Shown here in pieces: positions 1 to 41,728 of a DNA stretch of 41,728 nucleotides. Origin of the DNA: Archaeoglobaceae archaeon (GTDB lineage Archaea; Halobacteriota; Archaeoglobi; Archaeoglobales; Archaeoglobaceae); the NCBI GenBank assembly GCA_026986375.1, contig JALSOQ010000014.1, positions 1 through 41,728 on the forward strand. The letters are read 5' to 3'. The stretch's first letter is position 1; each line of letters begins with the position of its first letter. The position numbers and the translations under genes were made by a program. The notes beneath the pieces are model-generated. The model did no database searches. It saw only the letters and a program-made list of their open reading frames with translations, and was not told the origin of the DNA.

Positions 1-87
1 GACTACCCGTTCAAGAACACGAACAAGGCGGTAGTTCACGTCAACGTAGAACTCGCTGAGGGCTACAACGAGATGTTCAAGGGTTAA
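1..87 (+). CDS. C-terminal end of an unidentified protein (partial)
   Basis: Frame 1 is open from the first base and encodes 28 residues ending in NEMFKG followed by TAA at 85-87. The codons look like those of neighbouring genes (AAG, GAG, GGC, GTT), and the stop sits just where scpB ends on the other strand, so this is probably the tail of a real gene entering from the left. The 3' end overlaps scpB by 11 bases. The fragment is too short to name a family. Confidence 0.6.
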   Translation, partial: DYPFKNTNKAVVHVNVELAEGYNEMFKG

Positions 88-592
88 TTATTTTTATATA
101 TTTTTCTAAATCCGATTTGAGAGCTCTCTTAACCTCCTCCGGACTATCGACTTTCAATCCGAAGTAAACCGCGAAGTCCTTCGTCGTCGTCAGAACCTTC
201 GTCCTTCCCTTCTTTTCCGCCTTCACGAACCCCATCTCCTCAAGCCTTTTAACGTGCTCGTAACAGCGGTTTCCCCTTATCTTCGCCAGCTTGCTTAGCT
301 CTATCGGCTGGTTTACCGCAATTACGGCGAGGGTTCTTAGGCAACCTTTATCGAGCTCGCTCTCTACGAACCTTCCGACGAACTTCTGATAGGTCGGCTT
401 CACCCTCATCAGGTATTTGTTTCCCACCCTAACTATTTCTATGGCCGAATCTCTTGAGGAATACTCTTCAATCAGTTTTTTTAGGGCGGATTCCACTTCC
501 TTAACGCTCATCTTGGCGATCCTCGCGATGCTTATGGGCGAGAGGGGTTCGGTAGCCGAAAACAGAATAGCCTCCACGATCCTCACATCCAT
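77..592 (-). CDS. scpB: Segregation and condensation protein B (ScpB)
   Basis: This 171-residue protein fits ScpB, the winged-helix kleisin-interacting subunit that binds ScpA in the SMC-ScpAB condensin on the chromosome. The N-terminal half (RIVEAILFSATEPLS) matches the first winged helix, in which ScpB proteins start with an EAILFAS-like stretch. The second winged helix includes LRTLAVIAVNQPIELSKLAKIRG at about residues 86-108. The length is at the short end for the family, as is common in archaea. It is the last gene of the smc-scpA-scpB run, starting 4 bases after the scpA stop, so it is almost certainly cotranscribed. The start is ATG at 592. Its 3' end overlaps the incoming gene on the opposite strand. 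Confidence 0.9.
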   Translation of the reverse strand: MDVRIVEAILFSATEPLSPISIARIAKMSVKEVESALKKLIEEYSSRDSAIEIVRVGNKYLMRVKPTYQKFVGRFVESELDKGCLRTLAVIAVNQPIELSKLAKIRGNRCYEHVKRLEEMGFVKAEKKGRTKVLTTTKDFAVYFGLKVDSPEEVKRALKSDLEKYIKIINP

Positions 593-596
593 ACAA

Positions 597-1205
597 TCAG
601 CTGAGCGGTTTGATTTTTATATCTTCGTAAAACTTCTCCTGAATCAACTCTATCTTCCCTCTGTATGCCAGATGGAGTATCGAAACGTAGTATGAAACCA
701 GCCTCCTCCTGTCGAAACCCTCCGTGAACTCGAAAAATGAGACCTCCTTCCTACTTCTGAACTCCATCAGCAGTTCCTCGTAAACCCTCGTGACGATCTC
801 CTCTATGTCCTCCTCGTGCGGAGCCTCCAAAACCTCGGCTTTCGGCAACTCCGCTCGTATCCTTCTCCTCTTTCTCCTTGTAATCAGCATATCCGCTTTC
901 CTGAGTTCTCTTATCAACTCCTGCAGAGTGGTGTATCTCTTCGGTCTCCTCGGCCTTTCTACTACGGGTTCGTCTATGTGGAAATCGAACTCAGCATCTA
1001 CGTAATCTACGTCCGATATTTCGGGTTCGTCCTCCACTACAGCCTCGCTCACTATCACTTCCGCCTTCATCCTGACTAAAATTGCGGCGTAAAGCAGAAC
1101 CCTCGCCGAAACCCTGAGATCCTCAACCCTCTTAAGGAACTTGTCCGCCAGCTCCACTACGTCGATGTTCCAGGGATCTATCTCCCCCTTCTTCGCCATG
1201 TCCAC
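597..1205 (-). CDS. scpA: Segregation and condensation protein A (ScpA), kleisin subunit
   Basis: ScpA is the kleisin that bridges the SMC head domains. The core motif KKGEIDPWNIDVVELADKFL near the N-terminus is the family hallmark, and the C-terminal winged helix (RRRLVSYYVSILHLAYRGKI) is the part that touches the SMC head. At 202 residues it is somewhat short. The start shown is GTG at 1205, just after the smc stop; an ATG lies two codons further in at 1199. The same frame stays open upstream inside smc and reads DPIEIIV directly before the start, which is what homologues carry, yet no ATG, GTG or TTG is available there. The true start may therefore be non-canonical, for example ATT at 1217. 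The gene is coupled to smc and scpB. Confidence 0.88.
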   Translation of the reverse strand: MDMAKKGEIDPWNIDVVELADKFLKRVEDLRVSARVLLYAAILVRMKAEVIVSEAVVEDEPEISDVDYVDAEFDFHIDEPVVERPRRPKRYTTLQELIRELRKADMLITRRKRRRIRAELPKAEVLEAPHEEDIEEIVTRVYEELLMEFRSRKEVSFFEFTEGFDRRRLVSYYVSILHLAYRGKIELIQEKFYEDIKIKPLS

Positions 1206-1207
1206 GA

Positions 1208-4200
1208 TTATCTCAATCGGATCGCCGTCACGATCGATGAGTCCTCCCCCCTCGTAACTCCTATCACCGCATCCGCCATCTCAAGCATCGGCTTTCTGAG
1301 AGACACCACTATGAACTGAGCGTCCTTCGAAAGCTTTTTTATCATCTTGGCGACCCTGCCGACGTTCACCCCATCAAGAAACATGTCCACTTCATCGAAA
1401 ACGTAGAAAGGTGCCGGCTTGAACCTCTGAATCGCGAATATCAGAGCGAGTGCGGCCAGACTCTTCTCTCCCCCACTCATAGCCTCCATCTTCTGAACCT
1501 TCTTACCGAACGGCCTAAACCTTATGTGCAACCCGCTCGAAAATGGATCTTCCCCGTCCAAATAAAGCTCCCCCTCCCCGTCGGCAAGCTCCCTGACTAC
1601 CTCCCTGAAGTTCTCGTTTATCGCGTTGAAGACTTTGAAGAAAGCTTCCCTCTTCATCCTCTCGTATCTCCTTATCCTCTCTATTATCTCCCTTCTCTCC
1701 TTCTCCAAAACCCTCTTCTTCTCCATCAAGTCGTCCCTTCTCGCCTTAACCTCCTCGAACTCCTGAATTGCCTTCATGTTGACATCTCCGAATTCGGAAA
1801 GCTCAGCTTCCACCTCTCTCAACCTCTCTTCAACTACTTCGACCGGTGGGAGATCCTCCAACTCTACTTCCCCCAAGGATTCGAGCTCTCTGCAAATCCT
1901 CCCGAGCTCCTCTCTCCTCGCCTTAATTCTATCTTCAATTGATCTTATTCCGAATTCTGCTCTGTCCTTCTCCTTCTCAAGCCTCCTGATTTCGTCCAGA
2001 ATCCTGTCCCTCTCCTCCCTCAGAGCTTTAGCTTCCTTCCCGAGTTTTTCCTCCTCCGCCTTCAGCCTCTCCAATTCCTTCTTCAACTCTTTTACCTTCT
2101 CCTTTCCCCTTTCGATCTCCTTTCTTATCTCACCCACCCTCGCATCGATCCTATTCACCACACCCTCTCTTTCCTCAATAGACCTGAGAATTTGCTCCCT
2201 CCTGAGTTCCGCGTTTTTCAGGGAGCTCTCGATTTCCACGAGGATCTCCCTATTCCTCGAGTATTCTTCCCTAACCCTTTCGAGCTCCTCGCTCAGCTTA
2301 GCCACCTCGCTTCCCTTCAACCTTCTTTCGAGCTCCCCTATCTCCTTCGAGACCTTAGAAATCTCCATCTCCACCCTTCCAAGCTCCTCCTCTATTCTTT
2401 CAGCTTTAGAGTTCAATTCGGCCATCTCCACCCTCTTTTCGTTCAGCTTCAGCTTTATGGATTCCAAAAGCTTTTGATACTCCTCTATCTTCGATTCTAA
2501 GGCTGATATTTCGCTTTTAATTTGGGCTACATCCAAGTTCAGCTCGTCTATCTCAGCCTGAATCGATCTCCTCAGATTCTCCAGTCCCTTCAACTCGTCC
2601 AGAATCTCCTCCTTTCTCTTCGAAATTTCCTCTATCTCCTCTTTAATCTTCTTCTCCCTGTTCAGCAACTCCTTGGAAAGCAGAACACCCTTCTTCCTCT
2701 GAACGCTACCTCCGCTCATCACTCCGCTCCTCTCTATGAGGTCTCCGTCGAGGGTCACTATCCTCCTTCCGTCCATTAGCCTCTTCGCCGTATCTATGTC
2801 CTCCACTACGAGGGTATCCCTATAAACGAACTCGAAAACGGGCTTGAACCTCTTTTCGCACTTCACCAAATTGACGGCGTAATCTACGACGCCCTTTTCC
2901 TTCAAAACGGATCCATCCAAGTAAACTCCGAAGTTCCTTATCTTGTTGAGGGGTATGAAGCTCGCCCTTCCCCCCTCAACCCTCTTGAGGAACTTTATTG
3001 CCTCGACGGCATCGTCTTCCGTTTCTACGACTATGAACTGGAGCGCGTTTCCTGCCGCTACTTCCAAAGCTAAAGCGAACCTCTCATCGACTTCTCCAAG
3101 CTGAGCCACTGTCCCATAGATGTTTTTCAGGATACCCTTCTCCTTCGCCTCAAGAACTATTTCCACAGCTCTGGAAAACCTCTCAACCGTGGAAAGCTCG
3201 GTTCTAATTTTGGCGAGCTCTATCTCCTTCCCCTTCGCTATTTCCTCAAGTTCCGCGAGCTCGTCTCTAAGCGAGAATATCTTTCTGTCTATTTCGTTCC
3301 TCCTTTCGATCAAAGCCTTGAGACTTTTCTCCTTCCTCTCCAATTCGTCCTTCTTCCCCCTTAGCTCCTCGAAAAGTCTTTCTATCTTCACTCTCTCCTT
3401 CTCAAGTTCCAAGTCGTCTATCTCCATCCCTATTCTTCTCAAAGCCTCTATTGTCCTGTCCCTCTCCCTAACGAGTTCGTTCCTTTTTTCCTTCAACCTT
3501 TCGAGCGTTTCCTTCTTTTCGACGAGCTCGTCCTTGATTTTTCCGAACTTCTCCCCCATTTCGTCGAGTCTTGCCTTCAGCTCCTCCATTCTCCTCATTT
3601 TTTCATTCACGAGCTCTCCAACGCTCGCCTTCTGAATCAGAAGATCTTCCATTTCCTTCTCAACCTTCCTGAGCTCTTCTCTTAGCTTGGAGATTTCCAG
3701 GAGTGCTTTAGTTCTGTCCTCTTCGAGCTTTTCGATCTCCTTCAGGTATATACGCTCCGACCTTCTTATCGCCTCTATTTCCGAGTTTATCCTGATCACT
3801 TCGCTCTGTATTTCCCTCAACCTGATATCTCCGATTTTGGCTATTCTTTCGGAAATCTCCTCAGCCTTCACGTTGAGCTCCTGAAGTTTCAGGTTTGTTC
3901 CGACGATCTTTCTCGCCAACTCGTCCTTCTCGACTTCGAGCCTTTCTATCTCGTTTTCGAGCGATTCCTTCCTATTCTTTAGCCTCAGATATTCGTGCGC
4001 CCTCAAATATCCATGCAGTTTCTCCCTCTCCTCCAAAAGGGACTTGTATCTTAGAGCTTCTTCCCTATCCCTTCTCAGGCTTTCGAGCCTCGAATTCACC
4101 TCGGATATTATCGCCTCAAGCTTCTCTATGTTCTCCCTCACGACTTCGAGTTCATGCAACGCCTTCTCCTTCTTCTCGTCGAATTCGGAAATTCCGGCGA

Positions 4201-4642
4201 TGTCCTCTATTATCCTCCTCCTCTGAACGGGGGACATCTCCGCTATTCTCGTAACGTCACCCTGCATGACTACGTTGTAATCGTTCACGACCCCCAGTTC
4301 TTCCAAAACCCTCTCGATCTCCGAATATCCTACGCTCCTGTCGTTGAGATAGTAGTAGCTGTAGTATCCTTTTTCGGTCTTCTTGACTCTCCTCCTAACT
4401 CTCAACCCGTTTTTGAACGTTATCTCCACTTCAGCCTCGTTGCAACCTATTCTGATCAGATCCGTAAGTTTATCCGCCCTAAGAACCTTCGAATGCTTTA
4501 AACCCAAGCAGAAGAGAATCGAATCTACTATGTTAGACTTTCCACTCCCGTTTGGACCCGTTATCGCTACGAACGGGTAATCGAAAGAAATTTCGGCTTT
4601 CTTGAAGGATTTGAAGTTCTTCAGCCTTATTCTCTGAATCAT
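1208..4642 (-). CDS. smc: Chromosome segregation protein SMC
   Basis: A full-length SMC ATPase of 1144 residues that organises and compacts the chromosome as a dimer with ScpA/ScpB. The Walker A motif GPNGSGKS is at residues 29-36. Two very long heptad-rich coiled coils (about 160-480 and 650-1000) flank a hinge domain at about 510-640 that contains glycine-rich sequence (GRASFIPLNKI). The C-terminal head carries the ABC signature SGGEK at about 1056-1060 and Walker B FYVFDEVD at about 1079-1086. The start is ATG at 4642, one base after the stop of the coiled-coil gene upstream. Translation continues almost directly into scpA. The opposite strand shows several long open frames that are only shadows of the E/K/R-rich coiled coil. 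Confidence 0.98.
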   Translation of the reverse strand: MIQRIRLKNFKSFKKAEISFDYPFVAITGPNGSGKSNIVDSILFCLGLKHSKVLRADKLTDLIRIGCNEAEVEITFKNGLRVRRRVKKTEKGYYSYYYLNDRSVGYSEIERVLEELGVVNDYNVVMQGDVTRIAEMSPVQRRRIIEDIAGISEFDEKKEKALHELEVVRENIEKLEAIISEVNSRLESLRRDREEALRYKSLLEEREKLHGYLRAHEYLRLKNRKESLENEIERLEVEKDELARKIVGTNLKLQELNVKAEEISERIAKIGDIRLREIQSEVIRINSEIEAIRRSERIYLKEIEKLEEDRTKALLEISKLREELRKVEKEMEDLLIQKASVGELVNEKMRRMEELKARLDEMGEKFGKIKDELVEKKETLERLKEKRNELVRERDRTIEALRRIGMEIDDLELEKERVKIERLFEELRGKKDELERKEKSLKALIERRNEIDRKIFSLRDELAELEEIAKGKEIELAKIRTELSTVERFSRAVEIVLEAKEKGILKNIYGTVAQLGEVDERFALALEVAAGNALQFIVVETEDDAVEAIKFLKRVEGGRASFIPLNKIRNFGVYLDGSVLKEKGVVDYAVNLVKCEKRFKPVFEFVYRDTLVVEDIDTAKRLMDGRRIVTLDGDLIERSGVMSGGSVQRKKGVLLSKELLNREKKIKEEIEEISKRKEEILDELKGLENLRRSIQAEIDELNLDVAQIKSEISALESKIEEYQKLLESIKLKLNEKRVEMAELNSKAERIEEELGRVEMEISKVSKEIGELERRLKGSEVAKLSEELERVREEYSRNREILVEIESSLKNAELRREQILRSIEEREGVVNRIDARVGEIRKEIERGKEKVKELKKELERLKAEEEKLGKEAKALREERDRILDEIRRLEKEKDRAEFGIRSIEDRIKARREELGRICRELESLGEVELEDLPPVEVVEERLREVEAELSEFGDVNMKAIQEFEEVKARRDDLMEKKRVLEKERREIIERIRRYERMKREAFFKVFNAINENFREVVRELADGEGELYLDGEDPFSSGLHIRFRPFGKKVQKMEAMSGGEKSLAALALIFAIQRFKPAPFYVFDEVDMFLDGVNVGRVAKMIKKLSKDAQFIVVSLRKPMLEMADAVIGVTRGEDSSIVTAIRLR

Positions 4643-4643
4643 C

Positions 4644-4952
4644 TCAATCTACGACTATAAGTTCGCTGTCGTCCTTATCTTCGTCCTCCGACTTTTTAGG
4701 CTCTACCTCTACGATTTCTCTCCTCTTGGTATTCCTCTCCACTTTCAGTTCCGATTTTAGGTAGAGTATGTCGGAGAGGATGTTCTCGACGGTTTTCGAA
4801 AGCTCCACGACCCTGCTCTCAATTTCCTTCAGCCTTTCTTCCACTTCCTTCAGAATCTCCCTCTTAAGCTCTTCCTTGGCGTTGGACGAGAGCATCTTCC
4901 TCAACTCCTCGAGTTCCCTCTCCTTTTCGGCCAACTTCTTTTCGAGATCCAC
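4644..4952 (-). CDS. Small coiled-coil protein of unknown function
   Basis: This encodes 102 residues made almost entirely of charged heptads (about residues 1-75, e.g. KKLAEKERELEELRKML), then an acidic tail rich in K, E and D ending in SELIVVD. No family is recognised. The start is GTG at 4952; a TATA-like palindrome centred 27 bases upstream suggests a leaderless transcript beginning at that codon. The stop lies one base from the smc start, so the two are surely cotranscribed, and a role near the condensin complex is a reasonable inference. Such sequences can equally be generic coiled coils. Confidence 0.75.
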   Translation of the reverse strand: MDLEKKLAEKERELEELRKMLSSNAKEELKREILKEVEERLKEIESRVVELSKTVENILSDILYLKSELKVERNTKRREIVEVEPKKSEDEDKDDSELIVVD

Positions 4953-4972
4953 AATCCTACTTCCATCGGAAG

Positions 4973-4985
4973 TTAATATATTTAA
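4973..4985 (-). promoter_or_regulatory. Putative TATA element for the coiled-coil/smc/scpAB operon
   Basis: The AT-only palindrome TTAATATATTTAA overlaps the polB stop codon and is centred about 27 bases before the GTG at 4952, the spacing expected between an archaeal TATA box and a leaderless start. It would let the condensin operon be transcribed independently of polB. Confidence 0.4.
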
Positions 4986-7900
4986 CTGAAAAACGCGTCC
5001 AGAGTCTTCTGCTTTCCAGTCCCCTTTATCTGAGCTTCGGTGTATCCGAACCTCTCGAGTATTCTGAGAATGGCCGGAACGACTTGGTGGTCTATGTAGT
5101 AGTCCTTGTCTATCTTTTTCCTGTCTATTCCGGCGAACGTCCTTATGGAAAGGTATTCCCCGTCGAAGTCCTCTATCAGCTCTACCGGATATGCCCTATC
5201 GCTCACGTTCCCCGCTCCCTTGACTATCACGAATCCAACTTTGGATCCTAAGGGATAGTGATAGCCCATCTCCATTCCCCTCAAAGCCGCTTTGACGTGA
5301 GCCTGCTTGCTCTCGTATTTTGAAGGTGGTTTCGTCAGGCTCTTGTATATGACGTAATCTTCGAGCGGGATTTTGCCCTTCCTTATTTCCTCTATCACTT
5401 CCTTCACGTAATCCAAAGCCTTCTTGGGATCCCTATCCTTCAGAATTATCTCTATGACGGCCTTCTGCACCCTCTTAGCGAGTTCGCACCAATCTCCCCT
5501 TCTCACTTCCAACCCTTTGACGATTATCCTTCCGTCCTTCGTCAATCCGGCGTATCTCTTCTTTTCTACGAAGAATATCGTCCTGTAATATTCGTCCACC
5601 TCGATCTGAATCGGCAGTTCCTTCGAAAGGACATCTATTAGCTTTGAAACCTCCCTTTCGAGCTCTTCCAGTCCTAAAGCATCTTTTTTAACGAAAAGCG
5701 AGTCGGTATCGCAGTAGAGGACTTCGAATCCCATCCCCTCTGCTATTTTTATCGCCCTCTTTATGCAGTGCCTTCCCCACGCCGTAGTAGCTTCGGCGCA
5801 CTCCCTGCAATACCACCTCGCCAAAGTCCAGCCGGTATAGCCGTAGAATGAATTGTGGGCATATATTAATCCAAATCCGACCAAGAAGTTTTCGTTGTCC
5901 TCAACGCTCAAATCGTAAACCCATCCGCTGTGCTTCTCGACCTCTACATTTTTAACCCTATCGAGCACCAAATCTCCGTCTATTAACCATTCTATAATCT
6001 TAGCTCTTTCATCGATGCCTCCATCGTGCAACAACGCCTTGAACCTTCCAAAACTCACGTTCTTCTGGAATTTCCTGCCGGTGAGGTCTTCCAGGACATC
6101 CTTTGGAACTACATTCGAATAATAGCTATTCCTCTCACGCTTTAAATTGAGGAACTTCAAGTTTTCGTTTACGTAAATTCTGTAAACTCCGCTGTCGAAT
6201 CCTATTTTCACGGCAGATACGCCAAGGGAATTCAGCAGAAAAACGAGCTGATTCGCCAACAGCTCGCTTTTAGTTGAGAGTCTTAGCCTCTTGGACGGAT
6301 GGATGTCCCCATCTCCTATGAAGTATCCTTCCAAGAAAGACCATCTGACGCTCTCTGGACAGACGAATATTAACTCCGGAATTCGTTTTGTATCTGCTTT
6401 GGAGCCGCAGAGAGAGTGGAATATAAGATATGCTATCTTCTTGGGAATTTCTACGTAATTTTCACTCCTTATCACTTTTCCGAAGAACTTTTCGGCGAGT
6501 CTTTGGATGTCGTCCAGCACTTCTTTGTCGTGATTGGACATTCTAACAGTGTAGCTGTATCCTCTTCTGTTTTTCTGAACATTCGAATATCCTTCGCTGA
6601 CGTAGTATCCCAAGAGCTTACTGAAGTCTTCGTCGATTCTAAAGACAGCTTTCATTTTGAATCCGTTAATAGTGCCGACGTTCCAAGCCTCAAGCTCAGC
6701 ATCCGGAATTTTATCGATAATTTCCCTTATATCGTTGAAACGAACTACGTATTCACGTTTGTTGCGATCGTATTTTACTTTCTCGGCTATCCTTTCGCAG
6801 AAAGTTCTGTAGGCCTTTAGGGCGTTCCAATCGACGTGGTCTTTCTCAATCAATCCGATCTTCTTCAGGTGGGCGATGTATCTATCGAACGTTCTGATCT
6901 TCCGCTCGTCTTCACCGAACAGCCACTTCAAAGTTCTCAGCATACCCTTGAAGAAGTTTTTCCTACCCTTCACGGGAATCGTCAGAACGATGTTTTCCGT
7001 CTCTTCGGGTCGAAGCTTGGAGAGGATTTTCGGAATGTTGAGCTTGACTTCCCTTTCGTCGATACGAATGACCTTCGGGACTAATATCAAATCGCCCTTC
7101 TTAACTTCTCCACCCGAAATTTCGGTTATTTCTCCTCCCCTTACCGTAAAAAGGCTGTGTCCTTCGGTTATTCTGATCTTTCTACCCGACTCTAATTCTA
7201 TCTTGTAAACGTTTCCTTCATACCCGTGCCTTATCAGAGCTTTAACCGGCTTGATCTCGGAGGTCTTGGTATCTCTGTTGAACGAGAACGCCTTTATTCC
7301 ATCGACTTCTAAGACTTCGCTGTCATCGACCCTCTTTACCTTTTCTCTGTTCTCTTCCATGAGTCCGTCGATGAACTCTCCAATTCTTACGAACTTCACT
7401 TCGCAACCTTCTATTATCGGAAGCCATTCATCCGGCAGGATGCTGTTGGTCAGCATCTTCAAAGCCGATTGTTTTATGTCCAAAAGTTTGTATTCGTGCG
7501 AGTTAGGATTCAGCATTTTCATCTTCCTCTTAATCTCCTTCCTCCTTTCGACGAGCATCTTCAGAATCCTCCTAAAGAACCCGTCAGGTTTCTTCCTGAA
7601 CTTGTGTCCGACTTCTGGAGCTACGTAACAATCTTCGCACTTCCCTTTAACGAGCGTGTCGGGACTTATGTTGTAGGCTATCATTATCGACGGATACATC
7701 GCCGCGAAGTCCAAGCAGATTACGTTCTCGTGCAATCCCCTCGCCGGTTCAAGGACGAAGGCTCCCTCGTAGCTCTCCTCGATCTCCAGAGGATTCGGAG
7801 CGACTTCCCCGATCTTGTGGGCTTCGCTCAGCAATAGGTAATCGACCTGCTTGCCCCTTCCCATCCTCGTAACGTCGTCGAGAGGTAGTCTAATTAACTT

Positions 7901-8944
7901 GGAAAGCTCGTAGTGCATCGGCAACAGCTCTTCTGCTATGAAGTAGGTGTTCAGAACGTCCTGCTTCGCATACCTCAGAACCTTATCCCTCTCCCCCTTA
8001 GTCCAGAACTTGTAGATATCCTTAGCCTCGATGTCCGCTATCTCCACCTTAGTTCCCAAATACTCTGCTACGTTCTCAAGCTTCTTTATCTTTACGTCGC
8101 TCATCTTCAACGCTATGTCGTATAGGTCGACGTTCAGCCTTCCGGCTATCTTCGGTCTCCCTCCCTTCAAAGATAGTTCGCTCCTGTCCCTACCTATGTC
8201 GAGCCTTATTCCGTGCTTCTCCGCCCTCTTCTTCAAATAAGGCCAGTCGAAGTTGTTCTGGTTGTATCCTACTATTATGTCCGGATCCAAGCTCTTTATC
8301 GCGTTGACGAACTTTAGAATTATTTCCCTCTCGTCGTCCCCGTAAAATAGCTCCTCATAATCCCCGCACTTCACTCCTATCACTATTATAGGATCCTCCT
8401 CCGCATTAGGCATCCCGAATTCGGAAAGCATCTCGCAGTCGAACGCCAGAACCTTCAAATCTGGAAAGTCCGGCTTTTCAACCCTTTTAACGCTCTCGAT
8501 TTCGTAGCTCCTTATACTTCCGTGCCTCTCCCTTCCTTCGAACTCTATTCCGTCGAAGCATGCCAGATCCTTGTCTATGAGGTAACGGTATGCGAACGGG
8601 ATGTCCGCCTCTCTGACTTCCGCGAACTTCTTTATCTCTTCCCTCAGCTTCGGAACATGCTGGGGATGTCTGGCGTAAACCTTGAAAGCCTCCACTTCCT
8701 TCCCCAAACTCTTAACGGTTACCTCCTCGACCTTTAGAGGTGCGATGATTTCGGACTTCGTCTTAACCTTAATACCGAGAATCTCTTCGGCCGTTGGCTT
8801 ACCGTCTTCTCTCAAAACGTAGAAGTATGGAAGGAAGTTGCGATCGTAAGCTACGAAAACACCCCTCTCGTCCTTACACCACAGCCTTATTACCGCCCTT
8901 CCGTGTTCCGTAATGTAATCCACGTCGAGTAGCCAAGCTTCCAT
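4982..8944 (-). CDS. polB: DNA polymerase family B (PolB) containing an intein
   Basis: A replicative or repair DNA polymerase, 1320 residues as translated and 789 after removal of a 531-residue intein. Exonuclease motifs are present: FDCEM (168-172, Exo I), NQNNFDWPYL (Exo II) and YAKQD (325-329, Exo III). Polymerase motifs follow: the YEGA linker at 392-395, motif A LDFAAMYPSI (411-420), motif B split by the intein between KMLTN and SFYGYTG, and motif C YCDTDS (1077-1082). All catalytic acidic residues seem intact, so both proofreading and synthesis are expected. The C-terminus QKTLDAFFS is a PCNA-binding PIP box. The start is ATG at 8944. About 150 bases separate it from amrS, with a T-rich stretch that may hold the amrS terminator and the polB promoter. 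Confidence 0.98.
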   Translation of the reverse strand: MEAWLLDVDYITEHGRAVIRLWCKDERGVFVAYDRNFLPYFYVLREDGKPTAEEILGIKVKTKSEIIAPLKVEEVTVKSLGKEVEAFKVYARHPQHVPKLREEIKKFAEVREADIPFAYRYLIDKDLACFDGIEFEGRERHGSIRSYEIESVKRVEKPDFPDLKVLAFDCEMLSEFGMPNAEEDPIIVIGVKCGDYEELFYGDDEREIILKFVNAIKSLDPDIIVGYNQNNFDWPYLKKRAEKHGIRLDIGRDRSELSLKGGRPKIAGRLNVDLYDIALKMSDVKIKKLENVAEYLGTKVEIADIEAKDIYKFWTKGERDKVLRYAKQDVLNTYFIAEELLPMHYELSKLIRLPLDDVTRMGRGKQVDYLLLSEAHKIGEVAPNPLEIEESYEGAFVLEPARGLHENVICLDFAAMYPSIMIAYNISPDTLVKGKCEDCYVAPEVGHKFRKKPDGFFRRILKMLVERRKEIKRKMKMLNPNSHEYKLLDIKQSALKMLTNSILPDEWLPIIEGCEVKFVRIGEFIDGLMEENREKVKRVDDSEVLEVDGIKAFSFNRDTKTSEIKPVKALIRHGYEGNVYKIELESGRKIRITEGHSLFTVRGGEITEISGGEVKKGDLILVPKVIRIDEREVKLNIPKILSKLRPEETENIVLTIPVKGRKNFFKGMLRTLKWLFGEDERKIRTFDRYIAHLKKIGLIEKDHVDWNALKAYRTFCERIAEKVKYDRNKREYVVRFNDIREIIDKIPDAELEAWNVGTINGFKMKAVFRIDEDFSKLLGYYVSEGYSNVQKNRRGYSYTVRMSNHDKEVLDDIQRLAEKFFGKVIRSENYVEIPKKIAYLIFHSLCGSKADTKRIPELIFVCPESVRWSFLEGYFIGDGDIHPSKRLRLSTKSELLANQLVFLLNSLGVSAVKIGFDSGVYRIYVNENLKFLNLKRERNSYYSNVVPKDVLEDLTGRKFQKNVSFGRFKALLHDGGIDERAKIIEWLIDGDLVLDRVKNVEVEKHSGWVYDLSVEDNENFLVGFGLIYAHNSFYGYTGWTLARWYCRECAEATTAWGRHCIKRAIKIAEGMGFEVLYCDTDSLFVKKDALGLEELEREVSKLIDVLSKELPIQIEVDEYYRTIFFVEKKRYAGLTKDGRIIVKGLEVRRGDWCELAKRVQKAVIEIILKDRDPKKALDYVKEVIEEIRKGKIPLEDYVIYKSLTKPPSKYESKQAHVKAALRGMEMGYHYPLGSKVGFVIVKGAGNVSDRAYPVELIEDFDGEYLSIRTFAGIDRKKIDKDYYIDHQVVPAILRILERFGYTEAQIKGTGKQKTLDAFFS
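5852..7444 (-). mobile_element. Intein with LAGLIDADG homing endonuclease in PolB motif B
   Basis: Residues 501-1031 of the PolB precursor form a self-splicing intein. It begins with Ser (SILPDEWLPIIEG), has the block B motif TEGH at 593-596, two LAGLIDADG helices (LLGYYVSEG at about 777-785 and LEGYFIGDGD at 871-880), and ends in LIYAHN before Ser of SFYGYTG. Splicing restores KMLTNSFYGY, the motif B nucleotide-binding helix. The whole element closely resembles the inteins at the same site in Thermococcus/Pyrococcus polymerases (the Tli/Psp class), including the stretch KGRKNFFKGMLRTL. Conserved splicing residues and both endonuclease motifs suggest an active element. Confidence 0.95.
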
Positions 8945-9093
8945 CGCTTTTAATTGGTCTTCGGAACGTATTAACGATTCCGGTGTTTTTGATTGTGAAT
9001 CGATATTCCATGCTTATAGAGTCATTACTCTTCCAAAATAAAAATCCCCGATCAAGTTTACGAAAGTCTGGAGGAGGTCGGAAAAATATGATC

Positions 9094-10095
9094 TCAGAGA
9101 ACTATGTTCTGCCTGTAACCGCACTCCGGGCATCTGTCTCCATCCAAATCCATCTTGACGATGTAAAATCCCTCCCTGTCTATCAGCAGGTGTCCGCAGT
9201 TCGGACAGAACGTGTCTTCAAATCTGTGCCCCCAGACGTTTCCTATGTAAACGTATTCCAAGCCCACATCCTTCGCAACCTCCACCGCATTCTCCAAAGT
9301 CGAAACGGGCGTCGGAGGTTTGTCGAGCATCTGGTGATCCGGATGGAACCTTGAGAAGTGAACCGGAATCCTCTTACTCAGCCCGTAAACCCACTCCGCG
9401 AACTCCCTAATCTCTTCCATAGAATCGTTCTCCCCAGGAATTACGAGGTAGGTTATTTCCAAGAATATGCCCTTCCTGTGCATGTATTCGACCGACCTCA
9501 AAACGTTTTCGAGTTTGGCCTTGCATATCCTCCTATAGAATTCCTCGTTGAAGGCCTTCACGTCGACGTTTGCCGCATCCAGAATTCCCTCGAACTGATC
9601 TACAGCTTCGAAACTCATGTATCCGTTCGTAACGTAAACGACGTAGTATCCTTTATCTTTAACCAATCTGCTCGAATCCAAGGCGAATTCGTGCCATATC
9701 GACGGTTCGTTGTAAGTCCAAGCTATTCCGTCCGCCCTGTTGCTCTCCGTAAGCCTTAATACGTCCTCGGGGGTGTATTCCCTAACGTAGGGGTAGCTGA
9801 GATCCGCGAATGATATGGAGTAGTTCTGACAGTGCTTGCACCTGAAGTTACAGCTTATGCCTCCGAAGGATAGAACGGAACTACCCGGTTTGAAGTTGTG
9901 AAACGGCTTTTTCTCTATCGGATCCAACGCAACGGACGAGACGAGACCGTAATTGTAAACCTTAAGGACTCCATCCTCGTTTCTCCTAACCCTACATATT
10001 CCCCACTTGCCCGGTTTCAACTTACACCTGTGCATGCAAGTTTTGCAGACGACGGTCCCGTTCAACCTCTCATAAAGGTAGGATTCGACGATCAT
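9094..10095 (-). CDS. amrS: AmmeMemoRadiSam system radical SAM enzyme (AmrS-like)
   Basis: A radical SAM enzyme of 333 residues from ATG 10095 (a GTG lies directly before it at 10098). The N-terminal region has CKTCMHRC and GICRVR, followed by the SAM-cluster motif CNFRCKHC (Cys at about 83, 87 and 90 counted from the GTG). The C-terminus has a rubredoxin-like zinc motif, FCPNCGH and CPECGY. This architecture is that of the PflA-like radical SAM member of the AmmeMemoRadiSam trio, which occurs with Memo and AMMECR1 proteins; neither partner is in this window. The substrate is not established from sequence. A second, partial homologue lies at the right end of the window. The TATA-like TTAAAT about 25 bases upstream suggests a leaderless transcript, divergent from the next gene. 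Confidence 0.88.
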   Translation of the reverse strand: MIVESYLYERLNGTVVCKTCMHRCKLKPGKWGICRVRRNEDGVLKVYNYGLVSSVALDPIEKKPFHNFKPGSSVLSFGGISCNFRCKHCQNYSISFADLSYPYVREYTPEDVLRLTESNRADGIAWTYNEPSIWHEFALDSSRLVKDKGYYVVYVTNGYMSFEAVDQFEGILDAANVDVKAFNEEFYRRICKAKLENVLRSVEYMHRKGIFLEITYLVIPGENDSMEEIREFAEWVYGLSKRIPVHFSRFHPDHQMLDKPPTPVSTLENAVEVAKDVGLEYVYIGNVWGHRFEDTFCPNCGHLLIDREGFYIVKMDLDGDRCPECGYRQNIVL

Positions 10096-10165
10096 CACGA
10101 TATCTCTATTCCATCCAATTTAAGAATTCCGTAAAGTTCAAAAGATCGACGTCGAACGATGCCCG

Positions 10166-11877
<1,712 letters not shown>

Positions 11878-11881
<4 letters not shown>

Positions 11882-12606
11882 GATTCCTTCTCGGAGCATT
11901 AGGATTCTTCACCACGATTCCAGTAGGCAGGGATGAAAGGAGTTTCGAATCGCTTAGAAGGAACCTCTGGGTTCTACCTCTTGTCGGAGCTGTGATAGGT
12001 TTTCTGATTGGGATTCCCCTACTGATCTTGAAAGATTTAGATCTTCCGTTTTTGGGAGTCCTCGTTTATTTGGCGATAGAGGGCGTAAATCACGTTGACG
12101 GTCTCGCGGATTTCGGCGACGCCTTTTTCGCAACGAAGGATAGAAAGCTCAAGGCTTTAAAAGATCTGAATTTAGGTGTGGGTGGTGTTTTGGCCGTCGC
12201 TCTATACATAGCCATTCTTACGAAGGAGTTCGAGCTAATCGACAACATTGTCGCCTTAATAGACTCCCAGATGATGGCGAAATTCGGTATGCTTTTTCTT
12301 TTAACGACTACAAAGCCCATTTGGGACGGAATGGCATCATACATGATGGAATTCGCGAGAAGGAGGGATTTAATCGTAGGGGCAATCCTCGTAACGTTCG
12401 TCTCTCTTACTTTCGGTGCGATTTTTGTGAACCTCGCGGTGGTATTTCTATGCTTCGCATACAGATTTTACGTTATTAGAACTTTTGGAGGAGTTAACGG
12501 CGATATGATCGGCGCTTTAAACTGCATAATCTTCGCATTTACCCTGCTCTTATGGGTCATCTTTTCTCCCTCGGCATGCATATTATTTCCTTTATCTGCA
12601 TGTTGA
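11878..12606 (+). CDS. cobS: Adenosylcobinamide-GDP ribazoletransferase (cobalamin synthase CobS)
   Basis: A polytopic membrane enzyme that joins adenosylcobinamide-GDP to alpha-ribazole in the last stage of cobalamin assembly. The family landmarks are visible: FFTTIPVGR near the N-terminus, the acidic motif [12 protein letters not shown] at about residues 71-82, and [10 protein letters not shown] towards the C-terminus, set among several hydrophobic spans. Length is 242 residues, normal for the family. The ATG at 11878 overlaps the ogt stop as ATGA; a longer open frame begins within ogt but has no family resemblance. The last 50 bases overlap the convergent PK-like gene. A CobT homologue lies at 37887. 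Confidence 0.95.
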
Positions 12607-13135
12607 AGAAGCTGTTCGTGTGTGCCGGCCTTATCACTACTGCGGTATCCGCTCCGCTTTCCCTTCCAGCAACGCTTACAACTTCTTCTATCGAAATCGC
12701 TCCGCTGTCGGCTGCCATTATGGTAATTTCAACGCACACCTTCAACCCGTGCCCGAAAAGAGCTCTCAAAGCTTCGGCAACCGCCTCCGTCCTCGAAAGT
12801 CCTCCGAATTTTTTAGTAAAACTCCTTTCCAAGCCGGAGAGAACGTGGGACTGCCTGACTATCGTAACTCCGTTCTCACGTAAAAACTCCTCCGTCTTGG
12901 GATCCATGGTGTTCACACCTTCCCCTTCGAATCCGGTGTGATCCGTGACTACGACGAGCCTTATATCCTTGCCTTCGATCATCTTCAGAGCTTTTTTGGC
13001 AGTCTCTCCGGTTGAAGATGCTACGACGAGATACCTAATACCGAGCTCCTCGCATCTCTCGATTGCGAGTTTGAGAGTTGCTTCGGTGTTCTGCTTTCCC
13101 GGCCTTTCGAAGTAAACTATCTTCTTCTCTATCAT
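12557..13135 (-). CDS. Pyruvate kinase alpha/beta-domain-like protein (AF0103 family)
   Basis: This 192-residue protein resembles the stand-alone family related to the C-terminal regulatory domain of pyruvate kinase, whose A. fulgidus member AF0103 has a solved structure. Visible features are [14 protein letters not shown] at the N-terminus, the nucleotide- or phosphate-binding-like [23 protein letters not shown], and MAADSGAI near the end. There is no catalytic barrel, so it is not a pyruvate kinase; the function is unknown. The start is ATG at 13135 with GGAGGTG five bases upstream. It sits 4 bases after a DUF131 gene and is probably cotranscribed with the DUF131 pair. The 3' end overlaps cobS by 50 bases. 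Confidence 0.85.
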
Positions 13136-13139
13136 ACGA

Positions 13140-13445
13140 TCACCTCCAGTAGGGTGCGAACATCAAAAATATAACCATCAGCATCAATATTATCGTCAGG
13201 AGTAGGGCATAGACAGCAAATCTAGACTCTCCGAAGACTATGGGAATTGGCCCTATCAAAACGACACCGCCCGCCTTCACCTCGGTCTTCTTTTTCCTCC
13301 TTTCGCGTTCATTGTGCTCCTCTTCGAGGAAATCTTCGAATTCTGGTTCTTTGAAAATATCCTCCTCATAAGATTCGGTCAAGCCCCTTAAAACCAAGAA
13401 TACTCCGAAGACTATCAGAGCTATCGCGATTATTTCGAGCAACAT
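13140..13445 (-). CDS. DUF131 (TIGR00304-type) small membrane protein, copy 2
   Basis: A 101-residue protein with a hydrophobic helix at the N-terminus ([20 protein letters not shown]), a central charged, acidic then basic stretch, the signature [14 protein letters not shown] at about residues 59-72, and a C-terminal hydrophobic helix. This is the archaeal DUF131 pattern, whose function is unknown. The start is ATG at 13445 with GAGGTG 5 bases upstream. Compared with the adjacent copy 1 it carries an extra charged insert between the first helix and the signature. The pair plus the PK-like gene look like one transcript. Confidence 0.8.
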
Positions 13446-13446
13446 G

Positions 13447-13668
13447 TTACCACCTCAGAAACATCAGCATCATCAGAATCATGAAAACCGCCAAAAAAAT
13501 CCCGAAGACCGCCATATCCAACGACGAGCCGAAGACTATCGGGAACGGCCCTATTATTACCACGCCTCCGTATTGAACGTTCGCGGAATGCATTGCCGAA
13601 GAGATCATCAGCAGGGCTAAGCCCATGAATATGAGAGTGATTCCCATGAACACCTTTTCTACTCGCAT
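13447..13668 (-). CDS. DUF131 (TIGR00304-type) small membrane protein, copy 1
   Basis: About 73 residues from ATG 13668: an N-terminal membrane helix, the signature GGVVIIGPFPIVFG, and a C-terminal helix rich in Met and Leu. It is a tandem paralogue of copy 2, one base away. The frame is open to a TTG at 13755, but that extension is an Asn/Tyr-rich reading of an AT-rich promoter-like stretch, and a TATA-like TTTAAG lies about 26 bases before ATG 13668, so the short start is preferred. Another in-frame ATG at 13647 follows AAGGTG closely. Function unknown. Confidence 0.7.
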   Translation of the reverse strand: MRVEKVFMGITLIFMGLALLMISSAMHSANVQYGGVVIIGPFPIVFGSSLDMAVFGIFLAVFMILMMLMFLRW

Positions 13669-13764
13669 GAAAATCTTTTGAATAATTCTGAACTTAAAGC
13701 TTCGGCCGTAGTATGTGCGATTGTAATTATTATAATTATTATTGAAATTATACAATAATCATGG

Positions 13765-13795
13765 TTAAATTTAAATAGAGTTAGGATAGACCTAA
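13765..13795 (+). promoter_or_regulatory. TATA box and inverted repeat before the wHTH gene
   Basis: TTAAATTTAAATA at 13765-13777 is a good archaeal TATA element. It is followed by the inverted repeat TTAGG-ATAGA-CCTAA at 13781-13795, which would lie between the TATA box and a start site near 13797, just before the ATG at 13803. A protein bound there would block transcription, so autoregulation by the wHTH product is plausible. Confidence 0.5.
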
Positions 13796-13802
13796 TGTTA
13801 TT

Positions 13803-14051
13803 ATGGAAAGTAGTAGAAGGTCACGGCACGAGATAATAGTAGCTATCTTGGAAATAGTCGTTGAGGAGGCCAACATTACGAAAATAGTATACAAAGCGAA
13901 CATAAATTTTAAAATGGCAAGAAATTATATAAATTATTTAATAGAAAAGGAGTTCGTTGAAGTTTTGTCCGTAAACGGAAGGAACGTCTATAAGATAACA
14001 GAGAAAGGTAAATCCATACTCGAGCAATTAAGAGAATTTGCGATGTTGTAA
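13803..14051 (+). CDS. Small winged helix-turn-helix transcriptional regulator
   Basis: An 82-residue, single-domain winged helix. Residues 8-30 (RHEIIVAILEIVVEEANITKIVY) form helix 1, NFKMARNYINYLIEKEFVEV is the recognition-helix region, and the wing is VNGRNVYKITEKGKSIL. This is the archaeal HTH_45-type fold seen in many small DNA-binding regulators. The gene is AT-rich compared with its neighbours, which fits a recently moved or plasmid/virus-type regulator, though AT-rich Lys/Asn/Ile codons alone could explain this. It stands immediately upstream of the DUF1102/signal peptidase cluster and divergent from the DUF131 pair, so it could control either. A probable operator lies in its own promoter. 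Confidence 0.85.
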   Translation: MESSRRSRHEIIVAILEIVVEEANITKIVYKANINFKMARNYINYLIEKEFVEVLSVNGRNVYKITEKGKSILEQLREFAML

Positions 14052-14115
14052 AATTTTAGAGATTTTTTATAGAGTTTAATTTTTGAGTAATTTTTGTTAA
14101 GGAGTTCAAGTCCTG

Positions 14116-14154
14116 AAATTAGTTTCTAATTTTATCTTCCTAAATTATATTTAT
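14116..14154 (+). promoter_or_regulatory. Inverted repeat and TATA box upstream of the DUF1102/SipW-like cluster
   Basis: AAATTAG-TTT-CTAATTT (14116-14132) is a perfect 7-base inverted repeat. AATTATATTTAT (14143-14154) is a TATA-like element, giving an expected start site near 14174. The gap from 14052 to 14193 is otherwise AT-rich and holds no recognisable gene. The repeat is in the right place for an operator of the surface-protein cluster. Confidence 0.45.
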
Positions 14155-14193
14155 TGGTTTTAACATACTAATCGATGTCGAGAGGTGTTTGAG

Positions 14194-14772
14194 TTGAAAA
14201 TGGGAATATTGGGAGCACTGGTGGCGTTGAGCCTTTTAATTGGGGTTGGAGCCACCTTTAGCGACTACAACGCAAGCAGAAGCGTGCATTGGAAGATAAC
14301 GACGGACGATGCGGAATTGATCGATCTAACGCCGATTCAGCCATACGCATACATATCCGAAAACGGAGAGCTCGTATTGGACTTCTCCCCGAGCAATCCC
14401 AACTATCCGGGATACGGAGACGGAATAAGTCCATCGAGCGAGTACAACTTCGACGAAGTGTTCAAGGTTAGCAACGACCTATGGGAGAATGTGACCATAG
14501 TGGTTAGAATAACCTCGAGCTCAGCGAACGTCGAGTTCTACAGCAGGGATGGAGGAGTCTACTCGGTGGATGACGGAACTCTTGCAACTTCGAGCGATAC
14601 TGCGAAGAAAGATGTCTGCTTCGTGCTGACTCCGGGTAGCGAGAAGAAAATTGGCGTAGACCTTAGTGCGGACGGAGACAGCCCGGGAGACATCTGGAAC
14701 GTGAAGATGACCATAAAGGCCTACAGGCTGGGAACACAGCCTGCTGAGCTCGACGTTTGTTTGCCGAGGTGA
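14194..14772 (+). CDS. DUF1102 family exported protein A (probable TasA-like surface subunit)
   Basis: This is about 192 residues from TTG 14194. A GAGAGGTG ribosome site ends six bases before this TTG; the GTG at 14185 lies inside that site and an ATG follows at 14200. An N-terminal signal sequence (GILGALVALSLLIGVGATF) is followed by DYNASRSVHWKITTDDAELI and PNYPGYGDGISP, the pattern of archaeal DUF1102 proteins. The rest is a beta-rich secreted domain with few cysteines. It is paralogous to the next gene, with shared blocks TTDDAE, SPNNPNYPGYGDG-like and VSN-LWEN. With a dedicated signal peptidase downstream, it is best read as an extracellular fibre or surface subunit in the style of TasA/camelysin; that role is inference. 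Confidence 0.82.
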   Translation: MKMGILGALVALSLLIGVGATFSDYNASRSVHWKITTDDAELIDLTPIQPYAYISENGELVLDFSPSNPNYPGYGDGISPSSEYNFDEVFKVSNDLWENVTIVVRITSSSANVEFYSRDGGVYSVDDGTLATSSDTAKKDVCFVLTPGSEKKIGVDLSADGDSPGDIWNVKMTIKAYRLGTQPAELDVCLPR

Positions 14773-14777
14773 TGTAA

Positions 14778-15329
14778 ATGAAAAAGATAGTAGGAGTTAT
14801 GTTGCTAATAGTCGGACTGGCGTTGACGATTGGTGCGGGTGCAAATTTCAGATATTACGATGCGGATAGAAGCGTCAAGATAAACATAACGACGGACGAT
14901 GCGGAATTCATAGACCTTAAACCGCTCCAACCCTACGCGTATATGAGTAACGGCAAACTTCTGATAGAAATCAGCCCGAACAACCCTAACTATCCCGGTT
15001 ACGGAGATGGAATGAGCCACAACACTACATACGTATTTGAGGAGATGTTCGAGGTTAGTAACGAGCTGTGGGAGAACAATCAGACTAACTTCCCAATATG
15101 CGTGCAGATATCGGTTCCTCAGAATAGTGGGGTTAAGGTATTTGCCGGAGAATACCTCAACAACGGAACCGCAACGATAGCGAATCCGGGTACACAGATA
15201 CAGTTCACCGTAGAGCACGGAAATCCTGTTAAGGTCGGATTCATATTCGACAACACTTGCCAAGATATAGGAATGCATCAGATAAACATAGATATACAGG
15301 CTTGGAGGGGTGCCTGCTCGATTGAGTAG
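14778..15329 (+). CDS. DUF1102 family exported protein B (probable TasA-like surface subunit)
   Basis: A 183-residue paralogue of protein A. The signal sequence is MKKIVGVMLLIVGLALTIG, then YYDADRSVKINITTDDAEF, PNNPNYPGYGDGMS and VSNELWENN. It has three cysteines in the mature part (PICVQI, DNTCQDIG, RGACSIE) that could form a disulfide, whereas protein A has two, in VCFVL and DVCLPR. The start is ATG at 14778, six bases after the protein A stop; the ribosome site GAGGTGATG overlaps the end of that gene. Two similar subunits with different lengths and cysteines suggest a major and a minor subunit of the same assembly. Confidence 0.85.
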   Translation: MKKIVGVMLLIVGLALTIGAGANFRYYDADRSVKINITTDDAEFIDLKPLQPYAYMSNGKLLIEISPNNPNYPGYGDGMSHNTTYVFEEMFEVSNELWENNQTNFPICVQISVPQNSGVKVFAGEYLNNGTATIANPGTQIQFTVEHGNPVKVGFIFDNTCQDIGMHQINIDIQAWRGACSIE

Positions 15330-15362
15330 GCCCTCCAATATTAATTTTATGAGGGATAATCG

Positions 15363-16346
15363 ATGAAAGACGTTTTGACCTTTCTTTTTCTGGGTTTCGT
15401 AGTAATATCCGTGGCTGGATTCGTTTTAGATAGGCCCTTGTTTATGTCTTACGTCCTATCCGACAGCATGAGTCCCACCTTGAACAAGGGCGATATTTTC
15501 TTCATAAATCCCCTCTCCAAGGGAGATGTAGGGGATATAATCGTCTTCAAGATGAACGGGCACTGGACGGTCCACAGGATATACGCTAAAACCGAAGACG
15601 GATACATAACAAAGGGTGATAACAACATAGCAACCGATCAGCAGAGCGGAAACGTTAGGCCCGTGAAGTATGAGGATATAGCCGGCGTCGTTTTGACTAT
15701 AAACGGAAAGCCGTTGAAGATACCCGGCGTTGGAAATTACATAGGAGCTAACCCGTATCTGGCAATTTTACTGATCATAATCGGTTCGATTCTAATGACT
15801 AAGGATAAGAAGAAGAGAAGAAAGGGCAGATTCATCAGGGTGAGATACAAGACGCTGTATGCGGTTGTGGCGTCATTCACGATAGCGGTAGTTCTGTTCT
15901 CCATCGTGGCAAGTTGGTATGTGGTTGGTTTTGGCTACATCTCCACACTCGCTGGAGGTCAGAGGGAGGGGTGGTATCTGCCGAATTCGGAGTTCAGCAG
16001 AAACCTAACCGTAAAGAATAGAGCGTTACTTCCGGCGGTAGTGACTCTTAAGCCAGTTGGAGATAGGATAAGCTTGGACAGACACATTCTAATTCTAATG
16101 GGGAGGGAAAAAGGTAGCGTCGATGTTCACGTTAACGTTCCGGGAGACACGAGGATGTATTACGAGAAGGTGTTGGTCAGATCGTATCCCCTCCTTCTTC
16201 CATCCAACCTGATAGTTCGCATGAGCGAAATTAGCCCTTACTTACCCCTTATGGCCTTCGGCGGTGAATTGGGCATAATTCTTCTCATACTCTACCACTT
16301 TACCGGAGATGATGAGGTGTTGAGAATTAGGAGGAGGTTCGTATGA
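15363..16346 (+). CDS. SipW-like signal peptidase I with long C-terminal extension
   Basis: A signal peptidase of the S26B (archaeal/ER, SipW) type that cleaves signal sequences at the outer face of the membrane. An N-terminal membrane helix (about 5-21) leads to the catalytic Ser35 in SDSMSPT, His71 in TVHRI (in place of the bacterial Lys) and Asp86 in TKGDNN. Ordinary archaeal enzymes are 130-200 residues; this one has 327. After the catalytic domain come two helices (about 131-146 and 166-187), an exported beta-rich domain (about 190-288) and a final helix (about 290-312). The extra domain may receive or assemble the DUF1102 substrates encoded next to it. It overlaps the next gene as ATGA. 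Confidence 0.9.
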   Translation: MKDVLTFLFLGFVVISVAGFVLDRPLFMSYVLSDSMSPTLNKGDIFFINPLSKGDVGDIIVFKMNGHWTVHRIYAKTEDGYITKGDNNIATDQQSGNVRPVKYEDIAGVVLTINGKPLKIPGVGNYIGANPYLAILLIIIGSILMTKDKKKRRKGRFIRVRYKTLYAVVASFTIAVVLFSIVASWYVVGFGYISTLAGGQREGWYLPNSEFSRNLTVKNRALLPAVVTLKPVGDRISLDRHILILMGREKGSVDVHVNVPGDTRMYYEKVLVRSYPLLLPSNLIVRMSEISPYLPLMAFGGELGIILLILYHFTGDDEVLRIRRRFV

Positions 16347-16771
16347 AACAACTCGTTGCATTACTGTTGTTGGGAATGGTCTTCGGAACCGCAACATATT
16401 ACTCAGCGGAAAGGGCGGTGAAAGTTGCGGTTGTGAATTACGATGAGGGATACATATCCATAAGGTGTTGCGATCACATCCACGTCCGCAAGAATTCGAG
16501 CTTCAAAGCCTTCGAAGTTGGAAACGGAATTACGGATGTGGTTGAGGTTACGGTAAAAAGTTCGGATCCTTCGTTCGATTTGAGCGGAGATTTTTATGTC
16601 CAACCGGGTTGCTGGCACGACGTAACGGGATGGGTTGGAAACATCCCCAACGGAACCTACATTGTTCCCGTCGTCGTGGAAGCCCGGTGGAGCGATGGCA
16701 GTGCCAAGATAACCAAATCCCTCATCGTAGTTGTAGGAGGGTGTTGTAATGAAAGAAATTGTAGGAGATAA
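16343..16771 (+). CDS. Small exported protein related to the DUF1102 subunits
   Basis: A 142-residue protein with a signal sequence (KQLVALLLLGMVFGTATYYS) and a mature part that starts with SAERAVKVAVVNYDEGYI. This opening matches those of the two DUF1102 proteins (NASRSVHW..., DADRSVKIN...), which indicates common ancestry by eye. It has two Cys pairs or singles (RCCDHIHV, QPGCWHDV, VGGCCNERNC), more than the other two, so disulfides or metal binding are possible. It starts within the signal peptidase stop (ATGA) and overlaps the DUF5305 gene by 23 bases. It is probably a minor or tip subunit; this is inference. Confidence 0.78.
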   Translation: MKQLVALLLLGMVFGTATYYSAERAVKVAVVNYDEGYISIRCCDHIHVRKNSSFKAFEVGNGITDVVEVTVKSSDPSFDLSGDFYVQPGCWHDVTGWVGNIPNGTYIVPVVVEARWSDGSAKITKSLIVVVGGCCNERNCRR

Positions 16772-17660
16772 GCGAGTTTTTGGATTTCTGCTGGCGTGTG
16801 TAGTAGTTTTCGGAGCTCTAACCGCAGTAGCATGGAACATGCCGACTGAGAAGACGACGAGCAAGATACTTGGATACAACATCGAGAGGGGTAAGCTGAG
16901 CCACTGGGCCTTAATGGAAAACAACAGCCTATACGGTGAAAACGCAACTATGAAAATGTATCCCTCAAAGCTCGTAAAGGCTTTCGTGCTCGAATACGAT
17001 TACAGAACAAATGGAAACGAATCTCTGGGATACACCTTCGCGGGATACGTAAAATACGAAACTACGGTCGGCAATAAGAAATACACGCTGTGGGAGGAAA
17101 GATTATTCGAAAGATCCGGAAACTTAAGCAACGGAAGCTTTTCGGAACGTTTCGTCCTCGATGTGGGGAATTTGAACGAAAGAAGATCGAAGATAATTTC
17201 CGAATTGGGAGTTAGAAGGATAGATGCCAAAACGTTCTTCGTTGCGAAGGTGGGCGGATTCGAGCATAGGATAGATTTGGTAAACAGTCCCGTTGGGGTT
17301 ATATTCTTCAACAACGTAGAAAAAGTCGTAAGAAAGCCGATATATTCTGAGAGCGTGGAGCCGAACAGACTTGCCGGAGTAGATGTGGCCGTTGCGAGAA
17401 TTCTGTTTGCGATACCTTTGGCGATAACCCTTCCGATGTCCGTGTATTCGGCAAAGCTGAACAAGCCCAAGAGGAAAAAGCAGTTTATAGAATGCAGACG
17501 TATAGCTTCGGATTTAGTCATATTGAACGACAAGAACGATCTTAAGAAGATTTCGGAGCACTTGGACAGGCCGATCATCAAGCGTGCGGAAGATGGCGTT
17601 GAGGAATATGTAGTTTTGGACGACAAGACCAAGTTCGTTTACAGGGGGGAGTGGCGGTAG
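16749..17660 (+). CDS. DUF5305-type membrane protein
   Basis: A 303-residue protein: short cytoplasmic start, membrane helix at about 10-29, a large external domain (30-210) with several possible glycosylation sites (NNS, NAT, NLS, NGS), a second helix at about 213-235, and a basic cytoplasmic tail of 68 residues. The external domain has the pattern of the archaeal DUF5305 family, found beside signal peptidases of this type. The start is ATG at 16749 behind GTAGGAGGG. It closes the surface cluster; an anchor or assembly role is inferred from context. Its last codons overlap the 3' end of the RNase P RNA gene on the other strand. Confidence 0.78.
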   Translation: MKEIVGDKRVFGFLLACVVVFGALTAVAWNMPTEKTTSKILGYNIERGKLSHWALMENNSLYGENATMKMYPSKLVKAFVLEYDYRTNGNESLGYTFAGYVKYETTVGNKKYTLWEERLFERSGNLSNGSFSERFVLDVGNLNERRSKIISELGVRRIDAKTFFVAKVGGFEHRIDLVNSPVGVIFFNNVEKVVRKPIYSESVEPNRLAGVDVAVARILFAIPLAITLPMSVYSAKLNKPKRKKQFIECRRIASDLVILNDKNDLKKISEHLDRPIIKRAEDGVEEYVVLDDKTKFVYRGEWR

Positions 17661-17901
17661 TAAGCCCCCTTCTGTTTTCAGGCGGCATCGGTCTAAGCGG
17701 CCGGACGGCCTTGCACCGGCGGGGTCGGCACGTTTCATCCCGCTTGGGTGACCTCATCCTTTCGGAATCATCGCGTTTCCCCAAGCGGGTGTCGTTTCTG
17801 TGCCGTTGCCACCCCTCTCGGGGCACCCCCTTGCGGGGGTCCGCCTTTTGACGGTGGGGGGACTTTCCTCCTCACGGGAAGCCGCCCACCGCCGCTCCCC
17901 C
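17645..17901 (-). ncRNA. rnpB: RNase P RNA
   Basis: The catalytic RNA of RNase P, which trims tRNA 5' ends. Reading the minus strand, the conserved GAGGAAAGTCC box is at 17860-17870 near the 5' end, and the 3' box ACAGAAGGGGGCTTACTA is at 17658-17675. The ends GGGGGAGCGGCGG (17889-17901) and CCGCCACTCCCCC (17645-17657) pair over 12 of 13 positions as helix P1, which fixes the limits. Several GC-rich hairpins lie between (e.g. ACCCCCGCAAGGGGGT). At about 257 nt it is compact, as in Archaeoglobus and Methanococcus types. The strong GC bias against an AT-richer background is typical of structured RNA in a hyperthermophile. Exact termini are not certain to the base. Confidence 0.95.
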
Positions 17902-17923
17902 TTTTAATTTTAATTAGTAATCC

Positions 17924-17931
17924 TTTATAAA
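17924..17931 (-). promoter_or_regulatory. TATA box of rnpB
   Basis: TTTATAAA lies 22 bases before the first G of helix P1, the proper distance for the RNA to start at about 17901. It overlaps the stop codon of the glycosyltransferase gene, so the promoter is built into the end of that coding region. Confidence 0.65.
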
Positions 17932-18974
17932 CTTTTGGCGTAAATGTCAGATATCCTATCGATTACCGATCTCCAATCGTATTTTTCCTCTACAGCTTTT
18001 CTTCCTCTCCTTCCCAGAGCGATCGAGATCGATTCGTTCGTAGCAATTTTCAAGATCTTCTCTGCCAAATCTTCAACATCGTAGAACACCAAACCCCCTT
18101 CTCTCGCAACGACTCTAACTCCAGCTATGTTTGATGCGATTACGGGCGTTCCGCAAGCCATCGCTTCAAGGAGAACTATCCCGAAAGCTTCAAGCCTCGA
18201 TTGGGAGGGAAGGACTAAAACCTTTGCCCGCTTTATCGCATCTATCTTCTCCTTTTCGGGTAATCTTCCTTTGAATTCAACGTCTACGTTCAATTTCCTC
18301 GCCAAAAATTCGAATCTTCTCCTATCTTCCCCATCTCCAACGACGACGAGTTTCAGCGGGTGTTCGTTTTGGACGATCTTCATAGCTTCAAGTAAAATCG
18401 GCAAACCCTTGTATTCCACCAACCTTCCGACATATACGACGTAATCATCCTTTTCCATGCAAAATTCGTATTTGCTGACGTTTATCGCATTAGGGACTAT
18501 CTCAACATCGAACTCTCTTAAAATCGGAGAAGTTCTTGCGTAGTCTTTTGTGGTGGCTATTATTACGTCCGCAGAATTCAAAATCGGAATCGTAACTCTT
18601 TCGTTTATCTCTTCAATCTTTGCTCCGATTTTGGCGGGGATCCTGAACCCGTTCACTTTTTCCGGAACGACCACATCGTTGTGATATGTCACGACGTGAG
18701 GTCTAAGAATTCTTTTGGCTATTTCGTTCGCGAAGAATGGAGAAGGTATGTGGGAATGGTAGATGTCTCCACGAACGTCAGGAAATCTAAGGGGGATGGG
18801 GGAGTATGGTATGGGTAAAGAAGGAACTGTCACGACGAAATCTCCTTCGCCGGAAGAAGTTACGACTCTAACCTCAAATCCCCTTTTCATCAACCATTTC
18901 GCGAGTTCGTAAACGTGAATCTCAACCCCCCCAATGTGGGGTGGAAAGTATGGTGTCGTTATAACGACCCTCAT
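17925..18974 (-). CDS. Glycosyltransferase family 4 (GT-B) protein
   Basis: A 349-residue GT-B enzyme that transfers a sugar from a nucleotide donor to a glycan or lipid acceptor. The N-terminal domain starts with VITTPYFPPHIGGVEIHVYELAKWL, a classical GT4 opening. The C-terminal donor-binding domain has VYVGRLVEYKGLPILLEA, VVVGDGEDR and the acidic motif LEAFGIVLLEAMACGTPVIAS. No membrane helices are seen. The start is ATG at 18974 and the 49-base gap to the MFS gene is a divergent promoter. Cell-surface glycan or glycolipid synthesis is likely, but the acceptor cannot be told. Confidence 0.92.
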   Translation of the reverse strand: MRVVITTPYFPPHIGGVEIHVYELAKWLMKRGFEVRVVTSSGEGDFVVTVPSLPIPYSPIPLRFPDVRGDIYHSHIPSPFFANEIAKRILRPHVVTYHNDVVVPEKVNGFRIPAKIGAKIEEINERVTIPILNSADVIIATTKDYARTSPILREFDVEIVPNAINVSKYEFCMEKDDYVVYVGRLVEYKGLPILLEAMKIVQNEHPLKLVVVGDGEDRRRFEFLARKLNVDVEFKGRLPEKEKIDAIKRAKVLVLPSQSRLEAFGIVLLEAMACGTPVIASNIAGVRVVAREGGLVFYDVEDLAEKILKIATNESISIALGRRGRKAVEEKYDWRSVIDRISDIYAKSL

Positions 18975-19023
18975 CCCAACCGAATTCGCGAAGAATTTTT
19001 AATCGATTACGCCTTCCCGTTTT

Positions 19024-20124
19024 GTGAAACCCCTTAGGTTCATACTTCTGATGGGTATCGTGAGCTTGTTGGGGGACATGGCATACGAAGGTGCGAGAAG
19101 TGTTTTGGGTCCGTTTTTTGCAACCTTAGGGGCGAGTGCGTTCGTTTTGGGTTTTATCATCGGCCTTGCGGAGTTCGCCGGATACGGACTAAGGCTGATT
19201 TCTGGATATCTCGTGGACAGGAGTGGCAGATATTGGCTCGCCACATTCATAGGTTACAGCTTGATACTGACGATTCCTCTATTAGCTCTCGCATACGATT
19301 GGAGGATAGCCGCCCTCCTTGTAGTTCTGGAGAGACTTGGCAAGGGAATAAGATCTCCAGCGAGGGATACGATTCTATCTTTTGCAACCAAAAAAGTAGG
19401 TAGGGGAAAGGGATTCGGAATCCACGAAGCTTTGGATCAGATCGGAGCGTTTTTAGGACCCTTCGTCATGTTCCTCGCTTTGTATTTTGGGTTGGGCTAT
19501 AGGTTTGGATTTTCAGTATTGGTATTTCCCGTAATTATCCTGCTTGCAATTTTGGCCTACGCATACGTTAGAGTTCCGCATCCAGAAAAGTTCGAGGACA
19601 AAATCGATTCGAAAATCGACAGAACTTTCTGGACTTATTTGGTCTTCGTCTTCCTCAGTGTTGCCGGATTCGTAAACTTTCAAATTCTTTCCTACCATTT
19701 CAAGGTTTCGGGAATTGGAGACAATTTGATTCCAGTTTTATACGCTCTTGCTATGGGCGTCGATGCCGTGTTCGCTTTAATAGTGGGAAGAGCTTACGAC
19801 AGAATGGGGCTTAAAGTTCTCCTCGCAATTCCGGCGATTACCGCTTTAATACCTTTTTCATTCACGTGTCCTTTTGCTGTGGTATTGCTGGGTATGGTCG
19901 TCGCCACTCACGAAACTGTAATGAGATCCGCAGTAGCTGACTTGAGCGGGGTGGGAAAGAGGGGAACCGCATACGGACTGCTGAACTTGGCATACGGGTT
20001 GGGTTTCTTCTTCGGAAGCTCGGTCGTGGGATATTTATATGGTATCTCCCTATCGCTCGTTTGGATTTACGTGATAGCGGTCGAGCTACTGGCCGTCATC
20101 ATACTCGGAATTTCAAGACTTTAA
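19024..20124 (+). CDS. Major facilitator superfamily transporter
   Basis: A 366-residue membrane protein with about 11-12 hydrophobic spans. The loop between helices 2 and 3 carries the MFS motif GYLVDRSGR, and the equivalent in the second half is GRAYDRMGLK. Another conserved stretch, ERLGKGIRSPARDTIL, is typical of a prokaryotic MFS branch often annotated only as MFS transporter. The substrate is unknown. The start is GTG at 19024. Its 3' end overlaps the convergent lipoprotein gene by 26 bases. Confidence 0.9.
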   Translation: MKPLRFILLMGIVSLLGDMAYEGARSVLGPFFATLGASAFVLGFIIGLAEFAGYGLRLISGYLVDRSGRYWLATFIGYSLILTIPLLALAYDWRIAALLVVLERLGKGIRSPARDTILSFATKKVGRGKGFGIHEALDQIGAFLGPFVMFLALYFGLGYRFGFSVLVFPVIILLAILAYAYVRVPHPEKFEDKIDSKIDRTFWTYLVFVFLSVAGFVNFQILSYHFKVSGIGDNLIPVLYALAMGVDAVFALIVGRAYDRMGLKVLLAIPAITALIPFSFTCPFAVVLLGMVVATHETVMRSAVADLSGVGKRGTAYGLLNLAYGLGFFFGSSVVGYLYGISLSLVWIYVIAVELLAVIILGISRL

Positions 20125-20488
20125 CGACCGAACCGTTTACCTTTACGAAAACCGTGTATTCACCTTCAGCAAGCCTCCCCAAGTCGACGGTTATGTTTTC
20201 TCTCTTCAGGACTTGAATACAGTATGTTCCGGGCTTTGGAGGAGTGTATTCGAGGCTTATCGTTACATCTTTTCCCTGAAAGCTGACCTCTTTGAGCCTT
20301 ATCTTGTGGCAAGGATTCGGGAACTCGAAGAAAAGGACAGCTTTGTAGTCTCCTCCCACGTTCATTATAACTACTTGCTTGAGGTAGGGCATCTCCGATA
20401 CCTTTACATTAGGAACAGTTCCGTTCTTCTCCACTCCTGAACAGCATATCATTAGCATGGCCAATGCTATCAGTAGAGCCTTTCTCAT
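20099..20488 (-). CDS. Small exported, possibly lipid-anchored, protein of unknown function
   Basis: A 129-residue protein from ATG 20488 with a signal sequence (RKALLIALAMLMICCSG) that ends in a weak lipobox-like LMICC, so it may be a lipoprotein. The mature part is beta-rich and ends with a pattern PCHKIRLKEVSF ... PGTYCIQVLKRENITVDLG ... EGEYTVFVKVNGS, found in small secreted proteins whose role is not known. Two cysteines (NPC and TYC) could form a disulfide. The frame extends upstream to 20566, but that part lies inside the neighbouring gene and is not signal-like. It overlaps that gene as ATGA, so the two are cotranscribed. Confidence 0.7.
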   Translation of the reverse strand: MRKALLIALAMLMICCSGVEKNGTVPNVKVSEMPYLKQVVIMNVGGDYKAVLFFEFPNPCHKIRLKEVSFQGKDVTISLEYTPPKPGTYCIQVLKRENITVDLGRLAEGEYTVFVKVNGSVVKVLKFRV

Positions 20489-20958
20489 CGAAACGGGTTT
20501 CTCGGAAAGGTTAAAAGGATTCCGAAATCTTTGGCGTATAAGTAAATGAAGACGATACATCCGCATATAAGCATGAATTTGTTCGCTAAAACGTTGTCCG
20601 ATCTGAACAAACCCAATGCCATTTTCTTCTTCGAGATAGGATAGAGGAGCGCAAACGGTTGATACGTTAAGAGGTCTCCAGCTATGTGGAGAACAGTTCC
20701 ACCGAAGGCTCCCCAGAATCCACTTTCAAACCCCAATCCAAACAGTTTCGTTACGTATCCGAAAACCAAACCAACTAATACCGCGAAAGCTATGCTGTGA
20801 GTCCACTTTCTGTGTGCTATTCCCATCTTCAAATCTATATCGGGAAAGGTCGAGAATCCCAAAGCTATTGTGGCCGTTTTTAAATCCCAGCAATGGAAGA
20901 TATGCATTATAATTGCCAAAACTATCAGAGAGAAGCCTACGTGTCCTTCCCTGTGCAT
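20485..20958 (-). CDS. Membrane-bound metal-dependent hydrolase, YdjM/DUF457 family
   Basis: A 157-residue protein with four or so hydrophobic spans and the conserved metal-ligand pattern of the YdjM family: HREGHVGFSL at the N-terminus, FPDIDL, HRKWTHS and VLHIAGDLLT. Members are predicted membrane hydrolases, related to the LexA-regulated protein of E. coli; the substrate is unknown. The start is ATG at 20958, with a 53-base divergent gap to the M42 peptidase gene. It overlaps the small exported protein gene. Confidence 0.85.
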   Translation of the reverse strand: MHREGHVGFSLIVLAIIMHIFHCWDLKTATIALGFSTFPDIDLKMGIAHRKWTHSIAFAVLVGLVFGYVTKLFGLGFESGFWGAFGGTVLHIAGDLLTYQPFALLYPISKKKMALGLFRSDNVLANKFMLICGCIVFIYLYAKDFGILLTFPRNPFR

Positions 20959-21011
20959 GGAACACGTATGATGAACGCAACTTATTTCTTACTCCACGCA
21001 GATCGGAGAAC

Positions 21012-22058
21012 ATGGAGGAGATCAAATCTCTTTTAAAGAAGTTGAGCGACGCGCACGGTATAAGCGGTTACGAGGACGACATCAGGGAGATAATCAAAGC
21101 TGAGCTCGAAGATTACGTGGACGAGATAAAGGTGGACAAGCTCGGCAACGTGATATGTATTAGGAATGGTAGTGAGTTCAAGGAAATGATAGCGGCACAT
21201 ATGGATGAGATAGGTTTCATGGTGAAGTTCATCGACGAAAAGGGATACATCCGTTTTACACCAATCGGCGGATGGTTCAGTCAGATCGCCTTGGGTCAGA
21301 GGGTGATACTGCACGGGAGTAGGGGAAAGGTTTACGGAGTCATAGGATGCAAGCCCCCGCATCTGATGAAGAACGATGAGAGAAAGAAGGCGATCGAATT
21401 CAAGGACATGTTCATAGACGTCGGAGCGGGGAGTAGGAAGGAGGTATTGGAGATGGGAATAGAGGTGGGAACTCCGATAACAATAGACAGAGAGCTCGTC
21501 GATTTGGGAGGGGGCAAGGTGACGGGAAAAGCCTTGGACGACAGGGTTGGGATTGCGGTGATGATTAAGGCTTTGAAGGAAACTAAGAGCGACGCCACGA
21601 TCTATGCAGTAGGAACCGTTCAGGAGGAGGTTGGGCTTAAGGGTGCAAGGGTTTCCGCTTTCGCGATAGAACCGGATGTTGCTATTGCGGTGGATGTATG
21701 CGTCGCGACCGACTTCCCTGGAGCGGAATCTGCACACATGGACATAAAGCTCGGGAAAGGACCGGCGATAACCGTAGTCGATGCGGGCGGTAGGGGTCTT
21801 ATAGCATCGAAGAACGTTCTCAAGTGGTTGAGAGAAACCGCAGAGAAGCACGGAATCCCTTACCAGCTTGAGGTTGCTGAGGGTGGAACAACGGATGCTA
21901 CGGCCATACACCTAACGAAGGCGGGAATTCCCACGGGAGTATTAAGCGTTCCGGCGAGGTACATCCACAGTCCCGTAGAAGTGGTAGATCTCGAAGACGT
22001 GAAGAACTGTTCGCTCTTAGTCGCTAAAGCTCTCGAGAGAGCGGAGAAATACTTTTGA
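21012..22058 (+). CDS. M42 family metallo-aminopeptidase
   Basis: A 348-residue cytosolic dinuclear-metal aminopeptidase that removes residues from short peptides; family members form tetrahedral dodecamers (TET). Expected ligands and catalytic residues are visible: AAHMDEIGF (His63, Asp65), ALDDRVG (174-180), VQEEVGL (catalytic Glu at about 205-206), VDVCVATD, and YIHSPVEVVD near the C-terminus. The start is ATG at 21012, just after GGAG; the longer open frame lies within the divergent gene and is not M42-like. Its end overlaps the radical SAM gene by 35 bases. Confidence 0.94.
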   Translation: MEEIKSLLKKLSDAHGISGYEDDIREIIKAELEDYVDEIKVDKLGNVICIRNGSEFKEMIAAHMDEIGFMVKFIDEKGYIRFTPIGGWFSQIALGQRVILHGSRGKVYGVIGCKPPHLMKNDERKKAIEFKDMFIDVGAGSRKEVLEMGIEVGTPITIDRELVDLGGGKVTGKALDDRVGIAVMIKALKETKSDATIYAVGTVQEEVGLKGARVSAFAIEPDVAIAVDVCVATDFPGAESAHMDIKLGKGPAITVVDAGGRGLIASKNVLKWLRETAEKHGIPYQLEVAEGGTTDATAIHLTKAGIPTGVLSVPARYIHSPVEVVDLEDVKNCSLLVAKALERAEKYF

Positions 22059-23091
22059 GACACTCGGAGTCCATTCCGTTCGTCCAGAAAACCCTGCATC
22101 CTCCTCTGCATACGGGAGCTTTGGAACAATCGGGACACGGATTTACGTCACGGTATTCTTTCATTTCGTGCCAAATTCTTTTTATCTCCCACCAGAAACC
22201 CAGCTTTTGATTTAGAAAGCTGCATGGAGTTACAGTTCCATCGGACTTAACGGCCAAGCTCGAAATTCCGCAGTCGCAACCCTGCATTCCGATGAGAACG
22301 TTTTCGTCCGGTGTTAGAAAGGGCATGAACGCACAATCTATTTTCAGCGGAACTTCGTAGCTCAAAAGGGATCTGACAGTTTCGTCGAATCTGCTAAGCT
22401 GTTCTTTCGTCAGCTTCAGATCATCGTAAACGTTTCTGCATCTGCCTACGGGCTTTAACCTTATCAGCATTACTTCGGTAACTCCCAACCCCTCAGCGAG
22501 TTTCATTATCTCGTGTAGCTTATCGAAGTTGTGCCTCGTAACTACTACGTTTATTCCGACATCGTAGCTTCCAGCAAGCGTTTTTATCGCATTCAGAGCT
22601 TCATGAAACGTATCACAGCCTCTAACCCTAAGATACGTTTCCCTGTCCGCCCCGTCGAGCGATACGTTTATCTGCCCGAATATGTCGAGCCTGTCCGTTC
22701 TTATCGCAACCCCGTTCGTCGTCACGTTCGGAACTATCCCGCAGTCGTATGCGTATCTCGCTATTTCCAGAAAGTCTTCCCTGCAAAAAGGCTCTCCTCC
22801 GCCGAAGGCTATTTGGAATACTTCTATTTCTGCAAGCAGATCTATAAGCTCTTCGAACTGCTTCAAGCTCAACTCCTCCCTCGGCGTCGTGTAACAGTGT
22901 CTGCATTCGAGGTTGCATTTCGTCGTAACTTCCACGTGAACGACCTCCGGGGCGGTTAGATGATCCAGACCTGGAAATTCCTCGTAACCCAATCTTCTCA
23001 TGAAATCCTTATCGACGTAAGCCGTTATTCTATGAATAGGATCGAAAATAATCCCGCCGAAGAATTCAGGCCTTATCTTCATCCTCCTCAT
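22024..23091 (-). CDS. Radical SAM/SPASM domain enzyme of unknown substrate
   Basis: A 355-residue enzyme from ATG 23091, which has AAGGGTG six bases upstream (a GTG at 23100 and an ATG at 23082 are alternatives). A short N-terminal region (RPEFFGGIIFDP...AYVDKDFMRRL) resembles the lead-in of peptide-modifying radical SAM proteins. The SAM cluster motif is CNLECRHC, then GGGEPFCREDF and INVSLDG. The C-terminal SPASM region is Cys-rich: GCDCGISS, TPCSFL, CPDCSKAPVCRGGC. SPASM proteins modify peptides or enzymes, or act in haem and cofactor pathways. A 56-residue open frame precedes it, which fits peptide modification, but haem (Ahb-like) or oxidoreductase-cofactor maturation cannot be excluded. 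Confidence 0.88.
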   Translation of the reverse strand: MRRMKIRPEFFGGIIFDPIHRITAYVDKDFMRRLGYEEFPGLDHLTAPEVVHVEVTTKCNLECRHCYTTPREELSLKQFEELIDLLAEIEVFQIAFGGGEPFCREDFLEIARYAYDCGIVPNVTTNGVAIRTDRLDIFGQINVSLDGADRETYLRVRGCDTFHEALNAIKTLAGSYDVGINVVVTRHNFDKLHEIMKLAEGLGVTEVMLIRLKPVGRCRNVYDDLKLTKEQLSRFDETVRSLLSYEVPLKIDCAFMPFLTPDENVLIGMQGCDCGISSLAVKSDGTVTPCSFLNQKLGFWWEIKRIWHEMKEYRDVNPCPDCSKAPVCRGGCRVFWTNGMDSECLKSISPLSREL

Positions 23092-23236
23092 CGAAAACAC
23101 CCTTAAGATACGCCGCGTAAATGCATCCAGTCGCTATAATCGACGCTATTATGGGATAAAACAGCATCATCATTCCGAACCCGAATCCTCCAGAGGAATC
23201 GGACTGATATCCGAGCTTAACCCGATACACCCTCAT
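23066..23236 (-). CDS. 56-residue small protein, single membrane span or peptide precursor
   Basis: ATG 23236 to TGA 23066 encodes 56 residues: a basic start MRVYRVKLGY, a Ser/Gly-rich segment QSDSSGGFGFG, a hydrophobic span of about 20 residues (MMMLFYPIIASIIATGCIYA), and an acidic end FDEEDEDKA. A ribosome site (AAGGGTGG) is six bases upstream. It overlaps the membrane-protein gene before it by 20 bases and the radical SAM gene after it by 26, so it sits as a coupled middle gene. Its size, the single Cys and its place right before a SPASM enzyme allow either a RiPP-type precursor or a small membrane subunit. Confidence 0.6.
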   Translation of the reverse strand: MRVYRVKLGYQSDSSGGFGFGMMMLFYPIIASIIATGCIYAAYLKGVFDEEDEDKA

Positions 23237-23810
23237 TTTCGACCACCCTTTGTAGTGCCAAAATTACAATCAAAACCGAAACGTATGAGATCGTCAGGTA
23301 TAAAATCGGACTTATAAGGGATGAGAAGAACATAAAGAAAGTCCAAGCGAAGACCAATACGGGAATTACGAAAGCCAATTTCGGTTTGTATCTCGAAATC
23401 GAAAGGCCGATAATCCAAGGAGGTGCTACGTATGCCGCGTTCGTAAATACGTCGGAAGGTTTGAACTTTCCAAACGTCGACCACATCCTCCAGTTTTCCG
23501 GATTGGGCGGGACGTAAACGACGCTGAGAATCGCGTAAGCTAATGCGGTGAAGGCCAGAACTATTGGAAAAACGGGCAACCTCTTAATCGCAAGAAGGGA
23601 AAGAAGAAATCCGGCGAAGACGGAAGCTATGACTGCTGTCGTGAACGAGAGGTTTTCAAAAACGTAGGACATGATTATCCACACCGGAACGAGATACCCG
23701 TAGAAGGCCCACTTCACGACATCCCATCTACCAACGCGAAAACCTCCTCCTTTTCCGAAAATCATCAGCGTTAGGAAAGAAGATAGTCCGAATGCGAGCA
23801 ATCCGAACAT
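23217..23810 (-). CDS. Polytopic membrane protein of unknown function
   Basis: A 197-residue protein with six or seven hydrophobic spans (e.g. MFGLLAFGLSSFLTLMIF, VVKWAFYGYLVPVWIIM, FPIVLAFTALAYAILSVVYV). No family is recognised. An extramembrane loop PPNPENWRMWSTFGKFKPSD lies between spans 4 and 5. The start shown is ATG 23810; a TTG at 23822 is open but weak. It is first in a three-gene run with the 56-residue protein and the radical SAM/SPASM enzyme; an export or anchoring role for their product is only a guess. Confidence 0.75.
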   Translation of the reverse strand: MFGLLAFGLSSFLTLMIFGKGGGFRVGRWDVVKWAFYGYLVPVWIIMSYVFENLSFTTAVIASVFAGFLLSLLAIKRLPVFPIVLAFTALAYAILSVVYVPPNPENWRMWSTFGKFKPSDVFTNAAYVAPPWIIGLSISRYKPKLAFVIPVLVFAWTFFMFFSSLISPILYLTISYVSVLIVILALQRVVENEGVSG

Positions 23811-23941
23811 CGATTCGATCAAGAGAATTTAGATGTAAAAAATTTTCTGTCAGTGGTGGTGCATGTCTTCATCGGAAACCTCAGAGCAGGTCGTATTCAT
23901 CATCTCCATTCGATCCACCGTAGGAATAAAAACTGTTGCGA

Positions 23942-26900
23942 TCAGCCGAAGAAGTCGCTTATCCTTATCTGCTTCCTCGTATCGCTCTCGAAGAGCGATC
24001 TAATTTCGAGATCTATCAGCATTAACCTCTGCTTGGTGTAGTTCGATATCTCGTATTTCTCGCATAGGAACTTCGACAGATCCAGATACTTCGTTATCGA
24101 GCTGTTGTGAACAGTCAGCGTCAGTTTCCCACCACATTTAAGGCATTTGCCGGACAAGGGTAACCTCCTGTATTTCGCGTTGCAGTTCACGCATCTGAAC
24201 TCCTGCCTCGTGAATGCTCTGAGATTTCCGATTATGTCCGGCAGGAAGTGGCACGTCAGAACCCTCTCAGCCACATCGTGCTCATCCACCGCCACTATCT
24301 TCTCCGCCAAGCTCATCTGAGCCATCAGCTTGTCCTTCATCGTTTCGAGGGATTTGTATTTGCTCTCCTTAACTCCCAAGGCTATGCTTTCGGTGTCGTG
24401 CGTGAAGCTTAGACAGCAATACCTTAGCTCGCTTTCGAGCCTATCCTCGACCCTCTCGATTATCCCGACAAGCTCCTTCGGATCAGCGTAACGCAGAGTA
24501 GCCTTATAGAAATCGAGCGGATATCTTTCGACTATGTCCATGTTGTGGACTTCGCTGTCGACCTCCTTCGGATCTATTATCGCGGTCAAAACGAGCGGGG
24601 CATCCATCTGCCCACCTCTCTTATCCGGCAGGAAGTATCGGGAGAAGTTCAGTAAACCGTCCAAAAGGAGCATAACGCTGTCTTCGTCGCCGTCACATTG
24701 GGCTGACAATATGTAGTCGTTTATTATGACGTTGTGGTAACGTCGAGCGTTCAAACAGTAAACGAAGGGCTTGGAAGCTTTAACGTATCTGACCCCCTTA
24801 ACCCTGAGCAACCATCCGAATTCCGTCTTCCTCAAGTCTTTTTTGCGAATTCTATCTCTGTGTAGGTCGTAAATACTTTGCTTTCTCTCGATGTTGAAGC
24901 CTATCTCGTTGAAGAATGCGTCGTAATATTCTCCGGCGATGTTGAATGCATAAACCGTTGACACCGGTGCGTTCATACCTCTACGCTTGTAATATCTTAG
25001 AGCTATGCTGTTTCCTCTGTTTGCGTTCCTGTCTACCGTGAAGTAACCTTTAATTCCAAATTTCATGAGTAAAAGCTCAACGTCTCTAAGTAAGGATAGA
25101 TTAACGCTGTATACACTCACTCTCGGCTTTGTTTTCAAAGCCGAGCCATCGCCGGTGAAGTACGCGCTCAGCAGAATTTTCGCCTTCTCCTTTGGAAGTT
25201 TAAACACGAAACTCGGTAATCTCTTATCGTGGGCGTTGCTTCCAGTCTTCAAGATCCTTGTGAACAGTAGATATATTATCCTTGAGCTAATTGTGAGCTT
25301 CCACTCCCTTTCGTTAACCTTAACCCCATCTCCAAAAGCCTCTCTGACAGATTCTACGATTTCCCTCTTTACATCTTTATCTAAAGTTGAGAAAACTATC
25401 TGATAGCAGTTCCTACTGCATCTCGCGTAACCTTCAGCTAAGTAGTAACCGATGAGCTTTAAGAGAGGTTCTACCTTCACGAACCTTCTCACCCGCACTC
25501 TATCCCTCTTAACGGCGAGATGAACGTCTTTCGGGACGTCTTCAAGCGTTAAACCCTTTACATTCAAGATTTTGAGCAGATCTTTCAGTGATATCGAATC
25601 GTATCTCAGCTCATCGTAGTATCTCTTTCTTTCATCTTCACTCAAAGTTCTCTCTAAGAATCCTTTCAAACCTCTGATCATCACGACGTCATGCAGATCC
25701 TCAAGCTTTGCAAACTCCTTAAGCAGATCTATCTCTTCAACGTCGCATTCCTCGAAATCGATCGCTGGAGAAAGCATTAGATCTCCCTCTTTAACTTCGA
25801 ACGCCCTCTTCCTGACGAGCTTTCCATCGTACACCAAAACCCAGTGGTCTGGAGTGACGGTAAAACTCCTTCCGCCTTCGAGTTCGATTTCGATTAGATG
25901 TTCGGGCGATGGAGCTTTGATAACGTCAACGACATCGGTTAGAACGACCTTTCCGCTCTCTGGATCGAATGAATATACCTTTATGTTCGTCTTGGGCTTA
26001 TCCCTGACCCAAACACCCCTCTCAAACCTCTCGTTTTCAAACAGCTCGTAGAGATCTTTCATCGTAATCCTTCTAACCTCTCCGTCGATGTTCACCAAAA
26101 TTTCCGTATCTTCCGTGAAACAGTTTCTCCTCTTCGCTGCATGGAAATACGGGTGAGCGTAACCGGCTAAGACGTCCGTAAAGCCGATTATCCTTCCCAA
26201 AACTCCGGCTGAGGTATGAGGTGCCAAGCCTATTACCAAATGACCTATCAGATCTTCCGGCTTTTCAACGTTGTAGAACGGCTCCAAGCCGTAGAACTTG
26301 ACTAACAAATCGTCTATGAACTTCGCAACCTTCACCAAATACTCGGCACAGTCCTTGGAAAGTATCACATCCTGAGGCTTAAGCTCCACTATCTGATCCT
26401 CGCTCTTCAACTCATTCCCCTGCCAGTCGTATTTGTAGCCGAGTTCCCTAAGCTTTTCAACGCTGACGTTTATCTCCTTCGGCCTGAAGTGCGTGATCGG
26501 TAAATCGGTCATGTCGAATCGGATCGTTCCATCTTTAAACACGAATACCCCGTGCTTAGCTCTAAGAATACCCTTCTCAAGCCTTTCCGGCATCTTAAGC
26601 TTGGAAGTAAGACCGATTACGCCCTTTATCGTTTCGAAGCTGTCCCACTCGTTCAAATTCTTCAACGCTTTTTCGTAAAGCTCCCTTATGTTTATCTTCC
26701 TCTTTACGTATCCCTTGGCTTCTTCCTTGCACCTCGGACAGATCTCACTACTAATTTTAATCTTACATCTTGGGCAGTAGTAGAGTTGCTCCGTCAATCC
26801 ACCGCAGTCGCACTTAAGCCAGAACGTCTCCCTTCCGCACTCCTTGCACCTCCTCAAAGCGATTTCAACCTCTATCTCACCCTTGGCGGAGTTATACGAT

Positions 26901-28933
26901 TTGGTGTAATTTATCGCAGCCTTTATGTTTCTCTGATTTCCCCCGGCCAAACCCAACGGGAAGAGGATGTGCGGTGGAGGGCTCATCCTCCTCTCCTTCG
27001 ACTTTTCCGGCCTTCCCATCCTCGCTCCTATGCGGGTGGGAGCCTTCGCTCTGACATCCAAGCCGGAAAGTTTTCTCACGATTTTCAAAACATCTCTCTC
27101 ATCGCCGACATCAATTCTGACGGGTTTAAGCTCGTTCGTTAAACCGAGACATCTCACCAGAACCTTCCATCTGTCAAGCACGATCTTTCCATCTCTGACC
27201 TTATGCTCCACGAGCAAATCTTCCAGAATTTTCTTCGCCCTTTCATCGTAATCGAGAACCAAGCACGGCTTACCCCTTCCCTCTACCTTACCGTGCTCCG
27301 CTATGTAATTCCGGAGGTAGAGGTAATCTTCGACGCTTATATCGTGCCACAGGTATGTGTGATCCGGGTGGAGGGGAACTCCGTATTCGTCGCAGAGCTT
27401 CAAAGCGGTATCTTCATCTATCCTCCTATAATCTCCCTCGGGAATCTTGCCCTTAACCTCCTGTATCCACCACTCGTAGACGTAGCTTGAGGGCATAAGG
27501 GGGTGGTTGTTCTCCAAGAAATCTCCGAAGTTTATGAGAATCTCACCCATGTCGAGGATCTTCTCAACCTGATCCTTCAAAGCCAAGGCCTCTTGAACCG
27601 TATTTACTTTGACGACATCACCGTTTTTGAGCCTTACAGTCGCCCCCTCTATGCTCGTAACCGGCACGACCCCTCCGGCCTTACCCGGTCTCTCCACCTT
27701 AAGCTGAGTTCCTATCGCTATGAAACCGTCCGCTATTATCATCGTCGCCGGGTTTATGCCAACCGTGGCGAATCCGGAGTTCCTCGCCCTTCCGTAGCGA
27801 AGCCTGAAACCTCCCTTTCGGGATGGATGGCTTAAAACGGGTCTTCCCGCAACGATGTCCGAAAGATACTTGTCCTTCGGCTTTATCTGAGCCTCCAACT
27901 CCTCATCCTTCTCCTTGTCCAACTTTTCGGCTATCTCTAATTCTTCCTCTTTTTCTTCATTCTCCTCCTTAGCCTCGTAAAGACCGCTCGTAAACTTCTC
28001 GACTTCTTCGCTCTTTTCCTCGAACTCCTTGTTTATCAGCTTGTCGAGCCACTCCCAGCCGTCGATTCCGAGCTTATCGACCATCTTCTTAAGCTTCGGA
28101 GCCTTTAGGGCTATTCCTTCAGCAATAACGAGGCACATTCCACCTCTAACCCTGTTCGTCTCAACCCTCGGCAGATCTCTGTGGCCGGAAACCTCTACGT
28201 CCTCAGTAGGCTCACCGTCTATGCAGACGGGACAGTTCGAAACTATCAGCCTTATCTCCGCATCACTCGGCAAATACTGCAGGTTTGCGACCTTCTTGTA
28301 AAGCGGAATCTCCTCGCAATACCTCAGAATTTCGTCTTCGGTGGGGATGTATCTGTTGAGTCCGAGCAACCTCCTGACGTAATCTCCAACAAGCACGGAT
28401 ATAACTTGAGCGGTTCCGCCAGCACTCCTTATAGGGCCGGCGTAGTAGATCTTGAGGAATTCCGATCCGTCGTGGTTCCTATCTATCTTAACCTTTGCTA
28501 TCCCCTCGATTGGTGCGGCGACTACTCCTTCCGTCAAAATCGCTACGGCCGTCCTTATAGCCTTGTCTATCGCCGTAAGCCTATCGAAGTCGCCGAACTT
28601 ACCTTTGACTATCTCCTCCGCTATTTTAAAGCAGATCTCCTCTCTGCTCAATCCCTCCTTCTCAAGTTCCATTATCCTCCTCGCCAATCCGTCGATCTTC
28701 ATCAGCTGCTCAACCCTTTCAGCCATGTTTCTTGCAATCGGGATCTCCACCTCGGTTGAGGGATCCAAGCCTTTAGCTCTTGCCCTTCTGGCTATCTCGT
28801 AAGCTTTATTCAGTTCTTTGAGTAGAGAAGCATGATAGCCCTTTATCTCCTCCAGAAGGAGCTTGCAACGTCTGTTTTCTTCTTCATTCCTTACCTCGTA
28901 TAGGTTCATGAAGTCCGTAAGCTTCAGTTGCAT
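23942..28933 (-). CDS. polC: DNA polymerase D large subunit (DP2) containing an intein
   Basis: The catalytic subunit of the euryarchaeal replicative polymerase PolD, 1663 residues as translated and 1188 after loss of a 475-residue intein. Recognisable blocks: YYAGPIRSAGGTAQV (163-177), RVRGGMCLVIAEG, RARNSGFATVGINPATMI, PPPHILFPLGLAGG, zinc motifs CKECG/CPRC/CPRC (696-735), HTSAGVLGRIIGFTD, and the catalytic GDED motif restored as RRN-CDGDEDS. A charged, low-complexity linker is at about 302-352. A further zinc pair CVNC/CLKC precedes the C-terminal PIP box QIRISDFFG. The start is ATG at 28933. The small exonuclease subunit DP1 is not in this window. Confidence 0.98.
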   Translation of the reverse strand: MQLKLTDFMNLYEVRNEEENRRCKLLLEEIKGYHASLLKELNKAYEIARRARAKGLDPSTEVEIPIARNMAERVEQLMKIDGLARRIMELEKEGLSREEICFKIAEEIVKGKFGDFDRLTAIDKAIRTAVAILTEGVVAAPIEGIAKVKIDRNHDGSEFLKIYYAGPIRSAGGTAQVISVLVGDYVRRLLGLNRYIPTEDEILRYCEEIPLYKKVANLQYLPSDAEIRLIVSNCPVCIDGEPTEDVEVSGHRDLPRVETNRVRGGMCLVIAEGIALKAPKLKKMVDKLGIDGWEWLDKLINKEFEEKSEEVEKFTSGLYEAKEENEEKEEELEIAEKLDKEKDEELEAQIKPKDKYLSDIVAGRPVLSHPSRKGGFRLRYGRARNSGFATVGINPATMIIADGFIAIGTQLKVERPGKAGGVVPVTSIEGATVRLKNGDVVKVNTVQEALALKDQVEKILDMGEILINFGDFLENNHPLMPSSYVYEWWIQEVKGKIPEGDYRRIDEDTALKLCDEYGVPLHPDHTYLWHDISVEDYLYLRNYIAEHGKVEGRGKPCLVLDYDERAKKILEDLLVEHKVRDGKIVLDRWKVLVRCLGLTNELKPVRIDVGDERDVLKIVRKLSGLDVRAKAPTRIGARMGRPEKSKERRMSPPPHILFPLGLAGGNQRNIKAAINYTKSYNSAKGEIEVEIALRRCKECGRETFWLKCDCGGLTEQLYYCPRCKIKISSEICPRCKEEAKGYVKRKINIRELYEKALKNLNEWDSFETIKGVIGLTSKLKMPERLEKGILRAKHGVFVFKDGTIRFDMTDLPITHFRPKEINVSVEKLRELGYKYDWQGNELKSEDQIVELKPQDVILSKDCAEYLVKVAKFIDDLLVKFYGLEPFYNVEKPEDLIGHLVIGLAPHTSAGVLGRIIGFTDVLAGYAHPYFHAAKRRNCFTEDTEILVNIDGEVRRITMKDLYELFENERFERGVWVRDKPKTNIKVYSFDPESGKVVLTDVVDVIKAPSPEHLIEIELEGGRSFTVTPDHWVLVYDGKLVRKRAFEVKEGDLMLSPAIDFEECDVEEIDLLKEFAKLEDLHDVVMIRGLKGFLERTLSEDERKRYYDELRYDSISLKDLLKILNVKGLTLEDVPKDVHLAVKRDRVRVRRFVKVEPLLKLIGYYLAEGYARCSRNCYQIVFSTLDKDVKREIVESVREAFGDGVKVNEREWKLTISSRIIYLLFTRILKTGSNAHDKRLPSFVFKLPKEKAKILLSAYFTGDGSALKTKPRVSVYSVNLSLLRDVELLLMKFGIKGYFTVDRNANRGNSIALRYYKRRGMNAPVSTVYAFNIAGEYYDAFFNEIGFNIERKQSIYDLHRDRIRKKDLRKTEFGWLLRVKGVRYVKASKPFVYCLNARRYHNVIINDYILSAQCDGDEDSVMLLLDGLLNFSRYFLPDKRGGQMDAPLVLTAIIDPKEVDSEVHNMDIVERYPLDFYKATLRYADPKELVGIIERVEDRLESELRYCCLSFTHDTESIALGVKESKYKSLETMKDKLMAQMSLAEKIVAVDEHDVAERVLTCHFLPDIIGNLRAFTRQEFRCVNCNAKYRRLPLSGKCLKCGGKLTLTVHNSSITKYLDLSKFLCEKYEISNYTKQRLMLIDLEIRSLFESDTRKQIRISDFFG
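24698..26122 (-). mobile_element. Intein with LAGLIDADG motifs in the PolD catalytic site
   Basis: Residues 938-1412 of the DP2 precursor. It begins CFTEDTEILV, has the block B motif TPDH (1027-1030), two LAGLIDADG-type helices (LIGYYLAEG at 1160-1168, LLSAYFTGDG at 1254-1263), and ends HNVIINDYILSAQ before Cys of CDGDEDS. The final residue is Gln and the one before is Ala, rather than the usual His-Asn. Inteins at this same site in Pyrococcus PolII also end in Gln and do splice. The element divides the catalytic aspartate motif, so polymerase activity depends on splicing. Confidence 0.95.
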
Positions 28934-29004
28934 CGGTCTACCTTTCGATGAGTGTAAGTTAAGGATTTCGTAATCATAATATCTCCTCCAAAATACGGCT
29001 TTGT

Positions 29005-29583
29005 ATGGAAATAAAGTTTGGTGACGTTATTTTCAAGCTCGTTAAGGGAGACATAACGAAGTATCCGGCAGATGCAATAGTAAACGCCGCTAACAGGTAT
29101 TTGGAGCACGGCGGAGGAGTTGCGCTCGCAATTGCAAAGGCTGCAACTGAAGGAAGGCCGGAGGAATACACACGGTTAAGCAAGGAGGAGATGAAGAAGC
29201 AGGTGGGAAGGGATTACATTGAGCACGGAGAGGTCGTCGTAACTCCGGCTTTAGCTCTGGAGAGGCACGGGATAAAGTTCGTTATCCACACGGTCGGACC
29301 AGTATGCAACGGCGTTTGGAACGAAGGTTTCAAGGAAAAGCTCAGAAAGGCCTTGACGGCTCCGCTTAAGAAGGCCGAAGAGCTTAAGCTGAAATCGATA
29401 GCATTTCCTGCGATAAGCGCTGGGATATACGGATGTCCGCTCGAAGATGTCGTTAGGACGTTCTTGGAAGTCGTCGAGGAGTTTTCCAAGTCTGCGAAAT
29501 CGGTTAAGGAGGTAGCTCTCGTCATATACGATAAAGAATCCGCAAGGAGAGCTTTGGAAACGGTTAAATCCCATTCGGCGTAA
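29005..29583 (+). CDS. Macro domain protein, ADP-ribose binding (Af1521-like)
   Basis: A stand-alone macro domain of 192 residues, of the class that binds ADP-ribose and can remove it or hydrolyse ADP-ribose phosphate. Signature parts are GDITKYPADAIVNAANRYLE (15-34), the GGGVALAIAKAA loop (37-48) and PAISAGIYGCPLEDV. It is extremely similar to the A. fulgidus Af1521 macro protein over its whole length, including RDYIEHGEVVVTPA. The start is ATG at 29005. The divergent gap to DP2 is 71 bases. It is followed after 8 bases by a metallo-beta-lactamase gene, so the two form a small operon. Confidence 0.96.
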   Translation: MEIKFGDVIFKLVKGDITKYPADAIVNAANRYLEHGGGVALAIAKAATEGRPEEYTRLSKEEMKKQVGRDYIEHGEVVVTPALALERHGIKFVIHTVGPVCNGVWNEGFKEKLRKALTAPLKKAEELKLKSIAFPAISAGIYGCPLEDVVRTFLEVVEEFSKSAKSVKEVALVIYDKESARRALETVKSHSA

Positions 29584-29591
29584 ATACGAAT

Positions 29592-30158
29592 ATGAGGCTC
29601 AGGTGGCTCGGAAACTCCTGCGTAGAGATATTCGCGGACAAACACGTTCTGATAGATCCGAACTTCTTGGTGAAGCCCGAAGGAAAATTCGACTTCGTCC
29701 TCATCACGCACGAGCATTCGGATCACGTCGATCCGGAAAAGCTGAAGGAGATAGAATACGGGAAGCTCGTCGCTCCGAAGGCGACGCTCGAAGAGTTCGG
29801 ACTCGAAGGGATTGAGGCGAAGCCGGGGATGGAAATCGAAGGAATAAAGGTGCTCGAAAGCTGGTGCTGGAAGGCGAAGGAGTCCGTGAGCTACTTCTAC
29901 AACGGCGTCCTTCATACTGGAGATTCTGCGAAGTTCCCGGACGTTAAAGCGAAGGTAGTGTTTACAGCATGCTTCCCCGACTTTTACGATGAATACGTCT
30001 CCGAAATGAAGAGGCTAAAGCCGGAACTGGTGATTCCGATTCATTACAATCCGGAAAAGCCGGAAAAGAGGAAAAATGCGGAAGGTTTGAGGGAGAGGCT
30101 TGAGAAGGAAGGCATAAACTGTAGGATCGTGGAGATCGGCGAGATAATCGAAATCTAA
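29592..30158 (+). CDS. Metallo-beta-lactamase fold hydrolase (UlaG-like)
   Basis: A 188-residue MBL-fold protein with the core metal motif THEHSDHVD (about 36-44), LHTGDSA for the next ligands, and IPIHYNPE for the final His. This compact form is common in archaea as the UlaG/RomA-like branch; the substrate is unknown. It lies 8 bases after the macro-domain gene and is likely cotranscribed, so a substrate linked to ADP-ribose or another phosphodiester is conceivable but unproven. Its stop overlaps the convergent wHTH gene by 4 bases. Confidence 0.9.
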   Translation: MRLRWLGNSCVEIFADKHVLIDPNFLVKPEGKFDFVLITHEHSDHVDPEKLKEIEYGKLVAPKATLEEFGLEGIEAKPGMEIEGIKVLESWCWKAKESVSYFYNGVLHTGDSAKFPDVKAKVVFTACFPDFYDEYVSEMKRLKPELVIPIHYNPEKPEKRKNAEGLRERLEKEGINCRIVEIGEIIEI

Positions 30159-30445
30159 ACACCGTTCAGTATTTCTTTAAGAATTTTCAGAAATTTCTTT
30201 GTCTCCTCCGCTCCTTTTTCTGTTATGATAACGATAGTTCTCGGTCTGTCGGCTATAGTTTTCTTAATTTTAACGAACCCCTCCCTCTCTAAGGTTCTCA
30301 GGTGGGAATCGAGGTTACCCGGAGTCACCGCCAAAACGTCCTGCAGTTCCTTGAAAAATGCTTTCTCGCGGGTTAAAAGGTAGATCATGATACCCAACCT
30401 TATCGGATTTCCGAGAACGCTCTTCTTAGCGAACTCCTTCAGCAT
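30155..30445 (-). CDS. Winged helix transcriptional regulator (ArsR/MarR-like)
   Basis: A 96-residue protein with a clear winged helix: LGNPIRLGIMIYLLTREKAFFKELQDVL, then the recognition helix TPGNLDSHLRTLEREGFVKI and the wing KTIADRPRTIVIITEKGAEE. It matches archaeal regulators of the HTH_34 type that act as dimers. It directly follows a membrane-protein gene (one base gap), a common arrangement in which regulator and membrane protein form one unit. A perfect palindrome upstream of that operon is a candidate binding site. Confidence 0.9.
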   Translation of the reverse strand: MLKEFAKKSVLGNPIRLGIMIYLLTREKAFFKELQDVLAVTPGNLDSHLRTLEREGFVKIKKTIADRPRTIVIITEKGAEETKKFLKILKEILNGV

Positions 30446-30446
30446 G

Positions 30447-31031
30447 TCAGGCCACCTTAAAGGCTCTGATGGTGTATAGGATAACGATAGTTCCGTATCC
30501 GAGGACGATCGTCATTCCGGCGAAGTCCATCGGATTCTTCGAAAGGTAAACCAATGGGATCGCCAAAGCGGGAATCAAAAAGGCGGGAACCATTTCCACC
30601 TCAAGCTTCTTTGCCCAAAAGTAGATCGTCGCAATCATCCCTATTACGGCTGTGGAGATGAAGCTGAGGAGTCCTACCGCCAACCTCTGAAGAAAGTATC
30701 CTCCTATCATGGAGGGAACGAAAAACCAGCCAAATAAGGCGGCGATAACCCAAGATAGGAATATTCCGAAGTTCACCTTCCCACTTCCTCCTTCGGAGAT
30801 CAGCATCGAAACCTTCCTCCAGAGAGATTTCGATGCGTATGCGAATACCACCGCCCCGAAAGACCAGTAAGCGATTGTGAGCCATAGCGGAACTCTATCG
30901 AGAGGTGCTATCAGAACGTAGTAGCCCGCCATTATGACCGTCCAGATCTGAAAGTTCATAGCTATGCAAATCTTTTCGACAGCCAAGATCTTGCCTGAAA
31001 CCCTCTTCAGAACATCCTTAAGCTCTTCCAT
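30447..31031 (-). CDS. Polytopic membrane protein, partner of the wHTH regulator
   Basis: A 194-residue protein with about six hydrophobic spans (for example QIWTVIMAGYYVLIAP, LWLTIAYWSFGAVVFAYA, VGLLSFISTAVIGMIATIYF, MTIVLGYGTIVILYTIRAF). The N-terminal 20 residues are cytoplasmic and charged. No family is recognised. It is cotranscribed with the wHTH gene, so it may sense or respond to the same signal. The start is ATG at 31031. Confidence 0.78.
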   Translation of the reverse strand: MEELKDVLKRVSGKILAVEKICIAMNFQIWTVIMAGYYVLIAPLDRVPLWLTIAYWSFGAVVFAYASKSLWRKVSMLISEGGSGKVNFGIFLSWVIAALFGWFFVPSMIGGYFLQRLAVGLLSFISTAVIGMIATIYFWAKKLEVEMVPAFLIPALAIPLVYLSKNPMDFAGMTIVLGYGTIVILYTIRAFKVA

Positions 31032-31067
31032 GAGTTAAAGTTCGATTCCGACCTATCCTGAAATTGC

Positions 31068-31080
31068 TCTGAAGTTCAGA
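31068..31080. promoter_or_regulatory. Perfect palindrome upstream of the membrane protein/wHTH operon
   Basis: TCTGAA-G-TTCAGA is a perfect inverted repeat with a one-base centre, 37-49 bases before the ATG at 31031 and just after the AOR stop codon on the same strand. It has the size of a wHTH dimer operator. It could alternatively be part of the AOR transcript end, which is followed by a T-rich stretch. Confidence 0.4.
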
Positions 31081-31091
31081 AAGGGAAAAAA

Positions 31092-32828
31092 TCAAACGAG
31101 GGGAAGAACGTATCTCTCCTTCCAATACCTCAAAGCCTCCCTGATGTATTCTTCGCTCAGCTTTCCTTGGAAGCATTCAGTTTCGAAAATCCTCTTCGGC
31201 AACCTCAAAGAATCCGGATCGAAACCCATCTTGATCTTAAGCTTCAGCTTCTCTCTGTATATCTTCTCACCCTTAAGCTTGAGCTCCTCCTCGCTCGTTT
31301 CGTATCCCAAAGCGTCGAAAGCCTCGGCAACTATTTCGGGCTTGTAAACCCCTCTTGCAAAGAAGCAGACCACCAAGCTCGAAAGAACCTGCCTCCACTC
31401 CTCTTCTTTCACAAGTTTATCTACGATCTCATTTGGCGGGGGTATCTCCTTGAGTTTCTGATCCAACGAATAACCGGCGTTGTCCAGATGGCTGTGTCTT
31501 AAACCGATCAGATAGCCTATATGTGTTGCATGGCCTACGTGGTAGCCGGGCATCTCGTTCTTTCCGAACGCCAACGCAAACTCCTTTCCACCGTAAACGT
31601 CCGAAGCTTTTTCAACTCCCTGGGCGAGAACTTTGTAGAACTCGTTCGGCTGTTTAACTATATAATCTATGGCCTTCATATAGCCGTCAACGTCGCCGAA
31701 GCTGAGCTTCACGAGCGTTTCCTTTTCGGAAATCAATCCCCTCTCCAAAGCTTCTGTCGCCCAAGCCAAGCATACGCCCGTGCTCATCGCATCGAGCCCG
31801 TAGATTTCAACTTTGTGAATTAACCTAAGCAGACCTTCTCTGCTTCCAATTCCGAGCATCGAACCCAAAGCGTAGATCAGTTCGTAATCGTAGGAGATCA
31901 TTATGGTCTTGTAGAAGTAGGGTTCGGTTTCATACGGAATTCTAAGTGCCGCTATGTGAACGCATGCGATCGGGCAGTGGCTACACGCAATTCTCCTTCC
32001 CAAGTTGTGCTCCGCCAAAGCCTCACCGCTTATCTCCTCAGCTTTTTCGAAAACCGTCGATCTGAGGTTTTTTGTTGGTAGAGATCTTATTTCGTTGAGG
32101 GGAAGGACGTTCACCGCCGTTCCCAATAAATGATACTTCTTCATCGCTCCCGATTCTAAAGCCAGCTTCATTATCTTCTCGTATACGTCCTTATACTTCC
32201 TCCTGTCCGGAACCTTTCTGCTTCCCCTCCCTATAACTACGAGGGCCATGAGGTTCTTGCTTCCGAAAACCGCTCCCAATCCGAGCCTTCCGAAGTGCCT
32301 GTAGGTCTCCGTCGTAACGCATGCGTATCTGACGAGGTTGCATCCTCCTCCGCCAATCCTCATCACGGTCCTAATTCCCCTACCCTTTTCCCTTTCCGCT
32401 ATTATCCTTCCCACTATCAAAGAGTCGGCTATACCCCAAATCACCCTCGCATCTCTGAAGTAGACCTTGTCGTTATGGACGACGATGTAAACGGGCTTCT
32501 TGCTTTTCCCCTTTATCACTATCGCCCCGTAGCCGGCGTTCGCTATCGCAACCGCAGTTCTACCTCCGGCGTGGCTCTCACCCAAATTACCCGTTAGAGG
32601 GCTCTTGAACATCGCCACGGTCTTCGAAGCTAAGGGGTAGGCGGGGGTGAAAGGGCCTACGGCAAAAACTATAACGTTCTCCTCGCTCAAAGGATCCGCA
32701 TTTAGATCCATCTCCTCCTTGAGAAGCTGAACGGCCACGCCAGTTCCGCCGATCCACTCCTCGAATAGATCCCTCCTGTCTTCAATCTCGTATCTGTATT
32801 TGGAAAGGTCTATCTTAAGAACCTTCAC
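31092..32828 (-). CDS. Aldehyde ferredoxin oxidoreductase family tungstoenzyme
   Basis: A 578-residue enzyme that oxidises aldehydes (or a related acid/aldehyde couple) using a tungstopterin and one 4Fe-4S cluster, passing electrons to ferredoxin. The N-terminal domain has WIGGTGVAVQLL, the pterin-binding AGGRTAVAIANAGYGAIVIKG, and GRLGLGAVFGSKNL. Cluster ligands are CSHCPIAC and a later Cys in LVVCFFARG. The family is usually about 600 residues. The start is GTG at 32828, five bases after GGAGGTG; a longer open frame lies within the ferredoxin gene. It is paired with that gene as GTGA, which suggests a dedicated electron acceptor. Which aldehyde it uses cannot be told. Confidence 0.93.
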   Translation of the reverse strand: MKVLKIDLSKYRYEIEDRRDLFEEWIGGTGVAVQLLKEEMDLNADPLSEENVIVFAVGPFTPAYPLASKTVAMFKSPLTGNLGESHAGGRTAVAIANAGYGAIVIKGKSKKPVYIVVHNDKVYFRDARVIWGIADSLIVGRIIAEREKGRGIRTVMRIGGGGCNLVRYACVTTETYRHFGRLGLGAVFGSKNLMALVVIGRGSRKVPDRRKYKDVYEKIMKLALESGAMKKYHLLGTAVNVLPLNEIRSLPTKNLRSTVFEKAEEISGEALAEHNLGRRIACSHCPIACVHIAALRIPYETEPYFYKTIMISYDYELIYALGSMLGIGSREGLLRLIHKVEIYGLDAMSTGVCLAWATEALERGLISEKETLVKLSFGDVDGYMKAIDYIVKQPNEFYKVLAQGVEKASDVYGGKEFALAFGKNEMPGYHVGHATHIGYLIGLRHSHLDNAGYSLDQKLKEIPPPNEIVDKLVKEEEWRQVLSSLVVCFFARGVYKPEIVAEAFDALGYETSEEELKLKGEKIYREKLKLKIKMGFDPDSLRLPKRIFETECFQGKLSEEYIREALRYWKERYVLPLV

Positions 32829-33229
32829 GCTTCCACCTCCTCGTAACCCAAAACCCCGTGCGGACAGTAATTCACGCAATACCCGCAGTGAACACACAAA
32901 GCTGGCTTTCCGTTTCTCCTCTCAAATATCGCCCCTATTGTGCACGCGTTTATGCAGTTCTTACATCCTATGCAAAGTTCTTCTCTATAAACGACACCAC
33001 CACCCTCTTTGGGCGTTAAAGCGTTAGTCGGACACACCTGAGCGCAGGGAGGTTCGATACAAGCCCTGCAGAATATAACCGTCGCACCTCTCTCGAAACC
33101 GCTCAAGCTCACGGGAAGAATACCTGAGTAGTCGTTTCCTATCTCTCCGTGCCTTCTTGAGCAAGCGAACATGCACAAGCCGCAACCGACGCACTTCTCG
33201 ATGTCCTTTATGACGAGCCTTTTGGGCAT
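32825..33229 (-). CDS. Polyferredoxin with four 4Fe-4S clusters (oxidoreductase electron-transfer subunit)
   Basis: A 134-residue iron-sulfur protein with four cysteine groups: CVGCGLCMFAC at 13-23, CRACIEPPCAQVCP, CIGCKNCINAC and CVHCGYCVNYCP. This is the pattern of HycB/DmsB-like subunits. It precedes and overlaps the aldehyde oxidoreductase gene, so it is most likely the partner that carries its electrons. The start is ATG at 33229; TTAAATAC about 24 bases upstream is a TATA candidate for a leaderless transcript. Confidence 0.93.
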   Translation of the reverse strand: MPKRLVIKDIEKCVGCGLCMFACSRRHGEIGNDYSGILPVSLSGFERGATVIFCRACIEPPCAQVCPTNALTPKEGGGVVYREELCIGCKNCINACTIGAIFERRNGKPALCVHCGYCVNYCPHGVLGYEEVEA

Positions 33230-33266
33230 ACGAATTATTATAATCAGAACGTATTTAACATTTGTC

Positions 33267-33842
33267 TTAATTTCGAACGATCAAACTAATTCCTATCAGA
33301 ATGGCGGACACCCCTATCAACCCCGCAAAGAGTAGCGGAAACCCGTGTGGGTGTATAGATAAAACGATTGGATAGAACAGTATTATAGCCGTTCCCACTA
33401 TTCCCAAGACCGCTATAGAGTATCCGATTTCTATATTCCATTTCTCAAGCTTCTTTTCGATATTCCAGATTATTTGGGCCATGCTGAACAGCACCACTAT
33501 TGAGAGCAGGGGAATTATATCCGGTTTCGATTCGTATGCGGAGAACATAGATTCGACGTATTCAGCCAATCCTCTAAATCCCAAGTAATAGACAGCATCG
33601 AGCAAGGAGTAGAATATTTCGGAGTTCGCAAGAGCTTTCGCCGTCGCCAACGCCATGAGGACGATAAAAGTAGGAAATCCGAACGGGTTTCTGTTCATAA
33701 TCAAAAGTGCGATCGGTATGATGGCTATGGCGTATAGCAAATTTACAGGAACTAAGAGTGCCATAGGAGATTTTTCGGCGATACTTACTGCTATCAGAAC
33801 GGAAATCTCAGCTAACGCCAGATTAATGATCTTCGCCTTCAT
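33267..33842 (-). CDS. Polytopic membrane protein following DUF58
   Basis: A 191-residue protein from ATG 33842 with five to six hydrophobic spans (e.g. INLALAEISVLIAVSIA, LLVPVNLLYAIAIIPIALLIM, IGYSIAVLGIVGTAIILFYPIVL). The frame extends 16 codons upstream inside the DUF58 gene, but the ATG overlapping the DUF58 stop as ATGA is the natural start. No family is recognised. Such membrane proteins often follow DUF58 genes in archaea. Confidence 0.78.
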   Translation of the reverse strand: MKAKIINLALAEISVLIAVSIAEKSPMALLVPVNLLYAIAIIPIALLIMNRNPFGFPTFIVLMALATAKALANSEIFYSLLDAVYYLGFRGLAEYVESMFSAYESKPDIIPLLSIVVLFSMAQIIWNIEKKLEKWNIEIGYSIAVLGIVGTAIILFYPIVLSIHPHGFPLLFAGLIGVSAILIGISLIVRN

Positions 33843-35035
33843 CTCACTACCCTTGCGATCAGCTTGGTTGTAGGCCTCTCTATGTCCCACTCAACTACGT
33901 TCCTCAACCCCTTCAAAGCTGATTTCCTCATGATCTCGAACAACTTCAATGCGAATTCGTCTCCTTCCATCTTGCCCCTCAACGCTATAATCTGGATGGG
34001 AATACCGAGCTTAATGATTTCGGAGGAAAACCTCTTGGGATTCGAGTATTCTGGACGGGTTATCAGTATCACGAGCGGTTTGTATATCGCCAAAAGCTTT
34101 TTACACTTCTCAAAAGCCTCCTCCAGTGTTTCATTCCCTATTTCCAATCTCATCAACTCTTCCCCGATCCTCCTGAACTGCCTCTTGCCCACATCTGGAT
34201 GCAGGCAGATCCCATGTCCCAAAACGTATAGCCCGACCTTGTGTCCCCTCGATATGAAGTAATAAGCCAGAGCGTTCGCTATTTCTATTCCACACTCTAG
34301 GTAATTTCTTACACTCCTCCCGAAAGCCATGTAAGAGTTTGCGTCCAAAAAAATCCACACAGCCTTCTTTCCTTCCACCTCATACTGGTTTACCATCAGC
34401 TTTCCTCTCCTCGCGGTGGCTTTCCAGTTGACGAACTTCATAGGATCTCCGGGGACGTAGTCCCTTATCTCCCTGAAATCAGTTCCGGGAACACCTATTT
34501 TTGCCACATCAACATCCGGCATCGGCGATTTTGCCACTCCCCTCAACGTTTCGACCTTCTTAATCTTCCTCAACTTCTGCCTCACATCCAATGTCAGGTC
34601 GACCTCCATCTTTCTAACGAACCTCCAAGCCAAAAACGGATGCTCTATCTCAAGCACAACGTCTTTTAACTTGTATCTACCTCTCCTCAATGCTCTCGCC
34701 CTGTAGCTTATTACCAACTCGCTTTTTCCCAAAACGAACGATGCTGCGACGTTTTTACCCTCCACCATGAAGTGCTCCGGAATTCTGTGCATTGCCTTTA
34801 CTATCCCGAAACCGGAAGCATCCATGACGATTTTAACTTCGAAAACGTCCCCAACGAACTCTCCCCCCGAAATTCTCGCATCTCTCAACTTTACGGAAAC
34901 GTGATAGGGAACGGCTAAGAAGAGAAGGGGGGCTATTGATACGGCGATTATTTCGTAAGAGGTCGTGATAATTCCCCAGCCTATTAGAAGGGCCGTGATG
35001 CTGATGAGTGTGTATGATACCTCACGAACTTTCAT
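33839..35035 (-). CDS. DUF58 domain protein
   Basis: A 398-residue protein. Two membrane helices at the N-terminus (about 9-45) are followed by a beta-rich region and the DUF58 signature GTDFREIRDYVPGDPMKFVNWKATARRGKL at about 189-220. After that comes a von Willebrand-like fold with FLDANSYMAFG (an MIDAS-like DxNxx variant of the usual DxSxS). DUF58 proteins generally pair with a MoxR AAA+ ATPase and may act in complex assembly. No MoxR gene is present on either side here. The start is ATG at 35035. Confidence 0.92.
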   Translation of the reverse strand: MKVREVSYTLISITALLIGWGIITTSYEIIAVSIAPLLFLAVPYHVSVKLRDARISGGEFVGDVFEVKIVMDASGFGIVKAMHRIPEHFMVEGKNVAASFVLGKSELVISYRARALRRGRYKLKDVVLEIEHPFLAWRFVRKMEVDLTLDVRQKLRKIKKVETLRGVAKSPMPDVDVAKIGVPGTDFREIRDYVPGDPMKFVNWKATARRGKLMVNQYEVEGKKAVWIFLDANSYMAFGRSVRNYLECGIEIANALAYYFISRGHKVGLYVLGHGICLHPDVGKRQFRRIGEELMRLEIGNETLEEAFEKCKKLLAIYKPLVILITRPEYSNPKRFSSEIIKLGIPIQIIALRGKMEGDEFALKLFEIMRKSALKGLRNVVEWDIERPTTKLIARVVR

Positions 35036-35071
35036 ATCGAGCGAAAGTCGTCGTTAAATAAAATCGTTCCG

Positions 35072-36034
35072 CTAATACTCTCTCGTAACGAGGTAATCCG
35101 CCAATTCCATTAAAAGTCTCCTTGCATCGGAATCGGGCAAAACTTTCAGAAACTCCTTGCCCCGCTCAACAAATTCTCTTGCCTTCTTCGAGGCGTAATC
35201 GATTGCTCCGCAGTCTTTAAGCTTTTTAACAGCCTTCTCTATTTCCTTCTCGCTCGCCTTGCCCCTTCCGAATATGTCTATCTCAACACCCATCTCCATC
35301 GCCTTTATTATTACGAGGGTCTTCTTTCCTTCAACGAGGTCGCTACCCCAGTCCTTTCCTATCATCTTTCCCCCGATAAGATCGAGAACGTCGTCGTGTA
35401 TCTGAAATCCTATCCCACTCAGGAGTCCGAAGTTCCATAGAGCGTCCACGACCTTATCACTTTTGCCGAACAGAACTGCAGGAATCGAGCAGGAGCATGC
35501 TATTAGAACAGCAGTCTTTTTCTTCACCATCTCCAAGTATTCCTCTTCGCTAACGAATTCCCTTCTCTCGAACTCCATGTCGAGAAACTGACCCTCGCAA
35601 ATCCTCACGCATACGTCTGCGAGCATCTCAACAGCTTTAACCAAATTCCTCGCATCCACTTCGCACTTCGTGAGAACTTCGAAAGCTTCTGCAAAAAGCG
35701 TATCTCCTGCGAGTATTGCCGTCGGCTCTCCAAAGAGCTTGTGAACCGTCGGGACTCCCCTTCTCATCTCATCTCTATCCATTATGTCGTCGTGGATTAA
35801 TGTGAAGTTGTGGACGGTTTCTATCGCAACCGCCGCTGGCAGAATTCTCCTCCAATCCTCTCCCAAAGCTTCGGCTGAGATTAAGCATAAAACCGGTCTA
35901 AGCCTCTTTCCTCCCGCTTTTATCAGATGTCTGCACGCCTTGTAAAGGCCTTCCGGTTCTTTAAACGGTAGTAATTCCTCCATCGCCTCGTTGATAATCT
36001 TCGCTCTCCTCGCTACTTCCTCCTTAACGTTCAT
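35072..36034 (-). CDS. idsA: Polyprenyl diphosphate synthase (geranylgeranyl/farnesyl type)
   Basis: A 320-residue trans-isoprenyl diphosphate synthase that builds C15-C20 chains for archaeal membrane lipids by adding IPP to allylic diphosphates. The first aspartate-rich motif DDIMD is at 82-86 and the second, HDDVLDLIGG, lies in the C-terminal half; GGKRLRPVL (41-49) binds IPP. The product length cannot be read with certainty, but a geranylgeranyl diphosphate role is usual. The start is ATG at 36034, overlapping the fni stop as ATGA. Confidence 0.95.
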   Translation of the reverse strand: MNVKEEVARRAKIINEAMEELLPFKEPEGLYKACRHLIKAGGKRLRPVLCLISAEALGEDWRRILPAAVAIETVHNFTLIHDDIMDRDEMRRGVPTVHKLFGEPTAILAGDTLFAEAFEVLTKCEVDARNLVKAVEMLADVCVRICEGQFLDMEFERREFVSEEEYLEMVKKKTAVLIACSCSIPAVLFGKSDKVVDALWNFGLLSGIGFQIHDDVLDLIGGKMIGKDWGSDLVEGKKTLVIIKAMEMGVEIDIFGRGKASEKEIEKAVKKLKDCGAIDYASKKAREFVERGKEFLKVLPDSDARRLLMELADYLVTREY

Positions 36035-37110
36035 CTTCTCACCTCTCTGCTCAGGCAGAATTTCCTAACGTCGTAACCCCTAATTTCGAGCCAGTCTTTT
36101 AGGATCCCGGTAACGAATATCGGAATTTTTCTCAAATCCTCAATTCTCCTGCATCCTGTTAAAAACATCGCGGTCTTCAATCCTCTAACGTAGTATTCCA
36201 CGAGCTCTTTGACCCCCTCCACCCCTCTCTCAACAACCGCTCTCAGGAAGGGCAGGGCGGAACTGCCGATTTCCGCTCCGATAGCTATTGCCTTCGCCAG
36301 ATCGAGACCGCTCCTGATTCCTCCAGTCGCTATGATCGGCATGACGTCGTAGCATTCAGCGACGCAGAAGGCCGTTGGTATTCCCCAGTCCCAGAAGTCT
36401 ATGCCTACATCTCTCGTAACACCCTCTGCTCTGTAAACTTCGACCCCGCTCCAACTCGTTCCGCCCCTGCCTCCTACATCCACCGCATCAACTCCCGCTG
36501 ATTTTAGCATTATTGCTATTTCCCTCGATATTCCCGCACCGGTTTCCTTAACAATCACGGGAACGTTTATCGAAGAGCAGACCTCCTCTATAACTCCGAG
36601 TCCACCCTTAGCGTTCAGATCTCCTTCCGGCTGAATAGCCTCCTGCAGGTAGTTTAGATGTATCGCGACCGCATCCGCATCCACCATCTCCACTGCTCTC
36701 TCTACGAACTCTACTCCGTGCTTTAAAACCTGAGGAAGTCCGACGTTCGCATAAATGAAAGCTTTCGGAGCGAATTCTCTCGCCACCGCAAACGTATCCG
36801 CGACGCTTTCATCCTCTATTCCCGCCCTTTGACTTCCCACCCCCATTCCTATTCCCATCTCCTCAACGGCCATCGCCAGCTTCATGTTTATCTCCTTCGT
36901 CTCCGGATGTCCCCCGGTCATCGACGCTATCAAAATTGGGGCCGAAAGCTTCTTTCCGAAGAACTCCACTTCCGTTCTAACTTCGCTGAAATCTATCTCC
37001 GGTAGTGCTTTGTGAATGAGCATTATATCATCGAATCCCGTGTATTCAGATTCCACCTCCTCCTCGAGGCATATCCTTATGTGGTCGATCTTCCTGTCGG
37101 ATGTTCTCAA
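36031..37110 (-). CDS. fni: Isopentenyl-diphosphate delta-isomerase, type 2 (FMN)
   Basis: A 359-residue FMN enzyme that interconverts IPP and DMAPP. Family motifs: SMTGGHPETKEINMKLA, GMGVGSQRAGIED, IHLNYLQEAIQPEGD, VIVKETGAGIS, VDVGGRGGTSWSGVE and ATGGIRSGLDLAKAIAIGA, the phosphate-binding loop. The start is a TTG at 37110 with a GGGG(TTGAT) site before it; an ATG further in would remove conserved sequence (e.g. the one within DDIMLIHKALPE). It lies 4 bases after ipk and overlaps idsA. Confidence 0.96.
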   Translation of the reverse strand: MRTSDRKIDHIRICLEEEVESEYTGFDDIMLIHKALPEIDFSEVRTEVEFFGKKLSAPILIASMTGGHPETKEINMKLAMAVEEMGIGMGVGSQRAGIEDESVADTFAVAREFAPKAFIYANVGLPQVLKHGVEFVERAVEMVDADAVAIHLNYLQEAIQPEGDLNAKGGLGVIEEVCSSINVPVIVKETGAGISREIAIMLKSAGVDAVDVGGRGGTSWSGVEVYRAEGVTRDVGIDFWDWGIPTAFCVAECYDVMPIIATGGIRSGLDLAKAIAIGAEIGSSALPFLRAVVERGVEGVKELVEYYVRGLKTAMFLTGCRRIEDLRKIPIFVTGILKDWLEIRGYDVRKFCLSREVRR

Positions 37111-37114
37111 GCTA

Positions 37115-37840
37115 TCAACCCCTTACGAGAGTTCCTACCTCTTCACCCTTCAAAAATCTATCCAAATGCCTGGCGTGGAATATACTCGCCCTTACGCCCG
37201 CATCGATTATGGCCTTAACCTTACCCAGCATTCCACCCGTAACGTCCGTCTTTGATCTTACACTTTCTATTTTTTCGATGAAATCTCTCGTAAACTCCTT
37301 CAAAACTTTTCCGTCGACTATAACACCCTCAACATCGGTAGCGAATCCCAGCGCGTCGGGTTTTAAAACCTTTGCGAGCTCCACTGCTATCCTATCTCCG
37401 GAAAGGACTTCGAATTTCCTTTCGGTAACGTTGTAAACCATATCCCCGTGAAGGACGGGAATTAAACCTTCTTCTACGAACTTCTTAATCGTATCAGCAT
37501 CGAAAACGAGTTTGCCGTTCACAACTTTAAACGTGGACATTGGATGGTATGGAACGGGATTCAATCCGAACTTGTGGAGAAACCCGCATACGATAACGTT
37601 CAAGCTGACGCACGATAGATGGGCGACTGTAACACCATTTACGTCCTTCCTCTCCAAGAGCCTGTACTTTATGACGTGCGGATGTCCGAAGGATCCTACT
37701 CCATGCACGAGAATGAGCCCGTCGCTCAGGTTCTCGGCTATAATCTTCGCAATCCTTTCTATTTCGTCCATCCTCGCCTTATTAACCGCCCCGACGCTTT
37801 TATCCGTTATAACTGCTCCCCCAATCTTCAGAATCAACAT
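37115..37840 (-). CDS. ipk: Isopentenyl phosphate kinase
   Basis: A 241-residue member of the amino acid kinase fold that phosphorylates isopentenyl phosphate to IPP, the last step of the archaeal form of the mevalonate pathway. ILKIGGAVITDK at the N-terminus binds phosphates, and LVHGVGSFGHP (44-54) contains the conserved His of this family. LSGDRIAVELAKVLKPDALGFATDVEGV and VTGGMLGKV complete the fold. The gene order ipk-fni-idsA places three consecutive steps of isoprenoid synthesis in one operon. The start is ATG at 37840. Confidence 0.95.
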   Translation of the reverse strand: MLILKIGGAVITDKSVGAVNKARMDEIERIAKIIAENLSDGLILVHGVGSFGHPHVIKYRLLERKDVNGVTVAHLSCVSLNVIVCGFLHKFGLNPVPYHPMSTFKVVNGKLVFDADTIKKFVEEGLIPVLHGDMVYNVTERKFEVLSGDRIAVELAKVLKPDALGFATDVEGVIVDGKVLKEFTRDFIEKIESVRSKTDVTGGMLGKVKAIIDAGVRASIFHARHLDRFLKGEEVGTLVRG

Positions 37841-37856
37841 CGTCGGTGAGTAAAAG

Positions 37857-37867
37857 ATATATAATTA
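37857..37867 (+). promoter_or_regulatory. TATA box for the CobT-like gene
   Basis: ATATATAATTA sits about 26 bases before the ATG at 37887, which favours that codon as a leaderless start over the ATG at 37869. The same AT-rich patch lies 17 bases from the divergent ipk start. Confidence 0.5.
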
Positions 37868-37886
37868 AATGCTTTTCATTTACTCC

Positions 37887-38912
37887 ATGTTATGGAAGAT
37901 TTTGAAGGGTGACGGAGAGAAGTTTATCGAACTGCTTAGAAGAAATGTATTCTTCTTATTCGCGATAGGAAACACTAAGACTGCTGAAATACCGGGAATA
38001 ACGGTTGCCGGGGCGAATCCGGATTTGATTAAGTTCACGCCTCCGGCGGATGTAGAGCTTTTGCATTACGGAGAGTGCAAGGTCATACCCTTCCCCCCCG
38101 CCACCCCTGATGGTAAACCCACTCCGGCGATAATCACATACACAGCATTAAGGCTCACGAACGTTCCATTCTTGGCCGTGGATTGCGGATTGATGATAAA
38201 ACCCAGAGCTCCTTACATATGCATAAACGCTCCCGTGGGTGAGAACATAGCTGAGAAAGATGCGATGAACTTGAATGCTGTAAAGGATGCTTTTAACAAC
38301 GCTTTCGAGTTGGGAAGGAGACTTTCTAAGGCCGTCGACTTGATAATCGTAGGTGAAAGCATCCCTGCCGGAACTACGACTGCTCTGGCAGTATTAAGAG
38401 CTTTAGGAATAAATACCATGGTCTCATCTAGTATGCCATCCAATCCGGTGGAACTGAAGGAAAGAGTGGTAACCAAGGCTTTGGAAAGGGTTAAAGGAGA
38501 GGAGGACCCTTTGGAATTAATCTCAAAAGTTGGGGATCCGGTTATGGTGGGGGTTTGTGGAATCGCTTTGGGATCCGAAAAGCCCGTTCTGTTGGCGGGA
38601 GGAACGCAGATGGTGGCCATTGCGAGTCTGATAGAAAGGATGGGTGAGGCAGATATTGCGATAGCGACCACGGTTTACGTTGCGAACGACAGCGACGCTT
38701 TGAACCACGCTCCCTGCCCGGTAATAGTCGTTGATCCGGGATTGGCTGATTCGAGGAAGGCGGGGTTGAGAGCTTACGCCGAAGGGTTCGTTAAGGAGGG
38801 AGTGGGAGCGGGAGGAGCAACGCTTTTGGCTTACGCGAGGGGATTCGGAAAGGATGAATTTCTGAAAGAAATTGAACACAGCTACGAAACGGTTATTGAA
38901 AGCAGGCTCTGA
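37887..38912 (+). CDS. cobT: CobT-like nicotinate-nucleotide--dimethylbenzimidazole phosphoribosyltransferase homologue (UPF0284)
   Basis: About 341 residues from ATG 37887 (ATG 37869 gives 347). The archaeal CobT branch prepares the lower-ligand nucleotide for cobalamin. Characteristic stretches are IPGITVAGANPDLIKFTPPADVE, IVGESIPAGTTTALAVLRALG, CGIALGSEKPVLLAGGTQMVAI and GVGAGGATLLA at the end. The match is to the archaeal family whose exact substrate base is not firmly established. cobS, the next step, is at 11878. The 3' end overlaps a convergent glycosyltransferase gene by 31 bases. Confidence 0.88.
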   Translation: MLWKILKGDGEKFIELLRRNVFFLFAIGNTKTAEIPGITVAGANPDLIKFTPPADVELLHYGECKVIPFPPATPDGKPTPAIITYTALRLTNVPFLAVDCGLMIKPRAPYICINAPVGENIAEKDAMNLNAVKDAFNNAFELGRRLSKAVDLIIVGESIPAGTTTALAVLRALGINTMVSSSMPSNPVELKERVVTKALERVKGEEDPLELISKVGDPVMVGVCGIALGSEKPVLLAGGTQMVAIASLIERMGEADIAIATTVYVANDSDALNHAPCPVIVVDPGLADSRKAGLRAYAEGFVKEGVGAGGATLLAYARGFGKDEFLKEIEHSYETVIESRL

Positions 38913-39955
38913 GTCTTTTCGAATAGATCTATGAACTTTTTAGCTATTTTGTCTCTTTTGTTTTCCTCCACAAACCTTTCGGCCGCTTTGAGAATCCTCT
39001 TCCTGAAATCCTCGTCCTCTACGATTCTCAAAAGCTTCGCCTTTAAGTCATCTACATCGTCATAGATCACGGCCGGCTTGACTCCGTCGTATTCGGGGAG
39101 GGTTTCGAAGTGCCTTGTGTTCGGAGCTACCGTGGGAATCAGAGCACCCAAGCACTGGCAAAGAGTTGAAGAGACTACTACATTGTTCGTCTTACCCTTG
39201 GGAATTAGATGGATGTCGGATCTGTGTAGGCATTCATATAGCTCATCTTCGCTCAGCCTCCTTCTTTCGAGCTTTATCCAGCGCTTGTTGAAGGGGAAGT
39301 ATCCGTCGGATCGGACTATCCAGTATGTTAGGTCGTATTTCTTGGATAGATAATCCAAAGCTCTTATGTAATCCAAATACTCTCCCGCCGGCTGTCTTCC
39401 AAAGCTGAAGAAGATTAGTCCGTCTTCCGCAAACTTTCTGTTGCTCCTCCTCACCGGATTGCACGGGTATGGGATCACCCATGCGATGTCGCGGTATTCT
39501 TGTAGCATTTCGTTTACGAACCTCTCGTCGAAGACCACTATAACATCGAAGATTCTCATATCGGAGTACTTGATGTCCTCTCTCCTTCCTTCATGTATCA
39601 CCGCAAAAACTTTCGTTCCCCTGCTTCTAAGCTCCTTAACGAGCCTTTCCACATCCCCGTAGGGCAGACTCGCGTAGGACTCCACTATGAACAGATCAAA
39701 CTTCTCTTCGAGAATCTTCTCAAATTCTAACCTTCCTCCTTCCCCTTTCGGATCGACCTCGTCATAGCACCTTACTACGAAGTCCTCATCTTCTCCGATT
39801 ATTCTGTGGTGCCACCACCTGTTAGCGGATTCTATGTGGGGAGCGAAGACTCTAACGTAATGACCCATTTTGATGAACTCTTGGGCAATCATTTGAGCAT
39901 GCAGTGAGATACCGCAAGTGGCGTTCCACCTCGACAGAATACCTATACTATACAT
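38882..39955 (-). CDS. GT-B glycosyltransferase-like protein
   Basis: A 357-residue protein with a GT-B layout. The N-terminus YSIGILSRWNATCGISLHAQMIAQEF is like family 1/4 enzymes, and the C-terminal part has LIFFSFGRQPAGEYLDYIRAL, DIHLIPKGKTNNVVVSSTLCQCLGALIPTVAPNTRHFETL and a terminal helix. The typical acidic ExxxxxxxE loop of GT4 is replaced by a Lys/Cys-rich sequence, so donor use may differ or activity may be altered. It probably modifies surface glycans. The start is ATG at 39955. Confidence 0.78.
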   Translation of the reverse strand: MYSIGILSRWNATCGISLHAQMIAQEFIKMGHYVRVFAPHIESANRWWHHRIIGEDEDFVVRCYDEVDPKGEGGRLEFEKILEEKFDLFIVESYASLPYGDVERLVKELRSRGTKVFAVIHEGRREDIKYSDMRIFDVIVVFDERFVNEMLQEYRDIAWVIPYPCNPVRRSNRKFAEDGLIFFSFGRQPAGEYLDYIRALDYLSKKYDLTYWIVRSDGYFPFNKRWIKLERRRLSEDELYECLHRSDIHLIPKGKTNNVVVSSTLCQCLGALIPTVAPNTRHFETLPEYDGVKPAVIYDDVDDLKAKLLRIVEDEDFRKRILKAAERFVEENKRDKIAKKFIDLFEKTQSLLSITVS

Positions 39956-40028
39956 ATTGTAATGATGATATGAAACGCAATTAAACTTAACCGTATAACT
40001 TTTGCACGAAACGGATGTTTTTCACGCG

Positions 40029-40913
40029 ATGAGAGTTCAGATAATGGGTGCTGGAGCTCTGGGCTGTCTGTTCGGTTACCTCATTCAGAGGGCCGGATAC
40101 GACGTAATTTTCGTCGCGAGAGGAAAGCAGTTGGAAGCTTTGAAGAAGGGGTTGAGAATATCCGGATTGGTGGAGGACTTCGTGGAGGTAAACGCGAAAG
40201 AAAATCCGGTAAACGCAGACGTGACCTTCGTTACGGTTAAGGCATACGACACCGAAAACGTTGCGAGGATTTTGGCCGAAGTGAACTGCGGGGTAGTGTG
40301 TAGCTTGCAGAACGGGATAGGAAACGAGGAAATCCTTATGAGGTATCTGGACAGGGTTTTGGGTGGAGTTACGACATACGCTTCTAACCTCGTTGATTAC
40401 GGGCACGTGGAGTTCGCAGGAATGGGGGAGACTTTTGTAGGAGATTTAAGCGGGGAGATTACGGATGACGTCCTTAAAGTCGTGGAAGTTCTCAGGAATT
40501 CGGGAATAAACGCGGAAGCAGTCAGAGATATAAGAAGGAGGATATGGCTCAAAGCGGTAATCAATTCCGCCATAAATCCTATTACCGCCGTCTGCAGGTG
40601 CAGAAACGGTGCTGTGGCTGAGGTTAGGGAGCTTTGGAAGGTGGCGGAGAGGATAGCATTGGAGGGAGAGGAGGTCATGAAAGCTTTGGGATTCGAAGTT
40701 GAAGATGTTCCTGAGATTGTTAGGGAGGTTGCGATGAAGACAAGGAACAACAGATCCTCGATGTTGCAGGATATCGAGAGGGGAAGGAGGACGGAGATAG
40801 ATTTTATAAACGGTGCGATAGTAAGGACTGCAAAGGAACTCGGCATGGATACGCCCTTCAACGAACTGATGTGGTTGCTCGTTAAGGGGGTAGAAAGGCT
40901 TGGGCTGGATTGA
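40029..40913 (+). CDS. panE: 2-dehydropantoate 2-reductase (ketopantoate reductase)
   Basis: A 294-residue NADPH-dependent reductase that makes pantoate for coenzyme A. The Rossmann motif MGAGALGCLFGYLI is right at the N-terminus, then FVTVKAYDT and SLQNGIGNEE for the central part, and IWLKAVINSAINPITAV and SSMLQDIERGRRTEIDFINGAIV for the C-terminal substrate-binding domain. These are the standard PanE blocks. The start is ATG at 40029; nine more codons upstream are open from a TTG but carry no conserved sequence. It overlaps the next gene by 14 bases. Confidence 0.94.
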   Translation: MRVQIMGAGALGCLFGYLIQRAGYDVIFVARGKQLEALKKGLRISGLVEDFVEVNAKENPVNADVTFVTVKAYDTENVARILAEVNCGVVCSLQNGIGNEEILMRYLDRVLGGVTTYASNLVDYGHVEFAGMGETFVGDLSGEITDDVLKVVEVLRNSGINAEAVRDIRRRIWLKAVINSAINPITAVCRCRNGAVAEVRELWKVAERIALEGEEVMKALGFEVEDVPEIVREVAMKTRNNRSSMLQDIERGRRTEIDFINGAIVRTAKELGMDTPFNELMWLLVKGVERLGLD

Positions 40914-41346
40914 CGTTTTGCTCGTCTCTGCAATGCCATTCTCCGAACTCAGAGGAGGAATACCTCTGGCCATCTATTACGGCCTCGACCCGTTGAAAGC
41001 TTACCTGCTCGCGGTAGCGGGTAACTTCCTTCCCGTTCCCTTCTTGCTCTTAACCTTAGGCCTCATCGAAAGGCTCGCTCTGAAAACACCTTTCGCCGAA
41101 CTTTACATGAGGATCGTGGAGAGGATAGAGAGGAAGAAGGGGATTGTAGAGAAATACGGATATCCCGGATTGATAGCGTTCGTTGCGATTCCTCTGCCGT
41201 TCACCGGTGCGTGGAGCGGAACACTCTTGGCATTCATACTCAGGCTAAACAGGGCGAAAGCTTTGGTGTGCATACTTTTGGGAATAATCGTCGCCGGTTT
41301 TGTCGTTCTCTCTGCAAGCTTGGGCGTTCTGAGGGTTCTGTCATGA
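40900..41346 (+). CDS. Small multidrug export family membrane protein (COG2426)
   Basis: A 148-residue protein with about four hydrophobic spans and the family signature MPFSELRGGIPLAIYYGL near the N-terminus, then GNFLPVPFLLL and a C-terminal PLPFTGAWSGTLLAF. The family name reflects early annotation only; the transported substrate is not established. The start shown is TTG at 40900, with AAGGGGG upstream; the next ATG (40936) would remove the first helix start. It overlaps both neighbours, panE by 14 bases and the radical SAM gene as ATGA. Confidence 0.85.
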   Translation: MGWIDVLLVSAMPFSELRGGIPLAIYYGLDPLKAYLLAVAGNFLPVPFLLLTLGLIERLALKTPFAELYMRIVERIERKKGIVEKYGYPGLIAFVAIPLPFTGAWSGTLLAFILRLNRAKALVCILLGIIVAGFVVLSASLGVLRVLS

Positions 41347-41728
41347 AAGAGGCGAAGCTATACGGAAAGGTTAGGGACAAGATCGTCTGCCAGCTATGCT
41401 GGAGGTTCTGCAAGATAGGGGAGGGGGAAAGGGGGTTCTGCAGGACGAGATTAGTTAGGGAAGGTAAGCTCTACACTCTGACATACGGAAATCTTAGCGC
41501 TATTGAAAGCAGGCCGATGGAGATAAAACCCTTCTTCCACTTCAAGCCGGGTAAAACCACCCTTACCTTTTCAACATACTCATGCAACTTGGAGTGTCCT
41601 TGGTGTCAGAACTGGCATATTTCGAAGGTGGATCCTCCTTTAGTTTATAGAGAGATTCCTCCAGAAGAACTCGTAAGGAAGGCGGAGATTTTCATGGACA
41701 TAGGACTCTGCGCGAGCTTCAACGAACC
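41343..41728 (+). CDS. AmmeMemoRadiSam-type radical SAM protein, second copy (partial, 3' cut by window)
   Basis: ATG 41343 overlaps the preceding stop as ATGA; 128 codons are visible before the window ends. The visible part has CQLCWRFCKIGEGERGFCRTR, then KPFFHFKPGKTTLTFS and the SAM-cluster motif CNLECPWC (Cys81, 85, 88). It is colinear with the complete gene at 9094-10095 (CKTCMHRC, GICRVR, KPFHNFKPGSSVLSFG, CNFRCKHC) and so is a paralogue of that enzyme. The N-terminus here is slightly shorter and the region between Cys motifs differs, so the substrates may not be the same. The remainder, including any C-terminal zinc motif, is not visible. Confidence 0.9.
   Translation, partial: MKEAKLYGKVRDKIVCQLCWRFCKIGEGERGFCRTRLVREGKLYTLTYGNLSAIESRPMEIKPFFHFKPGKTTLTFSTYSCNLECPWCQNWHISKVDPPLVYREIPPEELVRKAEIFMDIGLCASFNE

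Follow-up and report, generated by a model that had tools for sequence, protein, structure and literature searches.

A conserved Archaeoglobi gene cassette of DUF1102 proteins, a dedicated long signal peptidase and a DUF5305 protein as a candidate fimbria locus

We describe a conserved gene unit of Archaeoglobi in which exported DUF1102 proteins are encoded together with a dedicated signal peptidase of their own and a DUF5305 membrane protein. Given that peptidase and DUF5305 genes also occur beside Taf genes and beside camelysin/TasA genes, the view that this unit is a fibre- or fimbria-making cassette is well supported. Overall, we consider it probable that the product of the cassette is a thin proteinaceous surface fibre, formed by cleavage-primed strand insertion. 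A sequence-only reading had already claimed a fibre-making cluster here, and co-occurrence, gene order and the likeness to Taf and TasA layouts all agree with this idea of a dedicated cassette.

The window, i.e., the whole stretch of DNA analysed, comprises 41,728 nt of the forward strand of contig JALSOQ010000014.1 from a heat-loving Archaeoglobaceae archaeon (assembly GCA_026986375.1); among the loci compared, the named ones closest to it come from Archaeoglobaceae MAGs. Positions 14194 to 17660 hold five co-directional, tightly spaced genes, namely two DUF1102 genes (g1 and g2), a long SipW-type peptidase (g3), the exported protein g4 and DUF5305 (g5), of which the pairs g3/g4 and g4/g5 overlap. 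The open reading frames, their order and their coordinates are as the sequence-only reading had given them. The features discussed below are as follows.

13803 to 14051, + strand: winged-helix gene, HTH_45/Sso10a family (HTH_45, 1.3e-24; Sso10a_fam, 7.8e-23)
14194 to 14772, + strand: g1, exported DUF1102 subunit, first-position orthologue (PF06510, 3.2e-55)
14254 to 14316, + strand: mature N-terminal strand of g1, TFSDYNASRSVHWKITTDDAE, candidate donor strand, conserved
14778 to 15329, + strand: g2, exported DUF1102 subunit, second-position orthologue (PF06510, 7.7e-63)
14844 to 14906, + strand: mature N-terminal strand of g2, NFRYYDADRSVKINITTDDAE, candidate donor strand (strand E9-17 of the model)
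15363 to 16346, + strand: g3, long SipW/archaeal-type signal peptidase with C-terminal extension (TIGR02228, 4.8e-20)
15924 to 16202, + strand: extracellular Ig-like (NEW3-type) domain of g3, between membrane helices (hhalign, PF10633)
16343 to 16771, + strand: g4, third exported protein, a single Ig-like domain plus the shared N-terminal strand (hhalign)
16394 to 16447, + strand: N-terminal strand of g4, TYYSAERAVKVAVVNYDE (Arg24 invariant; hhalign)
16749 to 17660, + strand: g5, DUF5305 membrane protein, candidate anchor (PF17231 via homologs)

The winged-helix gene lies beyond the five genes named earlier and is a frequent sixth member of the cassette: 20 of the 27 loci have an adjoining homolog. 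Its product is likely the regulator of the cassette. Two further neighbours were observed on the opposite strand. An archaeal RNase P RNA gene (RF00373, 183.5 bits; 17649 to 17897) is convergent with the cluster and extends over the final 12 bases of g5, while a tandem pair of small TIGR00304/DUF131-family membrane proteins (13140 to 13755) is divergent from it.

Within the class Archaeoglobi, 25 of the 59 genomes encode DUF1102, and precisely these 25 also encode the full-length long peptidase (Fisher p ~3e-17 over the 59 class genomes, a value that ignores their relatedness); this pattern of presence and absence spans 12 genera. Every one of the 27 complete loci groups two to four DUF1102 genes with the peptidase, g4 and DUF5305, and in five loci (L049, L051-L053, L056) DUF5305 is adjacent but divergently transcribed. 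The sequence-only reading had proposed a genome survey for exactly this association, and it was borne out for DUF1102 and the long peptidase in every positive genome (25/25) and for DUF5305 in every complete locus (27/27). In one genome (G026), the long peptidase is split across two overlapping frames (L042:6706-7723), through either a frameshift or an error in sequencing, and a second locus of this genome (L043) is intact. A search for relatives in viral contigs found none.

Both g1 and g2 match the DUF1102 model far above its curated cut-off (186.7 and 211.3 bits, respectively, versus 22.2). In a tree whose deep support is weak, first-position DUF1102 genes form one clade (28/28) and second-position genes likewise cluster across genera, suggesting that g1 and g2 probably stem from an ancient duplication whose order has been preserved. 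The mature subunits start with F-x-x-Y-x-A-x-R-S-V...DD immediately past an A-x-A cleavage site, which is SipW-like and has Phe at P2' in 33/37 cases. According to PMC10269814, B. subtilis SipW tolerates an aromatic P2' residue in TasA. The N-terminal pattern that had been proposed as common to the three exported proteins is real: [YF]x[AGS]xR occurs near the start of 81/96 subunit-type open reading frames versus 47/1262 other open reading frames of the same loci. Sister lineages have a third DUF1102 copy that the window does not have. The third copies in L033-L037 and L058 are devoid of the N-terminal strand, as might be expected of a terminal subunit that receives a strand but donates none. 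A fourth DUF1102 gene (L041:6959-8527, L043:9695-11263), of a type not found in the window, codes for 522 residues, among them a long C-terminal part, and its product may be a tip adhesin.

An AlphaFold2 model of g2, built from six sequences, is all-beta (pLDDT 75, pTM 0.75). Its best PDB match is FimA, a chaperone-usher, donor-strand pilin (Foldseek E 5.8e-4, probability 0.99, TM 0.36, rmsd 8). Since the TM and rmsd values make this a weak match, we treat the fold topology of g2 as a candidate. Sequence searches of the PDB with DUF1102, g4 and DUF5305 yielded no meaningful match.

The third exported protein, g4, has no Pfam match in a profile search, and its Arg24 is invariant among 25 homologs. 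Its mature part aligns with that of DUF1102 at 95% in hhalign with the N-terminal strand and at 73-77% without it, suggesting that g4 is probably a reduced relative of DUF1102; the alignment of g4 to NEW3 (PF10633) control domains reaches 78%. Most relatives of g4 have two domains, the second being DUF11-like (DUF11 match in 12 of 25 homologs), and the window and the nearest genera have the first domain only.

The family profile (TIGR02228 sigpep_I_arch, 4.8e-20, 72 bits against a cut-off of 51.85; SipW model, 1.6e-7) and the Ser/His/Asp set both identify g3 as an S26B SipW/archaeal signal peptidase. No variation is seen across 25 homologs in the catalytic residues that had been assigned from the letters (Ser35, His71 and Asp86). 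The extra residues noted outside the catalytic part are also present, but amount to ~180 rather than ~140. They comprise two or three more membrane helices and one beta-sandwich. Given the low confidence of the full g3 model (pLDDT 48), the structure was read from the extension region alone, where residues 211-260 (pLDDT ~67-77) form beta strands between membrane helices.

On its own, g5 falls below the PF17231 cut-off (E 0.014, 15.2 bits versus 29), whereas all 21 of its homologs match (21/21, best 4.5e-24). Inspection of the protein shows two hydrophobic segments, and its layout is that of an extracellular domain and a cytoplasmic tail. These segments and the presence of DUF5305 in both DUF1102 loci and TasA loci make a role of g5 as the anchor plausible. 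Camelysin/TasA clusters of A. fulgidus, its relatives and others contain a small HTH-type gene, subunits, peptidases and DUF5305. The one in A. fulgidus (L145, 1482000-1494000), with four main subunits, peptidases of 151 and 290 aa and DUF5305, is a second fibre locus of that genome, separate from its DUF1102 locus. A further locus (L151:3122-9535, G050) has DUF5305 beside an unusual 374-aa peptidase with a C-terminal catalytic part, as well as small exported proteins and two HTH-like genes, and is a possible third type of cassette.

In haloarchaea, DUF1102 or Taf genes, a long peptidase and DUF5305 form a recurring module. Beyond the class, 19 genomes of haloarchaeal type match the peptidase over nearly its full length; all 19 have DUF5305, which in 18 of them lies no more than 2 kb from the peptidase. 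Three loci with TafA above its curated cut-off carry the long peptidase, which TafC, TafE and TafF adjoin in these loci where tested; the fimbrial function of Taf proteins is taken from their NCBIfam names. The TafA model matches 16/40 DUF1102 proteins (best 6.5e-6), far under its 190-bit cut-off, with g2 itself at 15.1 bits, and NCBIfam profiles for TafC and TafF have no match among the window proteins. Given that DUF1102, Taf and camelysin loci are alike in layout, one cassette plan appears to serve several subunit families.

From these observations we propose the following scheme. The proteins g1, g2 and g4 would cross the membrane by Sec, and g3 would cut past A-x-A to expose a mature N terminus of the form (N/T/D)-F-x-x-Y-x-A-x-R. 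The freed N-terminal strand would then slot into the next subunit's beta-sandwich, making cleavage the priming step of polymerisation; such donor-strand exchange fits both the conserved strand and the strand-less third paralogs. In this scheme, the two main subunits would be g1 and g2, neither able to replace the other, and g4 would have a minor place as starter, adapter or tip. The Ig-like domain of g3 and the DUF5305 protein may hold the base of the growing fibre at the membrane, with the winged-helix protein presumably controlling expression of the cassette.

The role of the g3 extension is open to another reading. In hhalign comparisons, the extension reaches 97% with the extensions of peptidases from haloarchaeal Taf and DUF1102 loci and 92% with archaeal NEW3 (PF10633) domains, against 0.4% with the second peptidases of TasA-type clusters, in which an Ig-like domain is unrecognisable. 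The idea that it mimics a subunit was considered and rejected: it scores 69% with g4 and 55% with DUF1102, but the NEW3 control scores higher than either, so we call the extension Ig-like and nothing beyond, being no closer to the subunits than to generic Ig-like domains. This generic character is also why we word its use as a docking or assembly platform as a plausible hypothesis. It could instead be a mere membrane-topology or stability module with no part in assembly, which would proceed spontaneously once the subunits are cleaved. The closeness to NEW3 and the second peptidases of TasA clusters, which do without a recognisable Ig-like domain, favour such a module, to which we give slightly less than an even chance. 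It accounts less readily for the retention of the extension in every DUF1102 locus, with homologous counterparts in haloarchaeal DUF1102 and Taf loci, and for its invariant residues W204, P207, F211, P224, P260 and T263.

The nature of the fibre itself can also be read differently. The subunits had been taken from the letters to be of TasA type, and here the results lend no support: the DUF1102 core aligns with camelysins at 5.6% (hhalign), and TasA is absent among the best 50 Foldseek PDB matches of the g2 model, which FimA leads. The camelysin profile PF12389 (M73) has no match in the window's own genome and matches 2/40 DUF1102 proteins, marginally (0.088), and a direct sequence link between DUF1102 and TasA is rejected. 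For the fibre to belong to the TasA/camelysin family proper, as a homologue of TasA and of the archaeal bundling pilin, its subunits would need to have diverged beyond recognition. A locus layout like that of camelysin clusters with peptidases and DUF5305, the aromatic P2' residue as in TasA and the two marginal M73 matches speak for such a fibre; we nevertheless consider it unlikely in view of the alignment and fold results and of the two families occupying separate loci of the same genome, as in A. fulgidus. The exported proteins might, on the other hand, not polymerise at all and be secreted or surface matrix proteins, e.g., S-layer accessories matured by a dedicated peptidase. The evidence is all genomic, and Ig-like folds are common in archaeal surface proteins (NEW3 in 94/120 genomes of the phylum), which would suit such a role. 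The conservation of the N-terminal strand together with a SipW site, the position-specific paralogs in fixed order and the same type of peptidase in Taf fimbria loci make this quite improbable, and a fibre built by cleavage-primed strand insertion is the explanation that we prefer.

A fibre of this kind would provide a testable function for two families of unknown function, DUF1102 and DUF5305, and the shared core of peptidase and DUF5305 links Archaeoglobales, haloarchaeal Taf loci and TasA-like loci. The most interesting part of the finding is the platform idea for g3, which opens to experiment the question of whether archaeal donor-strand fibres are assembled at the signal peptidase itself. 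A bolder and rather unlikely extension would be a single interchangeable archaeal fibre chassis, consisting of a peptidase with an Ig-like docking domain and DUF5305, that takes unrelated DUF1102, Taf or camelysin subunits and couples cleavage and strand insertion on one membrane protein, free of chaperone and usher.

Among known systems, the chaperone-usher pilin FimA is the closest to the g2 model in the PDB, although the match is weak and the window is from an archaeon whose cluster is without chaperone or usher genes. TasA/TapA/SipW of B. subtilis and the archaeal bundling pili (AbpA) share with the cassette a dedicated SipW-type peptidase, an aromatic P2' residue and exported beta-rich subunits, but differ in subunit family (no detectable PF12389 homology) and in PDB fold match. 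The TasA-like clusters of Archaeoglobales likewise share the peptidase, DUF5305 and a small HTH-type gene, whereas the recognisable Ig-like domain is found in g3 and not in their peptidases. The Sulfolobus thread (Saci_0406) is also an archaeal filament processed by signal peptidase I and held by donor strands (PMC9715654), the last being our proposal for the window cassette; it differs in having a single major, isopeptide-linked, glycosylated subunit, and a PDB sequence search gave no sequence link between it and the window subunits. Haloarchaeal Taf loci have a long S26 peptidase with the homologous Ig-like extension, small exported subunits with an N terminus of the same type as g1, g2 and g4, an HTH gene within the locus and, in one of three Taf loci examined (L075), an adjacent DUF5305; their gene order and regulator are unlike those of the Archaeoglobales cassette, and the window subunits match Taf models weakly. 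The cassette is thus most likely a form that SipW-dependent fimbria loci of archaea take in Archaeoglobales, with its kin among haloarchaea rather than in the TasA family.
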